Source: Pseudomonadota bacterium (lineage in GTDB: Bacteria > Pseudomonadota > Gammaproteobacteria > Steroidobacterales > Steroidobacteraceae). From it: a stretch of 64,000 nucleotides of DNA. Below, in pieces: positions 1 through 64,000 of this stretch. The notes under the pieces are model-generated. The model was not told the DNA's origin, did not search any database, and saw only the letters and a list, made by a program, of their open reading frames with translations. The stretch spans positions 1 through 64,000 of the forward strand of contig JAJZDX010000026.1 in NCBI GenBank assembly GCA_021805865.1, given 5' to 3'. A program made the translations under genes and the position numbers. Numbering within the stretch: position 1 is the stretch's first letter; each line of letters begins with the position of its first letter.

Positions 1-343
1 TCGCGGTCGGAGGCACGACGCCGCCGTTCTGCGTCCCGTTCTGGAGGGTCGGGAAATCGAAGGTCCCGTTGCTGCTCTCGGCCAGTGTAGCCGAGCCATC
101 GGACACGGACACCGACTGACCGCTCGCAAGTCCCGTCACGGTGAGGCAGGGCGCGACGCCCTGGTCGACCGCATCGTTGTAGAGGGTCGTGGTGCAGGCG
201 GCGAGCTGCGCCGAGGGCGGCGTGGGACCCCCGCCCGGGCTGGATGCGGTGCTGCTGCCACCGCCCCCACCGCCGCAGGCGGCGAGAGAGACGGCCGCGA
301 TCGCGGCGAGGAGGATGGAGAGGATTCGGGTGTAGGTACGCAT
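1..343 (-). CDS. Glycine-rich lipoprotein, N-terminal part (cut by window edge)
   Basis: The ATG is at 343 and the frame stays open to base 1, so the 3' end lies outside the window. The first ~22 residues are a lipoprotein signal peptide (basic MRTYTR start, hydrophobic core, lipobox LAAC), followed by a run of six glycines and a Ser/Pro/Gly linker, so the product is probably tethered to a membrane through an acylated cysteine. The visible mature part has a CTTTLYND segment with two more cysteines and a beta-rich stretch around LTVTGLASGQ. It starts 14 bases after the stop of the preceding small gene and is probably co-transcribed with it. I do not recognise the family and the function is unknown. 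Confidence 0.65.
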   Translation of the reverse strand, partial: MRTYTRILSILLAAIAAVSLAACGGGGGGSSTASSPGGGPTPPSAQLAACTTTLYNDAVDQGVAPCLTVTGLASGQSVSVSDGSATLAESSNGTFDFPTLQNGTQNGGVVPPTA

Positions 344-356
344 GGTCGTGGTCCTG

Positions 357-593
357 TCAGAGATCGGTGGGCCGGAGAGCGCGGACGCGCTCCATTCCGG
401 CGCGCAGGCGCTCGAGGGCGAGGCCGAGGGTGACTTGGGCGCCCTCGATGTCGGCATCCTCCGCGCTGAGTGCGGTGTGAGCCGTGGCGACCAGTCCCTC
501 GGCGACCTCGAGGTCGTCCAGGGTTATCGCGATGGCGCCGGGCGCCGGATCTGCGGCGCGGATACGAGTTACGGTGGTGGTCGTGGTTCTGAT
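357..593 (-). CDS. Hypothetical protein, about 78 aa, unusual start codon
   Basis: This frame lies between the 97-aa gene and the lipoprotein and encodes a protein-like helical C-terminus (LDDLEVAEGLVATAHTAL followed by LGLALERLRAGM). The open frame, bounded upstream by a TGA, has no ATG, GTG or TTG before this region. An ATC at 593 with GGAG seven bases upstream is the best start I can find; a CTG start a few codons earlier is possible. The frame ends 13 bases before the lipoprotein gene. Composition and position suggest a real gene, but the start is a guess and the family is unknown. Confidence 0.45.
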   Translation of the reverse strand: MRTTTTTVTRIRAADPAPGAIAITLDDLEVAEGLVATAHTALSAEDADIEGAQVTLGLALERLRAGMERVRALRPTDL

Positions 594-625
594 GCGGGAA
601 CTCCGGGTCAGAGGGGGTGTGAGGG

Positions 626-919
626 TCAGGCGCGGGCCTCAGACGTGGGCCTCTGCGGCCACAGACAGACGGTGATCGAGCTGCGCAGCAAGGCACCGGA
701 GGTGCGCCAGCGACGAGCGGCGCGGGTGATGGTCCATTCCCGCAGCGCGGCGTAGCGACGCAGGCTGATGCGGTGACGATGGGGAGCGCGGCCAGCGCGC
801 TCGATGGTCACGATGGCGCAGCCCGTCTTGCGGTACGCGCGGATGGAAGCGAGGGGGACGGCGCGCACGGCCGCAGGCTGCGTGCCTGTCAACGGCGCGA
901 TAGGATCAGCGGTAGCCAT
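626..919 (-). CDS. Hypothetical basic protein, 97 aa
   Basis: The ATG at 919 is preceded by GAGGTTCG, a good ribosome binding site about six bases away, which supports translation on this strand. The product is Arg/Ala-rich with no signal peptide or membrane segment. The central part (RAYRKTGCAIVTIERAG) looks like two short beta strands, and the C-terminal half is strongly basic. It is the first of three leftward small genes ending with the edge lipoprotein, so they may form an operon. No family recognised. The main alternative is spurious coding in GC-rich DNA, which the ribosome binding site argues against. Confidence 0.4.
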   Translation of the reverse strand: MATADPIAPLTGTQPAAVRAVPLASIRAYRKTGCAIVTIERAGRAPHRHRISLRRYAALREWTITRAARRWRTSGALLRSSITVCLWPQRPTSEARA

Positions 920-1093
920 ACTCGAACCTCATTCGTTCGGGTGGTGGTTAGCCGCTCGGCCGTGCGCGAACACGGTTGGGCGGCGCCTTGGCAGCGCCGA
1001 GCAATGAAGTCGAGAGAGGTCGCCAGTTGCCCTTACCGGGCACTTACGGCGATTGCTAGTGTTGGCCTAAAACGGATAAGTGACTGATTTTAT

Positions 1094-1170
<77 letters not shown>

Positions 1171-1352
1171 AAATGGCAGATCCTCGGCCCCCGGGCGGCC
1201 GATGGCGGCGCGCGGGGCGAGCCGTGCAGTCTACTGGAGCGGACCGGGGGCTTCAATGGTGGCGCAGGTTGGCCGCACGGCTCCCGATCAGGGTGTTTCC
1301 CGGTCGGCTCTTCGGGTATCTTCGCCGAAAAATAAAATACAGAGCCATCATC

Positions 1353-2852
1353 ATGAGGACAAAGGGGCGGGGTTCAGGATCGCCAATCCGCATCGGTGTG
1401 CTGGCGCTGCTCTTCGTTGCGATGCGGGCGGATGCGCTGCCCGCGCATGCCGGCCTGTACTCGGCAGCTCTTGCCTACAAAAAGGGCGATTTCACGCTCG
1501 CGTTCCGGGACTTCCTCGCCTTGGCCCGGCTGGGTCAGCCCCAGGCGCAATTGGAGCTGGCGTACCTGTATTCCCTGGGGCAGGGGGCGCGGCAGAGCGA
1601 CATCCACGCTTATGCCTGGGCGATGCTGGCCTCGCAGAACGGCGAGGCGAAGGGCCAGAAGCTGGCCAGGCGGCTTCTGCCGGCACTGAGGCTGGCTCCA
1701 GGGTCCAGGAGAATCGCAGGCTGGATCACCGCCCCGTATACTCCCGCGGCACTGAATCGGACGCTGCTGCCGACCTATCCCCATGCGGGGCTGGCTTCCA
1801 ACGGAGGGCATCCAGCCGGCGGCGGTGCGCCGAACGTCTTCGGCACAAGGTCGAACCGTGCGTGCCTGCCGATAAGAATGCACCGGGACGTCTATCCGTG
1901 GTGGGCCAACCTGCGGGGCATGCAGGATCGGGTGCTCGTGCAATTCACCCTGATGCCCGATGGCACGGCACGCCTCCCGGAGGTCATTTTCGGATTACCC
2001 GAGCGCTCATTCGACGCCGCTGCGCGCACCAGCGTGGTGATGTCGAAATTCGCGCACCGGCCGCTACGCAGGCATCCGATCCGGTGCGCGCTCGACTTCC
2101 AATTCGTCGAACGAAACCTGTCCTCCGGCGATTATCCCCGTCTGCAGGATTACCTCTGGGGTCTGCGAAAAAAGGCCGTGAAAGGCGATCCGGCCGCCGA
2201 GGCGATCTATGGGACGGTGCTTGCGGGTCTGCCGCAGATTCAAAGCTCGCGCCGTACCTCGTTTTTGCCGTGGCTCGTGAGGGCTGCGCAGGCCGGTGAT
2301 CCCCTGGCGCAGTATGAAGTGGGAGCCAGCCTGCAGTTCGGCTTTGGCGGGTGTCTGCCGGATGAGGTCAAGGCGTTGCGATGGCTGCATCTGGCCGCTG
2401 CGCAGCACGAGGCCGACGCGGAGGTGGCGCTCGCGGTCCGATTGCTCGACGGTGCATCGGATGCCGGGCAGATCGACGCCGCCAGGAAATGGCTCGACCA
2501 GGCCGTAACCCAAGGCAATGTGGCGGGTGAGATGTATCTGTCGGCGCTGCTGGCTGCGGCGCGGCAGGCCGCCGTGCGCGACCCTGCGCGCGCGTTACGG
2601 CTGGAACGGAAGGCCTTCGCGCATGTCGATGTCGATCCGACGGGGTACGAGATCCGCGCGGCCGCGCAGGCGGCCGAGGGACATTTCACCCAAGCGGTGA
2701 AGAGTGAGCGGGAGGCGATCGGCAAGGCCCACGCTTTGGAGTGGAATCTTTCCGCCCTGAAGCGGCGCTTGGCGCTTTATCGATCCGGCAAGCCGTGGTA
2801 CGGCGATTTACTCGACTACGGCTCGCCGACTCCCGCCAAGGCAGGCAGTTAG
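1353..2852 (+). CDS. Exported Sel1-repeat protein with TonB C-terminal-like domain
   Basis: The 499-aa product begins with a signal-peptide-like segment (basic start, then IGVLALLFVAMRADALPAHA). Residues ~35-105 and ~300-430 contain Sel1/TPR-like repeats (for example GQPQAQLELAYLYSLGQG and DPLAQYEVGASLQFGFGG). Between them, ~178-250 resembles the TonB C-terminal fold (YPWWANLRGMQDRVLVQFTL, then DGTARLPEV), with VLVQFTLMPDG as the typical first strand. Such proteins are usually periplasmic scaffolds; whether this one has any energy-transducing role is unclear because no ExbBD is nearby. The reading frame is open further upstream to 1143, but that would run through tRNA-Pro, so the ATG at 1353 is chosen. 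Confidence 0.7.
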   Translation: MRTKGRGSGSPIRIGVLALLFVAMRADALPAHAGLYSAALAYKKGDFTLAFRDFLALARLGQPQAQLELAYLYSLGQGARQSDIHAYAWAMLASQNGEAKGQKLARRLLPALRLAPGSRRIAGWITAPYTPAALNRTLLPTYPHAGLASNGGHPAGGGAPNVFGTRSNRACLPIRMHRDVYPWWANLRGMQDRVLVQFTLMPDGTARLPEVIFGLPERSFDAAARTSVVMSKFAHRPLRRHPIRCALDFQFVERNLSSGDYPRLQDYLWGLRKKAVKGDPAAEAIYGTVLAGLPQIQSSRRTSFLPWLVRAAQAGDPLAQYEVGASLQFGFGGCLPDEVKALRWLHLAAAQHEADAEVALAVRLLDGASDAGQIDAARKWLDQAVTQGNVAGEMYLSALLAAARQAAVRDPARALRLERKAFAHVDVDPTGYEIRAAAQAAEGHFTQAVKSEREAIGKAHALEWNLSALKRRLALYRSGKPWYGDLLDYGSPTPAKAGS

Positions 2853-3811
2853 GTCGTGTGCTCCACCGCGAAGCGGGCGAGGGCGGTGAGTCCGGTCTTG
2901 TACGGGGTCTCGGGCAGGGCATCGATGGCCGCGAGCGCCTGCGCAGCGGACTCCTTCGCCAGCCGGGCGGCATAATCGAGGCCGCCGGTTGCCTCGATGG
3001 CCGCGATGATGGGCTCGAGCTCGGCGCTGCCGTGCTCGATAGCCGCCCGGATGGCCGCGCGCTGTGCCTCGCTGCCGTGGCGCAGGGCGTGGATGAGCGG
3101 TAGCGTCGGCTTGCCTTCGGCCAAGTCATCGCCCAGGTTCTTGCCGCGCTCGGCCGGGTTGGAGCGGTAGTCGAGCACATCGTCCACGAGCTGGTAGGCG
3201 GTACCGAGATGGCGCCCGTAGGCGGCGAGCGCCGAGCAAAGCGATGGCGGACCACCCGCGAGCACCGCGGCGACCCTTGCGCCGGCCTCGAACAGTTTCG
3301 CCGTCTTGCGGTAGATGACCTCGAGGTAGCGCCGCTCGGTGGTATCCGGATCGTGGGCGTTCATGAGCTGCATGACCTCGCCCTCGGCGATCACGTTGGT
3401 CGCCTCGGCCATGATCTCCATGACCGGCTGGGAGGCCAGCGATGCCATCATCTGAAAGGCGCGAGAGTAGACGAAATCCCCGACCAGGACGCTTGCCTGG
3501 TTGCCGAAGACCTCATTGGCCGTGTAGCGTCCCCGCCGCAGCGAGGAGCCATCGACCACATCATCGTGCAGCAGCGTGGCGGTATGGATGAACTCGATGA
3601 AGGCGGCCGCCTCGATGTGCATCGGCCTGTGCCCGCAGGCCCGGCCGGCGAGCACCACCAGCAGGGGGCGCAGCCGCTTGCCGCCGCCGGCAATGATGTG
3701 CTCGGCCACCTGATCCACCAGGGGGACGACGCTTTTCAGGCGCTGGCGGATGACCTCATCGACGCCCACGAGATCCGCCGCGACGAGCGTACGGAGCTCC
3801 TCCAGCGTCAT
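2849..3811 (-). CDS. ispB: Octaprenyl (polyprenyl) diphosphate synthase
   Basis: This all-trans polyprenyl diphosphate synthase extends farnesyl diphosphate with isopentenyl diphosphate to make the quinone side chain. The 320-aa product has GGGKRLRPLL near residue 45, the first Asp-rich motif LLHDDVVD near 80 and the second YQLVDDVLDY near 205, all typical of IspB. The start at 3811 (MTLEELRTLV) matches the usual N-terminus and length; in-frame ATGs at 3895 and 3922 would add 28 or 37 residues with no family counterpart. It is divergent from rplU-rpmA, the common gammaproteobacterial order, and its stop overlaps the end of the Sel1 gene by four bases. Confidence 0.95.
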   Translation of the reverse strand: MTLEELRTLVAADLVGVDEVIRQRLKSVVPLVDQVAEHIIAGGGKRLRPLLVVLAGRACGHRPMHIEAAAFIEFIHTATLLHDDVVDGSSLRRGRYTANEVFGNQASVLVGDFVYSRAFQMMASLASQPVMEIMAEATNVIAEGEVMQLMNAHDPDTTERRYLEVIYRKTAKLFEAGARVAAVLAGGPPSLCSALAAYGRHLGTAYQLVDDVLDYRSNPAERGKNLGDDLAEGKPTLPLIHALRHGSEAQRAAIRAAIEHGSAELEPIIAAIEATGGLDYAARLAKESAAQALAAIDALPETPYKTGLTALARFAVEHTT

Positions 3812-3941
3812 GGAGGCGGGGAGCCTGGCAGCAGGCGATTGACGGGGCACCGCGAGCACGTGGGGATTCAGAGGTTCCTTGATCCAGCGGCGCATCCTAG
3901 CCGACCGGACCGTGCGCCGCACGCTCTTTAATTTGCAGCGT

Positions 3942-3970
3942 TTGACCCGCCGAGGGCCGGTCAGTAGAAT
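3942..3970 (+). promoter_or_regulatory. Sigma-70 promoter for rplU-rpmA
   Basis: A -35 box TTGACC (3942-3947) and a -10 box TAGAAT (3965-3970) are separated by exactly 17 bases and end 35 bases before the rplU start codon. This is one of the best housekeeping-promoter matches in the window. Confidence 0.7.
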
Positions 3971-4005
3971 GCCCGCCCTTTCGTCAAGACGCTCGATTCC
4001 AGCCT

Positions 4006-4320
4006 ATGTACGCAGTGATCGCCACCGGTGGAAAGCAGTATCGCGTGACCCAGGACGGGGTGCTGCGCATCGAGAAACTGGATGCGGAGCCGGGAGCCAC
4101 GGTCGAGTTCGACCAGGTGCTGCTCGTCGGCGAAGGGGCCGAGGTGAAGCTCGGCAAGCCGCTCGTCGCGGGCGGCAAGGTCACCGCCACCGTGGTCCGC
4201 CACGGCAAGGGCAGCAAGGTCTCGGTGGTGAAGTTCAAGCGCCGCGCCCACTACTTGCGGCAGAAGACCCATCGCCAGCCCTTCACCGAGGTGAAGGTCA
4301 CCGGCATCAGCGCCGGCTGA
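4006..4320 (+). CDS. rplU: 50S ribosomal protein L21
   Basis: The 104-aa product starts [14 protein letters not shown] and ends with the [12 protein letters not shown] signature of bacterial L21, which binds 23S rRNA in the large subunit. Length and sequence are normal. It is followed after 25 bases by rpmA and shares the promoter at 3942-3970. Confidence 0.98.
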
Positions 4321-4345
4321 GCGCGATTTCGTTCGGGAAACTCAC

Positions 4346-4618
4346 ATGGCACACAAAAAGGCAGGCGGCAGTACCAAGAACGGCCGCGAGTCCCATTCCA
4401 AGCGACTGGGCGTGAAGCGCTTCGGCGGCGAGCATGTCCTCGCCGGCAACATCATCGTCCGCCAGCGCGGCACGCACATGCATGCCGGCCCCAATGTCGG
4501 TATCGGCACCGATCACACCCTGTTCGCCAAGGTAACCGGCACGGTGCTGTTCCGGCGCAAGGGTGCCGATCAGCGCACCTACGTCAGCGTACAGCCCGAA
4601 GCGGTAGCTGAGGCCTAG
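4346..4618 (+). CDS. rpmA: 50S ribosomal protein L27
   Basis: The 90-aa product begins [14 protein letters not shown], the conserved flexible tail of L27 that reaches toward the peptidyl transferase centre, and contains [15 protein letters not shown]. It is the second gene of the rplU-rpmA operon. The 260 bases to obgE contain no obvious gene. Confidence 0.98.
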
Positions 4619-4878
4619 CCAGCCGGTCGCGATTCCGTCGCGCGGCGGCAGGGCGGAATTTCCCGGTCGAGCGGCCGCGGGCGGTGGCCCGGCCTCCAGG
4701 GAGGGGGCCTGGGTGGGTGGACGAGCAAGGGTCCTCAGGGAAGCCCGCCTGCCTTGCCGTGAGGGGCTTGAGAAGGCCTGGGCTTGCCCAAGGCCAGTGT
4801 GGCCCAGGGAACGGCTCTCAGACCCGCCTGCGCGAGCAGCGAGCCCGCCGGGAAACCGCTTTCGAATTCTGAGCCCTT

Positions 4879-5949
4879 ATGAAATTCGTCGACGAAGCGA
4901 AGCTCCGCGTGCAGGCCGGCAATGGTGGCCGAGGCAGCACCAGCTTTCGCCGCGAGAAGTTCGTTCCCTTCGGCGGGCCCGATGGCGGTGACGGCGGTCA
5001 CGGAGGTAGCGTGTTCCTGCAAGCGGCCGCCGGCATCAATACCCTTGCGGACTTCCGGATCGAGCGGACGTGGCGCGCGCAGCATGGCGAGCCGGGCTCG
5101 AGCCGGGATTGCACCGGTCGAGGCGGCGAGGATCTGTACATTCCCGTCCCGGTGGGCACCGTGGTGCGCGACGCCGAGACGGGCGAGGTGCTGGGGGACC
5201 TGGCTCACGAGGGTGAAGTGCTGCCGGTGGCCCGCGGCGGCAAGGGGGGCTGGGGCAATCAGCGATTCAAGTCGAGCACCAACCGTGCGCCTCGGCAGTT
5301 CGGGCCGGGGCTGCCGGGAGAGAAGCGCACGCTGGAGCTCGAGCTAAAGGTCATCGCCGATGTGGGTCTGCTGGGCCTGCCCAATGCCGGCAAGTCCACG
5401 CTCATCCGCGCCGTCTCGGCCGCCCGGCCGAAGGTCGCGGACTATCCCTTCACCACGCTGCATCCGCATCTCGGTGTGGTCCGTGTCGCTGAGCACCGCA
5501 GCTTCGTCATGGCCGATATTCCGGGCCTGATCGAGGGTGCAGCGGAGGGGGCTGGGCTTGGCATCCGCTTCCTGAAGCATCTGCAACGCACGCGGTTGCT
5601 GCTGCACCTGGTGGACATCGCCGATCCCGAGGCCGATCCGGTTGCGGATGCGCGCGCCATCGTTGGGGAGCTGGAGAAATTCAGCGCCGAGCTGGCCGGC
5701 CGGCCGCGCTGGCTGGTGCTGAACAAGTGTGATCTGATGACTGACCAGGAGGCCTCGCGGCGCGCGCAGACGATTTATCGCCGGCTGCGCTATCGCGGGC
5801 CTCGGTTTCTCGTCTCAGGCGCCACGGGTCGCGGGACGAAGGAACTCTGCGAAGAGGTTATGAAGTTTTTGGACGAGCAGGCTGCAGCTGCGCGCGAATC
5901 CGCAGCTGCTCGAGCAGATACAGACGGCGAGCAGCCGGCTTCAGCTTGA
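4879..5949 (+). CDS. obgE: Obg family ribosome-assembly GTPase
   Basis: A 356-aa GTPase acting in 50S maturation and stress signalling. Residues 1-158 form the glycine-rich Obg fold ([17 protein letters not shown]). The G domain follows with G1 [10 protein letters not shown] (~167), the DIPG switch motif and NKCD (~281). The C-terminal tail is short and acidic/Ala-rich. The position behind rplU-rpmA is the classic arrangement. The ribosome binding site is weak; the start is set by the family N-terminus. Confidence 0.97.
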
Positions 5950-6008
5950 GGGGTGCCGGCAAGGGGGCCGGCGAGGTGACGTGCGCTTTGCTGACGTCCA
6001 TCATCGCC

Positions 6009-6272
6009 TCATTGCATCGCCCGGATGCGCGCCGCCAGACGGCTCTTGTGCCGGGCGGCCTTGTTACGGTGGATGATGCGTTTGTTGACCAGCGTGTCGA
6101 TGACGGGCAAGGCGGCCTTGAATGTCGTTTCGGCAGTCGGCTTGTCGCCGCCGGCTATGGCTGTGCTTACGCTGCGCACGGCGCTGCGCATGCGCGAGCG
6201 CAGTGCCACATTGCGGGCACGGTGTTTTTCGGCTTGGCGAGCCGCCTTTTCGGCGGACTTGGTGTTGGCCAC
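6009..6272 (-). CDS. rpsT: 30S ribosomal protein S20
   Basis: The 87-aa, very basic product starts MANTKSAEKAARQ and ends HKSRLAARIRAMQ, as S20 does; it binds 16S rRNA in the small subunit. It is transcribed leftward, divergent from ribF, a common gammaproteobacterial arrangement. Confidence 0.97.
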   Translation of the reverse strand: MANTKSAEKAARQAEKHRARNVALRSRMRSAVRSVSTAIAGGDKPTAETTFKAALPVIDTLVNKRIIHRNKAARHKSRLAARIRAMQ

Positions 6273-6322
6273 AGGCTCTCCGTCTACCTAAATTTCTGAG
6301 GTCCCCGTCGCGGGGGGCCGGT

Positions 6323-6351
6323 AGTCTGCGCAGGCAGGCCACCTTTGTCAA
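6323..6351 (-). promoter_or_regulatory. Candidate promoter for rpsT
   Basis: On the minus strand a perfect -35 TTGACA (6351-6346) is followed after 17 bases by CAGACT (6328-6323), about 50 bases before the rpsT ATG. The -10 is poor but the -35 and spacing are ideal. Confidence 0.45.
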
Positions 6352-6481
6352 TGGTGGTGGGGTAAGCTGGCGTGAGCGGTATCCTTGCCATGCGACCGAC
6401 GGACCTCGTCCGTCCAGCAAATCCTGTATTCTGTATGGCCTTTTGTGTCAATCGATGCATCGGTGGCGGCTCGGGCGGCTG

Positions 6482-7405
6482 ATGGAGCTCATTCGCGGAC
6501 TGACGGGCTTAAGCGACCACCGGCGGGGCTGTGCGGTCACCATCGGGACCTTCGATGGTATCCACCTCGGACACCAGGCGTTGCTCGCACGCCTGAGCGA
6601 GCACAGGGCGCGCCTCAACCGTGCGGCCATGGTGCTGACCTTTGAGCCGATGCCGCGCGAGTACCTTGCCTCCGGGCAGGCGCCGGCCCGGCTGACCTCG
6701 TTCCGCGAGCGTTGGCGGGTGCTCGAGCATCTGGGCGTGGACGTGGTGTGGGTGCTGCGCTTCGGCGAGGCGTTGCGCAACCTTTCGGGTGAGGACTTCG
6801 CGCGGCTGCTGGCGCTCGAGTTGCGAGCCCCGGTGGTCGTGGTGGGTCACGACTTCCGCTTCGGGCGCAATGGCGAGGCCACGGCCGAGGCGCTGCGGGA
6901 GGCCGGCCGTCGGTTGGGGTTCGAGGTGGACGTGGTGGCGCCGGTGACCCTGGATGGGGAGCGCGTGAGCAGCAGCGCGGTGCGCGCCGCGCTGGCCCGG
7001 GGAGACTTCGAGCAAGCCCGGCGGTGGCTGGGACGGCCGTACAGCATGATCGGCCGCGTCGCGAGCGGTAACCGCTTGGGCAGGAGGCTCGGCTTCCCGA
7101 CGGCGAACCTCGGGATCGAGCGGCTCCGCTCCCCGGTGGAGGGTATCTTCGCCGTGCGGGTGCACGGCATCGTGTCTGAGGCGCTGCCCGCTGTGGCGAG
7201 CCTCGGCCGTCGCCCGACGGTGGCCGGCGGCGAGCCGTTGCTGGAGGTGCATGTGTTCGATTTTTCCGCCGACCTGTACGGCCGGCGCATCGAGGTGGAG
7301 TTCGTGGCGAAGCTGCGTGACGAGGAGCGCTTTGCGGACCTCGATGCCCTCGTGGCACAAATGCACCGGGACGCGCGGGCGGCCCGGGCGATACTGAAAG
7401 CTTGA
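6482..7405 (+). CDS. ribF: Bifunctional riboflavin kinase / FAD synthetase
   Basis: This 307-aa enzyme phosphorylates riboflavin to FMN and adenylylates FMN to FAD. The N-terminal adenylyltransferase half has TIGTFDGIHLGHQAL near residue 20 and VSSSAVRAAL near 160. The C-terminal riboflavin kinase half has GNRLGRRLGFPTANL near 197. The frame is open upstream to 6122, but the family N-terminus fits the ATG at 6482. The ileS start follows within a few bases (ribF-ileS-lspA-ispH operon). I see no FMN riboswitch upstream. Confidence 0.95.
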   Translation: MELIRGLTGLSDHRRGCAVTIGTFDGIHLGHQALLARLSEHRARLNRAAMVLTFEPMPREYLASGQAPARLTSFRERWRVLEHLGVDVVWVLRFGEALRNLSGEDFARLLALELRAPVVVVGHDFRFGRNGEATAEALREAGRRLGFEVDVVAPVTLDGERVSSSAVRAALARGDFEQARRWLGRPYSMIGRVASGNRLGRRLGFPTANLGIERLRSPVEGIFAVRVHGIVSEALPAVASLGRRPTVAGGEPLLEVHVFDFSADLYGRRIEVEFVAKLRDEERFADLDALVAQMHRDARAARAILKA

Positions 7406-7408
7406 TTG

Positions 7409-10234
7409 ATGACCGACTACAAACACACCATCAACCTGCCCCAGACCGCCTTCCCGATGAAGGCGGACCTCGCCCGGCGCGAGCCGGCCATGCTGGGGGA
7501 GTGGGAGGAGCGCGGCATCTACGCGAAGCTGCGCGAGTTCTCGCGCGGACGGCCCCGCTTCGTGCTGCACGACGGTCCGCCGTATGCCAACGGGGCCATC
7601 CACATCGGTCATGCCGTCAACAAGATCCTGAAGGACATCATCGTCAAGTCGCGCACGCTCGATGGGTTCGATGCGCCCTACATCCCGGGCTGGGACTGCC
7701 ACGGTCTGCCGATCGAGCACCAGGTTGAGAAGAAGCATGGCCGCGCCGGCGGCAAGCTCGACGCGGCCGCGTTTCGCGCCGCATGCCGCGCTTTTGCCGC
7801 CGAGCAGATCGATTTGCAGCGCACGGACTTCAAGCGCCTGGGTGTCCTGGGGGACTGGGAGCGGCCCTACCTCACCATGTCTCCGCGGTACGAGGCGCAG
7901 CAGATCCGGGCCTTCGGTCGCATCATCACAAATGGCCACCTTTACAAGGGCGTCAAGCCCGTGCATTGGTGTCTCGACTGCCGCTCCGCCCTCGCCGAGG
8001 CCGAGGTTGAATACGCCGAGAAGATCTCGTCGGCCATCGACGTGGGGTTCCCGGTCCTCGATCTGCATGATCTCGAGCGACGCTTCGGCCTTGGGCGTGG
8101 CCGCTTGGGCGCAGATCCGGTGGACATCGTCATCTGGACCACCACACCCTGGACGCTGCCGGGCAACCAGGCCGTTGCGCTGCGCGGGGAGTTCCGCTAC
8201 GCGCTGGTTGAGGCGCAGATCGGCGATGGGCGGCGCCGGCTCATTCTCGCGGCCGAGCTCCTCGAGGGCTGCCTGCAGCGCTACGGCGCTTCGGGGCACG
8301 AGGTGCTCGCGGAGGCGCAGGGGCTCGAGCTGGAGGGTCTTGCGCTGCAACACCCCCTGCAGGATCGGGCGGTGCCCGTGATCCTGGGCGAGCACGTGAC
8401 GCTCGAGGCCGGCACCGGGGCCGTGCACACCGCGCCGGGCCACGGTCAGGAGGACTATGTGGTCGGTCAGCGTTACCGGCTGCCGGTGGTCAATCCCGTC
8501 GGGAACGACGGGCGCTTCCTGCCCGACACCGCGCTCGTCGCCGGACTCAAGGTCGACGAAGCCAACGCCGTGCTGCTCGATGCGCTCGCCGGACGCGGCC
8601 GCCTGCTGGCGCATCGCAAGCTCACGCACAGCTATCCGCACTGCTGGCGTCACAAGACCCCGGTCATCTTCCGCGCCACCCCGCAGTGGTTCATCGGCAT
8701 GGAGCGCAATCATCTTCGCGAGCACGCGCTGCGCGACATCGGGAAAGTGAGCTGGACGCCCGCGTGGGGCGAGCAGCGCATCCGCGGCATGATCGAGGGC
8801 CGCCCGGACTGGTGCATCTCGCGCCAGCGGCTCTGGGGCGTGCCCATTGCGCTTTTCGTCCATGCCGAGACCGGCGCGCCGCATCCTCGCACCCAGGAGC
8901 TGATCGAGGAGGTCGCCCGGCGGGTCGAGCGCGAGGGCATCGAGGCTTGGTTCTCGCTCGAGCCGGCGCAGTTGCTGGGACCGGAGGCCGGCAGTTACGA
9001 GAAGGTCACCGACGTCATGGACGTGTGGGCCGATTCCGGCCTCTCGTTCGAGTGCGTGGGCGCCGAGCGCAGTGAGATCGGCTCGCCGGTCGATCTGTAC
9101 CTCGAGGGCTCCGACCAGCATCGCGGCTGGTTCCACAGCTCCCTGCTGATGTCCGAGGCGCTCTACGAGCGCGCCCCCTACCAGGGAGTGCTGACTCACG
9201 GGTTCACGGTGGACGAGCAGGGCCGCAAGCAGTCGAAGTCGCTCGGCAACGTCGTGGCGCCCCAGAAGGTGATGAACAGCCTGGGGGCGGATGTGCTGCG
9301 GCTGTGGGTATCGGCGACCGACTACGCCAACGAGATGAGTGTCTCGGAGGAGATCCTCAGGCGCATGGCCGATTCCTACCGCCGCATGCGCAACACCGTG
9401 CGCTACTTGCTCGGCAACCTCCACGGCTTCGATCCTCAGCGCCACGCGCTGCCGCCCGAGGAGCTGCTCGCCCTCGACCGCTGGGCGCTCGAGCGCGCGG
9501 GCGCGCTGCATGGGGAGGTCGTGCAGGCCTATCGGCGCTACGCCTTTCACCTGATCTACCAGAAGGTGCACAACTTCTGCAGCGTGGACCTGGGCTCGTT
9601 CTACCTGGATGTGCTGAAGGACCGCATGTACACCACGCCGACGGAGGGTCGTGCGCGCCGCTCGGCGCAGACGGCCATGTACCACATCGCCGAGAGCATG
9701 GTGCGCTGGCTTGCGCCCATCCTCTCGTTCACCGCCGAGGAGATCTGGCGGCATCTGCCGGGCGAGCGCGCCGAGTCGGTTTTTCTCGCGACCTGGTACG
9801 GGCTGCCGCAGGCGAGCGCGGCGGAGATCGACTGGCCGGCGCTGCTGATGCTGCGCGCCGATGTGACGCGGGAGCTCGAGAAGCTGCGTGATGCGGGCAC
9901 GATCGGCGCGCCGCTCGACGCCGAGGTGGACATTTACTGCGCCCCTGCCGAGTATGGGCGATTCAGCGTGCTGGGCGAGGAGCTGCGCTTCTTTTTCATC
10001 ACTTCGCATGCTCGCGTGCATCGGCTCGGGACTGCTTCCCCGGCCGATGCCGTGCCGGCGGCGAGCCTTGCCCGCGAGGGGGTCTGGGTGGCGGTCAAGC
10101 CCACGCAGGACCCCAAGTGCGTGCGTTGCTGGCAACGACGTCCGGACGTTGGTGCAAATGCGGTCCATCCCGAACTCTGTGGGCGCTGCGTCCTCAATGT
10201 CGAGGGGCCCGGCGAGGAGCGGCACTTCGTATGA
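7409..10234 (+). CDS. ileS: Isoleucyl-tRNA synthetase
   Basis: This 941-aa class I synthetase charges tRNA-Ile in the cytosol. The HIGH motif is in [14 protein letters not shown] (~60-73), [11 protein letters not shown] marks the editing domain, and the KMSKS loop reads KQSKS (~608). A C-terminal zinc site (CVRCW and CGRCV, ~903-925) is complete. An in-frame TTG lies one codon upstream; ATG is preferred. The start lies three bases after the ribF stop, and the end overlaps lspA by ATGA, so the genes are translationally coupled. Confidence 0.97.
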
Positions 10235-10728
10235 GCACGAACCGCGGGAAAAGCGGGCTGTGGTGGCTGCCGGTGACGGGGCTGGTGATCGCGCTCGACC
10301 AGTGGACCAAGGAGCTGGTGGTCCGGCACATCGCCTATCATGGGGCGGTGCGCCTGCTGCCGGTGCTCGATCTGACTCTCACGTACAACAGTGGAGCGGC
10401 CTTCAGCTTTCTTGCCGGCGAGTCCGGCTGGCAGCGCTGGCTGTTCACGGGGCTGGCGGTCGCGGTGGCGGTGCTGATTGCGGTGTATCTGTGGCGGCTC
10501 GACGCCCGCCGCCAGGGATTGCTGTGTCTTGCGTTGTCCCTCATCATGGGAGGAGCGATCGGTAACCTCATCGACCGGCTGCGCCTCGGCCATGTGGTGG
10601 ACTTCGTGCTGGCGCACTGGCATGGCGCGTATTTCCCGGCGTTCAACGTGGCGGACTCGGCGATCACGGTGGGCGCGGCGCTGCTGATCATCGACTTGTG
10701 GCGCGAGCGCGGCGCGCGCGCCGAATGA
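10231..10728 (+). CDS. lspA: Lipoprotein signal peptidase (signal peptidase II)
   Basis: This 165-aa inner-membrane aspartyl protease cleaves prolipoprotein signal peptides after diacylglyceryl transfer. Four hydrophobic segments are visible. The catalytic aspartates lie in [15 protein letters not shown] (~111-125) and FNVADSAI (~137-144), and [10 protein letters not shown] is the conserved periplasmic motif. It overlaps ileS by four bases. The window's several lipoproteins would depend on it. Confidence 0.97.
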
Positions 10729-10738
10729 GGAGGTCCCG

Positions 10739-11677
10739 ATGCGAGTGCTTTTAGCCAATCCCCGCGGATTCTGCGCCGGCGTGGACCGTGCCATCGACAT
10801 CGTCGAGCGTGCTATCGACCTGTTTGGCGCGCCGATCTTCGTGCGGCACGAAGTGGTGCACAACCGCCACGTCGTCGATCGGCTGCGTGAGCGCGGCGCG
10901 GTGTTCGTCGAGGAGCTGTGCGATGTGCCCGCCGGAGCGACCGTGATCTTCTCCGCGCACGGCGTCTCGCACGCGGTGGAGCACGAGGCCCGGGAGCGGG
11001 GCCTGAAGGTCTTCGACGCCACCTGCCCCCTGGTGACCAAGGTGCACATGGAGGTGCAGCGCTATGCGCACGAGGGCCGTGAGGTGATCCTCATCGGTCA
11101 CGCGGGCCATCCGGAGGTGGAGGGCACCATGGGCCGTTTCGATACGTCCTTCGGCGGACGGATGGCTCTGGTCGGGAGCGTCGAGGAGGCGGAGGGTCTG
11201 ACGGTGAGCGACCCGGCCAATCTCGCATTCGTGACCCAGACGACGCTGTCGGTGGACGATACCGTGGAGATCGTCGGTGCGCTGCGGCGCCGCTTCCCGC
11301 AGCTCGCCACGCCGCGCAAGGAAGACATCTGCTACGCGACGCAGAACCGTCAGGACGCGGTCAAGAGGCTGCTCACCGAGTGCGACATCCTGATCGTGGT
11401 CGGCTCGAGCTCGAGCTCGAACTCCAACCGTCTGCGCGAGCTTGCCGAGCGCTCCGGAGTTCCGGGCTACCTGGTCGACGGGCCGCAGGATCTTGACCGG
11501 GAGTGGTTTGAGGGCAGGCGCTGCGTGGGCCTGACGGCCGGTGCATCCGCGCCCGAGGTGCTGGTCCGTGCGGTGTTGGAGCAGCTGCACGCCTGGGGGG
11601 CGGAGGTGCCGCGGGAGGTGGCCGGGAGGGAGGAGAAGGTGACGTTCGGGCTGCCGAGGGAGCTGCGGCGCGCCTAG
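10739..11677 (+). CDS. ispH: 4-hydroxy-3-methylbut-2-enyl diphosphate reductase
   Basis: This 312-aa 4Fe-4S enzyme performs the last MEP-pathway step, giving IPP and DMAPP that feed IspB. The three cluster cysteines are visible: C12 in RGFCAGV, C~96 in DATCPLV and C~197 in ICYATQNRQ. Histidines in HEVVHN, HGVSH and [10 protein letters not shown] are conserved. A strong GAGGAGG lies just upstream. Its end overlaps the end of the convergent acyltransferase gene by four bases. Confidence 0.97.
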
Positions 11678-12654
11678 TGCCCATCCTCTTCCGGGACCCG
11701 CCCCTGCGGGGCCGGCCTTCGACCGTCCAAAATCACCCTCGGTGATCTTGGACGGACGTACACGGATTTCTTGAGCTTCCAGCGCTTATGCGACCAGGGC
11801 CAGTCGGCGGGCGCTGCGAGGATCTGGCGCTCCACCTGCTGCACGTAGCGCTCGGTGAGCTCACCGGGCGGGAGTGATTCTCCCGGGGCCGCGAGCGGCA
11901 CGAACTCCATCTCGTAGAAGCCGCGCTGCACTCGGCGCATGGCGATGAAGAACACCGGGAAGCGGGTGGCGCGGGAGATCTCCTCCGGGCCCATGTAGAA
12001 GGCGGTGTCGCGATTGAGGAACCGCGTCCAATGCTTGTGCTCGCTGGTGGTCGGCTCCTGGTCGGCGACCATGGCCACGGCGCGCGAGGTCCTGCCCCGC
12101 TTGATGATGTCGGCGAGCAGGTGTTTGGCGGGGATGAGGCGGCAGCCGAAGCGGCCGCGCACTTTTCTCATCTCGCGCTCGGCCCAGGGATCGATGAGCG
12201 GCTTGTAGGCGGCATCGAGCGGGTATCCCAGTTCCAGGGAGAGCGCGAGCAGCATCCACTCCCAGTTGCACTGGTGGGCCGCGGCGAGCAGCACCGGCCC
12301 CCCCGAGAGGTACGCCCGGGGCGCCTCGAGATTGAGGATGCGTACACGGCGGCGGATCTCATCGGCCGGGAGGGTTGCCGACTTGATGACCTCGACCAGC
12401 ATGTCGGCGAAGCCCTGGTAATAGCTGCGGCGCACCTCTCGCATGCGCCGCTCGCTCCAATCCGGGAACGAGCGTGACAGGTTGTCGCGCACCACCTCGT
12501 CGCGATAGGGAAAGACGCGAAAGGCGAGCCAGCCGAGAAATCCCGCCAGCCCGTACAGCAGGCCGAGCGGCACGCGCGACAGCCATCGCACCCACCAGAC
12601 TTGGCGTGCGGTCGGCTCGTCGGCCGAAGGGCGGCGGGAGGTCGAGGCGGGCAT
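11674..12654 (-). CDS. LpxL/HtrB-type lipid A acyltransferase
   Basis: This 326-aa membrane-associated enzyme transfers an acyl chain from acyl-ACP onto Kdo2-lipid IVA (or a related lipid) at the inner membrane. One N-terminal hydrophobic segment ([17 protein letters not shown]) is followed by the catalytic H-x4-E motif in AAHQCNWEW (~125-132), and [17 protein letters not shown] is the family's later conserved block. I cannot tell whether it is the lauroyl or myristoyl enzyme. It converges on ispH and stands alone. Confidence 0.88.
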
Positions 12655-13113
12655 CGGCGCATGGTAGCGGCCCCGGCCGCGCAGTCAATCCGCGCACCCG
12701 TGCCGCGCAGGTGAGACCCTCCCTCGTGCGCCGAGGCTCGCCCGCGCGCCTGAGAGCGGCATTCGGCGGCCGGGTCGGCCGCCGGCCGCGCTGCGCGCCT
12801 CCTCACCAGCACGACATCGCCCGTGGCGCGCATCGCGGCGATGGTTCTGTTGGTGTGGATTCATGACAAACAAACTCGTCGCTGAATGTCAGGTTGGCGG
12901 CGAGGCTGCGGGGCGGGCCGCATGGTGTTGGTGGGGGCTGAGATCGCGCGCGGGTCCGGTCGCGCCGCGGCCAGGCGCCGGATTTCGCGTCGCGCTCGGG
13001 ATGGCGCTGTTTGGCGACAGCGCTTCGATTCCCGCTGGAGGTGGAACCGGGTAAGATCAAGAGGCGAGGGAAGAGCGGCGGGGGTCGTTCATGCAGTGTG
13101 TTATAGATTCAGG
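12655..13113. other. Intergenic region between acyltransferase and kinase genes
   Basis: No convincing gene is seen in these 459 bases; several GC-driven open frames lack ribosome binding sites and protein-like composition. The only structure noted is a 9-bp inverted repeat (12764-12784) with a 3-base loop upstream of the leftward acyltransferase gene. Promoters for both flanking genes must lie here but none matches consensus clearly. Confidence 0.5.
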
Positions 13114-13938
13114 ATGCGATTCATGGGCATTTTGAGCGAAGGTCATCGATCCCACCAGGCGCGGCGCGCCGCGCGGCGCGTTGCGGTGTTGGACTATCAG
13201 TTGCAGGATTGCCTGACCCGGCTCGAGACGGCCCGGCGCGACCTCGAGATCATCCGCGCGGGACTGTCCCATGTGCTGCGCAGCCGTCTGCCCGCTGCCG
13301 AGCGCCTGGCCGAGAGAATGGAGCGACATCGTTCCCCGCCGCATGCGGTCCGGCGCGCGCCGGCGCAGGCGAGCGAGGAGTTGCGTCGGATCGGGCGGCT
13401 CCTCGGGCAGCTGTTGCTGCTTGCCGACATCGAGCGCAGGCGCATGAGCGTGCGGCCCGTCGATCTGACGGCGTTGGCTACGACGGCTGTCGAGCGCCTG
13501 CGCTCGCGGGAGCCGCGTCGCGGCGTCGATGTCCACATCGAAGCCGGCTTTCTGGTGCAGGCCGACGCGTACCTTCTCGGGGTGCTGCTCACGGTGCTGA
13601 TAGAGGATGCCTGGCGTCGCGCGCGCCTCGGGACTCAGGCCGGCATTCACATCGGCTGCGCGGCGATGGGATCGGATACGGTGTGCTTCGTGCGTGACAA
13701 CGGCGAGGGTTTCGATCCCGCCGAGCTCGACCGTCTGATCGGCCCTGGTGGGCGCACGGGCCGCGGTTCGCGCCCCTGGCGCGCTTTCGGTCTCATCCTC
13801 GCCCGGCGCATCATCGAGCGCCACGGCGGGCGCTTGTGGGTGGACGCGTGTCCCGAAATTGGCGCAACGGTGTACTTCACGGTTGTCCCGGCGGCGGTTG
13901 CGGACGCGCAGGATCTGGAGCGGGCCGCGTTCGGGTAG
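13114..13938 (+). CDS. Degenerate sensor histidine kinase, 274 aa
   Basis: A soluble protein with a helical dimerisation-like part (~15-100) and a histidine-kinase ATPase fold (~130-260). A histidine sits in LSHVLRSRL (~52) at the usual phospho-acceptor position, but the motif has drifted from HDLRxPL. DNGEGF is an intact G1 box. The N box reads VLIEDAW where LxxNAW is expected (Mg-binding Asn replaced by Asp), and the G2 loop reads AFGLILA. Activity is therefore uncertain; it could be a scaffold. The frame is open from 12886, but the ATG at 13114 gives a compact product. A small winged-helix gene follows within 100 bases. Confidence 0.65.
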   Translation: MRFMGILSEGHRSHQARRAARRVAVLDYQLQDCLTRLETARRDLEIIRAGLSHVLRSRLPAAERLAERMERHRSPPHAVRRAPAQASEELRRIGRLLGQLLLLADIERRRMSVRPVDLTALATTAVERLRSREPRRGVDVHIEAGFLVQADAYLLGVLLTVLIEDAWRRARLGTQAGIHIGCAAMGSDTVCFVRDNGEGFDPAELDRLIGPGGRTGRGSRPWRAFGLILARRIIERHGGRLWVDACPEIGATVYFTVVPAAVADAQDLERAAFG

Positions 13939-14031
13939 CTGTTTGAAGGGGGGATTTGGGGCGAGCAGACCCATTTTGTTGTAGAGTTGTCCACGCAGAA
14001 ACACGAAGCAACCTCGGGGGTTGCGGCAGCG

Positions 14032-14373
14032 ATGTCACGGCGGAGCTATCCGGCCGAAACCGAGCTGGACAGTCTGCTCGGGGTGCTGCTGCGCCTCAGG
14101 ATGGGCAACGGCAACCATCTGCCGGGCTTCACCGAGCCCATATTGATCTTTCTTGGGACTCGGGCGGAGCACCCGGTGAAGATGGGGGAGCTGCGCGAGC
14201 GGCTCGGACTCGGTCAGTCGCGCGCAAGCCGGCTGTGTGCCGCGCTCAAGCGCGCCGGCCTGGTGGAGATCACCACGGCGGCCGAGGATCGCCGCGCCTC
14301 CTGGGTGCAGCTGTCCCAGGCGGGCTGGGCGCTCGTCGATGAATGCGCCAACGCATTGCGTGCAAAGACTTAG
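14032..14373 (+). CDS. Small MarR-like winged-helix regulator
   Basis: The 113-aa product has a winged-helix domain: VKMGELRERLGLGQSRASRL is the helix-turn-helix, followed by LKRAGLVEI and wing AAEDRRASWVQLS. It is shorter than typical MarR proteins (about 140 aa), with only short flanking dimerisation helices. An in-frame TTG at 13987 would add 15 residues; the ATG at 14032 is preferred. It follows the degenerate kinase gene on the same strand and converges on the dsbG-like gene. Ligand and targets are unknown. Confidence 0.75.
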   Translation: MSRRSYPAETELDSLLGVLLRLRMGNGNHLPGFTEPILIFLGTRAEHPVKMGELRERLGLGQSRASRLCAALKRAGLVEITTAAEDRRASWVQLSQAGWALVDECANALRAKT

Positions 14374-14417
14374 GCGCGCCTGCATCCGGGTAAGGATCAA
14401 TCCAAACCCGGATGAAT

Positions 14418-15275
14418 TCAGCGCCGGCGACCAGCGTGCGCGTAGGCCATGAGCCAGCGCTCGGGCGGCAGACCCACCTCGACCGACCACTGCCCGTTGG
14501 GCTTGTGGAACATCAATGTCGGTGTGCCCGAACCGCCGATGTCGCTCATGGCGTCCAGATGGGCTTTCAACACGGCGGCGATCCGGGGGGGGATCGTCCT
14601 GGCCGGAGCGATACCGCCGTGTTCATGTGCCACATCGAAGCGGTCCTCGTCGAGGCGCAGCGCCAGCCGAGGATGCGCGGCCGTCAGGATCGCCGCGGCG
14701 CGTGCCCGGCTCGTGGACTCCAGAAACCCAACCAGCACCCAGCGCACCTGCAGCCGGCCGGCGCCGATCAGCGGCTCGGCCATGTGGTAGAAGCGGTAGC
14801 AGAAGCTGCAGTTGGGATCGATGATGGCGTAAATCGTGGGAGCATCGGCCGGGCCCTCGGTAATCAGATGCCCGCCGCGATCGAGACGGCGGATCACTGC
14901 CCCGTAATCGGGAGTGGGCGCATAGCGAGCCCGGTATCGGGAGTTCAGATCCGCGCTCTTCGGTGAGATCAGCTCTCCGACGAAGAGGTAGCCCCGCTCG
15001 CCGTAAACCACTTCCGTACTGCCCTCATAGCGCACCACGTAGCCCGCCAGGCCCGCTACGGCGGTCGGGAAGCGGCTCAGGATTTTTACCTTCCCGGACC
15101 GGGCGAGCGCCTGAAGCGCCGGTGGCAGAGGCAGGCTCGAGGCGCGCGGCGCTGCAGCGGCTGCGCAGGCCGGCAGAGCAATGGCGAGCGCGGCAAGGCC
15201 GGCAAGTGCCCGACGCAGGGCCGGAGAGAGGCGTGCGCCGCGCGCAGCCCCCGGGGGCAGGAACAGTGTGGACAC
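14418..15275 (-). CDS. dsbG: DsbG/DsbC-like periplasmic thiol:disulfide oxidoreductase
   Basis: This 285-aa exported protein has a Tat-free signal sequence (ALAGLAALAIALPACAAAAA), a dimerisation domain (~45-130) and a thioredoxin-fold domain with the active site DPNCSFCYRFY (CxxC, ~152-162) and the cis-Pro loop SGTPTLMF near 260. The family isomerises or reduces periplasmic disulfides and is kept reduced by DsbD, not seen here. The frame continues to 15362, but a GTG at 15275 with GGAG six bases upstream is the better start. CSFC rather than CPYC or CGYC at the active site is a variant. Confidence 0.88.
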   Translation of the reverse strand: MSTLFLPPGAARGARLSPALRRALAGLAALAIALPACAAAAAPRASSLPLPPALQALARSGKVKILSRFPTAVAGLAGYVVRYEGSTEVVYGERGYLFVGELISPKSADLNSRYRARYAPTPDYGAVIRRLDRGGHLITEGPADAPTIYAIIDPNCSFCYRFYHMAEPLIGAGRLQVRWVLVGFLESTSRARAAAILTAAHPRLALRLDEDRFDVAHEHGGIAPARTIPPRIAAVLKAHLDAMSDIGGSGTPTLMFHKPNGQWSVEVGLPPERWLMAYAHAGRRR

Positions 15276-15375
15276 AAGATCTCCGCTTGTCTCGAGTCGG
15301 CAGTCTACCCCAGCTCCGGCTCCAGGTTTGCTGCTGCCGTCCGGGATTGCCTGTCCCGGCACCCGAGCCGGCCTA

Positions 15376-16128
15376 CTAGCGCTGCGAGGGCAGATTCAGC
15401 TCGAAGCATGCGCCGTTTGGCGTATTGGGCCGGTGCTCGAGCGTGCCGCCGTGCGCACGCGCGATGGTGCGGCTGCTGGCCAGACCCAGCCCGGTACCGG
15501 CCGGCTTGGTCGTACAGAACGGGTCGAAGAGCCGTTGGGCGACGGTCGGTGCGATACCCGGCCCGTTGTCGCAGACGAGGATCGTGATGTCGCCGTCCCG
15601 GGCTCGGGCGGTTCGGACCACCACTTCGCGCGAAGGGGCCGGCACTTCGGCAAGCGCCTCGAGGGCGTTGCGCACCAAGGCGAGGACGACCTGCTGGATC
15701 TGGGCGCGGTCGAGCACGAGCGGGGGCAGACCGTCTGTGAGCTCGATGCGGCAGCGCGCCTGGTGATGGCGGGCGTCGGACTCGATCAGATCGGCGAGCT
15801 CGCGGATCAAGGAGTTGACGTCGGTGGGCTCGCCACGGGCCCCGCGGGCTCGAGTGAGGCCGCGCAGCCGGTTGATGATGTCGCCGGCCCGTACCGCCTG
15901 CGCGGTGATCTGGCGCAGCGCATCGCGGACTTCCTCGAGGTCCGGATCGGGCAGTCCGAGCAGCCGCTCGCAGGCCTGAGCATAGTTGGCGACGGCGGCG
16001 AGCGGCTGGTTGAGCTCGTGTGCGATGCCGGCGGCCATCTCACCGACGGCGGCAAGACGCGAAACGTGCAGCAGCCGGTCGTGCAGCCGCCGGCTATCGT
16101 CATTGAGCTTCGAAGGATCAGCGGTCAT
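15376..16128 (-). CDS. Soluble sensor histidine kinase
   Basis: A compact 250-aa kinase of the FixL/DctB HisKA subgroup: phospho-acceptor H37 in AGIAHELNQPLAAV, N box LVRNALEAL (~157), G1 CDNGPGI (~191) and G2 GTGLGLA (~215), all intact. There is no membrane segment and no sensor domain, so input probably comes from a partner. No response regulator is adjacent. It lies downstream of and antiparallel to tRNA-Leu, and 13 bases before the 5' side of the dsbG-like frame. Confidence 0.9.
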   Translation of the reverse strand: MTADPSKLNDDSRRLHDRLLHVSRLAAVGEMAAGIAHELNQPLAAVANYAQACERLLGLPDPDLEEVRDALRQITAQAVRAGDIINRLRGLTRARGARGEPTDVNSLIRELADLIESDARHHQARCRIELTDGLPPLVLDRAQIQQVVLALVRNALEALAEVPAPSREVVVRTARARDGDITILVCDNGPGIAPTVAQRLFDPFCTTKPAGTGLGLASSRTIARAHGGTLEHRPNTPNGACFELNLPSQR

Positions 16129-16321
16129 GGCGCATCATCATTTGCTCCGACTGTGCCGACAAGTCTCTAAGTATTTTCCTAAAAGAGTGACGTGGGACAG
16201 ATTCCGGCAACCGCGCCCCGGCTCGGTCGCGAGGGGGCCGCCGCGCCCGGCACCGCCCGCCGAGCCGGGAGCGGATGTCCCGCTATAATCGCTCCTTCCA
16301 GGCCGGCTTGCGGCGGCAGGC

Positions 16322-16406
16322 GCGAAAGTGGCGGAACTGGTAGACGCGCTGGACTTAGGATCCAGTGGGGTAACCCGTGAGAGTTCGAGTCTCTCCTTTC
16401 GCACCA
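16322..16406 (+). tRNA. tRNA-Leu (anticodon TAG)
   Basis: An 85-nt class II tRNA with acceptor GCGAAAG/CTTTCGC, anticodon stem CTGGA/TCCAG around CTTAGGA (anticodon TAG, reading CUA), a long variable arm and an encoded CCA end. Confidence 0.95.
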
Positions 16407-16780
16407 TATCGCTTGCTCGAGAAACATCGTAGTGTCGTTATTAGACGCGTCGGCCGCAGAAGAGTGCTCGCCCGGGTGCAAGGATTGCGTGTCGGAGGCG
16501 TGCCTGGCCGGACGGGCGGCTGCGCTCCGAGACGGCCTTGCCGCAGCACCCCATCGGGCATGGCGGGGGTGGTCTAGAGGACGTGCCCGGAAGGGGGGGG
16601 TAGAGTTCTTGCGATCGCGCGTGCCAAGGGACGGGCGCTGTGGCAAAATGCTCAGTCCCGCATGGCTGCCGCGTATAACTCCTTGAGTCTCCTGGAAGTT
16701 TGCGCTTTGCGCCTGGTTCGAGGCCGGATTTTCCACCGTGCCGGCGGCTCGTGCGCGTCCCACAGCTTTGAGGTTTAGGA
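16407..16780. other. Region between tRNA-Leu and tig
   Basis: These 374 bases contain no ORF with a credible ribosome binding site. The last ~100 bases must hold the tig promoter and leader; I could not assign a clear -35/-10 pair. Confidence 0.5.
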
Positions 16781-18082
16781 ATGCAGGTTTCTTTGTCCGC
16801 CCGCGGAGCTCTCGAGCGTCGGCTCGAGGTGGCCGTATCCGCCGCCGAGGTGACCCAGGAGTTCGAGCAGCGACTGAAGAAGGTCGCCCGCTCGGCGCGC
16901 CTGAAAGGCTTTCGCCCCGGCAAAGCCCCAATGCCCGTGATCCGCAAGCAATTCGGCGAGCAGGTGCATGCGGAAGTCGTCGATCATCTGATCCGCAGCT
17001 CGCTCACCGCGGCGCTACGGGAGCAGAATCTGACGCCTGCCGGTGGACCGCGCATCGAGCCGATTGCGGTGGCGCCGGGTGCGGACCTGAAGTACGCGGC
17101 CGTTTTCGAGGTGATGCCCGAGATCCAGGTCAAGACACCCGAGGGCACCGAAATCTCGCGGCCGACCGCCGAGGTCGGCGAGGCCGATGTGGATGCCATG
17201 ATCGAGAGCATGCGCAAGCAGCGCCCGGTGTTCACCACGGTCGAGCGCGAGGCCCGGGAGACCGACCGGGTGATCGTAGACTACAGTGGCCTGATGGACG
17301 GAGAGCCCTTTGAAGGGGGCGAGGCCCAGGATGTGGCTCTCGTGCTCGGCAGCCAGGAGGCGCGGCCCGAGCTGCAGGAGGCGCTCAAGGGGGCCCGCGC
17401 CGGTGAGACCCGCGCCGTGACCGTGAGCTTTCCGGCCGATCTTGCCAACAAGACACTGGCCGGGAGAAGTGCGGAACTCTCCGTGAGCGTCAAGCGAGTC
17501 GAGGAGCACTCGCTTCCTGCGGTGGACGAGGAATTCTGCAAGGCATTCGGGGTCGAAGAAAATGGCGTGGAGGCGCTGCGGGCCGAGGTGCGAAAGAGCA
17601 TGGAGCGGGAGCTTGCAGACCTGATCCAGGGGCGTCTGCGCGCGCAGGTGCTCGATGCGCTGCATGAGCAGAATCCGATCGACGTACCGCGTACGCTCAT
17701 CGACGAGCAAGTTCAGCAGATGCAGCTCGATGCGGCGCGCCAGATGGGTGTGCGAGATGTGTCGCAGCTGCCGCCTCGCGAGCCGTTCGAGGCGCCGGCG
17801 CGCAAGCGCGCCGCCTTGGGTCTGATCCTGGGCCAGGTCATTCGGGCGGAGGGACTCAAGGTCGACCCGATCAAGGTGCAGGAGCGTCTCGAGGATCTCT
17901 CGACGACCTATCCGAATCCCGAGGAGGCGCGCGCGACCTATCAGCGCAGCCGTGAGGCCATGCGGCAGATCGAATCAGCGGTGCTCGAGGAGCAGGTAAT
18001 CGACTGGTTTCTTGCACGGGCCAAGGTGACGGACCGGCCGATGAGCTTCCAGGAGGTCACCGGCTTTGGGCGAGATGCATAG
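16781..18082 (+). CDS. tig: Trigger factor
   Basis: A 433-aa ribosome-associated chaperone and peptidyl-prolyl isomerase. The N-terminal ribosome-binding part carries the signature GFRPGKAPMPV (~45-55), the FKBP-like domain spans ~150-245 (VDYSGLMDGEPFEGG), and the C-terminal chaperone arms fill the rest. Length matches the family (432 in E. coli). It heads the tig-clpP-clpX-lon cluster in the canonical order. Confidence 0.97.
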   Translation: MQVSLSARGALERRLEVAVSAAEVTQEFEQRLKKVARSARLKGFRPGKAPMPVIRKQFGEQVHAEVVDHLIRSSLTAALREQNLTPAGGPRIEPIAVAPGADLKYAAVFEVMPEIQVKTPEGTEISRPTAEVGEADVDAMIESMRKQRPVFTTVEREARETDRVIVDYSGLMDGEPFEGGEAQDVALVLGSQEARPELQEALKGARAGETRAVTVSFPADLANKTLAGRSAELSVSVKRVEEHSLPAVDEEFCKAFGVEENGVEALRAEVRKSMERELADLIQGRLRAQVLDALHEQNPIDVPRTLIDEQVQQMQLDAARQMGVRDVSQLPPREPFEAPARKRAALGLILGQVIRAEGLKVDPIKVQERLEDLSTTYPNPEEARATYQRSREAMRQIESAVLEEQVIDWFLARAKVTDRPMSFQEVTGFGRDA

Positions 18083-18202
18083 CATCGAGCGACCGCCGGC
18101 CGTTCACCGCACCCGGCGAACGGCTGGACGACTCTCAAGACAGCGGCCTTGCGTGCGGCAGCGATGCCATTGCGTAATGGCGGCAAGCGTGGAGATCCGA
18201 CC

Positions 18203-18829
18203 ATGAACGAACGCGCACTGAATCTCGTCCCCATCGTCGTCGAGCAGACGGCCCGCGGCGAGCGCTCCTACGACATCTACTCCCGGCTGCTCAAGGAGCG
18301 TGTCGTGTTCGTCGTCGGCCAGATAGACGATTATGTCGCCAACGTCGTGGTGGCGCAGCTGCTGTTCCTCGAGTCGGAGAACCCCGAGAAGGACATCGCG
18401 CTGTACATCAATTCACCCGGCGGAGTGGTGAGTTCGGGACTGGCGATCTACGACACCATGCAGTTCGTGAAGCCCGATGTCAGCACCATCTGCATCGGCC
18501 AGGCGGCGAGCATGGGCTCGATCCTGCTCGCCGGCGGAGCTGCCGGCAAGCGCTTCTGCCTGCCGCACGCCCGGATCATGATCCACCAGCCCTTGGGCGG
18601 CGTTCAGGGCCAGGCGACCGACATGGAAATCCATGTGAGGGAGATTCTCGAGACGAGAGAACGGCTGAACTTGATCTACGCCAAGCATACGGGCCAGAGC
18701 GTCGATCGCATCAAGCAGGATACGGACCGGGACCGGTTCATGGATTGGCAGGAGGCGGTGCGCTACGGCTTGATCGACAAGGTGCTCGAGAAGCGCGCAG
18801 ACGGTGCGGCGCCTGGAAAACCGGCCTAG
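18203..18829 (+). CDS. clpP: ATP-dependent Clp protease proteolytic subunit
   Basis: This 208-aa serine peptidase forms the 14-mer degradation chamber used with ClpX. The catalytic Ser is in [10 protein letters not shown] (~101), His in [10 protein letters not shown] (~126) and Asp in DTDRDRFMD (~175). The start at 18203 has GGAG upstream and fits the family N-terminus; an in-frame ATG at 18149 would be too long. clpX lies 468 bases downstream, so clpX may have its own promoter. Confidence 0.97.
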
Positions 18830-19172
18830 CCGTCCCCATCTTTCCGCTCATGGCATGCTGCGCGGGGGACCGATCCCCGTGCTGTCTGCCCTGCACGAAT
18901 CGACGCCCTCTGGGCGAAGGCGGAAGAATGTTGCTGATGAGACTCGATTCCCTTGCGCGCAATCCTTGCCGGATTTCCTCCCCAGAGGCGCTGGCTCGCT
19001 GACCGGCGCAATCCTTTTTTGTACTGTACATTACACCAGATCTCCGGTCGGGCCTGCTTCGCCGCAGGCACCTCTCCCCAGGCGTGAACACCAAAGCCTT
19101 GGCGCGTACCGCAAGGGTGAAGTGCGTCAAACAAATCCCGCTCAGACAACGATTTGGCCGTGCGCCGGTGCT

Positions 19173-19202
19173 TTGCCTCGCGGCCGGAGCGCGTGCTATA
19201 AG
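19173..19202 (+). promoter_or_regulatory. Candidate sigma-70 promoter for clpX
   Basis: TTGCCT (19173-19178) and TATAAG (19197-19202) are separated by 18 bases, about 95 bases before the clpX ATG, so clpX can probably be transcribed separately from clpP. Confidence 0.5.
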
Positions 19203-19205
19203 AAA

Positions 19206-19254
19206 GACGTCACTTCCGGTGCACCGCGGGCCTTTGGACGCTGTGCGTGACGTC
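19206..19254 (+). repeat. Inverted repeat in clpX leader
   Basis: Perfect 8-base arms GACGTCAC (19206-19213) and GTGACGTC (19247-19254) enclose 33 bases that include a small palindrome CGGTGCACCG. They lie immediately after the candidate -10 box, so they could be an operator or a leader hairpin in clpX mRNA. Confidence 0.4.
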
Positions 19255-19297
19255 TCCGGAATATGATGAATGCCATGCCTCTTGAGGGCTTTTTAAA

Positions 19298-20608
19298 ATG
19301 AGTGACGATTCCCGCGGCCGCCACGACGACGGCAAGCTCCTCTATTGTTCCTTCTGCGGGAAGAGCCAGCATGAGGTACGCAAACTCATCGCCGGCCCCT
19401 CGGTATTCGTGTGCGACGAGTGTGTCGAGCTCTGCAACGACATCATCCGCGAAGAGCTCGAAGATCGCGCGGAGCGCGCTCGGGACAAGCTGCCGAAGCC
19501 CCACGAGATCAAGAAGGTGCTCGATGAGTACGTGATCGGCCAGGAGCGGGCCAAGAAGGTGCTCTCGGTGGCCGTCTACAACCACTACAAGCGGCTGCAG
19601 ACCCGCTCGGGCGGCGCCCGGTCCAAGGAGGATGTCGAGATCGCCAAGAGCAATATCCTGCTCATCGGTCCGACCGGCTGCGGCAAGACCCTGCTCGCCG
19701 AGACGCTGGCGCGGCTGCTCAATGTGCCGTTCACCATCGCCGATGCCACCACGCTCACCGAGGCGGGGTACGTTGGCGAGGATGTCGAGAACATCATCCA
19801 GAAGCTTCTGCAGAAGTGCGACTACGACGTCGAGAAGGCGCAGACGGGCATCGTCTACATCGATGAGATCGACAAGATCTCGCGCAAGTCGGACAATCCG
19901 TCGATCACACGCGATGTCTCCGGAGAGGGGGTGCAGCAGGCGCTGCTCAAGCTCATCGAGGGCACCATTGCCTCGGTGCCGCCGCAGGGCGGACGCAAGC
20001 ATCCGCAGCAGGAGTTCCTGCAGGTCGACACCAGCAACATCCTGTTCATCTGCGGCGGGGCGTTTGCGGGCCTGGAGAAGATCATCCTCAACCGCACGCA
20101 GAAAAGCGGCATCGGCTTCACCTCCGAGGTGCGCACCGCCAATGCGCGTCCGCACGGCAGCGATCTGTTTCACGACGTCGAGCCCGAGGATCTCATCAAG
20201 TATGGCCTGATCCCGGAATTCGTCGGCAGGCTTCCTGTCGTGGCGACGCTCGATGAGCTCGATGAGGGCGCGCTGGTGTCGATCCTGACCCAGCCGAAGA
20301 ACGCGCTCACCAAGCAGTACCGGCGGCTGTTCGAGATGGAGGGCGCTGAGCTCGAGTTTCGTGAGGATGCGTTGCGGGCGGTGGCGCACCGCGCCATGCA
20401 GCGCAAGACCGGCGCGCGGGGCCTGCGCACCATACTTGAGACTGTGCTGCTCGACACCATGTACGACCTGCCGACGCTGCGTGATGTGGCCAAGGTCGTG
20501 GTCGATGAGACGGTGATCGAGGGCGCCACGCAGCCTTACGTGGTGTATCGCTCGGAGGAAGGGCGATCCACGGGCACCGAGGAGCCGCGGCGGGCCGCAG
20601 GGCATTAA
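19298..20608 (+). CDS. clpX: ATP-dependent Clp protease ATP-binding subunit ClpX
   Basis: A 436-aa AAA+ unfoldase that feeds ClpP. The N-terminal zinc-binding domain has C17/C20 (CSFC) and C39/C42 (CDEC); Walker A is GPTGCGKT (~123-130), Walker B IDEIDK, and the ClpP-docking IGF loop is in [10 protein letters not shown] (~268). Length and motifs are normal. A GAGGG lies about 12 bases upstream. Confidence 0.98.
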
Positions 20609-20810
20609 GATTGTTTTTCCGCCGGGCGGCGTACGGGGATCGTGCCCGGCACGACGCAGACGGTGAGCTGTGCAGCAACGAACGGCCGCGCTGGATTGCG
20701 CGGGTCTCTGAGAGCCGCAACCGCAAAGTCCGGAAGTGGCGCTGGGAAACGGTGCACTGCAGCCAGGGAAGGCCAGTGCGATGTGTCCGCCAGGGCAGCC
20801 TGCGGCAGTC

Positions 20811-20860
20811 GTGTAGGGTCTTGCGGGAGTCGCCTCGGCGATTTTCGCCATTGAAATAGA
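20811..20860 (+). repeat. lon-flanking repeat, upstream copy
   Basis: This 50-base element just before the lon start is nearly identical to the last unit of the array downstream of lon (23586-23632): it shares GGGTCTTGCGG, a TCGCCTCGGCGATTT hairpin core and CGCCA/TTGA-AATA. It ends 10 bases before the lon GTG, so part of it is in the lon leader. Confidence 0.6.
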
Positions 20861-20870
20861 GAGTTCGAGC

Positions 20871-23324
20871 GTGTCTGAAACCAGCTCAGTCCCCCAGCTG
20901 TCAAGCGACGCCCAGCGAGGCGTGCCGGTATTGCCGTTGCGGGACGTCGTCGTCTATCCGCACATGGTGATCCCGCTGTTCGTCGGCCGGGAGAAATCCA
21001 TCCAAGCGCTCGATGTGGCCATGCGTACCGACCGGCGCATCATGCTGGTCGCGCAGAAGCAGGCCGACATCGATGATCCCAAGGGCGATGACCTGTATCG
21101 CGTCGGTACGGTGGCCACTATTTTGCAGTTGCTGAAACTGCCCGACGGCACGGTGAAGGTGCTGGTCGAGGGGGTCGATCGTGCCCGCATCGACCGCCTT
21201 ACCGCGGGGGACTACTACTCGGCGGAGATCGAGCTGCTGCCCGATGCCGAGCCCTACGACGAGCGCGAGATGGACGTGATGGCGCGCTCGGTGATTTCGC
21301 AGTTCGAGCAGTATGTCAAGCTCAACAAGAAAGTCCCGCCGGAGGTGCTGACCGCGCTCGCCGGGATTGAGCAGGCCGGGCGCCTGGCCGACACGGTGGC
21401 CGCGCACATGTCGGTCAAGCTTGCCGAGAAGCAGAAGGTGCTCGAGATCCTCGATGTCAAAAAGCGCCTCGAGCACATCCTGGTCGCCATCGAGGGCGAG
21501 CTCGATGTGCTGCAGATCGAGAAGCGCATCCGCGGACGGGTCAAGGCTCAGATGGAGAAGAGCCAGCGCGAGTACTACCTCAACGAGCAGATGAAGGCCA
21601 TCCAGAAGGAACTCGGTGAGATGGACGAGGGCGGCAATGAGCTGTCCGAGCTCGAGGGCAAGATCGCCCGCGCCGGCATGCCCAAGGAGGCGCGCGACAA
21701 GGCGAGCAGCGAGCTCAACAAGCTCAAGATGATGTCGCCGATGTCCGCCGAGGCAACGGTGGTGCGCAACTACATCGACTGGCTGGTGAAGGTGCCGTGG
21801 AAGAAACGCACCAAGATCCTGAAGGACATCGCCAAGGCCGAGCAGGTGCTCGAGGAAGATCATTACGGGCTCGAGAAGGTCAAGGAGCGCATCGTCGAAT
21901 ACCTCGCCGTGCAGCAGAGGGTCGAGAAGCTCAAGGGGCCGATCCTGTGCCTGGTCGGTCCGCCGGGGGTGGGCAAGACCTCCCTCGGTCAGAGCATCGC
22001 GCGGGCCACCAACCGAAAGTTCGTGCGCATGTCCCTGGGCGGAGTGCGCGATGAGGCCGAGATTCGCGGGCATAGACGCACGTACATCGGCTCTCTTCCG
22101 GGAAAGATCGTGCAGAATATGGCGAAGGCCGGGGTGCACAACCCGCTGTTCCTGCTCGACGAGGTCGACAAGATGTCGATGGACTTCCGCGGCGACCCCT
22201 CCTCGGCGCTGCTCGAGGTGCTCGACCCGGAACAGAACTCGACTTTCAACGATCACTATCTCGAGGTCGATCTCGACCTCTCGGAAGTGATGTTCGTCTG
22301 CACGGCGAACAGTATGAACATCCCGGCGCCGCTCCTCGATCGCATGGAGGTGATTCGCCTCCCCGGCTACACCGAGGACGAAAAGATGAACATCGCGCGG
22401 CGCTATCTGGTGCCGAAGCAGATGAAGAGCAACGGACTGAAGGACGATGAGCTGAGGACCTCCGACGCCGCTCTGCTTGATATCGTGCGCTACTACACGC
22501 GTGAGGCCGGCGTGCGCAACCTGGAGCGGGAGATCGCCAAGATCTGCCGCAAGGCCGTCAAGCAGATGTTGCTGCACAAGAAGGACGAGACCCAGGTCAC
22601 CGTCACGCCGCGCAATCTCGACAAGTTCCTCGGGGTGCGCCGTTTCCGCTACGGCAAGGCCGAGGACGAGAACCGCATCGGGCAGGTCACGGGGCTCGCC
22701 TGGACGGAGGTCGGCGGCGAGCTGCTCACCATCGAGGCGGCCGTGGTGCCGGGCAAGGGCAAGCTCCAGCACACCGGGCAGCTCGGGGAAGTGATGCAGG
22801 AGTCGATTCAGGCTGCAATGACCGTGGTGCGCTCCCGCGCGCAGGTGCTCGGGCTCGAGCCCGAGTTTTACCAAAAGCACGATGTGCACCTGCACATCCC
22901 CGAGGGAGCAACTCCCAAGGACGGCCCGAGTGCCGGCATCGGCATGTGCACGGCGCTGGTCTCGGCGCTCACCCGGATTCCGGTGCGCTCGGATGTGGCC
23001 ATGACCGGGGAGATCACCCTGCGCGGGGAAGTGCTGCCGATCGGCGGGCTGAAGGAGAAGCTTCTGGCCGCGCACCGCGGGGGCATCAAGACGGTGCTGA
23101 TTCCGGATGAGAACCAGAAGGACCTGGTCGAGATCCCGGACAACATCAAGGGCAATCTCGAGATCAAGCCGGTCAAGTGGATCGACGAGGTGCTCGGGTT
23201 GTCGCTGACCCAACAGCCCGTGCCGCTGCCGCAGACCGCGCCGCCTCCGGCGCCGGAGGCGGTGGCAGAGACCGCCCGGCGCGGCCGGCGCAACGGGCGC
23301 AAGCAGACCGTCCCCGCGCATTGA
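20871..23324 (+). CDS. lon: ATP-dependent protease Lon
   Basis: An 817-aa AAA+ serine protease for damaged and regulatory proteins in the cytosol. The N-terminal substrate-binding domain ([13 protein letters not shown]), Walker [10 protein letters not shown] (~363), and the catalytic dyad Ser in [10 protein letters not shown] (~686-690) and Lys in [10 protein letters not shown] (~728) are present. The C-terminal tail is Pro/Ala then Arg/Lys-rich ([11 protein letters not shown]), longer than in E. coli. The start is a GTG at 20871. It is bracketed by copies of a repeat family. Confidence 0.98.
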
Positions 23325-23376
23325 CCGGAGCGGTATCGGACGTCGCTCTTTCCCGGCGCGAAGCGCCGCAGCAGGT

Positions 23377-23401
23377 ACGAGGTTCGCTCAGCGAACCTCG
23401 T
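23377..23401 (+). repeat. 12-bp perfect inverted repeat downstream of lon
   Basis: ACGAGGTTCGCT and its exact complement flank a single C. It lies 53 bases after the lon stop, preceded by a smaller CGGCGC/GCGCCG hairpin at 23354-23368. No T-run follows, so it is at most a terminator-like or mRNA-stabilising structure. Confidence 0.5.
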
Positions 23402-23429
23402 AAGTCCTGCGCGCAGCGCACGGGAAGGC

Positions 23430-23632
23430 GTGGGGTCTTGCGGAAATCGCCTCTTGAGTTGGCGCGGTCCAGCGCGCGCAGGGCCGATCCCAAGCGCGCG
23501 GGAGATGTGTGGGGTCTTGCGGAGATCGCCCCTTGAGTTGGCGCGGTCCAGCGCGCGCAGGGCCGATCCCAAGCGCGCGGGAGATGTGTGGGGTCTTGCG
23601 GAAATCGCCTCGGCGATTTCCGCCAATTGAAT
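23430..23632 (+). repeat. 79-bp tandem repeat array (2.5 units)
   Basis: Unit 1 is 23430-23508, unit 2 is 23509-23587 (two substitutions) and a partial unit 3 runs 23588-23632. Each starts GTGGGGTCTTGCGG. Units 1-2 replace the second hairpin arm with CTTGAGTTGGCGCGG; unit 3 instead completes a 12-bp hairpin (23598-23623) around TC. The partial unit matches the element upstream of lon. The array ends two bases before tRNA-Val. Confidence 0.85.
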
Positions 23633-23634
23633 AA

Positions 23635-23710
23635 GGGTGCTTAGCTCAGCTGGTAGAGCGTCGCCTTTACACGGCGAATGTCGGGGGTTCGAGTCCCTCA
23701 GCACCCACCA
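23635..23710 (+). tRNA. tRNA-Val (anticodon TAC)
   Basis: A 76-nt cloverleaf with acceptor GGGTGCT/AGCACCC, anticodon stem TCGCC/GGCGA around TTTACAC (anticodon TAC), T arm GGTTCGAGTCC and encoded CCA. The integrase relic begins right after it, so the gene's 3' end was probably an integration site. I did not find a second copy of the 3' end downstream. Confidence 0.95.
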
Positions 23711-24502
23711 TCCCCGGCGGACATTCGGCCCGTGGTGCTCGGCATCGAGGCCGAGGGGCACGCCGAGAATGCCCGCCGCGTGCTGCGCTACGGCGTGGCG
23801 CTGGGAGAGGCCGAGCGGCGACGTGGCCGCCGACCTGGGCGACGTGCCGACGGAGGCGCAAGCGACGAAATACTCGACCTTGACCCGTCCTGCCGAGATT
23901 GCCGATCTGATGAAGGCGATCCACGGTTACGCTGGCGACCCGAGCACGGTCTGCTGCCTGCGCATCCTTCCGCACGTGTTCACTCGACCCGGCGAGCCGC
24001 GCAACGCCCGCTGACCTGAATTCGATCTGGACGGACCCGAGCCGCTTTGGCGCATACCCGGCGAGCGCATGAAGATGCGCCGCAAGAATCCCGGCGAACA
24101 TCTGGTGCCACTGTCGATTCAAGCGGCGGGACTGCTCAAGGAACTGCGCGGCATCACCGGGACCAACGCACACGGTCTGCTGTTTCCCGGTCTGGTGGCC
24201 GGCAAGCCGATATCCGATGCCACCCTGGGGCAAGCCCTGCGCCGGCTGGGATACGGTCCTGATCGCATCGTGCCGCATGGATTCCGCGCGATGGCGAGCA
24301 CGGCGCTAAACGAACAAGGGCACCCGCCCGACATCATCGAGTTGCAGTTGGCGCACCGGGACTTAAGCAATGGGCGATCTACCACCGCGCGCCCCGCCTG
24401 CCCGAGCGGCGGGCAATGATGCAATCGTGGAGCGACTATCTGGACGCGCTTCGCACTGGCGCAAACGTGGTGCCGTTTCGTCGACCCGGCGGCGCTGCCT
24501 GA
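23711..24502 (+). pseudogene. Decayed tyrosine-recombinase (P4-type) integrase
   Basis: Three reading-frame segments together give the C-terminal two-thirds of an integrase: HAENARRVLRYGVALG (frame 2), then DVAADLGDVPTEAQATKYS to FTRPGEPRNAR, then the catalytic half with ERMKMRRKNPGEHLVPLS, HGFRAMASTALNEQGH and LQLAHRDL, then LPERRAMMQSWSDYLDALR in another frame. A frameshift lies near 23810, an in-frame TGA at 24012 sits where the family has Trp (NAxWTEFDLDG), and another frameshift lies near 24365. The N-terminus is missing. It is a relic of an element that used tRNA-Val. Confidence 0.85.
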
Positions 24503-24521
24503 ATCATCCGAACGCCTACCA

Positions 24522-24550
24522 TTGCATCGCGTATCGTTACGCGATACGCT
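24522..24550 (+). promoter_or_regulatory. higBA promoter and operator
   Basis: TTGCAT (24522-24527) and TACGCT (24545-24550) with a 17-base spacer form a promoter just before the higB ATG (24556). An 8-base inverted repeat GCGTATCG/CGATACGC (24529-24549, 5-base centre) overlaps the spacer and -10 box, the expected place for autoregulation by the HigA antitoxin. The mRNA would be nearly leaderless. Confidence 0.6.
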
Positions 24551-24555
24551 AGAGC

Positions 24556-24834
24556 ATGATTAGAAGCTTCCGGCATGACGGCCTTGAGCGGTTCTTCCGG
24601 ACTGGCTCCAAGGCCGGCATCCGGCCTGAACACGCCAAGCGGCTGAATGTGCAGCTTGGCCGCCTAGATGGGGCGATCTGCCCGGACGATATGAACATGC
24701 CCGATTGGCGCTTTCACGGATTGCACGGTGACCTTGCCGGGCACTACGCGGTTTCGGTGAGCGGCAATTGGCGGCTCACGTTCAAGTTCGAGGGCAAGGA
24801 TGCCGTGCTGGTCGATTATCAGGACTATCACTGA
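24556..24834 (+). CDS. higB: HigB-type (RelE superfamily) toxin
   Basis: The 92-aa product starts MIRSFRHDGLERFF and contains LNVQLGRLDGA, WRFHGLHGDLAGHYAVSVSGNWRLTF and ends DAVLVDYQDYH, typical of the HigB/GraT group of ribosome-dependent mRNA endonucleases. The strand-loop with NWRLTF is intact, so the toxin may be functional. It lies 11 bases before the antitoxin gene (toxin first, as in higBA). It sits in the eroded tRNA-Val island, where addiction could explain its preservation. Confidence 0.88.
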   Translation: MIRSFRHDGLERFFRTGSKAGIRPEHAKRLNVQLGRLDGAICPDDMNMPDWRFHGLHGDLAGHYAVSVSGNWRLTFKFEGKDAVLVDYQDYH

Positions 24835-24845
24835 CGGAGACACTC

Positions 24846-25142
24846 ATGACTCGCATGTACAACCCCCCGCATCCCGGCGCGGTCCTGGCGGATACCGTGC
24901 TGCGCAAGGACGGCGGCATCACCGTGACCGAGTTTGCCAAGCGGCTGCGCGTGTCTCGCGTGGCGCTCTCCCGCGTAGTCAATGGACGCGCTGCGGTGAG
25001 CGCGGAGCTTGCAATCCGGCTTGCTACCGCACTCGGCGGCTCGGCGGAATCGTGGCTCAATATGCAGACCGCCTACGACCTGTGGCACGCCGAAAAGAAG
25101 CGTCGCCCGAAGATTGCACCGATGCGCGAGGCAACGGCCTGA
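24846..25142 (+). CDS. higA: HigA-type antitoxin (XRE-family regulator)
   Basis: The 98-aa protein starts near PPHPGAVLADTVL, the HigA signature, followed by a helix-turn-helix (TVTEFAKRLRVSRVALSRVVNGR) and SAESWLNMQTAYDLW. It should bind and neutralise HigB and repress the operon through the inverted repeat at 24529-24549. The gene follows higB with an 11-base gap. Confidence 0.9.
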   Translation: MTRMYNPPHPGAVLADTVLRKDGGITVTEFAKRLRVSRVALSRVVNGRAAVSAELAIRLATALGGSAESWLNMQTAYDLWHAEKKRRPKIAPMREATA

Positions 25143-25257
25143 CCTGACATACGAACCTGCCGCGCATACCTTGCCGCTGATCCCGGCGGGGGAAAAGGCC
25201 GCATCCTGGCGGCCCTGGCGCGGCGGCTCTTTCAGGAAGCGTCTACAGGAGGCGCGC

Positions 25258-25491
25258 ATGGTCAAGAAGTCACTCGCGGGCCCCGAATCGCAGCGGCGCG
25301 TTCAGGAAGCGTGTGCAAGCGCATGGACGGTGCTGCGCGAGTGCAAAGGCGACCTGCATACACTGGCGGTTGCATTTCAGGGCGCGGTGATCGCCCGCGG
25401 GCTGCGCGGCAATGCTGAGGCGGCGAAGCAGTGGAAGAAGGACTGCCGCATGGTCCCGCCCGCGGTCGCGGCCGGGTTTTCGATGGGATAG
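25258..25491 (+). CDS. Hypothetical protein, 77 aa
   Basis: The ATG at 25258 is preceded by a strong AGGAGG seven bases away. The product (MVKKSLAGPESQRRVQEAC, later GAVIARGLRGNAEAAKQWKKDC) is mostly helical with three cysteines and no membrane segment. It lies 115 bases after higA and appears to be the last gene of the tRNA-Val island. I do not recognise the family. Confidence 0.55.
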   Translation: MVKKSLAGPESQRRVQEACASAWTVLRECKGDLHTLAVAFQGAVIARGLRGNAEAAKQWKKDCRMVPPAVAAGFSMG

Positions 25492-25621
25492 CGCGCCGGT
25501 GATCGGCAGGTCTTGCCGGCCGACATCACCTCCGCCCTGCATCGGCTCGACCCGCCGGCCCGCGCGGCGTAGGATCGCGCGAGCCTCCGCAGAACACTTC
25601 GAATCGCAAAGGAGCCCCCGC

Positions 25622-27196
25622 GTGCGACGAACTCTCACAGCGTTTCTCACCACTGCCGCGTTGGCACTGGCGCCCGTGTGCTTCGCTGCGCGTGCTGCGG
25701 CGAAGCACGGCGCCGTGCCCGCGGCGCCCAAGGCAAGAACCGTGATCACCCGCGGCAGCGTGGTGATCGACGGCCGGCGCATCGCCTATACCGCCACGGC
25801 CGGCACGATCATTCTGCGCAACCAGGCCGGTGAGCCCACGGCCAGCATGTTCTACGTCGCCTATACCAAGGACGGCGTGCGCGATCCGGGCAAGCGCCCC
25901 GTCACTTTCGCTTACAACGGAGGGCCGGGCTTCGCTTCGGCGTTGGTTGACGTCGGCGGCTTCGGGCCGCGCCGCCTCGAGTGGCCGGCGCCGGGGCAGA
26001 TCGAGGCCGAGCAGCCGCCCTATCGCCTGGTGCCCAACCACTACAGCATCCTCAAATCGACCGACCTGGTGTTCATCGACGCGGTGGGCACCGGCTACAG
26101 CCGCATCGTCGGCGCCGGCAAGCCGGCGATGTTCTACGGCATCAATGCCGATGCCCAAGCCTTTACTCAATTCATCGAGCGCTACATCCAACAATACGGC
26201 CGCTTCGAATCCCCCAAGTTCCTGCTGGGCGAGAGCTACGGCACCACGCGCTCGGCGGTATTGGCTCAGGACTTGGTGGGCCAGGGGGTCTATCTCGATG
26301 GGGTAATTCTTTGCTCGACGGTGCTGGATTTCCCGACGTTGAACTTCACACCGGGCAACGACCTGCCCTACGAGCTGTACCTGCCCTCCTACGCGGCGGT
26401 GGCCTGGTACCATCATCGGCTCGACCCGCAGCCACCGGATCTTGCGGCTCTGGTGAGCCGGGTCGAGCGCTTCGCCGGCGGCTCGTATGCGCAGGCTCTG
26501 TTCGAGGGCTCGGCCCTGCCGGCGAAGCAGAAGGCGCAGCTCGCCGCCCGGCTCGCCCGCTATACCGGCTTGCCGGCCACGCTGTGGGAGCGGGCGAACC
26601 TTCGTATCCCGCTGTCGGTGTTCCAACGGCGCCTGCTGGGCAGCGCCACGAGCACCGCGCGTTTCGATGCGCGCTTTACCACGCCGGAGCTGCAACCTCT
26701 GATGACGGAGCAGGGCGACTCGGCCGCCGGCGCTGCCACCACCGCGCTCTGGGGTGTGTTGAGCGCCGGCTTCGATGAGTACCTGCAGCACGGGCTCCAC
26801 TACCACAGCGAGCGCCTGTACGTGCAGAGCAGCGCCGCGGCATTCAAAGCCTGGGACTGGGGCCGCTACCAGCCGCCGCTCAGCGAGCTTGACCAGGGCG
26901 TGGGCACCAACCAGAGCGTGATGCACGTGAACAACGTGGCGCCGGCGCTGGCCCGGGCGATGAGCAACGATCCCGGCATGCGGCTCATGCTCAATAACGG
27001 CTGGTTCGACATGGCGACGCCGTTCTTCGCGACTCACTACACCATCGCGCACATGGGGCTGCCCGCATCGCTCGAGAAGAACATCCACGAGTACTACTAT
27101 CCCGTCGGGCACATGCTTTACCTCAATCCCGCCGTGCTGCCGCAGCTGGCGCACAACATCGATGCCTTCATCGCCGGCGCCACTCGGCGCGGCTGA
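25622..27196 (+). CDS. Exported S10-family serine carboxypeptidase
   Basis: A 524-aa secreted or periplasmic peptidase. The N-terminal ~24 residues form a signal peptide (TAFLTTAALALAPVCFA). NGGPGFASAL is the oxyanion-hole motif, the nucleophile is in LLGESYGTTRS (~205), the acid in NGWFDMATP (~463) and the base in YPVGHMLYL (~497), so the S10 triad is complete. A GTG at 25622 with AGGAG upstream is the start; the frame open to 25412 has no better one. It may release C-terminal residues from imported peptides. ppk2 follows 58 bases later on the same strand. Confidence 0.9.
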   Translation: MRRTLTAFLTTAALALAPVCFAARAAAKHGAVPAAPKARTVITRGSVVIDGRRIAYTATAGTIILRNQAGEPTASMFYVAYTKDGVRDPGKRPVTFAYNGGPGFASALVDVGGFGPRRLEWPAPGQIEAEQPPYRLVPNHYSILKSTDLVFIDAVGTGYSRIVGAGKPAMFYGINADAQAFTQFIERYIQQYGRFESPKFLLGESYGTTRSAVLAQDLVGQGVYLDGVILCSTVLDFPTLNFTPGNDLPYELYLPSYAAVAWYHHRLDPQPPDLAALVSRVERFAGGSYAQALFEGSALPAKQKAQLAARLARYTGLPATLWERANLRIPLSVFQRRLLGSATSTARFDARFTTPELQPLMTEQGDSAAGAATTALWGVLSAGFDEYLQHGLHYHSERLYVQSSAAAFKAWDWGRYQPPLSELDQGVGTNQSVMHVNNVAPALARAMSNDPGMRLMLNNGWFDMATPFFATHYTIAHMGLPASLEKNIHEYYYPVGHMLYLNPAVLPQLAHNIDAFIAGATRRG

Positions 27197-27254
27197 CCGC
27201 GGCTGCGGCTCTTGCGTATCGACGGTGCGGGAGCGCGGGTGTACGAGCTAGGCC

Positions 27255-28082
27255 ATGAACTACATGGGGCAATTCAAGATCGAGCCCGGAGCCCGCGTGA
27301 GGCTCGCGCAGGTCGACCCGGCGTTCAAGGGACGGCACGAGAGCCACGAGGATGCCGCCGCGGAGATCGAGCGATACCGCAAGAGGCTCTGGGAGCTGCA
27401 AGAGCTGCTTTATGTCGAGCACCGACGCTCGCTGCTGATCTGCCTGCAGGCGACCGATACGGGCGGCAAGGACGGCGTCATCAATCACGTGCTCGGCGCC
27501 ATGAATCCCCAGGGCTGCCGGGTGGCCCATTTCCGGCAGCCTTCGGCGGAAGAGGCCTCGCATGATTTCCTGTGGCGGGCGCACCGGGTGGCGCCGGCAC
27601 GCGGCGAGGTGGTCATCTTCAATCGCTCCCACTACGAGGATGTGCTCATCGTGCGCGTGCACGAGCTGGTGCCCAAGGAGGTCTGGTCGGCCCGCTATGA
27701 GCGGATCAACGAGTTCGAGCGCGTGCTTGCCGACAACGGCACACAGATCCTGAAGTTCTACCTGCACATCTCGAGCGAGGAGCAGCTGTCCCGCTTCAAG
27801 GCCCGGCTCGATGATCCGACCAAGCACTGGAAGATCAGCGAGGCGGACTACGCAGAGCGCAAGCTCTGGCCGCAGTACATGGCCGCCTATGAGGAGGCCT
27901 TGTCGCGCTGCAGCACCGCTCATGCGCCGTGGTTCGTGATCCCGGGCAATCACAAGTGGTTCCGCAATCTCGCCGTGGCGCGCATCGTGGTCGAGCACCT
28001 CGAGGGCCTGGGCCTGAAATATCCCAAGCCCGCCGTGGATCTTGCGCGCATCCGCCGCGAGTACCACGCGGCCTCGAAGTAG
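27255..28082 (+). CDS. ppk2: Polyphosphate kinase 2 family protein
   Basis: A 275-aa PPK2 transferring phosphate between polyphosphate and nucleotides. Walker A is QATDTGGKDG (65-74), followed by HVLGAMNPQGC, and the Walker B/lid region is VVIFNRSHYEDVLIVRVH (~118-135). The single-domain length fits PPK2 classes I or III. The end lies 18 bases from the stop of the convergent cobQ. Confidence 0.92.
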   Translation: MNYMGQFKIEPGARVRLAQVDPAFKGRHESHEDAAAEIERYRKRLWELQELLYVEHRRSLLICLQATDTGGKDGVINHVLGAMNPQGCRVAHFRQPSAEEASHDFLWRAHRVAPARGEVVIFNRSHYEDVLIVRVHELVPKEVWSARYERINEFERVLADNGTQILKFYLHISSEEQLSRFKARLDDPTKHWKISEADYAERKLWPQYMAAYEEALSRCSTAHAPWFVIPGNHKWFRNLAVARIVVEHLEGLGLKYPKPAVDLARIRREYHAASK

Positions 28083-28100
28083 GCCGATCGGCCGCAGGGA

Positions 28101-29567
28101 TCAGGCGAGCGGCGCGAGCAGCCCCTTGAGATCGCAGGAGCCTTCGATGGCCTCCGCCAGGCGATCGAGCATCCGCTCGCGCCGCGCGGCGTGATCGACC
28201 GGCTGCGGCTCGCTCAGGCCCGCCCAGCGCAACAGTCCCGCGCAGGCCGCAGGCTCCTCGAATATTCCGTGCAGATAGGTGGCGAGGATCCTCCCGTCGG
28301 CCGACATCGCTCCATCGGGTGCCCCGTTGTCGAGCCATACGGCGGGCCGCTCGAGAGCCGGGCCGAGGGTTCGGCCCATGTGGATCTCGTAGCCTCGCAC
28401 GGGCGCATCGGCGAGCGCCAGCCGGCCGGTCACATTGCACAGTCGCTTGCCGGGCAGGAGCGTGGTTGTCAGATCGAGCCACCCGAGGCCTTCGCTCTCG
28501 CCCGCTGCGCCCTCGACGCCCTCGGGATCGGCGATCCGCCGCCCGAGCATCTGCAGCCCGCCACAGATCCCCATCACCCGCCCGCCGTAGCGCAGGTGCC
28601 GCTCGATGTACTCGGGCCAGCCGCGCTCGCGCAGCCAGTCGAGATCGGGCCGTACCGCTTTCGAGCCGGGCAGGATCACCAGATCCGCGGGCGGCGCAGG
28701 CTCATGCCGGACATAACACAGATCGACCTGCGGATGGGAGGCAAGCGGCTCGAAATCGGTGTGGTTGCAGATCTTTGGTGTCAACGGGACGACGATGCGC
28801 AGCGCGGCAGAGTCCGACGGGCCGTGCGTGGCAACGGAAGACAGGCGGCTCAGGCTGTCCTCCGCATCGAGCCTGAGATCAGCGAGGTAGGGCAATACGC
28901 CGAACGAGGGCTTGCCGGTGTGACGGGTGAGCCACGCGAGGCCCGGCTCGAGCAGTCGCCCGTCGCCGCGGAAGCGGTTGATGAGAAACCCGGTCATCCG
29001 GGCGCGCTCGCTCTCGCTCAGCAGGGCGAGCGTGCCGGCGATGTGCGCGAATACTCCGCCGCGCTCGATGTCGGCCACCAGCGCGACCGGGCAATCGACC
29101 GCCTCGGCAAATCCCATATTGGCGATATCGCCCTCGCGCAGGTTGATTTCCGCCGGCGAGCCTGCGCCCTCGACGATGATGGCATCGTAGGTGTCCCGCA
29201 GCCTGCCGTAGGAGGCGAGCACCGCTTCGAACGCCTGCGGCTTGAAGCGGTGGAATTCGGCGGCGTCCATGTCGCCGATCGGCTGGCCGTGGATGATGAC
29301 CTGGGCGCGCCGGTCGGTGCTCGGCTTGAGCAGCACCGGGTTCAGGTCCACCGTGGGCGCGATGCCGGCCGCCTGCGCCTGCAGCGCCTGCGCACGGCCG
29401 AGCTCGCCTCCGTCCGTGCCCACAGCGCTGTTCAACGCCATGTTCTGCGGCTTGAAGGGCGCCACGCGCACGCCGCGCCGCCTCAGGATGCGGCACAGTC
29501 CCGCCACCAACGTGCTCTTGCCGGCATCGGAGGTCGTGCCCTGGATCATGAGAGTGCGGGCGCTCAT
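28101..29567 (-). CDS. cobQ: Cobyric acid synthase
   Basis: A 488-aa glutamine amidotransferase that amidates four side chains of adenosyl-cobyrinic acid a,c-diamide. The N-terminal P-loop-like domain has [13 protein letters not shown] (~7-19) and [10 protein letters not shown]. The class I-like amidotransferase domain has the nucleophile Cys in [12 protein letters not shown] (~331) and His in YLHGIFE. It overlaps the upstream decarboxylase gene by four bases. Confidence 0.95.
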
Positions 29568-30553
29568 GCGCGCGCCTCGCTCGGGGCGGAGCGCAAGGCC
29601 GCCTCCAGGCGCCGCCAGTCCTCCTCGGCGCCCGGCAGGCCGAAGCGCAGGCCCGAGGGGGTGTCAAACAGTCGGCAAAGAATGCCGCTGCGGGCAAGAT
29701 GATCGTGGATGAGTGCGGCATGCGGGGTCGGCGCCCATTGAAACAGATCGCAGCCGCCGGCGGGCTCCAGCGCGCACCTGTGCAGCAGCTCGGCGAGCCG
29801 TTCGGCATCGGCGCGCAGCCGCCGCCGGGTCTTGGCCTGCCACCGCCGGTCGCGCAACGCTCCGATCGCGACGGCGCGCGAGGGACCCGCGACGGCCCAT
29901 GGGCCCAGCCGCTCCGCGAGCGCCTGGCACAGCGAGTCGGCCGCGAGCACGAATCCTACGCGGGCGCCGGCGAGCCCGAAGAACTTGCCGAGCGACCTCA
30001 GCACCACGAGGCCCTCGCGATGCGTCTCGCGCGCCAGGCTGTCCTTCGGATCGGCGTCCGCGAAGGCTTCGTCGATCACCAGCCAGCCGTGCTGCGCAGC
30101 GAGCTGCCCGTGCAAGTCGAGAAGCTGTGCGCGCGTGAAGCGGTGGCCGGTCGGGTTGTTCGGATTGATCAGCACCAGCACGTCAAGTGCGGCGCCCGCG
30201 CAGTCGGACGGCGCCACGGGCACGACATCGTGGCCGGCTTCGCGCCAGCGTGCCGCGTGCTCGGCATAGCCGGGAGTCAACACGCCCACGCGGCACCGTG
30301 CGCGCAGGCGCGGCAGGTTGAGGATGGCAGCCTGGGACCCCGCGGTCGGCAGCGCGCCCGGCGCACCGTAGTATTCCCGTGCGGCTTGCGCGAGCCCGTC
30401 CTCCTCTTCCGGCAATCGGCGCCAGGCCTCGCCCGGCGGCGGCTCCCCCGCCCACGACCTGGGATTGATCCCGGTCGACAGATCGAGCCAGCGCTCGAGG
30501 GCGATGCCGTAACGGGCGCTTGCCCGGCGCAGCAGCCCTCCGTGCTCAAGCAT
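29564..30553 (-). CDS. cobC: Threonine-phosphate decarboxylase (cobalamin aminopropanol arm)
   Basis: A 329-aa PLP-dependent class I/II aminotransferase-fold enzyme that makes (R)-1-amino-2-propanol phosphate for the nucleotide loop of cobalamin. It has HGG near the start, [17 protein letters not shown] and the PLP lysine in [12 protein letters not shown] (~195-206). The product is called CobD in Salmonella and CobC in Pseudomonas. It overlaps cobQ by four bases and cbiB by eight. Confidence 0.92.
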
Positions 30554-31487
30554 GTCCGATGGCCTTCAATCCGGCGAGCGTTGCGCTCGCGGCGGCGATC
30601 ACCGCCAGCCACAGCAGCACGGAGCGCGCCACCAGACGCAGGGCGCGGGTGATGTCATCCGGATCTGCCGGCGCGCCCTCGCCGAGCGCGGCGCGCTCGT
30701 GCCATTCGCCTTCGTAGAACGCGCCGCCGCCGAGGCGCACACCCAGGGCGCCGGCTCCGGAGGCCATGACGGGCCCCGCATTGGGACTGTCCCAAAGCGG
30801 AGCCTGCGCGCGCCAGCAGTGCAGCGCGCGCTGGCATCGGCCGACCACGGCGTACGTCAGCGCCGTGAGCCGCGCCGGGACGAAGTTCATCAGGTCATCG
30901 AGCCGCGCCGCCGCCCAGCCGAAGCGCAGGTAGCGTGCCGTGCGGTAGCCCCACATGGCATCCAGGGTATTGACCAGGCGGTAGGCGAGCGCTCCGGGAG
31001 CGCCCGCCACCACGAACCAGAAGACGGCGCCGAACACGGCGTCATTGCCGTTTTCCAGGACTGATTCCACGGCCGCCGCGCTGATGCGCGTGGCGTCCAT
31101 CTCGGCTGTATCCCGGCTGACCATCATGCCGACATCACGGCGGGCCACATCCAGATCGCCGCGCTCGAGCGCATCGCGGACCCGCCGGGCATGCTCGTGC
31201 AGACTCCGATGTCCGACGACGAGGTACAGAATCGCGGCATCCCAGGCGAGACCGAGCCAGCGCAGCCGGCTCGCCAGAGCGCACAGGAGCACCCAGGGGG
31301 CGACCGCCAGGACGAGCGCCAGGACGCTCAAGGCGCGCCCGGAGGCCGCTGCGCGGGCGGCCTGCGGCTGCAGCCTCCGCTCGATCCGGCGCGCGTAGGC
31401 GCCGAAGAGCGCTAGCGGATGCCAGCGGGCCGGCTCGCCGAGGAGCCAGTCCAGGCCCAGGCCTGAGGCGGCGAGCAGTGCGATCAT
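30546..31487 (-). CDS. cbiB: Adenosylcobinamide-phosphate synthase (membrane)
   Basis: A 313-aa integral membrane protein (CbiB; CobD in Pseudomonas) that attaches aminopropanol (phosphate) to cobyric acid. The start MIALLAASGLGLDWLLGEP is the typical N-terminus, followed by WHPLALFG and several membrane segments; EMDATRISAAAVESVLENGNDA includes the conserved GND-like loop. It is the first gene of the leftward cbiB-cobC-cobQ run. The frame continues upstream to 31547 but the family starts at 31487. Confidence 0.93.
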   Translation of the reverse strand: MIALLAASGLGLDWLLGEPARWHPLALFGAYARRIERRLQPQAARAAASGRALSVLALVLAVAPWVLLCALASRLRWLGLAWDAAILYLVVGHRSLHEHARRVRDALERGDLDVARRDVGMMVSRDTAEMDATRISAAAVESVLENGNDAVFGAVFWFVVAGAPGALAYRLVNTLDAMWGYRTARYLRFGWAAARLDDLMNFVPARLTALTYAVVGRCQRALHCWRAQAPLWDSPNAGPVMASGAGALGVRLGGGAFYEGEWHERAALGEGAPADPDDITRALRLVARSVLLWLAVIAAASATLAGLKAIGHA

Positions 31488-31517
31488 TTGGGTGGGGCAA
31501 TCTCTCCAGGGCGCGCC

Positions 31518-31547
31518 ACTGTACCGAGGCTGCGCCGGGCTGTGCAA
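31518..31547 (-). promoter_or_regulatory. Candidate promoter for cbiB-cobC-cobQ
   Basis: On the minus strand TTGCAC (31547-31542) and TACAGT (31523-31518) are 18 bases apart, about 31 bases before the cbiB start. No B12 box is present on this strand, so cobalamin-riboswitch control is not supported. Confidence 0.35.
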
Positions 31548-31658
31548 GGCGCACCGCCCTGGGCCGGTCGAAAATGGGTTGGCCCGCGGCGCTCCACGGC
31601 ATGGCCCGGGCGCGTCCGACTCAGAAGGCCCGCGCCGGGGTCGCCTCGTCCGGGGCGC

Positions 31659-32363
31659 TCAGGCCCGTGCGGGGATCTCGAGGCCTCTTGCCACCGCCGG
31701 ACGGTCCACGAAGGCATCGAGCGCCCTTGTCACGTGCGGGAAGTCCCCGATGCCGACCAGCGCGCCGGCCTCGTAGAACCCTATGAGATTGCGCACCCAG
31801 GGGAAAACAGCGATGTCGGCGATGGTGTAGTCGTCGCCGGCCACCCAGGCGTGTTGCTTCAGCTGCCCCTCGAGCACCCCGAGCAGGCGTCTGGACTCTG
31901 TGACGTAGCGCTCGCGTGGACGCTTGTCTTCGATCTCTCTGCCGGCGAACTTGTGAAAGAACCCGAGCTGGCCGAACATCGGTCCGATGCCGCCCATCTG
32001 GAACATCAGCCACTGCAGCGTCCGGTGGCGCCCGGCCGGGTCCCGAGGCAGGAGCCTGCCGGTTTTCTCGGCGAGGTAGATCAGGATCGCCCCGGATTCG
32101 AACAGCGCCAGCGGCCGGCCGCCGGGGCCGTCGGGATCGAGGATGGCGGGAATCTTGTTGTTGGGATTGAGCGAGAGGAATTCCGGGGAGAGCTGATCGC
32201 GGGCGTCGAAGCTCACCCGGTGGGCTTCGTACGGCAGACCGGTCTCCTCGAGCAGGATCGAGACTTTGACGCCGTTCGGCGTCGGCAGGGAGTACAGCTG
32301 CAGCCGCTCGGGGTGCAGGGCGGGCCACTTGCGGGTGATGGGAAAGGCGGACAGGTCGGTCAT
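31659..32363 (-). CDS. Glutathione S-transferase family protein
   Basis: A 234-aa cytosolic protein with the thioredoxin-like N-terminal domain (LYSLPTPNGVKVSILLEE, NPNNKIPAI, LFESGAILIYLAEK) and an all-helical C-terminal domain with the GDDYTIADIAVFPWV signature. SLPTPNGVKV resembles the YfcG/Ure2-like group, which often shows disulfide-reductase activity with glutathione. The start has GAGG nine bases upstream; longer frames reach 32525. It is oriented toward the cobalamin genes but is separated by 171 bases and probably independent. Confidence 0.9.
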   Translation of the reverse strand: MTDLSAFPITRKWPALHPERLQLYSLPTPNGVKVSILLEETGLPYEAHRVSFDARDQLSPEFLSLNPNNKIPAILDPDGPGGRPLALFESGAILIYLAEKTGRLLPRDPAGRHRTLQWLMFQMGGIGPMFGQLGFFHKFAGREIEDKRPRERYVTESRRLLGVLEGQLKQHAWVAGDDYTIADIAVFPWVRNLIGFYEAGALVGIGDFPHVTRALDAFVDRPAVARGLEIPARA

Positions 32364-32657
32364 GGTGCGTCCCTCGGTCCGACGGCATTGCGGCGCTGAC
32401 TGAGCGCGGAGGAACGATAGGTTGATCGCCCTGTGAGGCGACGGCAAGTCCTGCGCAGGAGAGGGCGTCGGTTCCACCATCGGAGGCAGCGCCCGCCGGC
32501 CCGCTCGATGCGGAAAGTACAACAATTCCGCCGGGACCGGTGAGGATCGGGATCACCGGCGCCGTCTGCCGAGGAGGCGGGATCGCGGCCATGAGCCAGG
32601 CCGCAGCGGAGCAGGCCGGGATGGGGTATGGTTGCGGTTTTTGGGGGGGGTCGTCCC

Positions 32658-35600
32658 ATGAGCACAACCGCCTGCCGTGCGCGTATGCGCCGCTCGGCGC
32701 TCACGTTAGCGGGCTCGAGCCTGCTCATCTGCCTCGCCCTGCTCTGCGCCGGGCCCATCCAAGCCCGGCAATCTCCGCTGCGCGTGCCGTTCCCTGCGGC
32801 CACCGCGTTCGCGATGCGCGGGCCGCTGCCGCAGTCGGCCCTGGCAGAGCTGCATTGGCGCCTGGTCGGACCGTTCCGCGGCGGCTGGGCCACGATGGCG
32901 GCGGGCGTGCCTCAGGATCCCAATACGTTTTACATTGGCACCGCCGGCGGTGGCGTGTGGAAGACGGTGGATGCCGGCAGGACCTGGCAGCCGCTCGGCA
33001 ACAGGCTGCCGCCCTCGATCGGCGCCATTGCCGTCGCGCCCTCCTCGCCCGACACGATCTATGTCGGCACGGGCCAGGTCGCCCCGCGTTACGATGTGGG
33101 CGGCGGTGAGGGGGTGTTCAAGTCCACAAACGGGGGCAGGACGTGGCAGTCGCTCGGCTTGGCCGCTACGCGCCACATCGGGCGCATCTGGGTCGATCCT
33201 CACAACGCCAACGTGGTGCTGGTGGCCGCGCTCGGCCATCTCTATGGTCCAAACCCTCAGCGCGGCATCTATCGCTCGACCGACGGCGGCAAGACGTGGA
33301 AGCACGTCCTCTATATCAATGACCACACCGGCGTGGTCGACCTGGCCGCCGACCCGGCCGATCCGAACGTGCTGTTTGCGGCCGCGTGGCAGATGCGCGA
33401 CTGGCCATGGCTCGATTACTTCGAGCCGCACGGTGGCCCCGGCAGCGGCATTTATCGCTCCACGGACGGCGGGAAGACCTGGACGCGCCTCAGGGGCGGG
33501 GGCTGGCCGAAAGGCTCCCTCGGGCGCATCGGTCTAGCCGTCACCCATACCGCGCAGGGTACCCGCATCTATGCGGCCGTCGATTCCCTCACCCAGGGCG
33601 GCATCTGGCGGTCCGATGATGGCGGCAACCACTGGCAGCGCGTGAATGACGACGAGGATGCGTTCGGAAACTGGTATTTCGCGCGCCTCACCGTCGACCC
33701 GCGCAACCCCCAGGTGGTGTATTCCGCCGGGCGGTCGGTCCGGCGCTCCACCGACGGGGGGCGTACGTGGCATATCATCAAGGGAGCTCCGGGCGGCGAC
33801 GATTACCACTTCATTTGGCTCAATCCGCTGCACCCGGATTACTGGATCGTCGCCGCCGATCAGGGCGCGGCGGTCACCGTGGACGGCGGACGCAGCTGGA
33901 GCAGTTGGTACAACCAGCCCACCGGCCAGTTCTATCACCTCGCCGTGGACAACCGCTTCCCCTACTGGATCTACAGCGGCCAGCAGGACAGCGGCAGTGT
34001 CGCGCTCGCGAGCCGCAGCGACTACGGCTCGCTCACCCTGCGCGACTGGCATCCGGTGGGCGGCGATGAGCGCGACTACATGGTGCCCGATCCCGGCAAT
34101 CCGCACCTCGTGTTCGGGAGCGGGCTCGGGGGGCGGGTCACGCGCTGGGATGCGCGCACCGGCCAGGTCGCCAATGTCTCGCCGTATCCGCTCGACAGCT
34201 ACGGGGCAAATCCCCTGAAGGTGAAATACCGCTATGGGTGGGTGACGCCGCTCGTTTTCACGCCGACCAAGCCCCATGCGCTGCTGCTCGGCGCGCAGGT
34301 ACTGTTCCGCTCGAAGGACCTCGGGCGGACCTGGCGGGTCATCTCGCCGGATCTGACCGGGGCGGTCGCGGGCACGGCGGGCTGCGGCACGACCGCCACC
34401 GGGGAGCTCGCCCGCGAGTGCGGATTCGGCGTGATCAGCACCATCGCTCCCTCGCCGCTGAAGAACGGCGAGATCTGGGTAGGCACCGACAGCGGCCTCA
34501 TCCAACTCACCCGCGACGGCGGCAAGCATTGGGAAAACGTCACGCCGCCCGAGCTTGCGCCGTGGGAGAAGATCAGCGCCATCTGCGCCTCCAGCCTTAA
34601 CCCGGCGACGGCCTACGCCGCGGTGAACGATCGGCGCCGCGATGACTACCGCCCGCATGTATTCCGCACGCACGACTACGGCCGGACCTGGCGGCAGATC
34701 GTCAGCGGGCTCCCTCCGGAACAACAGGTGAAGTCGGTGGCGGCCGATCCGGTGCGAGCGGGGCTGCTCTTCGCGGGGACCACGGAGGGGGTATTCGTGT
34801 CCTTCGACGACGGCGGGCACTGGCAGTCGCTCTCGCTCAACCTGCCCAACGTCCGCGTGTCGGACCTGCTCGTCCATGACGATGCTCTCATCGCGGCCAC
34901 CGAGGGGCGGGCAATCTGGGTGCTGGATGACATAACGCCGCTGCGCCAACTCTCGGCAACCGCACTCGCCGCGCCCGCGCACCTGTTCGCGCCCGAAGTG
35001 GCGTTTCGGGTGCATCCCAACAACAATCAGGACACGCCGCTGCCGCCGTCCACCCCGCAGGGAGAGAATCCGCCGGCCGGCGTGCCGATCGATTACTGGC
35101 TGGGGCCGGGCACTCACGGGCCGGTCACTCTCGCGATCTACGATTTTCAGGGGCACCTCGTGCGCCGCTTCTCCTCCGATGAGATCCCCCGGCCCATTCA
35201 TGCGCACCGGTACTTCGCCAGGCGTTGGCTCAAGCCCGCCAAGCGGCTCTCGGCCGCGCCCGGCATGCACCGCTTCGTGTGGAATCTGCGCTATGCCCGG
35301 CCGCCGGCGATCTCGTATCGCTACAGCATTGCGGCGGTGTACGGCGAGAATACGCCGACCACCGTGCAGGGACCTTTCGTGCTGCCGGGTGTCTACCGGA
35401 TCGCGCTGAGCGCGGATGGGCGGCGCTACGGGGCGCCGCTCGTGGTACGCCTCGATCCGCGCGAGCATGTCAGCATGGCGGCCCTGCGGGCGCTGCTGTC
35501 GTTCAGCCGGAAGGCCGATGCGGGGCTCGCCCGCGCCAAGGCCCTGTACGACGCTGAGAAGCCGGCGCATCAGGCGCTCGCGAAGCTGGCGGAGGACATC

Positions 35601-35897
35601 CGCGCGGGGCACGGTCCGCGAGGGCTGCTGCCGCTCATCGAGCGCTTGAGCGCCGCCACGAAGGTTCACGGGCCGAAGGGCCTCACTGCCCTCAACGGCG
35701 AGATCAGCTCGCTCGAGGCCAACGCCGAGTCGGCGGACATGCTACCCACGTCGGCGGCGCAGGGCGCGCTCGCGGCATCGCTGAGATCGCTGCGCGCGGC
35801 GGATCGTCAGTGGCGCGCGAGCGAGCTGCAGATCCGGCGCCTCGAGCCGGCGTTGCATCGCGCCGGGCTGGCCCCGGTGCCGTTTGAGGGAAGCTGA
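32658..35897 (+). CDS. Exported Asp-box (BNR/VPS10-like) beta-propeller protein
   Basis: The 1079-aa product has an N-terminal signal peptide (ALTLAGSSLLICLALLCAGPIQA). About 11 Asp-box motifs of the S-x-D-x-G-x-T-W type occur between residues ~85 and ~740 (KTVDAGRTW, RSTDGGKTW twice, RSDDGGNHW, VTVDGGRSW, RTHDYGRTW, VSFDDGGHW and others), predicting one or two propellers as in sortilin/VPS10 and sialidase-like proteins. A beta domain follows (LVRRFSSDEIPRP), then a C-terminal helical region. Such proteins are often annotated as glycosyl hydrolase; I see no catalytic residues that prove it. An in-frame ATG at 32628 would add ten residues. Confidence 0.8.
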   Translation: MSTTACRARMRRSALTLAGSSLLICLALLCAGPIQARQSPLRVPFPAATAFAMRGPLPQSALAELHWRLVGPFRGGWATMAAGVPQDPNTFYIGTAGGGVWKTVDAGRTWQPLGNRLPPSIGAIAVAPSSPDTIYVGTGQVAPRYDVGGGEGVFKSTNGGRTWQSLGLAATRHIGRIWVDPHNANVVLVAALGHLYGPNPQRGIYRSTDGGKTWKHVLYINDHTGVVDLAADPADPNVLFAAAWQMRDWPWLDYFEPHGGPGSGIYRSTDGGKTWTRLRGGGWPKGSLGRIGLAVTHTAQGTRIYAAVDSLTQGGIWRSDDGGNHWQRVNDDEDAFGNWYFARLTVDPRNPQVVYSAGRSVRRSTDGGRTWHIIKGAPGGDDYHFIWLNPLHPDYWIVAADQGAAVTVDGGRSWSSWYNQPTGQFYHLAVDNRFPYWIYSGQQDSGSVALASRSDYGSLTLRDWHPVGGDERDYMVPDPGNPHLVFGSGLGGRVTRWDARTGQVANVSPYPLDSYGANPLKVKYRYGWVTPLVFTPTKPHALLLGAQVLFRSKDLGRTWRVISPDLTGAVAGTAGCGTTATGELARECGFGVISTIAPSPLKNGEIWVGTDSGLIQLTRDGGKHWENVTPPELAPWEKISAICASSLNPATAYAAVNDRRRDDYRPHVFRTHDYGRTWRQIVSGLPPEQQVKSVAADPVRAGLLFAGTTEGVFVSFDDGGHWQSLSLNLPNVRVSDLLVHDDALIAATEGRAIWVLDDITPLRQLSATALAAPAHLFAPEVAFRVHPNNNQDTPLPPSTPQGENPPAGVPIDYWLGPGTHGPVTLAIYDFQGHLVRRFSSDEIPRPIHAHRYFARRWLKPAKRLSAAPGMHRFVWNLRYARPPAISYRYSIAAVYGENTPTTVQGPFVLPGVYRIALSADGRRYGAPLVVRLDPREHVSMAALRALLSFSRKADAGLARAKALYDAEKPAHQALAKLAEDIRAGHGPRGLLPLIERLSAATKVHGPKGLTALNGEISSLEANAESADMLPTSAAQGALAASLRSLRAADRQWRASELQIRRLEPALHRAGLAPVPFEGS

Positions 35898-35904
35898 GGC
35901 GTAC

Positions 35905-35934
35905 CATCGGCGGGCGGGTACCCGCCCGCCGATG
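35905..35934 (+). repeat. 30-base perfect palindrome
   Basis: CATCGGCGGGCGGGT is followed directly by its exact complement, eight bases after the stop of the Asp-box gene. It can form a 13-bp hairpin with a 4-base loop, and probably ends or protects transcripts from the left. No T-run follows. Confidence 0.6.
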
Positions 35935-36059
35935 CCCCCGGGTTCGCCCCTCCCCGCCCCCCGGCAGTTGCCCGCGGCACAGACGGTGAGCGGCGGGCAA
36001 AAGCCGCCCCCTGTGCGCCCCGCCGCGCGGGGAGGCACGATGCCCGGATCCGGCGCCCT

Positions 36060-37307
36060 TTAATAGGCGAAGTACGGACCCATGCCGGCGGAGGTGTTCT
36101 CGCCGGCGATGGCCACGTACACGTCGCGACCGAAGAAGAACGGCAGCCCGAAGTCGAACGAGCTCTGGTTCGAGCCCGATACGCCAACATCATTGAATGC
36201 CGTGAATCCGGGGTTGGCCGTGAGCAGCGTCACCGCGTTGTCTATCGCGATCGCGACGCGGGAGACCGTGCCGTTTTGGTCGGAATTGGTGAGCGTGAAG
36301 GTGAGCGGCGAGGTCGGGCAGTAAAATCCGGGGGCCGCGGAGCCGGCGGGGCAGGCGGGGATCGCGCCGTCGTAGAAGAAATACGCGTTGGAGCCGGTGT
36401 CGAAGTACGAATCCGGCAGCGGCGTGCCGTTGAAGGTCGTCGTGATGTCGCCGGTCGAGGGATCGGCGGCGAGCACCGTGGCGGCGCTCATCGTGTTGTT
36501 ACCCTCGGTTCCGATGCCGAATATCAGCGCGCCGCTCAGGCTGCTCGCGCCGGCGGCGGAGACCGAGGGCAGCTCGACGATGACGCCATTGTCATCGGTC
36601 TGGAAATCGACGACGGGGTTGCGGACCTGCTCATTTTCGGCGACGGCGGATTGCGTACAGCCGCTTGCCGGACAGACGTAGTAGATCCCGTTGTCCGCAT
36701 TGGCGAGGCAGCGGGCACCGCAGTCCTGGGCGAAGGGGCCGATGCCGAGCAGACCATTGGCGCCGAAGGCCGCGACGGTGTCTTCCTGGGCTCCGGTGCT
36801 CGCGCACCCGCCGGGGACTGCGCCATAGGCCGGATCCCCGATCACCTGCACGGGAATGGCGCTTGCCGATTCGCCGCCGATGTGCACATCGGCGGTCTCG
36901 ACCGGACCCCAGCTGTAGCCGTCCGTGAACTGAGTGCACTCGAGGAGGGGCGCACCGTTCTCGCTCTCCTGCGGCAGGGCGAGGGCGAGCGTATTACCGG
37001 AGGTGTCCCGGGCGTTGGCGAGAATCCTCAGCCCGTACGAGCCGGTGTCGACCTCGACATCGTTGAACGTCTGGCACTGCGCCGCGCTGCCGGGAACGCA
37101 CACCGTGACGCTCACATACGGTATGTCGACTGAATGCCCGCCCGGACCGGCATCCACCGTCAGGGGCACGACATTGGATGCGGCGGGGGCGCTGTGCGCG
37201 CTCGTGCTGGCATCGGACACGCCGCCACCCGCCCCCGATGAGCCGCCGCCCCCGCAGCCGGCGACGGCGAGTGCCAGGGCGCACGAGAGGATCGCGAGTC
37301 GTCGCAC
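36060..37307 (-). CDS. DUF3443 lipoprotein with two DTGS motifs (copy 1)
   Basis: A 415-aa protein with a lipoprotein signal peptide (LALAVAGCGGGG, Cys at ~18) and Gly/Ser linker. It matches DUF3443 (TFNDVEVDTGSYGLRIL; GANGLLGIGPFAQDCG; FDFGLPFFFGRDVYVAI; ending GPYFAY). Two D-T-G-S sites, one early (~87) and one late (~300, SYFDTGSNAYFF), resemble the two catalytic loops of pepsin-like aspartic proteases. It is next to a second DUF3443 gene and a DUF2844 gene, all leftward. Export to the outer membrane or surface is inferred. Confidence 0.8.
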   Translation of the reverse strand: MRRLAILSCALALAVAGCGGGGSSGAGGGVSDASTSAHSAPAASNVVPLTVDAGPGGHSVDIPYVSVTVCVPGSAAQCQTFNDVEVDTGSYGLRILANARDTSGNTLALALPQESENGAPLLECTQFTDGYSWGPVETADVHIGGESASAIPVQVIGDPAYGAVPGGCASTGAQEDTVAAFGANGLLGIGPFAQDCGARCLANADNGIYYVCPASGCTQSAVAENEQVRNPVVDFQTDDNGVIVELPSVSAAGASSLSGALIFGIGTEGNNTMSAATVLAADPSTGDITTTFNGTPLPDSYFDTGSNAYFFYDGAIPACPAGSAAPGFYCPTSPLTFTLTNSDQNGTVSRVAIAIDNAVTLLTANPGFTAFNDVGVSGSNQSSFDFGLPFFFGRDVYVAIAGENTSAGMGPYFAY

Positions 37308-37419
37308 GGTGCCCCCTGATGGCGTGCTTGCTGGCGGCTGTAGCGGCGGGAGCGGGGGGAACTTGAGCCGTTGCCGGGTGGACCGGCGCCGGTCTCGGTA
37401 GGGGCGGGGCGCTGCGTGG

Positions 37420-37440
37420 GCCCGGCGAAGTCCGCCGGGC
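37420..37440 (-). terminator. Hairpin between the two DUF3443 genes
   Basis: GCCCGGCG and CGCCGGGC (8 bp) enclose AAGTC, 26 bases after the stop of DUF3443 copy 2 in the leftward direction. A second palindrome GACCGGC/GCCGGTC lies at 37381-37394. No T-run, so a weak or Rho-assisted terminator, or a processing site, is possible. Confidence 0.4.
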
Positions 37441-37465
37441 CGCGATGCCCGTCATCGGTCCCGGG

Positions 37466-38809
37466 TCAATAGGCGTAAAACGGGCCGTAGCCGGCCGAGG
37501 TGTCCGCCCCGGAGATGGCAACGTACACGTTGCGGCCGAAGAAGAACGGCAGACCGAAATCGAACGAGCAGTCGCTCGAGCCGCAGATGGCCGTCTGATC
37601 GCCGGCGTTCGCGCCGATGTCGTTGTATGCGGTATCCCCGTTGTTGAACAGCGTGCTGGCGTCGCCGACGTAGAAGGTCACGGGCGAGCTCGTCCCGGTC
37701 ATCGCGCCGCTCGAGTTCACCCCGTAGTTGGTGGCGCTCAGCGTGACCGTGGAGCTCGGGCAGAACCAGCCGGAAAGGCTCGAGCTCGTGCAGGGCGGGA
37801 TCGAGGTGTCGTTGAAGTAGTAGGCATTAGAGCCTGTATCGAACAGGGAGTAGGGGAGGGAATAGCCGTCGAAATCCGTGGTGACATCGCCGCTGGCGTT
37901 GGCGGTGAGCACGGTCTGCGCGGTCAGAGCATTGTTGCCTTCGGTGTCGATGCCGAACACGAGCGAGCCGGTGACCGTCGGCGCGCCGCCCGAGGAGATC
38001 GCGGGCAGCTCGATGATCACGCCGTTGTTGTCGGTCTGGAAGTCGGCCACGGGATTGGTCGCCTGCTCGGAGGTGTCGACCGCCGCGCCGACGCAGCTCG
38101 CGCCATTGGAGGGGCAGCTGAAGTAAACCCCGCTGTTTGCGGCATTGCTGCCCGTGGAGCAGCTCGTGCCGCAATCATGGGTGAAGGGACCGATGCCCAG
38201 GATGCCGTTGGCACCGAAGGTGGCGACCGTGTCCTCGTTGGTGCCGGTGGCGCTGCAGCCGGAGGGGATGGGTGGAAAGCTGGACTCGCCGCTCTGGGTG
38301 GGGTCGCCGATCACCTGGATCGGTACGCTGGCGGCCGATTCGCCGCTGATGTCGATATCAGCGGTTGCGATCGGACCCCAGCTGTAGCCGTCGACGAACG
38401 CGGTGCACTCGGCGATGGTATTGCCGTTGGGGTCGGTCTCGGCCGGCAGGTTGAGGCTCAATGGGTTGCCGTTGGCGTCGGTGGCGTCGGCGAGGATCCT
38501 GAATCCATACGAGCCGGTGTCGACCTCGATGTGATTGAAGGTCTGGCACTGGGTGGTGCTGCCGGGATAGCAGATCGTGACGGTCGTGTAGGGAATGTCG
38601 ACCGAATTGACGGACGTGCCATTGGGGCTGGGCCCGGCATCCACGACGATCGTGGCGACGTTGTTCGTTTGGCCGCTGCCCGAGCTGCCCGAGCTGCCTG
38701 TGCTACCCGAGCCGCCGGTGGTGACGCCCGCCCCTCCGCCTCCGCCGCAGGAGGCGATCGCGAGCATCAGCGGGACGAGCCCCAGTAAAAAGAGCGTTCG
38801 TGTGCGCAT
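37466..38809 (-). CDS. DUF3443 lipoprotein with two DTGS motifs (copy 2)
   Basis: A 447-aa paralogue of the neighbouring gene, with signal peptide and lipobox (LVPLMLAIASCGGGG) and a Gly/Ser linker. HIEVDTGSYGFRIL (~115) and YSLFDTGSNAYYF (~330) repeat the pair of DTGS motifs; GANGILGIGPFTHDCG and FDFGLPFFFGRNVYVAI are shared with copy 1, as is the GP-aromatic-AY end. Extra cysteine-containing loops differ. The ATG at 38809 is used; the frame open to 38917 has no signal peptide at its start. A local tandem duplication followed by divergence explains the pair. Confidence 0.8.
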   Translation of the reverse strand: MRTRTLFLLGLVPLMLAIASCGGGGGAGVTTGGSGSTGSSGSSGSGQTNNVATIVVDAGPSPNGTSVNSVDIPYTTVTICYPGSTTQCQTFNHIEVDTGSYGFRILADATDANGNPLSLNLPAETDPNGNTIAECTAFVDGYSWGPIATADIDISGESAASVPIQVIGDPTQSGESSFPPIPSGCSATGTNEDTVATFGANGILGIGPFTHDCGTSCSTGSNAANSGVYFSCPSNGASCVGAAVDTSEQATNPVADFQTDNNGVIIELPAISSGGAPTVTGSLVFGIDTEGNNALTAQTVLTANASGDVTTDFDGYSLPYSLFDTGSNAYYFNDTSIPPCTSSSLSGWFCPSSTVTLSATNYGVNSSGAMTGTSSPVTFYVGDASTLFNNGDTAYNDIGANAGDQTAICGSSDCSFDFGLPFFFGRNVYVAISGADTSAGYGPFYAY

Positions 38810-38828
38810 GGGGTCCGTGTGCCTGTCG

Positions 38829-39302
38829 CTAGTGAAGATCGGAGAGGGAAACGCCCGAGGGCAGGAGCGAGGGCACGTACGCCATGCCGAAGAATGCGCG
38901 CATGTGGCCGCCGGCATGCACGACGAACTTCGCGCTGGTCAGCTCGATGTGGTTGCGCCCGAATCGCTGGGTCTTCTCCGCCGCCTTCAGCTGGCTGAAG
39001 TACTGGCTGCCCAGGGTCTGCTCGAGGTTCGGCATGGTCGGTCCGTGCCAGCTGACGGCGAAAACGATGCCGGCGGGGGACACGAATTCCTTTACCACCG
39101 TGCCGGAGGGCAGGGTGATCTCCTCCACGGTATAGCCGATGCCGGTCCGCTGGCGCAGCTGCCCTTTCATCCTGGCCCGATCGGCCGACACCGAGGCGAC
39201 CGGCTGGCCGAGGCCGGCGCGGGCGGGCGCATGAGCGGATCCGAGCAGCAGGCCGGTACCGAAGAGGAGGGTGGCTGCGAGGGGGGGGTGGATGGCTTTC
39301 AT
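38829..39302 (-). CDS. DUF2844 family exported protein
   Basis: A 157-aa product with a signal peptide (LAATLLFGTGLLLGSAHAPARA) and a compact domain (GIGYTVEEITLPSGTVVKEFVS, GIVFAVSWHGPTMPNL, HIELTSAKFVVHAGGHMRAFFG) matching DUF2844. It precedes the two DUF3443 genes with a 19-base gap, a combination known from other proteobacteria, and is probably co-transcribed with them. Function unknown; likely periplasmic. Confidence 0.82.
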   Translation of the reverse strand: MKAIHPPLAATLLFGTGLLLGSAHAPARAGLGQPVASVSADRARMKGQLRQRTGIGYTVEEITLPSGTVVKEFVSPAGIVFAVSWHGPTMPNLEQTLGSQYFSQLKAAEKTQRFGRNHIELTSAKFVVHAGGHMRAFFGMAYVPSLLPSGVSLSDLH

Positions 39303-39511
39303 GATCCGGCACTATAGCGGTGAAGACGATGAATTCTTGTAAAGAAAATGATGGTGATCGGCTGCGGCCGTATCTGGACTGAACGGCCGGCCGCTTTCCC
39401 GGTTTACGGGCAAGCCCCCCATGAGCGCCCAAGCCAGCCGGAGGCCCCGCCGGGATCGTGAGCCGATGGACATCCCGCGCGCTGTCCGATAGGATGCGCC
39501 CCCCTTTCGGT

Positions 39512-39588
39512 GGAGCGGTAGTTCAGCTGGTTAGAATACCGGCCTGTCACGCCGGGGGTCGCGGGTTCGAGTCCCGTCCGCTCCGCCA
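39512..39588 (+). tRNA. tRNA-Asp (anticodon GTC)
   Basis: A 77-nt cloverleaf with acceptor GGAGCGG/CCGCTCC, anticodon stem CCGGC/GCCGG around CTGTCAC (anticodon GTC), T arm GGTTCGAGTCC and encoded CCA. An integrase relic lies immediately downstream. Confidence 0.95.
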
Positions 39589-39606
39589 TAAATCAACGAC
39601 TTAGAA

Positions 39607-39624
39607 AGCCCCGTTCGCGGGGCT
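39607..39624 (+). terminator. Hairpin terminator after tRNA-Asp
   Basis: A 7-bp stem AGCCCCG/CGGGGCT closes a TTCG tetraloop 18 bases after the tRNA, followed by GTCTAAATAT. The stable UUCG-type loop and position support a terminator although the T-run is poor. Confidence 0.65.
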
Positions 39625-39626
39625 GT

Positions 39627-40290
39627 CTAAATATCCGCCCCGAGTGTCCATGATCTTGGACGCGGGGTCGGCAGCGGCAGGGGGGCGGCCAGCCTCGGGA
39701 GGCGTCGATAGACGCGCCGTGTGAGGGCTGCGGACTGGTGTCCCATGCGGTCGGCGGCGGCCTGATCAGAGTCCGCGTCACTCGCGGGCTTTGCCCTGAG
39801 ATCGTGGAGGCGCGAGCGCTGCCCGCCCGCGGCAACACAGGCGCTCATCGTCCTGTGCCCAAGAGTCTTGGAGCCGTCCGGCGCGTACGGCTTTCCCTCC
39901 CACGTGCAGATCAGCGCGGCCCGCAGCCGCAGCGGCTCGCGCAAGAGCGCGTCAACAGTCCGTCCAGATCGTCGCTCCACCGGATGACCTGCTGCTCGCC
40001 CGCCTTGCAGCGGGTGAACGGGAGTCCCGCGTCGGTGATGTGACGCCGCTCGAGCGCGAGAAGCGTGGAGCCATCCCGTCCGCGGGGCAGCGCCAGGTCC
40101 ATCGCGTACTGCACCATCGGTGGCGCGAGCGCGGCTACGGCGAGGAATTCCTCATCGGTCACGTAGCGCTCACGCGGCTGCCCGCCGGGTAGCCGCAGGC
40201 CGTGGCACGGGTTTGGCGCGGACAGCATCCCGATCCGGCGGGCGAAGGTCATGACAGCAGACAGCAGGCGCATCACGCCCTCGCGGCGGA
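39627..40290 (-). pseudogene. Decayed tyrosine-recombinase integrase at tRNA-Asp
   Basis: Leftward segments reconstruct the central and C-terminal parts of an integrase: MRLLSAVMTFARRIGMLSAPNP, RERYVTDEEFLAVAALAPPM and LLALERRHITDAGLPFTRCKAG in one frame, then LICTWEGKPYAPDGSKTLG, SRLHDLRAKPASDAD (HxxR) and MGHQSAALTRRVYRR (GH and the Tyr) in another, with a frameshift near 39950. The N-terminal core-binding domain is missing or unrecognisable. The C-terminal end faces tRNA-Asp, marking an old integration there. Confidence 0.8.
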
Positions 40291-40448
40291 CATGCCAATC
40301 AGCTCCGTGCCGAAGGCACACTCCTCGAGGCAAATGCTTATCGCGCGTTCTATGGCGGCCCACGGCTCCTCCCCTTGCGGATAGCCGCAAAACTGGGTTG
40401 CCGGCGGACCCGTGGCGGCGCGGGTCCGTCGATGGCGGCGCGCCGGCG

Positions 40449-40736
40449 GGTCCCTTTCGGTTCTGGGGCGACTTGGATTTCGCGGGTATGCAGATCCTGA
40501 AGGCCCTGCGCAACCGCTTTGAGGGGCTCAGCGCCAGGAGACCCGGCTGCGAGTCGATGCTGGAAGCGCTCCGAAGCCGGGGCGGGTACAGGCCGTTCGG
40601 GCCCGGAGAGTCCGGCCAATCCGATCCGCACCTGACCGGATGTTCGTTTGCGGATACCGTGCTGGTGCCGGCCATCGGCCGGCACGGCCCGCTCGATCAG
40701 GAGTGCGTGACGCAGATGACACGGCGCTGCCCGTAG
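40449..40736 (+). pseudogene. JetD-like (DUF2220) C-terminal remnant
   Basis: The rightward frame encodes PFRFWGDLDFAGMQILKAL, then RRPGCESMLEALRSRGGY and DPHLTGCSFADTVLVPAIG, ending soon after LDQECVTQ. This resembles the C-terminal Toprim-like DUF2220 domain of JetD, the nuclease subunit of Wadjet anti-plasmid systems, including the acidic WGDLD motif. Upstream sequence in this frame is not protein-like and no JetA, JetB or JetC is present, so it is a truncated relic of about 96 codons. The assignment rests on remembered motif similarity. Confidence 0.5.
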
Positions 40737-40763
40737 GCGCGGCTTGGAGCGATGAAAGGGTTG

Positions 40764-42932
40764 CTATGTGTGTTCGGGCAGCGCGATGCAAGGTGAGAGC
40801 AGCTCCTTGAGCAGCCCGAGCAGCTGATCGGGATCGACGGGCTTGCTCAGAAAGTGGAGATTCTCGTCGTCGCGCAGCCTCTTTGCGGCCGTGGAGGTGT
40901 CGCCGGTGATCAGGACCGCCTTGAAGTCGCTCCCACGGACTCGGCGCACGGACTCGATGACCTGCTCGCCGATCTCACCGCCGGCCAGATGGTAGTCGGT
41001 GATCACCAGCTTAAGATCCAGCAATACGCGCACGCGCTCGCGCGCCTGTGCGACCGAGCTCGCCGTGGCCACCCGGTAGCCCTCGGCCATGAGCAGCAGC
41101 CGGGTCGCATCGAGCACGGCCGGCTCATCGTCGACGACCAGAACGTGGTGCGCGCTCCTGGCGCTTCGCTCAGCGGCAGACCTGACTCCCGGTTGGCTCT
41201 GCGCCCCGACGGTCGCGATGCCTGCGGGCAGCCTGAGCACGAATGTCGAGCCCTTGCCGACTTCGGAGTGAACATCCAGCTCGAGGTTCAAGAGCTTGAC
41301 GATCCGGCTCACGATGCTGAGGCCGAGGCCGTAGCCCTCCCGGGTTGCATTCGTCGGCACACCGATCTGGTAGAACTCCTCGTAGATGTGGCCGATCTCC
41401 TGCGGCGCCATGCCGATGCCGGTGTCGCTCACCTCGATGCGCACCTCCTCGCCTTCGGTCGAGGCGCGCAACCGAACGTTTCCCTGCCACGTGTACTTGA
41501 TCGCGTTGCTCAGAAGGTTGCGAAGCACCTGTCCTACGAGGGATAGATCGGAACGCACCCACACGGAAGAGCCTTCCATATCCAGCCGCAGGCCTTTGCT
41601 CGCCGCGACATTCGCAAACTCGCCGCGCAGCTGATCGAGGAGCGCAAAGGCCTGCCAGTCCGTGAGCACCGGCCTCACCGCGCCGGATTCGAGCTTGCTG
41701 ATGTCGAGCAGCGCGTTGAGCAATCGGGACATGACGCCGATCGCCGCTTCCTGTTGTGACAGGGCTCTCCCCGGGTCGGGGTCCCTGACCATGCGGCGCA
41801 GGGCGCCATTGAGCAGAGAAATCGTCTGCAGCGGCTGACGCAGATCATGGCTCGCCGTCGCAAGGAACGTGCTCTTCGCGCGGTCGGCTCTTTCGGCCTT
41901 GGCGCGCGCCTCGCGCAGCTGCTCGAGGGTGCGCTTGCGGTCGGAAATGTCGCGAATGGCGCTTGCGATGTGCAGTCCCCCGGGCATGGCGACCGGACCG
42001 AGAGTCACTTCGACCGGAAATTCGCAGCCATCGTGTCGGCGCGCGACCAGCTCGACGCTCGAGCCGACGGGGCGTGGTGCCGGAGTCGGAGCCTGCGCGT
42101 CGGGGAGGGGCGCCTGGCCGGCGAAATATCCCGTAGGGATCAGGATCTTGATCGATTTCCCGATCAGCTCCTGCCGGTTGTACCCGAACAGCGTCTCCGT
42201 GCGCGCATTGACCAGGGAGATTCGGCTCGCCCCGTCAACAACGACCATCGCATCCGGGGCGGAGTCCATGAGCGCCCGAAAGCGCTCCTCGGCCTGCTGC
42301 AGAGCGAGGAAGTCGCGGCGGGTGAGCGTGTTGGCAATCAATCCGATGAGTACCGCGAGACCGCTGCCGGCCAGGATCAAATCGAGCGCCATGTTGCTCG
42401 CGCGGGCCATTCGCCGCTGCCGTTGCGCAATGCTGCCTCGCTCCTCGGTGATCAGATCGGAGACGTTGGCGCCAATGGCGTTCTGAAGCCTTTCCTCACT
42501 GCCGTTCATCATGAGCGCCGCCGCGCGCGGAGCGCCGTGGCCGGTGCGCGCGCGCAAGACCCGGGCAGTGAACGCCTCGAGCTGCTCGACCAGGGTGCTG
42601 ATCACCGCGAGGCGGGGCCGTTCCGAGGGATTGTCCGCCGTCAGCGCATGCGCTCTTTGCAGGGCTGCATTGGCTTTGGCGACGGTCTGACCGTATGCCT
42701 TGAGATACGCATCATCCCCGGTGATGAGGTAGCCGCGCTCAGCGGTCAAGAAGTCCGAGTCGGCGACCACGACCGAGAGCAGCGCGCCGGCCACCTCCTG
42801 GGAGTGCGCCACCGAGGTCGCGTAGTCGCGTGACCGGGACGCGCTCCAGTACGCGAGTGCTCCGATGGCGATGGACACGCCCGCTGCGGCGATGAACTTG
42901 GCCGCGATTCTGTGCTGTGGCGTGAGCTGCAT
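40764..42932 (-). CDS. CHASE3 / PAS hybrid histidine kinase
   Basis: A 722-aa membrane kinase. A first membrane segment (~11-31), a periplasmic CHASE3 domain (~37-180, with FLTAERGYLITGDDAYL), a second segment (~185-205), a PAS domain (~212-330), HisKA with H~361 in ATASHDLRQPLQT, an intact ATPase (NLLSNAIKYT, DTGIGM, GYGLGLSIV) and a C-terminal receiver (~600-715, Asp in VITDYHLAGG). The kinase-receiver part is closely similar to the gene at 55119. The frame continues to 43364, but the ATG at 42932 lies just before the first membrane segment. Signal and partner are unknown. Confidence 0.88.
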   Translation of the reverse strand: MQLTPQHRIAAKFIAAAGVSIAIGALAYWSASRSRDYATSVAHSQEVAGALLSVVVADSDFLTAERGYLITGDDAYLKAYGQTVAKANAALQRAHALTADNPSERPRLAVISTLVEQLEAFTARVLRARTGHGAPRAAALMMNGSEERLQNAIGANVSDLITEERGSIAQRQRRMARASNMALDLILAGSGLAVLIGLIANTLTRRDFLALQQAEERFRALMDSAPDAMVVVDGASRISLVNARTETLFGYNRQELIGKSIKILIPTGYFAGQAPLPDAQAPTPAPRPVGSSVELVARRHDGCEFPVEVTLGPVAMPGGLHIASAIRDISDRKRTLEQLREARAKAERADRAKSTFLATASHDLRQPLQTISLLNGALRRMVRDPDPGRALSQQEAAIGVMSRLLNALLDISKLESGAVRPVLTDWQAFALLDQLRGEFANVAASKGLRLDMEGSSVWVRSDLSLVGQVLRNLLSNAIKYTWQGNVRLRASTEGEEVRIEVSDTGIGMAPQEIGHIYEEFYQIGVPTNATREGYGLGLSIVSRIVKLLNLELDVHSEVGKGSTFVLRLPAGIATVGAQSQPGVRSAAERSARSAHHVLVVDDEPAVLDATRLLLMAEGYRVATASSVAQARERVRVLLDLKLVITDYHLAGGEIGEQVIESVRRVRGSDFKAVLITGDTSTAAKRLRDDENLHFLSKPVDPDQLLGLLKELLSPCIALPEHT

Positions 42933-43424
42933 GAGGATGATCGAAGGAATCGCCCCCGATGGCAGCCGGAGGGAAAGCCGCCAGAGTCGGCCGACGCTAC
43001 GGAGCGGCAGGCCGGGCCGCAATACGTAGAAGTCCGAAGCACTGCACGTGTCGCGCACTGCGCCCGGGGGAATGGTCGTCAGGGGCCCGGTGGCGCCGCT
43101 CGAGCGGCCGCAGCCGCGCCCGGGAATCAGGGCCGATTCAAGCCGGCTTTTTCGGGCAGGCGCTTTGGCGCGCTGCGCAAAGCTCGCTGGATCGCGGCGC
43201 TCGCGCGCGGGATTGAAAGGCTTGCCGATGATGCCGTCGGTCTTTTCCGCAATTGCCTCGCGCAGGTTCGCCTGAGTGGTCTCGGCGGCCACCCCGAGCG
43301 CGGCCGTCTCGGCGCTCGGGCAGCGGAAATGGACGGAGCGGGAGGCGCTGCGATCCACGGACAAATGAAGGAAATGCGGGCTGCCATGGGCGAGGGATTT
43401 ACAGAGCTCGCGGCTCTCATCGAG
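42933..43424. other. Region between hybrid kinase and bicupin genes
   Basis: These 492 bases have open frames on both strands, including an upstream extension of the kinase frame, but none has a clear start or a recognisable domain. I treat it as non-coding or decayed, holding the kinase promoter. Confidence 0.4.
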
Positions 43425-44102
43425 TCATCCCGGATGCAGATACGGGAAGCCTCCTTCCTTGACGTAGAGCTCGCAGCCCGCCGAGGTCCTCGGGGCGTGC
43501 CGAGACCGAGGGGGCAGGCGCAGCCATGTGTGCTCGCCATAGCGGCCATGCTCATCCTCGAACGAGCCCTGAAGGACGAGCAGTTCGGCACCGAGCGGAT
43601 AGGCCCGCTCGCCAGGGGTCGCATCCGCCCTCCAGCGCTCCAGGTACGTGCGGTCAGCGTATCCTTCCTGGGAATAGAGCCGTTTGAGGTCGCGGCCGGC
43701 TTCCCTCGTCCATGCCATCGTGCGGGTATCGATCGCAACGTGTCTGCGGTCGCGCCCGGGGAATTGTCTGAGCTTCACGAACAGCAGACACCCCTCGCGC
43801 GAGAACGGCGCATGGCGGAACCCTTCCGGGTTCAGCAGGTAGGTGCCCGCCGGCCAGTCCCCGTGCTCATCCGAGAACACTCCCTCGAGAACGAGGATTT
43901 CTTCCCCGTCCGGATGCTCGTGCACCGGGAATGCCGATCCGCGCTCGTAGCGCACGATCGAGGTGACCTGACCGGATTCCGGGGGGCCGACATGATGCAG
44001 GCGCCGGCGCCAGACCGTTCCGCTGGGACTTGCCGTCCACGGCAAGGACTGCGCATCGACGGCCACGCGGGCGGCGAGATCGCCGTTCAGGGGCTCGGTC
44101 AT
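43425..44102 (-). CDS. ChrR-like bicupin protein
   Basis: A 225-aa protein with two cupin units. The first has HEHPDGEEILVLEGVFSDEHGDW (~60-85) and RHAPFSREGCLLFVKLRQF, as in the cupin domain of ChrR anti-sigma factors; the second has GAELLVLQGSFEDEHGRYG and SRHAPRTSAGCELYVKEG. The metal-binding His/Glu set is present in the first unit (HEHPDGEE) and degenerate in the second. There is no anti-sigma helix or ECF sigma gene nearby. Start supported by GAAGGG upstream; the frame open to 44579 is not used. Possible dioxygenase or sensor role; unknown. Confidence 0.8.
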   Translation of the reverse strand: MTEPLNGDLAARVAVDAQSLPWTASPSGTVWRRRLHHVGPPESGQVTSIVRYERGSAFPVHEHPDGEEILVLEGVFSDEHGDWPAGTYLLNPEGFRHAPFSREGCLLFVKLRQFPGRDRRHVAIDTRTMAWTREAGRDLKRLYSQEGYADRTYLERWRADATPGERAYPLGAELLVLQGSFEDEHGRYGEHTWLRLPPRSRHAPRTSAGCELYVKEGGFPYLHPG

Positions 44103-44441
44103 GATCTTGGCCCTTCGCTGCAATGACGCCCCACGGGGATACGGAGCGCCCGTGCACATTCTACAGGCCCCGGACCTCGAGGGGGATGGCGGAGGACAGC
44201 GTGCCCGGGCGAGTCGACCTCGCGCTGCGCCTGCCCGTGCGGCGAAGATCCTCGAGTCCGGGCGGACAGGCAACAACGGCGCGAGGCCCCTTGCGAGGGT
44301 TCCCGGTGCCTGCAGGCGCGGGTCGTGTCGCGCTTCGCCTTCCATTCGATCCGCACAGTCATATCTTTGAGCGCCGCCGGCATTGGCGGGACGGGTCGAG
44401 GGGCTTAACGTAGGTCCGTCGTCAGATCCATGGAGCCTGTC
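44103..44441. other. Region between bicupin and small ORF
   Basis: No credible gene is visible in these 339 bases, which separate divergent genes and must hold their promoters. No clear -35/-10 pair was found. Confidence 0.45.
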
Positions 44442-44585
44442 ATGAGCGTGACGGACTGGAGCATTTATCGTCGGCAGGTCGCGGTGAGCGTTGCCGTTGG
44501 CGTTGCCAGGCTGAGTCCTGACGCCGTCAGGGGCTGCGCTGCCGGTGCCGTGGACGCCTTCGGCGCGGCCGCCGCGCACCGTTGA
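44442..44585 (+). CDS. Small hypothetical protein, 47 aa
   Basis: A short frame from ATG 44442 encodes MSVTDWSIYRRQVAVSVAVG and then LSPDAVRGCAAGAVDAFG, a mildly hydrophobic, Ala/Val-rich sequence. Its stop overlaps GAGGAGG, which serves the HPP-family gene 16 bases later, so translation may be coupled. No family recognised; it could be a truncated remnant. Confidence 0.35.
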   Translation: MSVTDWSIYRRQVAVSVAVGVARLSPDAVRGCAAGAVDAFGAAAAHR

Positions 44586-44601
44586 GGAGGGCGTGCGGAC
44601 A

Positions 44602-45123
44602 ATGAACGGCGGAGATCGGTTGGCGGGCCGAGTGCTCGCGTGTTGGGGTACCGCGATTTCCCCCAGCCTGCCGGCCTGGCTGTGGATGGCCGGGCTGCTC
44701 GGGGCGTTGGCCTGGATCGATCACTCGGGCGGCGGAGTCTTCCTGGTTCCTCCCTTCGCGGCCACCTTGACGATCCTGGTGTATTTGCCCGGGGTCGCGA
44801 TCGCCCAACCGCTTGCCGTCGTGTGTGGCTCGGTGGCCGGTGCGGCGCTCGGCACCGGTCTCACCGCGCTCCTCGGCTTCGGTCCCGGCGTGGCGATGGT
44901 GGCCGCGCTGAGCGCCGCGATCGTGCTGCCGCTGCTGCGCATCTTCCATCCGCCCGGCATCGCCCTGGCGATGTATCCCGCCCTGTTGCATCCGGGCGCG
45001 TGGTTCACCGTTGAGGTGGTGTTGCCCTTCACGCTCGCTGCGGTAAGCTCCGCTGCGCTCATGAGCCGGTTGCTCCCCGGATTTCCGCGCTACCCGAGGT
45101 CGATGGGGGCCAAGGCCGGCTGA
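44602..45123 (+). CDS. HPP-family integral membrane protein
   Basis: A 173-aa protein with four to five hydrophobic segments (LPAWLWMAGLLGALAWI, FAATLTILVYLPGVAIAQP, VAGAALGTGLTALLGF) and the HPP motif in IFHPPGIALAMYPALLHPG. HPP proteins are membrane proteins; some are linked to nitrite transport, but the role here is unknown. A GAGGAGG lies 11 bases before the ATG; a GTG at 44593 is too close to it. The C-terminus is basic. Confidence 0.75.
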   Translation: MNGGDRLAGRVLACWGTAISPSLPAWLWMAGLLGALAWIDHSGGGVFLVPPFAATLTILVYLPGVAIAQPLAVVCGSVAGAALGTGLTALLGFGPGVAMVAALSAAIVLPLLRIFHPPGIALAMYPALLHPGAWFTVEVVLPFTLAAVSSAALMSRLLPGFPRYPRSMGAKAG

Positions 45124-45167
45124 TCCCGCTGCGGGCTGAGATATCGCCCGCTCCCTCCAAGGCCAGG

Positions 45168-45338
45168 CTGCATCGCACCGGCTCGATCTGGCTCACGCTC
45201 CTGCTGATCGACATCATACGAGCGGGTCTGACGGAGGCGACCCGCTCGCGCCTCGTCCGCCTCGCCCTGTTCTGGCACTTCCTCGACCTGATCTGGGTCG
45301 CAATCTTCTCGATCGTGTCCCTGGGAGGGCGCGCGTGA
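45168..45338 (+). pseudogene. Cytochrome oxidase subunit III C-terminal remnant
   Basis: The frame encodes LHRTGSIWLTLLLIDII, then RSRLVRLALFWHFLDLIWVAI, ending SLGGRA, the last two membrane helices of a cytochrome c/o oxidase subunit III (CtaE/CyoC). The family's much longer N-terminal part is absent; the frame directly upstream is unrelated. It directly follows the HPP gene, so a deletion seems to have joined them. Confidence 0.7.
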
Positions 45339-45391
45339 GTTCCTCCGCACCCCACTCTGCCGCCGCCCCGGAGGCGGCCCCGGCTCCCTGA
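45335..45391 (+). pseudogene. Truncated oxidase subunit IV-like N-terminus
   Basis: A GTG overlapping the stop of the subunit III remnant (GTGA) opens an 18-codon frame MSSSAPHSAAAPEAAPAP before TGA. The position and Ser/His/Ala-rich start resemble the N-terminus of CyoD-type subunits, which follow subunit III, but the hydrophobic remainder is missing. Confidence 0.35.
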
Positions 45392-45534
45392 TGGCTCCAA
45401 AACCGGACATTTTCAGCAGGGGCTGCGTCAGGAGGTCTGAATTTGGTATGATGATTTCTCCCACAGGACGCACCTGCCCGCACCGGCCGCGGGTTGTTGC
45501 ATCTGAATTCCACCTGAACATCCCGAACTGGAAA

Positions 45535-48500
45535 TCACGGCTTCGCGGGGATAGCTGCGACGCTTGGCTTGCAGCGGGCATTCACATAGGGAATGAGTTT
45601 CACGCCCATCAGCCCGTACGTTTGGCGCGGCCGACCAACACGATTGCCGAGTAGGCTATCAAGCTTGATCTGAATCGTGTTCGCCCCAGGACGAAGAGAC
45701 GGCCCCGCATCGACCCGATCCGTCATGGGGTCAATATTTCCAATTTTGTGACCGTTGATCGCTACCGCCACCACCATGCCGACGCCGTGCGCAAACTGCA
45801 GGTAGGCTCCATCCCTGCCGGACTTCCACGTCTTCGGCAGTCGAAATCTGTCCGTGTACATTCCCGTGCCCGACACATCGCTCATGCTCGATACCCCGAG
45901 ACTGGACAGTTGCGTCGCGGTTGCCGGCAATGCACTCCAAGGGCCGAGCGCATCCGGCCCAAAATGGACCCGAGTCACCCTCGAAATCTGCGGGTCGGTC
46001 GCGTCCGCTCGCCGGTCCGGACCCCAACTTGAGAGGGTGAGCGTCCAGCCTCGCGACAGCTTCACGCTCCGAGGAACTGTCCGTATTCGGGCGATCCGCG
46101 TGCGCCCGTCGGACAGTCGCACCACATAAGATCCGGGCTTCTCGGCCCTGACGGCCACCGTCCCGCGGTCGGCGTGCCAGTAGATGACTTTTGCGTCGCC
46201 GCTGACGCTCGTGGCGTGCGGATATTGCACCGCAGTTCGCCCAGGCAAACCGGGTATCGCCCCCGGTGCCACCGCGATAATCACCGCGTCCCCGGGTTGT
46301 AACGTCAAATGAATGGCCACCTCGCCCCGATCTTCGCTGTAATCAGCGATGCGAACGGCCTTCCCAGTCCACGCATCGAGAATGTACGGCTGTCCCGTTC
46401 CTTTCAGAGTTATCCGTTTATCGATGACGGTAGACACATACGTGGGATCGGCTGCTCCCGCAGCAGTGACTCCTGTGCTCAAGAACGCGTACTGCGGCCC
46501 TCCTGCATGGAAATGGCGGAGTGGCTGCGCCAACAAAACGTTTGGCTCTGATCCCGGTACCGCTGCGGAAACCCTCGCGATCGCGACGGTCTCCTCATCC
46601 GGACCGTTGCCGATAAGCAAACGATCGCCGGGCGCGAGATTCCTCGTGGATTCAAGGCCGATCGCGCGGGAGCCCGCTTTTGCATCATGGGTAAGCCAGT
46701 TATTACCCGCATACAGATAGTAATAGTTCACACCTTGTGAAACTCTGTGCTGGGAGTACAGACCGGCCGCGGAATAGTGCGCATACGGTGCGACGCCTGC
46801 TTGCGCCAGTGCGCGCTCAATCTCAACCTGACTATCGGCTCTGTAAACATTCCTGGTTTGCAGCAGTTTGCCCACCGCATTGGCTAGTGCCGTATCGTTC
46901 TCGCCGTCGAGCGATGTCGAGTGGCCGCCCGGCTGATTCGTTCCGTAGACTCTCCGGATGTTGCATTTGTATAAAATAACCGGCAAACCGGCCTCAGCGT
47001 ATCGTGCCAGCATTCTCACTGTAGATGGCATGAGGTCCGTCACCATATCCAATACAATCGCTCGATAAGCTGGTCCGTTGGCGTCCAAACTCCTGTCGGT
47101 GACACTCACTCCCGGAAGTCTTAGCTCTGTCTCGTCTACGACGTCGTACTGCCAGCCTTTGTTCAAGAGAACTTGCAGTGCGTTTGTCTGCGGGAATTCG
47201 TAGGACTGGCTGGTACCCTCGAGCACCGCGATGTCCGGTTTGGCCCGTCCCATTTGCAGTACCGCCTGTGTTCTCGCAATGTAGCCTGTAAGCTCCCGGA
47301 CATCACTCCAGTAGGGCTGCCGCGCATCGAAAGCGCCAAAGCCAGTTCTGCTTGCGGAATATGCGCGGCCGGTGAGCCCAGGCGGTCCGCTGTGCTGATA
47401 CTCCCATCCAGGCCACTGACTGCCGGCACCATTGACCGTCGTTTCCACCGGCAAGCGGTCAAACGTCTCGGGGAATGGGTTGCCATGGAGGTTTGCGCGA
47501 TTCACCCCCATCGAGTAATAGTAGTTGAGCTGACGGATATCCGAAATCCATGGAGTCGTGTAATCGGTGCTGAACGTGAGCGCTTCGGCTGACACGATGT
47601 TGCTCCCGTTCAGGTTCGCCGCGCCGGACAGCGCTCTCCAGGAGTCGTCGTTCGCTGAATTGTCACCCTCCTGAATTCCGGCGTACGGATTAACTCCTGG
47701 AAACCCCGGCGCTCCTCCGCCCGACTCCACCTGCTGCTTGAAGTTATAGCCAAGAGTTGCCTTGGCCCATCTTTGCAGCTCATCTGCGTGCTTTCGAATA
47801 TAGTCCTCGCCGAGCGTTTTACTCCAGTCTTCCGCCACTCTCGCCGCGGGCAGCTCTCCGGGCGCGATTGATCTGTCAAAACGCAATCCCCCGGCCAAAA
47901 CCGGCGCATAGCGTTTCGCGTCATAACCGAGAGCCTGGGACATCTGGCCGAGCAACCCGAGAGTCCAGAGATTGCCCGGTCCAGCCTTGAGCAATTCCAG
48001 GGAATCCTCGAAGATGGCGTCCTCGGGATTGGTGCGGGCATTGGCCCTGATCAAGTCGAGCAACCGGGCGTCACCGGGAGCCCGCGCAACTTGGCCTTCG
48101 GACCAGGTTCCGAGGATATTTCGCTCCCAGAACCCCTCGATTGCCCGGACCCCTGCCGTGGAGTAAACGCTGGTGACGTACTCCCGATCGTACTCCACGG
48201 TGTTGACCCCACCCGAGCGGGTCTGACCGGTTCCCTGGGACCACGTTCCGATCAAGACGCAATCTCCGGGCGCGAGCACGCCCCCGGGGGGAGCCAATTG
48301 GCAGCCCAGGTCCTTAAGAGCAGCCGCTCTGACGGCCGTCTGGTATTCGTACTGCCAGTCGGCCATGCGCCGACGTTCGCCCGCGGCATCGATCTTACCG
48401 TTGTCGACTGTGAATTTTGCGTTTGCCGGGGGAACCGGACCCCAATCCGCGTTGATCGTGTTGAGGCTCCACCGCGCGTTTATCCGCACACCACTCGACG

Positions 48501-49647
48501 AGTCACTCGCCGGCCGGCTCATCTTGATTGAATTGGCGGAGACGCTGATTACCGATGTCCCTGGTACTATGCCAGGTCCGCTAAGAGTTGACCCAGCCTG
48601 ACAGGCAGGCAGGTTGGCGGGCGTCGCCGGCGCGAACCAGGCAGGCAGGTTGGCGGGCGTCGCCGGCGCGAACCTTGTGCCATAGGTACGGCAGCTGGGA
48701 TATGTATTCGAAATTGTGTCGGATCCGGCCGCCAGATTTCCTTTAAAAATCTCGGGGTTTTTTCGAATCCAGGCGGCATCCATGATTCCTGCGGCATGGC
48801 CGGCGCGTTTGCCGTCTTGCTCCGATATCCGCTTCGTCTCCGGAGAGACATCCGTCAACGAGGCATAGGCGAAGATCGGTGCCCCGCTTCTCGTCATGGA
48901 AGCCACCTTCGCAATCGTGGCCGATTGGTAGTGATCGACGAAGACAAAAGGCACCCCGTCCTGATCTTGCAGGCGCTGTGGCGGAAGGGGAACCTCAAGA
49001 GTTCCGGCGGCGACCTCGGCTGAGGTGATGGGTCTGTACGCGGTAACCGCCTCCTGTTGCTGACCCGGGTCGTTTGGATCGATGTCATCGAATGCGAGCG
49101 GCCAATGCTGACTTAGGGTGAGATCAACGTGCAGATGGTCGGTATCTGCCGTCTCGAAAATCTGCGTCAAGACTTTCTGCCAGTTCTCCGAGCCGAATCC
49201 GATGGTCCTGGCCTGCGCATTGCTGAATGCTAGGCAGCATTGGCCGCCTGACGTCTGCGCTGTACTTTGATCAATTCCCGGTTGACCGAGTCGCTGGGAT
49301 ACAGGCAGCATCGAGCTTTGCGGGACGTTTGTCAGACGGTCCGCCAGAAAACCAATTTCCAGACCTCCGAACCCTGCGGCGGCCATGTTATTTACGTCCT
49401 TCTCAATCATCCGCAATCCCTGGGGAGTTTCAGCAGACGCGGCGTCTGGCCACCAGGAACGCACCATTGGCATTGCGCTCGCGCTCGGTGTCGCAAACGT
49501 TCCGCCGTGATATCGAGGAAAGAGGGATTCCGTCTTGTGTTGTTGGGCAGCAGCCACTCCGCAGTGCAGAGCCAGTGCCGCGACTGACAATACTGTGGCG
49601 ACAGACAGAAGAATGCGACGCCAATGTCGCGAAGGGCAGATGATCAT
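45535..49647 (-). CDS. Large exported glycoside hydrolase, GH106-like (alpha-L-rhamnosidase type)
   Basis: A 1370-aa protein with a signal peptide (LLSVATVLSVAALALHCGVAAA). The N-terminal region has MVRSWWPDA then IEKDVNNMAAAGFGGLEIGFL, the (beta/alpha)8 opening of GH106 rhamnosidases. The middle contains YWSDVRELTGYIARTQAVL and VAVLEG-type strands; the C-terminal ~150 residues form a sugar-binding jelly roll (YLQFAHGVGMVVAVAINGHKIG). It lacks nearby transporters. The start has GAGGTG upstream. Base composition is visibly lower in GC than its neighbours, suggesting horizontal acquisition. A 12-residue duplication lies inside. Substrate is inferred. Confidence 0.75.
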   Translation of the reverse strand: MIICPSRHWRRILLSVATVLSVAALALHCGVAAAQQHKTESLFPRYHGGTFATPSASAMPMVRSWWPDAASAETPQGLRMIEKDVNNMAAAGFGGLEIGFLADRLTNVPQSSMLPVSQRLGQPGIDQSTAQTSGGQCCLAFSNAQARTIGFGSENWQKVLTQIFETADTDHLHVDLTLSQHWPLAFDDIDPNDPGQQQEAVTAYRPITSAEVAAGTLEVPLPPQRLQDQDGVPFVFVDHYQSATIAKVASMTRSGAPIFAYASLTDVSPETKRISEQDGKRAGHAAGIMDAAWIRKNPEIFKGNLAAGSDTISNTYPSCRTYGTRFAPATPANLPAWFAPATPANLPACQAGSTLSGPGIVPGTSVISVSANSIKMSRPASDSSSGVRINARWSLNTINADWGPVPPANAKFTVDNGKIDAAGERRRMADWQYEYQTAVRAAALKDLGCQLAPPGGVLAPGDCVLIGTWSQGTGQTRSGGVNTVEYDREYVTSVYSTAGVRAIEGFWERNILGTWSEGQVARAPGDARLLDLIRANARTNPEDAIFEDSLELLKAGPGNLWTLGLLGQMSQALGYDAKRYAPVLAGGLRFDRSIAPGELPAARVAEDWSKTLGEDYIRKHADELQRWAKATLGYNFKQQVESGGGAPGFPGVNPYAGIQEGDNSANDDSWRALSGAANLNGSNIVSAEALTFSTDYTTPWISDIRQLNYYYSMGVNRANLHGNPFPETFDRLPVETTVNGAGSQWPGWEYQHSGPPGLTGRAYSASRTGFGAFDARQPYWSDVRELTGYIARTQAVLQMGRAKPDIAVLEGTSQSYEFPQTNALQVLLNKGWQYDVVDETELRLPGVSVTDRSLDANGPAYRAIVLDMVTDLMPSTVRMLARYAEAGLPVILYKCNIRRVYGTNQPGGHSTSLDGENDTALANAVGKLLQTRNVYRADSQVEIERALAQAGVAPYAHYSAAGLYSQHRVSQGVNYYYLYAGNNWLTHDAKAGSRAIGLESTRNLAPGDRLLIGNGPDEETVAIARVSAAVPGSEPNVLLAQPLRHFHAGGPQYAFLSTGVTAAGAADPTYVSTVIDKRITLKGTGQPYILDAWTGKAVRIADYSEDRGEVAIHLTLQPGDAVIIAVAPGAIPGLPGRTAVQYPHATSVSGDAKVIYWHADRGTVAVRAEKPGSYVVRLSDGRTRIARIRTVPRSVKLSRGWTLTLSSWGPDRRADATDPQISRVTRVHFGPDALGPWSALPATATQLSSLGVSSMSDVSGTGMYTDRFRLPKTWKSGRDGAYLQFAHGVGMVVAVAINGHKIGNIDPMTDRVDAGPSLRPGANTIQIKLDSLLGNRVGRPRQTYGLMGVKLIPYVNARCKPSVAAIPAKP
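48602..48673 (+). repeat. 36-bp tandem duplication inside the GH106-like gene
   Basis: Two copies of a 36-base unit beginning CAGGCAGGCAGGTTGGCGGG (48602-48637 and 48638-48673) are identical and in frame, doubling the peptide FAPATPANLPA(W/C). The unit is an internal in-frame expansion at an exposed-looking Pro/Ala loop. Confidence 0.85.
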
Positions 49648-50527
49648 CACCACCTCAGTCCGTCCGCGGGCAGCGCACGCGCCGGCCTCCCTGCGAGCCG
49701 ACGGCGCGTCCGCAAGCAACCAGTGTGCGTAAATCGCCTCAGTGAGACACCCGGTCGGATCGAGCTCCTGGCCCTTCTAGGTGCACAGTGATCTGAAGCT
49801 CCTGAAGCTTACCGTTATAGATATTGAAGGACCGGCATGACCGTGCCCGTCGCAGCAGCCGGCCTCAACAGAGGACCTTTGCCCTGCACGACCATGCGCC
49901 CATGCCGATGTTTCAGAATCTGAAAAGCTACCCCGGTAGCTGCAGGGTTTCGTTTCATCTGGGGATCTCTCCCCTTGTGGCTGTGAAAAATATAGCAGCA
50001 CGGTTTAATTTATCGAAAATTGATTGTAGTGATGACTGCCATTATTACTGATAATGTATCACTAACTGCCTCAATGTTATTCGAACAAAATCAGCTGGTT
50101 GGCATCGTCGGGCGGCGGAATGCCTCCGGCAGGGCGACGAGGTAGTACGCCATCCCGCTCGACAGGCGCAGCCCGAAGGGCTTGAGGAGGCGATCCTCGA
50201 GCGCTGCGTGCTCGATCCGGCTTCCCCGGAGTTCATGGCGCCGCCGGCACGGCCCGTGGCGCAGGGCGGGCCGGTGGCCGCGGCGTCCTGGCGCACGGTC
50301 GGATTCACGATTGGGCCCGCGTCGGGGAGACGAGCTGTCTTATCGGTTGGCGGCGACACCTGTCAACAGTCCTGCGGCGCGCGGGGGGACCTGGACGGCG
50401 GGAGGCTGGGGTTGAGAACCTGTCCGGGCGCACGGCGGGCGTGCTCGGCATCCCGGCGGCGCTGCTCGCGCTGTATGACGGCGCCCGTGCGGGTAGCGGG
50501 CTGTTGTTCTCGGTTCCTTCGTCCTCC
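49648..50527. other. AT-richer upstream region and unassigned sequence
   Basis: 49750-50090 is the most AT-rich stretch in the window and probably holds the promoter of the leftward GH106-like gene. A leftward 47-aa frame (ATG 49958 to stop 49815, GGGGAGA upstream) starts MKRNPAATGVAF and is a possible small gene. 50090-50527 is GC-rich again; a rightward frame has EEAILERCVLDPASPEF but no recognisable family. The composition change near 50090 may be the border of the acquired segment. Confidence 0.4.
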
Positions 50528-51145
50528 TCACCCGTCCCCTGCTGAGACTTTGCGCAGGCGGATCAGGCCCGCCTCGAGGCGGGCGAAGGCCATGCTCTTG
50601 CGCCGGTACTGCCCGAGGTCGATGCCCAGGCGCCGCGCCGCGGCCTTCACGCGCGGCAGCGGCTCGGGATCCGCCTTCGGCCAGCTCGGGCGCAGCTCCC
50701 GCAGGAAGATGTTGACGGTGACCGGGCCCACACCGTAGAAGCGGTCGAGGCGCGCTTCCAGGTCGCGGCTGTCGCTCGCGAGTGCGTGCAGGCGTCTGAG
50801 GCTCCCCCGGTACTGCATGATCAGGGTGTCGCAAATGCGCAGCACCTTGGTGGAGGTTTTCTCATCGTAGCGCACATACCCGCCCTCGCGCATGATCGGG
50901 TTGACGAGGTACCCCCAGCCGGCGGCGAGTATGCGCTTCGGGGCGAGCAGCCGGTGGCGCTCGAATGACTGGTACGTGTGTGTGGCGATGGTCTCGGAGA
51001 TGCGCGCGCCGAGCAGCACGCTCGCGAGCAGCCACTTGAACAGCTCGATGTCGGTGTTGGCGGCGAGATCGATGCCGAGAGTCTCCGAGTAAAGGCGGCT
51101 GCGGCGCAGCGTTGTCTCAGTCGGGTTCACGAGCGCGAGAATCAA
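50528..51145 (-). CDS. HhH-GPD DNA glycosylase-like protein
   Basis: A 205-aa protein similar to endonuclease III-fold glycosylases: ELFKWLLASVLLGARIS opens the helical fold and RLDRFYGVGPVTVNIFLREL is the helix-hairpin-helix, followed by SWPKADPEP. The Lys of bifunctional enzymes (GRKTA) is replaced (GPVTV), and no Cys4 iron-sulfur cluster is present at the C-terminus. The retained Asp in KADPEP could allow monofunctional activity. Substrate unknown. Isolated leftward gene; longer start options were not visible. Confidence 0.7.
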   Translation of the reverse strand: MILALVNPTETTLRRSRLYSETLGIDLAANTDIELFKWLLASVLLGARISETIATHTYQSFERHRLLAPKRILAAGWGYLVNPIMREGGYVRYDEKTSTKVLRICDTLIMQYRGSLRRLHALASDSRDLEARLDRFYGVGPVTVNIFLRELRPSWPKADPEPLPRVKAAARRLGIDLGQYRRKSMAFARLEAGLIRLRKVSAGDG

Positions 51146-51297
51146 GTCCGGTGCGCGGTTCTACCGATGCGGAGCGCTCCTCGCAGATATACGCTTTTGC
51201 CGCTCGTTGCGCGAGCGCGCCGCGCCCCCATCCCGGGCAGTGAAGCCCTGGGGGGGCAAGGCCGTGCAGCCGATCCCACACGCACTTCCTCGTCATC

Positions 51298-51883
51298 GTG
51301 CGCGATCGCGAGCTCCCCGACGCGCAAGGGTCTGGGATGGATTACGCATGGTTCGATCGGGAAGTCCGCACCCGCACCAAATGGTGTGATTTTCCGCCCC
51401 TGGTGACCACCTGCGCGGACGGGGGCAGTGGCGACTGGTTCCGCAACGTCACCCTGGCGGCGAACTTCCGGGGAGCGTTCTAGGGCGAGCTGCTTGCGCA
51501 TGCGCGTGCGGACTGCGGCTCCATTTAACCGGTGTTCATCGACGAGTACCTGCGCACACAGGGCGCGCACCGGTGAGTGGAATACCGGCTGGCGTCATGG
51601 TGTCGGTTTCACTCAATGGACCGGCTCCCACCCGCAGCGTGATGCATTCGATCGCGTATGCGCGCTGAGCGAGGCGGTCCACGAGGCGCGGGCGCTCGCG
51701 AGGGAGGCCGGCGGAGAGCGCATCCCGGGGCTGGCCGAGGAACTCGAGGCGGGCCTGTGGCACTTGCTGCGCGCCGAGATGAGCTGCAGCGTCAGCCGGG
51801 GTGAGGGATGGATCGCACGCGCGCACGCGGACCTCGATGAGGCCGAGCGCCATCCCGGGCGCGCCCGGCAACCGCTGCATTGA
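51298..51883 (+). pseudogene. Broken GH57-family C-terminal remnant
   Basis: Rightward frames reconstruct the end of a GH57 enzyme: MDYAWFDREVRTRTKWCDFPPLVTTCADGG is followed by DWFRNVTLAANFRGAF, a TAG at 51481, GELLAHARADCGSI, a TAA, then FIDEYLRTQGAH and, in another frame, GEWNTGWRHGVGFTQWTGSH and LWHLLRAEMSCSVSRGEGW. Two in-frame stops and a frameshift show it is non-functional, and the N-terminal catalytic half is missing. It converges on the intact GH57 gene. Confidence 0.75.
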
Positions 51884-51937
51884 CCGGGCGAGGGGGAGTC
51901 CGCGCCGGACGGGGCGCATGTGCGGATCCGGCGGATG

Positions 51938-53398
51938 TCAAAAGTCGTGCAGCAGGATCTGCTCGCAGCGCCTGAGGATCTCGCGCCCGTAGTCGGTCCA
52001 CAGGCCCTGCCCCCAGTAGCGGTAGCAGCTGGTCTGGGAGGCGAGCAGGTGAAAGAGCGCATTGCGGTAGCGGTGCTCGCGGGGTGAAATCCCGGCACGG
52101 ATCGCTTTCTCGAAAAAGAGCGAGCTCACCTTTTCCATGGGGCCGAGCAGGCTCTCGTAGCCGCGCACCCACGAGATGTTGTTGGTCCAGCTGCCGCCCT
52201 CCATGTGGAAGCGATGATCCTCGCGCTCGAGGTCCTTGATGAGCGCCTCGAGGCGCTCAGGTCCCCCCCCGGGCTCGAAGCGGTCCCAGATGCGCTTCTG
52301 GTAGAGGGGCTGCAGCGCCGGCAAATCCTCTTCCCGGACTCCGGTGGAGAAGAGGTGCTCGAGGTATTCGGTGACGTTCATGAGCGGCGTCTCGCTCCCG
52401 GAGCTCTCGCGCGCGACCTCGAGGTATTTCGGAGGAAACTCGTTCATCATCACCCCGCCGTTCTCCCCGTCGGCGATCTGGGTGACGAGCGGCGGTACCG
52501 TGCGGCCGGCGAGCTGCCAGCGTTCGAGGCCCCGGGCCTCGTAGTAGGGCTGCATCTGCGCAACCAGCTTCGTGTCGCTGCCCTGGGTCTTCACGATCGC
52601 GATGATGCTGGCGGACTCCCCGTGCGAGTTGCGGCATACGAGGCGGTGGGGCAGGTGCTTGCGGTCGGGCCCCAAGCCGGTGGTCGGCCGCTCCACGGTG
52701 TGCTCCTGGATCAGCACCCAGGAGAAGCCGCAGTCCCTGAGAGTCTTCACAAACTCGTAGGCGACGTCCGGATGGTTGGGCAGAGCCATCTCGGAGGGGG
52801 AGAAGCCGCGCACCCGCGAGAGCGCCTCGAGGCCGAACAGGGCGGCGAAGTGATGCTGCCAGGCCCGCACGTGCAGCCGGTAGTCCTGCACGGGGGTGGA
52901 GGGGGCGACCGCGTGTCCCCAGGGGGCGCCCAGCCACTCGAGGGCATGCCGGTAGAGCGGATCGAGAGTGATTCTCTTCAGGCTGTCGAGTACCTCATGC
53001 GCACCCATCTGACGCAGCCCGTGCAGCAGTGTGCCGGAGTATTCCAGCATCACGCGCGGCTCCTTGCCCTCGTGCACCAGCTGTGGAATGAACTCTCCCA
53101 TGCGCTTGTAGCACCAGAGGAACATCGGCGCATTGTGATTGTCGCCGATCCCCTGGTGCTCCATCATGTACTGCAGGTTGCCGATGATCGCAGCGGTGGC
53201 GAGGTCCGCCCCGCCGGCGGGAATCAGGGGCTGGTGCATGTGCAGCGCGATCGCGACGGCGCTGCGGGCGCGGCCGAAGTCGATGCGGCTCTCGGAGAGG
53301 TAGGGGGCAGCGAGCGCTGCGCGGGCATTCTCCTCGATGAGCGCCTCCCAGCCGCAGATGTTCGGCAGACCATCGACGTATTCGGGCAGCTCAGTCAT
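51938..53398 (-). CDS. GH57-family glycoside hydrolase
   Basis: A 486-aa cytosolic protein of glycoside hydrolase family 57 (alpha-amylase, 4-alpha-glucanotransferase or branching-type). AIALHMHQPLIP (~50) is conserved region 1; GFSPSEMALPNH (~200) holds the likely nucleophile region; IADGENGGVMMNEFP (~310) and the C-terminal ASQTSCYRYWGQG are family blocks. It is followed by the glycogen synthase gene in reverse order (glgA lies upstream, 26 bases away), so the two probably form a leftward operon glgA-GH57 for alpha-glucan synthesis or remodelling. Confidence 0.88.
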   Translation of the reverse strand: MTELPEYVDGLPNICGWEALIEENARAALAAPYLSESRIDFGRARSAVAIALHMHQPLIPAGGADLATAAIIGNLQYMMEHQGIGDNHNAPMFLWCYKRMGEFIPQLVHEGKEPRVMLEYSGTLLHGLRQMGAHEVLDSLKRITLDPLYRHALEWLGAPWGHAVAPSTPVQDYRLHVRAWQHHFAALFGLEALSRVRGFSPSEMALPNHPDVAYEFVKTLRDCGFSWVLIQEHTVERPTTGLGPDRKHLPHRLVCRNSHGESASIIAIVKTQGSDTKLVAQMQPYYEARGLERWQLAGRTVPPLVTQIADGENGGVMMNEFPPKYLEVARESSGSETPLMNVTEYLEHLFSTGVREEDLPALQPLYQKRIWDRFEPGGGPERLEALIKDLEREDHRFHMEGGSWTNNISWVRGYESLLGPMEKVSSLFFEKAIRAGISPREHRYRNALFHLLASQTSCYRYWGQGLWTDYGREILRRCEQILLHDF

Positions 53399-53424
53399 GA
53401 GAGCACTCCCCGAGGCCGGCGGCC

Positions 53425-54900
53425 TCAGCGTTTGTAACGGATGTAGTCATAGATGTTGAGGTAATCGGCGCCGGGGCGGTTCCACGAATGGTCGCAGCGC
53501 ATGGCGTTTTCCATCAGGCCGCGAAACGCCTGCGGACGGTCGTACCAGAGCCGGATGGCGCGCCTCAGCGCCGACTCGATCCCCGGGGGGTCGGCCTGAT
53601 GGAAGACGTAGCCGTTGCGCTCCGGGGAGGGGCTTGCGCTGTAGTCGCAGTCGAAGACGGTGTCGAGCAGCCCCCCGACCGCGCGCACGATGGGGATCGT
53701 GCCGTACCGCATGGCGATCATCTGCGTGAGGCCGCAGGGCTCGAACAGGCTCGGCATGATCATCATGTCCGCGCCCGCGTAGATGAGGTGCGCCAGCTCG
53801 TCGCTGAAGCCGATCTCCAGGTGGCAGTCCGGATCCTCGTTGAGCTGGCGCTTGAGACTGCAGAATTGGCCGTGGACGCCGTTCTCCGACCCCGACCCCA
53901 GGAGCACGAACTGCGCGCCGTGCTGACGTGAATAGAAGATCGCGTGGCGGATGAGATCGACGCCTTTCTGCGGATCGAGCCTTCCGACGTACGCGACGAT
54001 GGGCTTGAAGTCCCTGCGCAGCCAGAACCGCTCCCTGAGCGCTTCCTTGTTCGCATACTTGCGCTCGAGGCAGTGGACGCCGTAGCGATGCGGGATGCGC
54101 CGGTCGACTTCCGGGTTCCATGCGTCGTAGTCGACGCCGTTCAGCACGCCGCCGAATTTTCCCTGGTGCACGGCGAGGCAGTGGCCGAGCCCGAAGCCCT
54201 GGTCGGTGTGCATCGCCTCCCAGGCGTGCCGAGGCGAGACTGTGGTGATGAAGTTCGAATAGAGGAGGGCGCCCTTCATCAGGTTGAGCGCACTGGCGTT
54301 GGAATCGTCGCGCATCCTGAGCGGATCGAAATAGTACTGCGGCTTTCCCAAGCCCGTCGCCCACAGGACATCCTCCCCCGCGATCCCCTGGTGGCGGAAA
54401 TTGTGCACCGTGAAGCACACGCGCTGATCGTGCATGCCGTGGTATTGATAGATCTCATAGAGGAGCACCGGCGCGAGCGCGGTGTGCCAGTCGTGGCAGT
54501 GGATCACATCGGGGCGCTTGCCCGACTGCAGCAGGAACTCGAGCGCCGCCTTGGAGAAGAACGCGAACCGCAAGGTCTCGTCCGCGAAGCCGTAGTAGGC
54601 GCCGCGGTTGAAAAACCGATCGCGCGCATGCGGCTCGATGAAGAAGCACTTGCGTCCGTGCACGAAGCCGAACCAGACCGAGCAGCCAATCGCCCCGCCG
54701 TACCAGGGGACCCGGAGGTCCTCGTGCACGAGGTGAAGTCCCCAGATGTGCTCGTAGCGCATGCAGTCATATTTCGGCAGAACGATTTCCACCGCGTGCC
54801 CGCGCAGCTCCAACTCCCGGCTGAGGCCGGAAACGACATCACCCAGGCCTCCGGCCTGTGCCGCCGGCGAGCACTCCGAGGCCACCATCACGATGTACAT
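53425..54900 (-). CDS. glgA: Glycogen synthase (GT5)
   Basis: A 491-aa retaining glucosyltransferase that elongates alpha-1,4-glucan from ADP- or UDP-glucose. MYIVMVASECSPAAQAGGLGD is the start region; HCHDWHTA, FTVHNFRHQG, GKFGGVLNGVDYDAWNP, YVGRLDPQKG and PSLFEPCGLTQM are conserved, the last with the E-x7-E-type site. The classical K-x-G-G-L sugar-nucleotide motif reads Q-A-G-G-L. The ATG at 54900 fits the family; the frame runs to 55077. Probably co-transcribed with the GH57 gene. Confidence 0.93.
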   Translation of the reverse strand: MYIVMVASECSPAAQAGGLGDVVSGLSRELELRGHAVEIVLPKYDCMRYEHIWGLHLVHEDLRVPWYGGAIGCSVWFGFVHGRKCFFIEPHARDRFFNRGAYYGFADETLRFAFFSKAALEFLLQSGKRPDVIHCHDWHTALAPVLLYEIYQYHGMHDQRVCFTVHNFRHQGIAGEDVLWATGLGKPQYYFDPLRMRDDSNASALNLMKGALLYSNFITTVSPRHAWEAMHTDQGFGLGHCLAVHQGKFGGVLNGVDYDAWNPEVDRRIPHRYGVHCLERKYANKEALRERFWLRRDFKPIVAYVGRLDPQKGVDLIRHAIFYSRQHGAQFVLLGSGSENGVHGQFCSLKRQLNEDPDCHLEIGFSDELAHLIYAGADMMIMPSLFEPCGLTQMIAMRYGTIPIVRAVGGLLDTVFDCDYSASPSPERNGYVFHQADPPGIESALRRAIRLWYDRPQAFRGLMENAMRCDHSWNRPGADYLNIYDYIRYKR

Positions 54901-55118
54901 AGGCGAAGCGTATCCGCATAAGATGACCGTTCCGCTGATGCTCGGGCCTGAACTCATCCCCGCGCTCCTGCCGCGACCGGCCGGAGCGCCAGCCGGGCAT
55001 TCGGATGCAGCTCCAGGGCGGTTGAGGCCCGGCAGCGTAGTCAGGCGCCCGCCGCGCCGGCCATACGGGAAAACCACGCGCAGCGCTCCTCCTTCGAGCG
55101 CCGCGGACGGGGTTCAGC

Positions 55119-56660
55119 TCAGGTGCCGGCGCTCAAGGTGGTGAGCAATGTCAGCATCTCTTCGGCCCTCAACGGCTTGCTCGCGACGCACAGGTCCGGA
55201 TCACGAGGCAGGTCGCGGATCACCCTGGAGGTGTCGGCGGTGACGAGCACCGCTTTCAGCGACCGGCCGAGCGTCTCGCGCAGCGCCGTGATCACCTGCG
55301 TGCCGGTGAGGCCGTCCGACAGATGGTAGTCGGTCACCAGGATGTCCACGCCTGCCGCGGCGACTTCGAGCGCTTCCTCGAGTGTGGCGACGGCCATTAC
55401 CCGGTAGCCCTCCACGCTCAACAGCATCCGAGTGGCGTCCCGTACCCAGGCATCGTCCTCGACCAGGAGCACGCGTTGCACGCGCCGGGCGCCGGTGGCG
55501 GCGGCGGCATCGGGTACGGCCGCCGGGCGCGGCGGCGCCTCCCGGCCGGTGGCCGCCGGCAGCAGCAGCGAGAACGAGGAGCCTTCACCGGGCTGCGAGC
55601 GCACCTCCAGGCGCAGGCCGAGCAGCTCGACGATCCGCTTGACGATCGAGAGCCCGAGGCCGTATCCGTCGCGCGCCCGGTTGGTGGCGACGCCAACCTG
55701 GTAGAACTCGTCGTAGATGCAGGAGAGCTGGCTTGCGGGGATGCCGATCCCGGTATCGAGCACCTCCAGGCGCAGAAGCGAGCCCGGCATCAGCATGCAA
55801 TTGAGCGCCACCTTCCCGCGGCACGTGTATTTGATCGCGTTCGAGACGAGGTTGCGCAGCACCTGCTCGATGAGCGAGGGGTCGCTGTGCGCGCGCACCG
55901 TCGATTCGGCGATCTCCAGCTTCAGGTGCTTGTCCGCGGCAATGCCGGCGAATTCCCGCCGGAGCTCCTCGAAGATCACCGCCACCGGAAAGTCCACGGG
56001 GTCGGGCTTCACCGCGCCGGACTCGAGTTTGCTGATGTCGAGCAGCGCATTGATGAGCCGCGACATCGCCCCGATCGCCTGTTCCTGCTGTGTGAGGATC
56101 TGTGCGACATCGGCGTCCGCCACGACCCGCCGCAGTGTCCCGTTCAGCAGGGCGAGGGTCTGCAGCGGCTGACGCAGGTCGTGGCTCGCCGTGGCGAGGA
56201 AGCGGTTCTTGGCCTGGCTCGCGCGCTGCGCGGACTCGCGCGCCTGCTCCGCAGCGGTGCGCGCCGCGATGAGTTCGCGCTCGATGCGCTTTCGGCCGCT
56301 CGCGTCGCGGATGGCCGCCGCGACGAGCAGGCCGTCGGGACCCTCGATGGGGCTCAAGCTGACCTCGAGCGCAATCTCGGCGCCATCGCGCCGCAGGCCG
56401 GCGAGCTCCAGCCCCTGGCCCATGGGCCGCACGTGCGGCCGGCGCAGATACTCCTCGCGGTGCGCCGCGTGCCGCTCCCGGAACGGCTCGGGCATCAGGC
56501 TGTCGACATTGCAGCCGATGAGTTCGGCCCGATCGCATCCGAAGAGGCTCCCGGCCCGAAGGTTGGCGAAAAGGATCGTGCCGGCGGCATTCGTGATGAT
56601 CATCGCATCCGGGATATCCTCGAGCGCGAGGCGCGCGAGATCAGGAGGGGGCGTGAGCAT
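55119..56660 (-). CDS. PAS hybrid histidine kinase
   Basis: A 513-aa soluble hybrid kinase: PAS (~8-120, DIPDAMIITNAAGTILFAN), HisKA with H~157 in ATASHDLRQPLQT, ATPase with NLVSNAIKYT, DTGIGI and GYGLGLSIV, and a C-terminal receiver (~385-505) with LVTDYHLSDG. The HisKA-ATPase-receiver part parallels the membrane kinase at 40764, so the two are paralogues. A divergent NarL-type regulator starts 267 bases away and may be its output partner. ATG at 56660 chosen. Confidence 0.9.
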   Translation of the reverse strand: MLTPPPDLARLALEDIPDAMIITNAAGTILFANLRAGSLFGCDRAELIGCNVDSLMPEPFRERHAAHREEYLRRPHVRPMGQGLELAGLRRDGAEIALEVSLSPIEGPDGLLVAAAIRDASGRKRIERELIAARTAAEQARESAQRASQAKNRFLATASHDLRQPLQTLALLNGTLRRVVADADVAQILTQQEQAIGAMSRLINALLDISKLESGAVKPDPVDFPVAVIFEELRREFAGIAADKHLKLEIAESTVRAHSDPSLIEQVLRNLVSNAIKYTCRGKVALNCMLMPGSLLRLEVLDTGIGIPASQLSCIYDEFYQVGVATNRARDGYGLGLSIVKRIVELLGLRLEVRSQPGEGSSFSLLLPAATGREAPPRPAAVPDAAAATGARRVQRVLLVEDDAWVRDATRMLLSVEGYRVMAVATLEEALEVAAAGVDILVTDYHLSDGLTGTQVITALRETLGRSLKAVLVTADTSRVIRDLPRDPDLCVASKPLRAEEMLTLLTTLSAGT

Positions 56661-56926
56661 GGTCCATGCATCTCCCTGGTGTTGCCGCCGTATCGATTCG
56701 ATGAGGCGTTCTCGGGGTGGACCGAGACGGTGCACATAATCCGGTGCTCGCGTGCGGTTCGGCAATCGGATGCGCCACTAGCGAGGAATGGCGGAATCCA
56801 CCAGCCCAAGGCGGCATCGGCAGCGCCCGATTCGCCCCGGCGCCCCGGCCAAGGGAGCGGGCGGAGGTTTCCTTCGCAAGATGGGATGGTTACCATGCTG
56901 CGGGGGACAGGAGACTGGGGATTGCC

Positions 56927-57604
56927 ATGATGTGCGTGGGTCGAAGCCCATCCCGGTTCAAGCGGATACGCATTGCGGTCGTGGACGATCACCCGCTCGT
57001 GCGCGAGGGCCTGGCGGCGCGCATCTCGACCCAGCCGGACTGGGAGGTTTGTTGTGGCGCCGCGGATCCCGAGGAGGCTCTGGCGCTCATCCGCGCGGGC
57101 GGGCCGGACCTTGCGATCGTCGATCTGGCGCTCAAACACGGCAGCGGGCTCGATCTGATCAAGCAGCTCGCCGCCAACACCCCCGCGCCGAAGATCCTGG
57201 TGGTGAGCGCCTACGAGGAGGAGCTGTTCGCCGAGCGCGTGCTCAGGGCCGGCGCCCAGGGCTATCTCAACAAGCAGGAGCTGCACGGCTCGGTGATCGA
57301 GGCGATCCGCACGGTGCTGCGCGGGGGGGTCTATCTCAGCGCCGCCATGACCGAGAGGATCGCCAAGCAGGTGATCTCGGGCCAGGGCGCCCCGCGCGGT
57401 CTCGATGCGCTCAGCAACCGGGAGATGCAGGTGTTCGAGCTCATCGGCCATGGACAGGGCACGCGCGAGATCGCCGAGCAGCTGCGCCTGAGCGTGCACA
57501 CGATCGAGTCGCATCGCGAGAACATCCGCATGAAGCTCGGCCTGCGCAACGGCACGGAGCTGCTGCGCCGGGCGGTGTCGTGGGCGCTCGGGGGCGGGGA
57601 TTGA
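56927..57604 (+). CDS. NarL-family response regulator
   Basis: A 225-aa regulator with an N-terminal receiver (IRIAVVDDHPLVREG, phospho-acceptor Asp in LAIVDLAL, later KILVVSAYE and YLNKQE) and a C-terminal LuxR-type helix-turn-helix (LSNREMQVFELIGHG, TREIAEQLRLSVHTIESHRENI). It faces the HisKA_3 kinase gene at 57611, whose stop lies six bases away, and is divergent from the PAS hybrid kinase. NarL receivers usually pair with HisKA_3 kinases, so the convergent neighbour is the best partner. Confidence 0.93.
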   Translation: MMCVGRSPSRFKRIRIAVVDDHPLVREGLAARISTQPDWEVCCGAADPEEALALIRAGGPDLAIVDLALKHGSGLDLIKQLAANTPAPKILVVSAYEEELFAERVLRAGAQGYLNKQELHGSVIEAIRTVLRGGVYLSAAMTERIAKQVISGQGAPRGLDALSNREMQVFELIGHGQGTREIAEQLRLSVHTIESHRENIRMKLGLRNGTELLRRAVSWALGGGD

Positions 57605-57610
57605 CCTGAC

Positions 57611-59428
57611 CTACTGTCCGGGCGTGTCCGGTTGCGCCGGCAGGATGCAGGCGATCCTCGTGCCGCCGCCGGGCTGGGATTCGGCGATGAACCGGCCTCC
57701 GATGAGCGAGCAGCGGTGCTCCATCAGCCGCAGGCCCACCCCCGCGCCCTGTTGGATCCGCCCGGGAGACGGCAGGCCGATGCCGTTGTCGCTCACCTCC
57801 AGCATCACCCCACCCTCGGGCGCAGCGAGCCGGATCGTGATGCGATCGGCGTTGGAATGGCGGGCGGCGTTGCGCACCGCCTCCTGCGCGATGCGGTACA
57901 GGTGGGTGGCAACGTCGGCATCCGGTATGCGCACCCGTGAGGGCTCGAACAGGCAGGCGAGGGCGAACGTCTCGCGGGTGCTGCGCGCCAGCTCGGCGAG
58001 CGCGGGCGCGAGGCTCTGCGCATCGACGGGGAGGGGCACCAGGCCGCGCGCGAGGGCGTGCAGGCGCTCGTTCGCCGCCGCGATGCCCTGCGCCAGGCGC
58101 TGCGCGAGATCCCGGGACGCCTCCGCGCGCGAGGGCAGGATGTCGCAGAGCGTCTGGGCGAGCAGTCCGAGTCCGGCGAGTTCCTGCTGGATGCCATCGT
58201 GCAGCTCCTGGCCGATGCGCTGCTGCTCGACGGCGGCCACGCTCGCGACCTCCTGCTGCAGCGATTTGATCTGCGTGATGTCGATCCAGGCGATCACCGC
58301 GCCGATGGCGCGGCCGCCGGCGACATAGGGCCGGATTCGCCGCAGATACCAGCGGCGCTCCCCCGCGGGCAGATCCCTCTCGGCGGGCCTCGCGGTGTCG
58401 ATGGCGCGGCGCACCTCCTGCTCGAGCACGGAGTCGATGAGCGTCGAGGCGATCTGCTTGAGCGGCAGTCCCACATCGCTGCCGCCCAATCCAAGAAGCC
58501 GTGCGGCGCTCGCCGTGAAGCGCCGGACCCGCAGATCGCGGTCCAGGAAGAGCACGACGATGTCGGTTGCATCGATCAGGTTGGACAGATCGTCCGTGGC
58601 GGCATTGAGCGAGCGCACCCGGTGCTCGAGCTCCACGTTGAGAACGGCCAGCTCCTCATTGAGGGATTTGAGCCGGCTGTTCGAGTCGTGCAGCTCCTCC
58701 TTCCCCCCCTCGATCTCGGCGCCCATCGAGGCGATCTTGCGGTTGGCGCTGCGCAGCTGTTCCTCGAGCCGCGCCAGACGCCGATGCGGCAGGCTCGATC
58801 CGCCCTCCACGCCGTGGAGCTCGAGAGGCTCTTCCCGGTGGCGCGCGCGATAGATCGGCCAGTCGACGGAGGCGGACTCGAAGAGTGACTCGAGCGGCCC
58901 GGCGGGCAGAGGCTTCGCGAGCAGAAGCCAGCCGCCCTCCTTCAAGGCGAAGTGGAACCGTTGCGCGAGCCGGCTCATCGCCCCGGGCGTAAGCTTCGGC
59001 GGCAGGTCGCGGCAGCACAGGAGGTCAAGACCGGTGAAGATCGGCGGATCGCGCAACACATCGTGTTGGCCGAACAGCACCCGCTCGCGCAACGGAGCGC
59101 AGATCCGGTAGTCGAGCGATTCGGTCCTCTCGAGGAAGCGCGCGACGCGCCGAGCCGAGAGCTCACCCGCGATGCGCTGCGGGTAGACGCCCCGGCGTGC
59201 GCGCGCGAGGGCCGCTTCGTCCGGATCGGTCGCAAAAAGCCGGATATGCGGCTGCAGATACGCCGCCTCGAAGCGCTCCCATAATGCGATCGCAAGCGAA
59301 TAGGCCTCCTCGCCCGTCGAGCACGAGGGTACCCACGCCCGCAAAGGCGATGCGGCGCTCGTCGCGGGCAGATCCGGCGAGAGGAGCGCGGCCAACGTCT
59401 CCAGGGCTTGCGGCTGGCGAAAGAACAT
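57611..59428 (-). CDS. CheR-like / PAS / HisKA_3 sensor kinase
   Basis: A 605-aa protein. Residues ~1-210 are a CheR methyltransferase-like domain with VPSCSTGEEAYSLAIAL (SAM motif), FATDPDEAALA and QHDVLRDPP, but it lacks the N-terminal CheR domain and reads CCRDLPP where CRNLLIY is expected. A coiled coil (~225-275), a PAS domain (~280-390), HisKA_3 with H~408 in RIGQELHDGIQQ and an ATPase (SDNGIGLP, GVGLRLM) follow. It starts 14 bases after the CheB-CheR fusion gene, so they are co-transcribed. The methyltransferase part may sense rather than methylate. Confidence 0.85.
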   Translation of the reverse strand: MFFRQPQALETLAALLSPDLPATSAASPLRAWVPSCSTGEEAYSLAIALWERFEAAYLQPHIRLFATDPDEAALARARRGVYPQRIAGELSARRVARFLERTESLDYRICAPLRERVLFGQHDVLRDPPIFTGLDLLCCRDLPPKLTPGAMSRLAQRFHFALKEGGWLLLAKPLPAGPLESLFESASVDWPIYRARHREEPLELHGVEGGSSLPHRRLARLEEQLRSANRKIASMGAEIEGGKEELHDSNSRLKSLNEELAVLNVELEHRVRSLNAATDDLSNLIDATDIVVLFLDRDLRVRRFTASAARLLGLGGSDVGLPLKQIASTLIDSVLEQEVRRAIDTARPAERDLPAGERRWYLRRIRPYVAGGRAIGAVIAWIDITQIKSLQQEVASVAAVEQQRIGQELHDGIQQELAGLGLLAQTLCDILPSRAEASRDLAQRLAQGIAAANERLHALARGLVPLPVDAQSLAPALAELARSTRETFALACLFEPSRVRIPDADVATHLYRIAQEAVRNAARHSNADRITIRLAAPEGGVMLEVSDNGIGLPSPGRIQQGAGVGLRLMEHRCSLIGGRFIAESQPGGGTRIACILPAQPDTPGQ

Positions 59429-59442
59429 GAGCGACCCAACGG

Positions 59443-62400
59443 TCAAGGTCCGGCATCGCCGTGCGGCCCGGCAAGCGGCTGAGACTCCCTCGGTGTCCCG
59501 GTCTGTGCGAGTCGGTCCCGGTCGGCTCGATTGTCGATCAGGTCCGCCGCCCACTGGCCGAGCAGGTCGCCGAGCTGCCTGTCCCGCTCCGAGAACGGGT
59601 GCGGCTCGCGGAAGTGCACGGACAGCACCCCGAGCAATGCTCCGCTGCGGGAGATGAGCGGAGTCGACTGCACCGCCCGGTAGCCGGCGCGATTCGCGGC
59701 CTCGCGATCCGGAGCGGATCCGGCATCGACTGTGACGTCCGGGATTTGTGCGGTCGCGCGGGTGCGCAGCGCGCGGCCCCAGCTGGTGGCGTCCTCGGCG
59801 CCTAGCGAGCGCAGCTGCACGGGAAAATCCGATCGGAAGCCGTGCTGCGCCACGATCTGCAGCCGCCTGGAGCCGCTCTCGAGCAGCTGCACGTTGCCGA
59901 AATCGGCATGGTGCAGCTCGATGGCGCTGGCGAGGACTTGATCGAGCGCCTCCGGGGTATTGGCCGCGGCGGCGGCGGCGATGGTCATGCGGTGAAGGCT
60001 GCGCAGTGTCTCGAGCTCGGCGGCCTCGCGCAGCTCGCTGGCGCGCAGGACTGACTCGGCGGTCTTGATCGCGGTCACATCGACGAGAGTGATCACCACC
60101 CCATCGACGTCACGCCCGCCCGCGAGCCGGTAGGGGCTCAGGCGGGCCACGAAGGTTTTCCCGTCGCGGCTGCGGACCTCGCGCTCGATCGGCACGGGGT
60201 TGGCGAGGACCCGGCGGGCATCCTGCTCGAGCGAGTCGTACTCGAGCGAGTGGGTGAGGTCGCCGATGGGGCGCTCGTAGTCGCGCACCTTGACATTGAA
60301 GATCTCGCCGAGTTTCGGCGTGAAGCGCTTGATGCGCAGCTCCTGGTCGAGGAACAGCGTCGCTACGTCCGTGGCGGCCATGAGGTTCTCGAGATCGTTG
60401 TGCGCGCGCGAGACCTCATCGAGTTTCAGGTTCAGCTCATTGTTGACCGTCTGCAGCTCCTCGTTGACGCTCTGCAGCTCCTCCTTGCTGGTCTCGAGCT
60501 CCTCGGTGGTGGAGCGGTATTCCTCGTTGAGGCTCTGCAGCTCCTCGTTGGCCGCCCGCAGGTCCTCGTTGATGGACAAATGCTCATCGCGCATGCTCTC
60601 GATGCGCTGCTCGGCCTGACGCAGCTTCTCGCGCAGCTCGCGCACCCGCTCGCTGCTCGGCTCCAGCGGTGTCGGGGCGGCATCGCTCGGCGCCAGGCCG
60701 CCGTCGAGGAAGGTGACGAGCAACTGCTCGCGCAAGTCCTTGCCCGCGGGCCGCTGCTGCACGAGCATGGCGACTTGATGCGGCCAGCCGTCGAAGTCCA
60801 CGGGCACGAAGGCCGAGAGCTGCGGCTCGGGACCCTCCATCGCTCGGTTGATGAGACTGTGCAGATCATCGCGCAGCTCCGGCCTCACGAGGTCGGTGAC
60901 GCGGCGCGCCGGCGGCCCGCCGCTTTGCTGAAAGAATCGCGAGACGGTCGGGGACAGGTGCACGACATTGCCGCGGTCATCGATGAGCACACTGGGCGGG
61001 GCGATCTGCTCGAGGGTGGCGAGGTGCATCTCCACGCCCGTCGCGCGCCCCGGCGGGAGGGCTTCGCGGCCGTATCGGACGGCGCGGTGGGGCGGTGCCG
61101 AGAGCAGCTCCGGCAGCACCACCCGCGCACCGGCCCTCGAGCGGGCGAGAAAGATGCGGTGGCGGCCGTCCACCGGCTGAAACAGATCCTCGTCGGCCGT
61201 CTCCGAGGCGCCGATGAACAGATGCCCCTCCTCGCGCAGTGCATAACGGAACACGCCCATCACCTGCTGTTGCAGGTCGTGGTCGAGATAGATGAGCAGG
61301 TTCCGGCAGCAGATCAGGTGCAGGCGCGAGAACGGCGGGTCGCGCAGCAGATCGTGAGCGGCGAACACGATGCGGTCGCGGATGTCGCTCACTACCCGAT
61401 GATGCTCATCTTCGCGGCGGAAGAACCTCTCGAGTCTCGCCTCCGAGACGTCCGCGGTGATCGACTGGGGGTAGATCCCCTCGCGCGCGACCGCGAGCGC
61501 CTTCTCATCGACGTCGGTGGCGAACACGAGCAGCTGGCTGGCGGCGCTCTTGTGCCGCTCGGTTTCCTCCTGGAACAACATCGCGACGGTATAGGCCTCT
61601 TCGCCGCTGGCGCAGCCCGCCACCCACACGCGGATCTGCTCGTCGGGATCGGTCCGTCCGATCAGAGGGCCGATGACCTGCTCCTTGAGCGCCGCCCAGG
61701 ACTCGGGGTCGCGGAAGAAGCTCGTCACCGAGATGAGGAAATCGTCGAACAGCGCCTCCACCTCGGTGAGATGCGTGCGCAGGTAGGCGAGGTAGTCGCT
61801 GATCGAGAGCTGGCCGGAGAGCTGCATGCGGCGCGAGAGGCGCCGCAGCACGGTGCTGCGCTTGTACTTCGAGAAGTCGTGCCCGGTGCGCTTTCTCAGC
61901 AGCTCGAAGATCTCCCGCAGCGCCTTCTCTTCCGTGTCGGCGATCGGCGCGGGCTCCGTGTGGACATCGAGCAGAGGCAGCAGCGGTGGAGGGTTGTGGG
62001 CCAGCTCCGCCAGGCGCTGGGCGAGCTCACGCACCGGCAGGACCACGTCGGCCACTCCTGTGGCGATCACGGCACGCGGCATCTCCGCGTACGCCGCATC
62101 GCTCGGCTCCTGTACCAGGACCAGCCCGCCCCGTCCCTTGACCGCCTTGGCCCCGACCGCCCCGTCCGAGCCGGTTCCGGAGAACACCACGGCGAAACCG
62201 TCACCGCGCGCCTCGGCGAGTGAGCGGAACAGCAGGTCGATGGCCATGCGATGGCCGCGCGGCTGCTCGAAGGGCTCTGCGGCCACGGAGGTGTCGGTGA
62301 TGATGAGCTTGCGGTCCGGCCCGATGACATAGACGTGATCGGCCAGCAGCGGCTCGGCCTCATCGCCGACCTGCACCACCGGCATGCGCGTGCGCCGCGC

Positions 62401-62583
62401 GAGGATCGCCGGCAGCTCGCTCTTGTGATCCGGGGCGAGGTGGACGACGACCACGTAGGCGAGGCCCAGATCGGTGGGCAGCGCGCCGAAGAACTCGGTC
62501 AGCGCCTCGATGCCGCCCGCCGAGGCGCCGATTCCACAGACGGGAACGGCAGCCGCGGTCGCTCCAGGGTTGTCGGTGCTCAC
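59443..62583 (-). CDS. CheB-CheR-PAS-GAF fusion protein
   Basis: A 1046-aa cytosolic signalling protein. CheB methylesterase domain (~13-190) with Ser21 in GIGASAGG, His in HLAPDHKSEL and Asp in FSGTGSDGAVG; CheR domain (~215-490) with SVTSFFRD, GCASGEEAYTVAM and CRNLLIYLD; a PAS-like part (~520-640); a heptad coiled coil (~655-740, EELQSLNEEY); a second PAS (~745-860); and a C-terminal GAF (~880-1035). All catalytic residues of CheB and CheR are visible. No chemoreceptor, CheA or CheW is in the window. Confidence 0.9.
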   Translation of the reverse strand: MSTDNPGATAAAVPVCGIGASAGGIEALTEFFGALPTDLGLAYVVVVHLAPDHKSELPAILARRTRMPVVQVGDEAEPLLADHVYVIGPDRKLIITDTSVAAEPFEQPRGHRMAIDLLFRSLAEARGDGFAVVFSGTGSDGAVGAKAVKGRGGLVLVQEPSDAAYAEMPRAVIATGVADVVLPVRELAQRLAELAHNPPPLLPLLDVHTEPAPIADTEEKALREIFELLRKRTGHDFSKYKRSTVLRRLSRRMQLSGQLSISDYLAYLRTHLTEVEALFDDFLISVTSFFRDPESWAALKEQVIGPLIGRTDPDEQIRVWVAGCASGEEAYTVAMLFQEETERHKSAASQLLVFATDVDEKALAVAREGIYPQSITADVSEARLERFFRREDEHHRVVSDIRDRIVFAAHDLLRDPPFSRLHLICCRNLLIYLDHDLQQQVMGVFRYALREEGHLFIGASETADEDLFQPVDGRHRIFLARSRAGARVVLPELLSAPPHRAVRYGREALPPGRATGVEMHLATLEQIAPPSVLIDDRGNVVHLSPTVSRFFQQSGGPPARRVTDLVRPELRDDLHSLINRAMEGPEPQLSAFVPVDFDGWPHQVAMLVQQRPAGKDLREQLLVTFLDGGLAPSDAAPTPLEPSSERVRELREKLRQAEQRIESMRDEHLSINEDLRAANEELQSLNEEYRSTTEELETSKEELQSVNEELQTVNNELNLKLDEVSRAHNDLENLMAATDVATLFLDQELRIKRFTPKLGEIFNVKVRDYERPIGDLTHSLEYDSLEQDARRVLANPVPIEREVRSRDGKTFVARLSPYRLAGGRDVDGVVITLVDVTAIKTAESVLRASELREAAELETLRSLHRMTIAAAAAANTPEALDQVLASAIELHHADFGNVQLLESGSRRLQIVAQHGFRSDFPVQLRSLGAEDATSWGRALRTRATAQIPDVTVDAGSAPDREAANRAGYRAVQSTPLISRSGALLGVLSVHFREPHPFSERDRQLGDLLGQWAADLIDNRADRDRLAQTGTPRESQPLAGPHGDAGP

Positions 62584-62851
62584 GGGAGACTCCCTTGCCG
62601 GTCCGTCCGGCCGGCTCTTCGTTCTACATGCATTGTAGTCTCATTCCAGTATCCTCATCCCCCCCCACAAGAGCGCAACCGTGCGGGAATCCCCGCGAAT
62701 AAGGGGATCGGGGCCCACCACTGCAATCGGTATTCATGCGGATGCGCGTGGCGCGGTCCCACGCGGCACGGCTGCGTACTTTCCGTCATTACCAGATCGG
62801 CGGCGCTGTTGCATGGTGAGAATGCATCGAGAGGATTCATCGGAGCCAGGC

Positions 62852-63265
62852 ATGAACACGGGTGTGGGCCGCGCGCGGATAGGCCAGTGGTATCTGCGCT
62901 GGGACAAGGGTGAGCTTTTCCAGGTCACGGGTCGCGACGATCGCGCACGCACCATCGAGATGCAGACATTCGACGGCGACCTCGACGAGGTCGACGAAGC
63001 AGTCTGGACCACGCTGCCGCTGAGTCTCGCGGAGCCGCCGGAGGATTGGACGGGCCCCATGGACGACATCGAGACCGACGATCTCGGCTATTCCGAGACC
63101 GACATGCAGCCTTCGGACTGGGTTGAGCCGCTCGAGCCGGTGAGGGCGGCCGAGGAGGAGTGGGAGGATACGCGCGGGGAGGATGAGCGCGATCCGCAGG
63201 GCGAGGGACGGCCGCAGGAGGGCCTGGCGCTCGATGACCCTCAGGCCCGCAACCGGCTGGGTTGA
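62852..63265 (+). CDS. Acidic small protein, DUF6763-like
   Basis: A 137-aa acidic protein with GQWYLRWDKGELFQVTG, EMQTFDGDLDEVDEAVW and the signature EDWTGPMDDIETDDLGY, which I associate with a small conserved gammaproteobacterial family (DUF6763). The C-terminal ~50 residues are Glu/Asp-rich and probably disordered. GGAG lies ten bases before the ATG; upstream ATGs in frame (to 62681) look non-conserved. It is divergent from the CheB-CheR gene and followed by a stress-protein gene on the same strand. Confidence 0.75.
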   Translation: MNTGVGRARIGQWYLRWDKGELFQVTGRDDRARTIEMQTFDGDLDEVDEAVWTTLPLSLAEPPEDWTGPMDDIETDDLGYSETDMQPSDWVEPLEPVRAAEEEWEDTRGEDERDPQGEGRPQEGLALDDPQARNRLG

Positions 63266-63295
63266 AGAGCGGCGTTGCCGCAGAGGGAGCTTTCG

Positions 63296-64000
63296 ATGAT
63301 CTGGCGCCGCCTGATGCTCGCCGTGTGCGAGCTCGAGCTTCTCCCGATCCATGTGCTCGACCGGGTCGGACGGCTCGCTCGCGGGCTCGATGCGCAGCTC
63401 GAGCTGCTTCATTGTGTCTACGAGCCGCAGGCGGTGCAGGCTTGGGCGGGTCGCCAGCGCGCCGCGGAGGTGATCGGCGCCCGGGTCGAGGAGCGGCGGC
63501 GGCGCCTCGAGCGCCTCGCGGACGTGCTGCGCGACCAGGGACTGAAGGTCGAGGCCAATGTCCGCTGGGATACCCCAACCTTTGAAGGCATCGTCCGCCA
63601 CGCCGAGCGCAACAAGCCCGATGTGCTGATCATTCCGGGCCTGCACCTTGACAAGGGCCTGCGCGCTGCGGCCTTCCGCGAGGGGCGGCTCATCGGGGAA
63701 AGCCCGGCCCCGGTGTTGTTTCTCAAGACGCGCGAGGTCTACTCCCAGGGGTGCGTCGTGGCCGCACTCGACCCGCAGCCGCAGCAGGGCTGCGGGGATC
63801 TCGAGGAGACGGTCGTCGGGGCGGCGAGGACGGTCGCCTCCGCCCTGGCGGGCTCGCCGGTGCGCCTGTTCAGCGCCCTGTTGCCCGGGCGGCTGGCTTC
63901 ATACGGCGGGGCGGCCGCGGGCGGCGACGTTGGCTTCCCGGGGCAAGCCGCGCGCGTGGCCGAAACCGAGGCGCGCCTGCGCAGACTGGCCGCGCATCAC
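63296..64000 (+). CDS. uspE: Universal stress protein, UspE-like (cut by window edge)
   Basis: The ATG at 63296 has GAGGGAGC upstream and the frame is open to the last base, so the C-terminal part is missing. MIWRRLMLAVCELELLP, LDAQLELLHCVYEP, and DVLIIPGLHLDKGLRAAAFREGRLIGESPAPVLFLK form a first Usp fold, and GCVVAALDPQPQQG starts a second, matching the tandem UspE arrangement. The first unit's ATP-binding G-x2-G-x9-G site is not clear. It lies 30 bases after the acidic-protein gene, possibly in one operon. Confidence 0.8.
   Translation, partial: MIWRRLMLAVCELELLPIHVLDRVGRLARGLDAQLELLHCVYEPQAVQAWAGRQRAAEVIGARVEERRRRLERLADVLRDQGLKVEANVRWDTPTFEGIVRHAERNKPDVLIIPGLHLDKGLRAAAFREGRLIGESPAPVLFLKTREVYSQGCVVAALDPQPQQGCGDLEETVVGAARTVASALAGSPVRLFSALLPGRLASYGGAAAGGDVGFPGQAARVAETEARLRRLAAHH

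Follow-up and report, generated by a model that had tools for sequence, protein, structure and literature searches.

Bilobal pepsin-type proteases had been thought nearly absent from bacteria. PMC2761423 reports them from seven of 914 bacterial genomes, in all cases without signal peptides. A surface-bound bacterial aspartic protease can be active, as described in PMC6819658 for PecA of Mycobacterium marinum, which is located at the cell surface and processes other surface proteins. For the Pfam families DUF3443 and DUF2844, by contrast, no paper was found under their names or their Pfam and InterPro accessions in the open-access literature (subscription journals lay outside the scope), and the papers listed as matching PF11005 share only that letter string and all concern Plasmodium. 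No paper on either family was retrieved from the open-access literature on pepsin-like aspartic lipoproteins in Burkholderia. What is added here is an aspartic-protease reading of DUF3443 and its gene pairing with DUF2844. We consider it quite probable that the DUF3443 family consists of pepsin-like aspartic peptidases of clan AA, two-lobed and held by a lipid anchor.

The window, meaning the whole 64-kb stretch of DNA that was analysed, carries a DUF2844 gene (39302-38829) followed on the minus strand by two DUF3443 genes, P0002 (38809-37466) and P0001 (37307-36060). The features of this module are the following.

36060..37307, minus strand: P0001 (415 aa), the later gene of the tandem pair; a DUF3443 lipoprotein whose two DTGS loops contain D87 and D303
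37466..38809, minus strand: P0002 (447 aa), a DUF3443 lipoprotein whose two DTGS loops contain D97 and D324
38829..39302, minus strand: P0003, 157 aa, DUF2844, putative secreted partner, signal-peptide-like N-terminus by eye
38747..38749, minus strand: codon of the P0002 lipobox Cys21 (IASC-GGGG), Cys in 107/115 aligned members and a gap in 5
37254..37256, minus strand: codon of the P0001 lipobox Cys18 (VAGC-GGGG), read from sequence
38519..38521, minus strand: P0002 D97, predicted first catalytic Asp (VDTGSYG), in 115/115 members
38396..38398, minus strand: P0002 F138, which probably occupies the place of flap Tyr75, Phe in 114/115
37838..37840, minus strand: P0002 D324, predicted second catalytic Asp (FDTGSNA), in 114/115 members
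37047..37049, minus strand: P0001 D87, predicted first catalytic Asp, by motif position
36399..36401, minus strand: P0001 D303, predicted second catalytic Asp, by motif position

An earlier sequence-only reading had placed two DUF3443 reading frames at these coordinates, and both were confirmed on the minus strand as DUF3443 by Pfam (5e-129 and 2.2e-118 for the two proteins); P0003 is assigned to DUF2844 at 1.2e-38. The DUF3443 model is matched over its full length in both window proteins (430.8 and 395.8 bits against a curated cut-off of 25), and the Pfam names for all three products denote unknown function only. The P0003 stop codon lies 19 nt from the P0002 ATG and a gap of 158 nt separates P0002 from P0001; promoter and terminator scans at the module gave signals near shuffle level. 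The N-termini of P0001 and P0002 are alike, with a hydrophobic segment, then the lipobox Cys, then a Gly-rich linker. Upstream of the module, recombinase-like reading frames were seen by eye at 39627-40675. A 1089-aa open reading frame on the plus strand (32628-35897) converges with the module and has the look of a BNR/sortilin-type propeller, by eye only.

Conservation was assessed in an alignment of 115 DUF3443 members, of which 113 are distinct over the last 360 residues (two identical pairs) and 90 share less than 80% identity with one another. These members are not a random sample, comprising the best matches listed and the lowest-scoring genes of a 150-genome family sample, and three short fragments as well as ORFs under 330 aa were left out of the counts. 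Median pairwise identity was 43% among 54 representatives assembled earlier. The architecture read from these sequences consists of a lipobox Cys followed by Gly, a Gly/Ser linker, and one domain with two hhD[TS]G[ST] loops, a hydrophobic-hydrophobic-Gly (psi-loop) motif after each, and a flap-like hairpin after the first loop.

Both loops were found where the sequence-only reading had put them in P0001 (D87 and D303), as was the second loop of P0002 (D324), whereas the first Asp of P0002 is residue 97 and not ~115. The spacing, which that reading gave as about 200 residues for pepsin-fold proteases, is 216 in P0001 and 227 in P0002. Invariance of the two Asp residues also held, but for a single member that lacks the second, while the Gly of the first motif proved less regular than that reading implied: it is kept in 100/115 members and replaced by A, Q, M, E or H in the other 15/115. 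The second-motif Gly is kept in 115/115. The residue after the first DTG is Ser in every member (115/115), and the one after the second is Ser or Thr in 114/115. The Gly of both hydrophobic-hydrophobic-Gly motifs (G205, G419) is conserved in 115/115 and mostly preceded by I/V-L and by D-W/F/L, respectively, the psi-loop assignment following from order and spacing, not structure. At the probable flap-Tyr75 position, where A1 proteases carry Tyr, Phe is found in all but one member. Each of ten further Cys residues (80, 88, 135, 185, 213, 217, 232, 239, 340 and 350) is shared by between 100 and 115 of the 115 members. One member, the solo gene L114 (G801:C6), has DTHS as its first motif and has lost the second Asp; this DUF3443 copy is likely dead.

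Two h-h-D-[TS]-G-[ST] motifs arose in 1/20000 composition shuffles of P0001 and 11/20000 of P0002. Because shuffles rarely give two loops and the family keeps them, chance was rejected as the source of the DTGS pair. A comparison of the N- and C-lobe profiles of DUF3443 has its optimum precisely on the two DTGS loops (P 0.0074), and the lobes align only around those loops. Likeness between lobes that is confined to the DTG loops is what PMC2761423 describes for pepsin.

Relatedness to known aspartic proteases was assessed by a member-by-member Pfam scan of 53 DUF3443 proteins. PE-PGRS_C, an aspartyl peptidase-like family, matches lobe 1 of 2/53 members (L071, residues 40-158, 8.2e-6; L052, residues 39-160, 2.9e-5) at 25.8 and 24 bits, under its curated cut-off of 33. 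Sub-threshold Asp_protease_2 matches occur in 4/53 members, in lobe 1 of L042 and in lobe 2 of L047, L052 and L067 (0.0088 to 0.12). These four fall on the DTG loops and nowhere else, and the family Asp lies near profile position 15-16 in both lobes, as calculated from the alignment end points. Other Pfam families in the scan were at chance level. The A1 model PF00026 (Asp) is matched by 0/53 members at E<=1, and membership of that family was rejected on this ground; P0001 and P0002 themselves match no clan AA Pfam model at E<=1. Comparison of the DUF3443 profile with 17 bacterial A1 proteins by hhalign gave a probability of 0.9%, which is not significant, and against these proteins and porcine pepsin its best real score, 3.1 bits, stayed within what shuffles reach (top null 7.9). 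When the PDB was searched by sequence, P0002, L071, and the 53-member and 15-member profiles retrieved unrelated chains only and no aspartic protease.

A sequence bridge was found in L044 (G637:C33), from a genome outside the class. Its domain P0004 matches Asp_protease_2 at 2e-8, over the cut-off and in two stretches, and also matches gag-asp_proteas (2e-5), DUF3443 (1.6e-4, positions 42-125), PE-PGRS_C (0.031) and Asp (0.025), with the Asp_protease_2 and DUF3443 matches covering the same DTG-to-flap stretch. When L044 is aligned with DUF3443, DTG falls on DTG and the flap Tyr on F138 (SYSSG..SG on F138..G141...G145), and the best-scoring window of porcine pepsin (ITYGTGSMTG) gives the same flap register. 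The L044 host protein is a 4118-aa open frame in which the two-lobed clan AA aspartyl-protease-like domain is followed by PD40 propeller repeats.

Scoring-matrix blocks derived from DUF3443 find their best windows in porcine pepsin on D32, on the flap and on the psi-loop of the C-lobe. Tested against shuffles with the two Asp as anchors, the flap and psi-loop blocks gave p=0.0015 for pepsin and p=0.0095 for the bacterial A1 protein L078, in which the C-lobe block lands on LGLPLLCGR (P0002 counterpart FGLPFFFGR). The anchored test fell under 0.05 in only 6/18 A1 proteins, and the shewasin-like ones mostly misplace the blocks. The hhG1 and hhG2 blocks carry little weight, since in pepsin the former peaks over the flap strand instead of the true psi-loop and the window of the latter is shifted by two residues.

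Structure models of both window proteins were built from alignments of 6 sequences each, although 115 members are known, and their mean pLDDT is 41.9 for P0002 (60-74 in parts of residues 31-80) and 34.6 for P0001. A Foldseek search of the PDB with the P0002 model gave 489 matches at E<=10 and none at E<=0.001 (best E 1.2e-3); the best 50 of the 489 matches to this low-confidence model are all aspartic proteases (pepsins, BACE, renin-like proteins and HIV protease). VIA-align likewise matched residues 21-204 of the P0002 model with Z up to 5.8, where a Z under 8 may reflect a common arrangement, and the 50 matches listed are aspartic proteases only. The P0001 model retrieved no aspartic protease from the PDB (best E 1.5). 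Matches to the fold proposed by the sequence-only reading for both proteins were obtained for lobe 1 of P0002 and not for P0001. Because the models are weak and P0001 retrieves nothing useful, structural support is limited to one lobe of one protein, for which the predicted structure is suggestive of a pepsin fold.

The distribution of DUF3443 is patchy. It occurs in 3/274 genomes of the class, in 2/194 and 1/2 genomes of two other orders, and in 30/60 relatives, all 30 in one genus. Named matches lie on plasmids or secondary replicons of Burkholderia, Paraburkholderia and Caballeronia and in metagenome-assembled Pseudomonadota. A plasmid search found DUF3443 in five records; two bacterial A1 proteins searched against plasmids gave no match. 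None of 14 pattern matches in viral contigs is a DUF3443 relative, and no relative was found in phages. On plasmid pBGF2 of Burkholderia glumae (L109, 23-kb), a DUF2844-DUF3443 pair lies between chemotaxis and flagellar genes, and a Paraburkholderia plasmid (L081) has a gene annotated as a site-specific integrase (5836-7104) immediately upstream of its pair. P0001 and P0002 are old tandem copies, judged by a quick tree that places P0001 beside the L014 tandem copy (support 1.0) and P0002 beside L003 and L004.

A DUF2844 gene lies directly upstream, on the same strand, of 67/71 DUF3443 ORFs in a first set, the exceptions (L014 twice, L015 and L037) being contig or locus ends or second tandem copies. 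A distance filter gave 66/71 because the DUF2844 of L041, though adjacent, has a long linker. In a second set of 45, for which the lowest-scoring genes were deliberately taken and five plasmid loci added, DUF2844 is upstream in 39/45 and absent at L083, L084, L110, L112, L113 and L114. At L083, L084 and L113, the gene directly upstream is instead one for a TRAP solute-binding protein of the TAXI type, which looks like an exchange of partners. In 54/62 listed loci, the end of the DUF2844 ORF is 60-100 nt away from the lipobox Cys codon that follows it. The DUF2844 family itself gave few leads: a Pfam scan yielded one PepSY_2 match at 0.073 among chance-level rows, too weak for use, and PDB profile matches (mainly designed helical or repeat proteins; best 2.5e-7, 14 sequences) were taken as a compositional artefact of the variable N-terminal half. 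The frequent adjacency of the two genes points to a two-part protein-cutting system.

The core claim of the sequence-only reading, an aspartic-protease-like bilobal lipoprotein in a family of unknown function, is supported by the conservation of both Asp residues, the flap and hhG motifs, the sub-threshold model matches in lobes 1 and 2, and the L044 bridge. A pepsin-type fold may still have ceased to cut and serve as an anchored binding protein or inhibitor, and non-cutting eukaryotic A1 relatives, the pregnancy-associated glycoproteins and xylanase inhibitor, are named in PMC2761423. The near-universal flap Phe, the first-motif Gly lost in some members and the one member without a second Asp are in keeping with such a protein; the same paper states that no Phe75 homologue had been shown to be active and reports that a Tyr-to-Phe change weakened the activity of rhizopuspepsin. 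However, a dead fold is expected to lose its dyad, like the non-peptidase relatives, whereas DUF3443 keeps both Asp residues and the Ser/Thr after each Gly with at most one exception, and we regard loss of cutting across the family as unlikely. It would be highly improbable for the DTGS loops to have arisen by coincidence or convergence in a beta-rich domain of unrelated origin: the lack of a significant whole-length sequence match to known aspartic proteases and the low confidence of the models speak for it, but four motif types occur in pepsin order, aspartyl-protease models match in both lobes, L044 bridges the families, and the Foldseek matches listed for the P0002 model are all aspartic proteases. 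A plain retropepsin dimer (A2 type, single lobe) was rejected because each window protein combines two DTG loops in a single chain.

The pairing with DUF2844 has to be weighed against mere co-inheritance, in which case DUF2844 and the peptidase would not be partners. The six low-scoring genes of the second set without DUF2844 would fit this, as would the correlation between DUF2844 and DUF3443 distances (104 pairs, r=0.77, 0/1000 permutations, nearest neighbour agreeing in 61), which relatedness alone could give, as for any co-inherited pair. Nonetheless, both families exceed their cut-offs in the same seven of 299 genomes of a phylum sample, and in the 150-genome family sample DUF3443 is present in 67 and DUF2844 in 66, the odd one (G873) having a partial match, with up to seven copies per genome. 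Because the two families co-occur in this way, the pair appears to have been kept through repeated duplication and loss, and mere co-inheritance seems rather unlikely.

If DUF3443 proteins are aspartic peptidases, they are probably active where both motifs are intact, and those in which the first Gly is replaced or an Asp is missing, such as L114, may be inactive. Under the Lol rule, lipoproteins with Gly at +2 are sorted to the outer membrane. DUF3443 would be exported through Sec, receive its lipid at Cys21 and, on account of its Gly at +2, be sorted to the outer or inner face of the outer membrane. The linker would tether the domain, and its two lobes would bring D97 and D324 together, so that the pair could activate water for the cutting of a peptide bond beneath a flap in which F138 replaces Tyr75. 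Ser/Thr at the Thr218 position would fit an acidic rather than a neutral pH optimum. DUF2844, with its own signal peptide and encoded just upstream, would be the dedicated partner of DUF3443, most likely as an inhibitor, a propeptide-like chaperone or a substrate of the peptidase. We tentatively raise the possibility, itself somewhat doubtful, that DUF2844 and DUF3443 form an envelope proteolysis module not described before, in which a pepsin-type peptidase anchored in the outer membrane acts with a secreted partner of its own (an inhibitor, a chaperone or a propeptide working in trans) and which reaches up to seven copies per genome in Burkholderia-type bacteria.

If this reading is true, bacteria hold a lipid-anchored branch of the pepsin fold that is common in some Burkholderia-type genomes (67/150) and has its own partner gene, and the origin of the two-lobed fold becomes testable on more bacterial sequences. 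It would also offer a concrete assay for two families of unknown function and, for Burkholderia-type bacteria, a means of probing an envelope process with pepstatin-type compounds.

Among described families, the window proteins are full-length members of DUF3443 (PF11925) and DUF2844 (PF11005), which carry no functional family name. DUF3443 shares the D[TS]G loop of the retropepsin-like families (Asp_protease_2 PF13650, gag-asp_proteas PF13975, RVP), which match either lobe weakly in 4/53 members, but it has two lobes per chain where these have one, and the scores stay under cut-off. With pepsin family A1 (PF00026; bacterial members such as shewasin) it shares two hhD[TS]G[ST] loops per chain, hydrophobic-hydrophobic-Gly motifs in each lobe, and a flap-like segment that starts at +39 from the first Asp, compared with +41 in porcine pepsin. 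It differs from A1 in the Phe that replaces the flap Tyr, in its 0/53 matches to Pfam Asp, and in an inter-Asp spacing of about 227 residues versus 183 in pepsin; the bacterial A1 proteins of PMC2761423 are without a signal peptide, whereas DUF3443 has a lipobox and linker. The best aspartyl-protease model match to DUF3443 members, though under cut-off, is PF20729 (8.2e-6), the PE-PGRS C-terminal domain of mycobacterial PecA and PE_PGRS16, which like DUF3443 carries a DTG/DSG pair in one chain (PMC6819658). Those proteins are anchored through PE/PGRS and type VII secretion, whereas DUF3443 has a lipobox.
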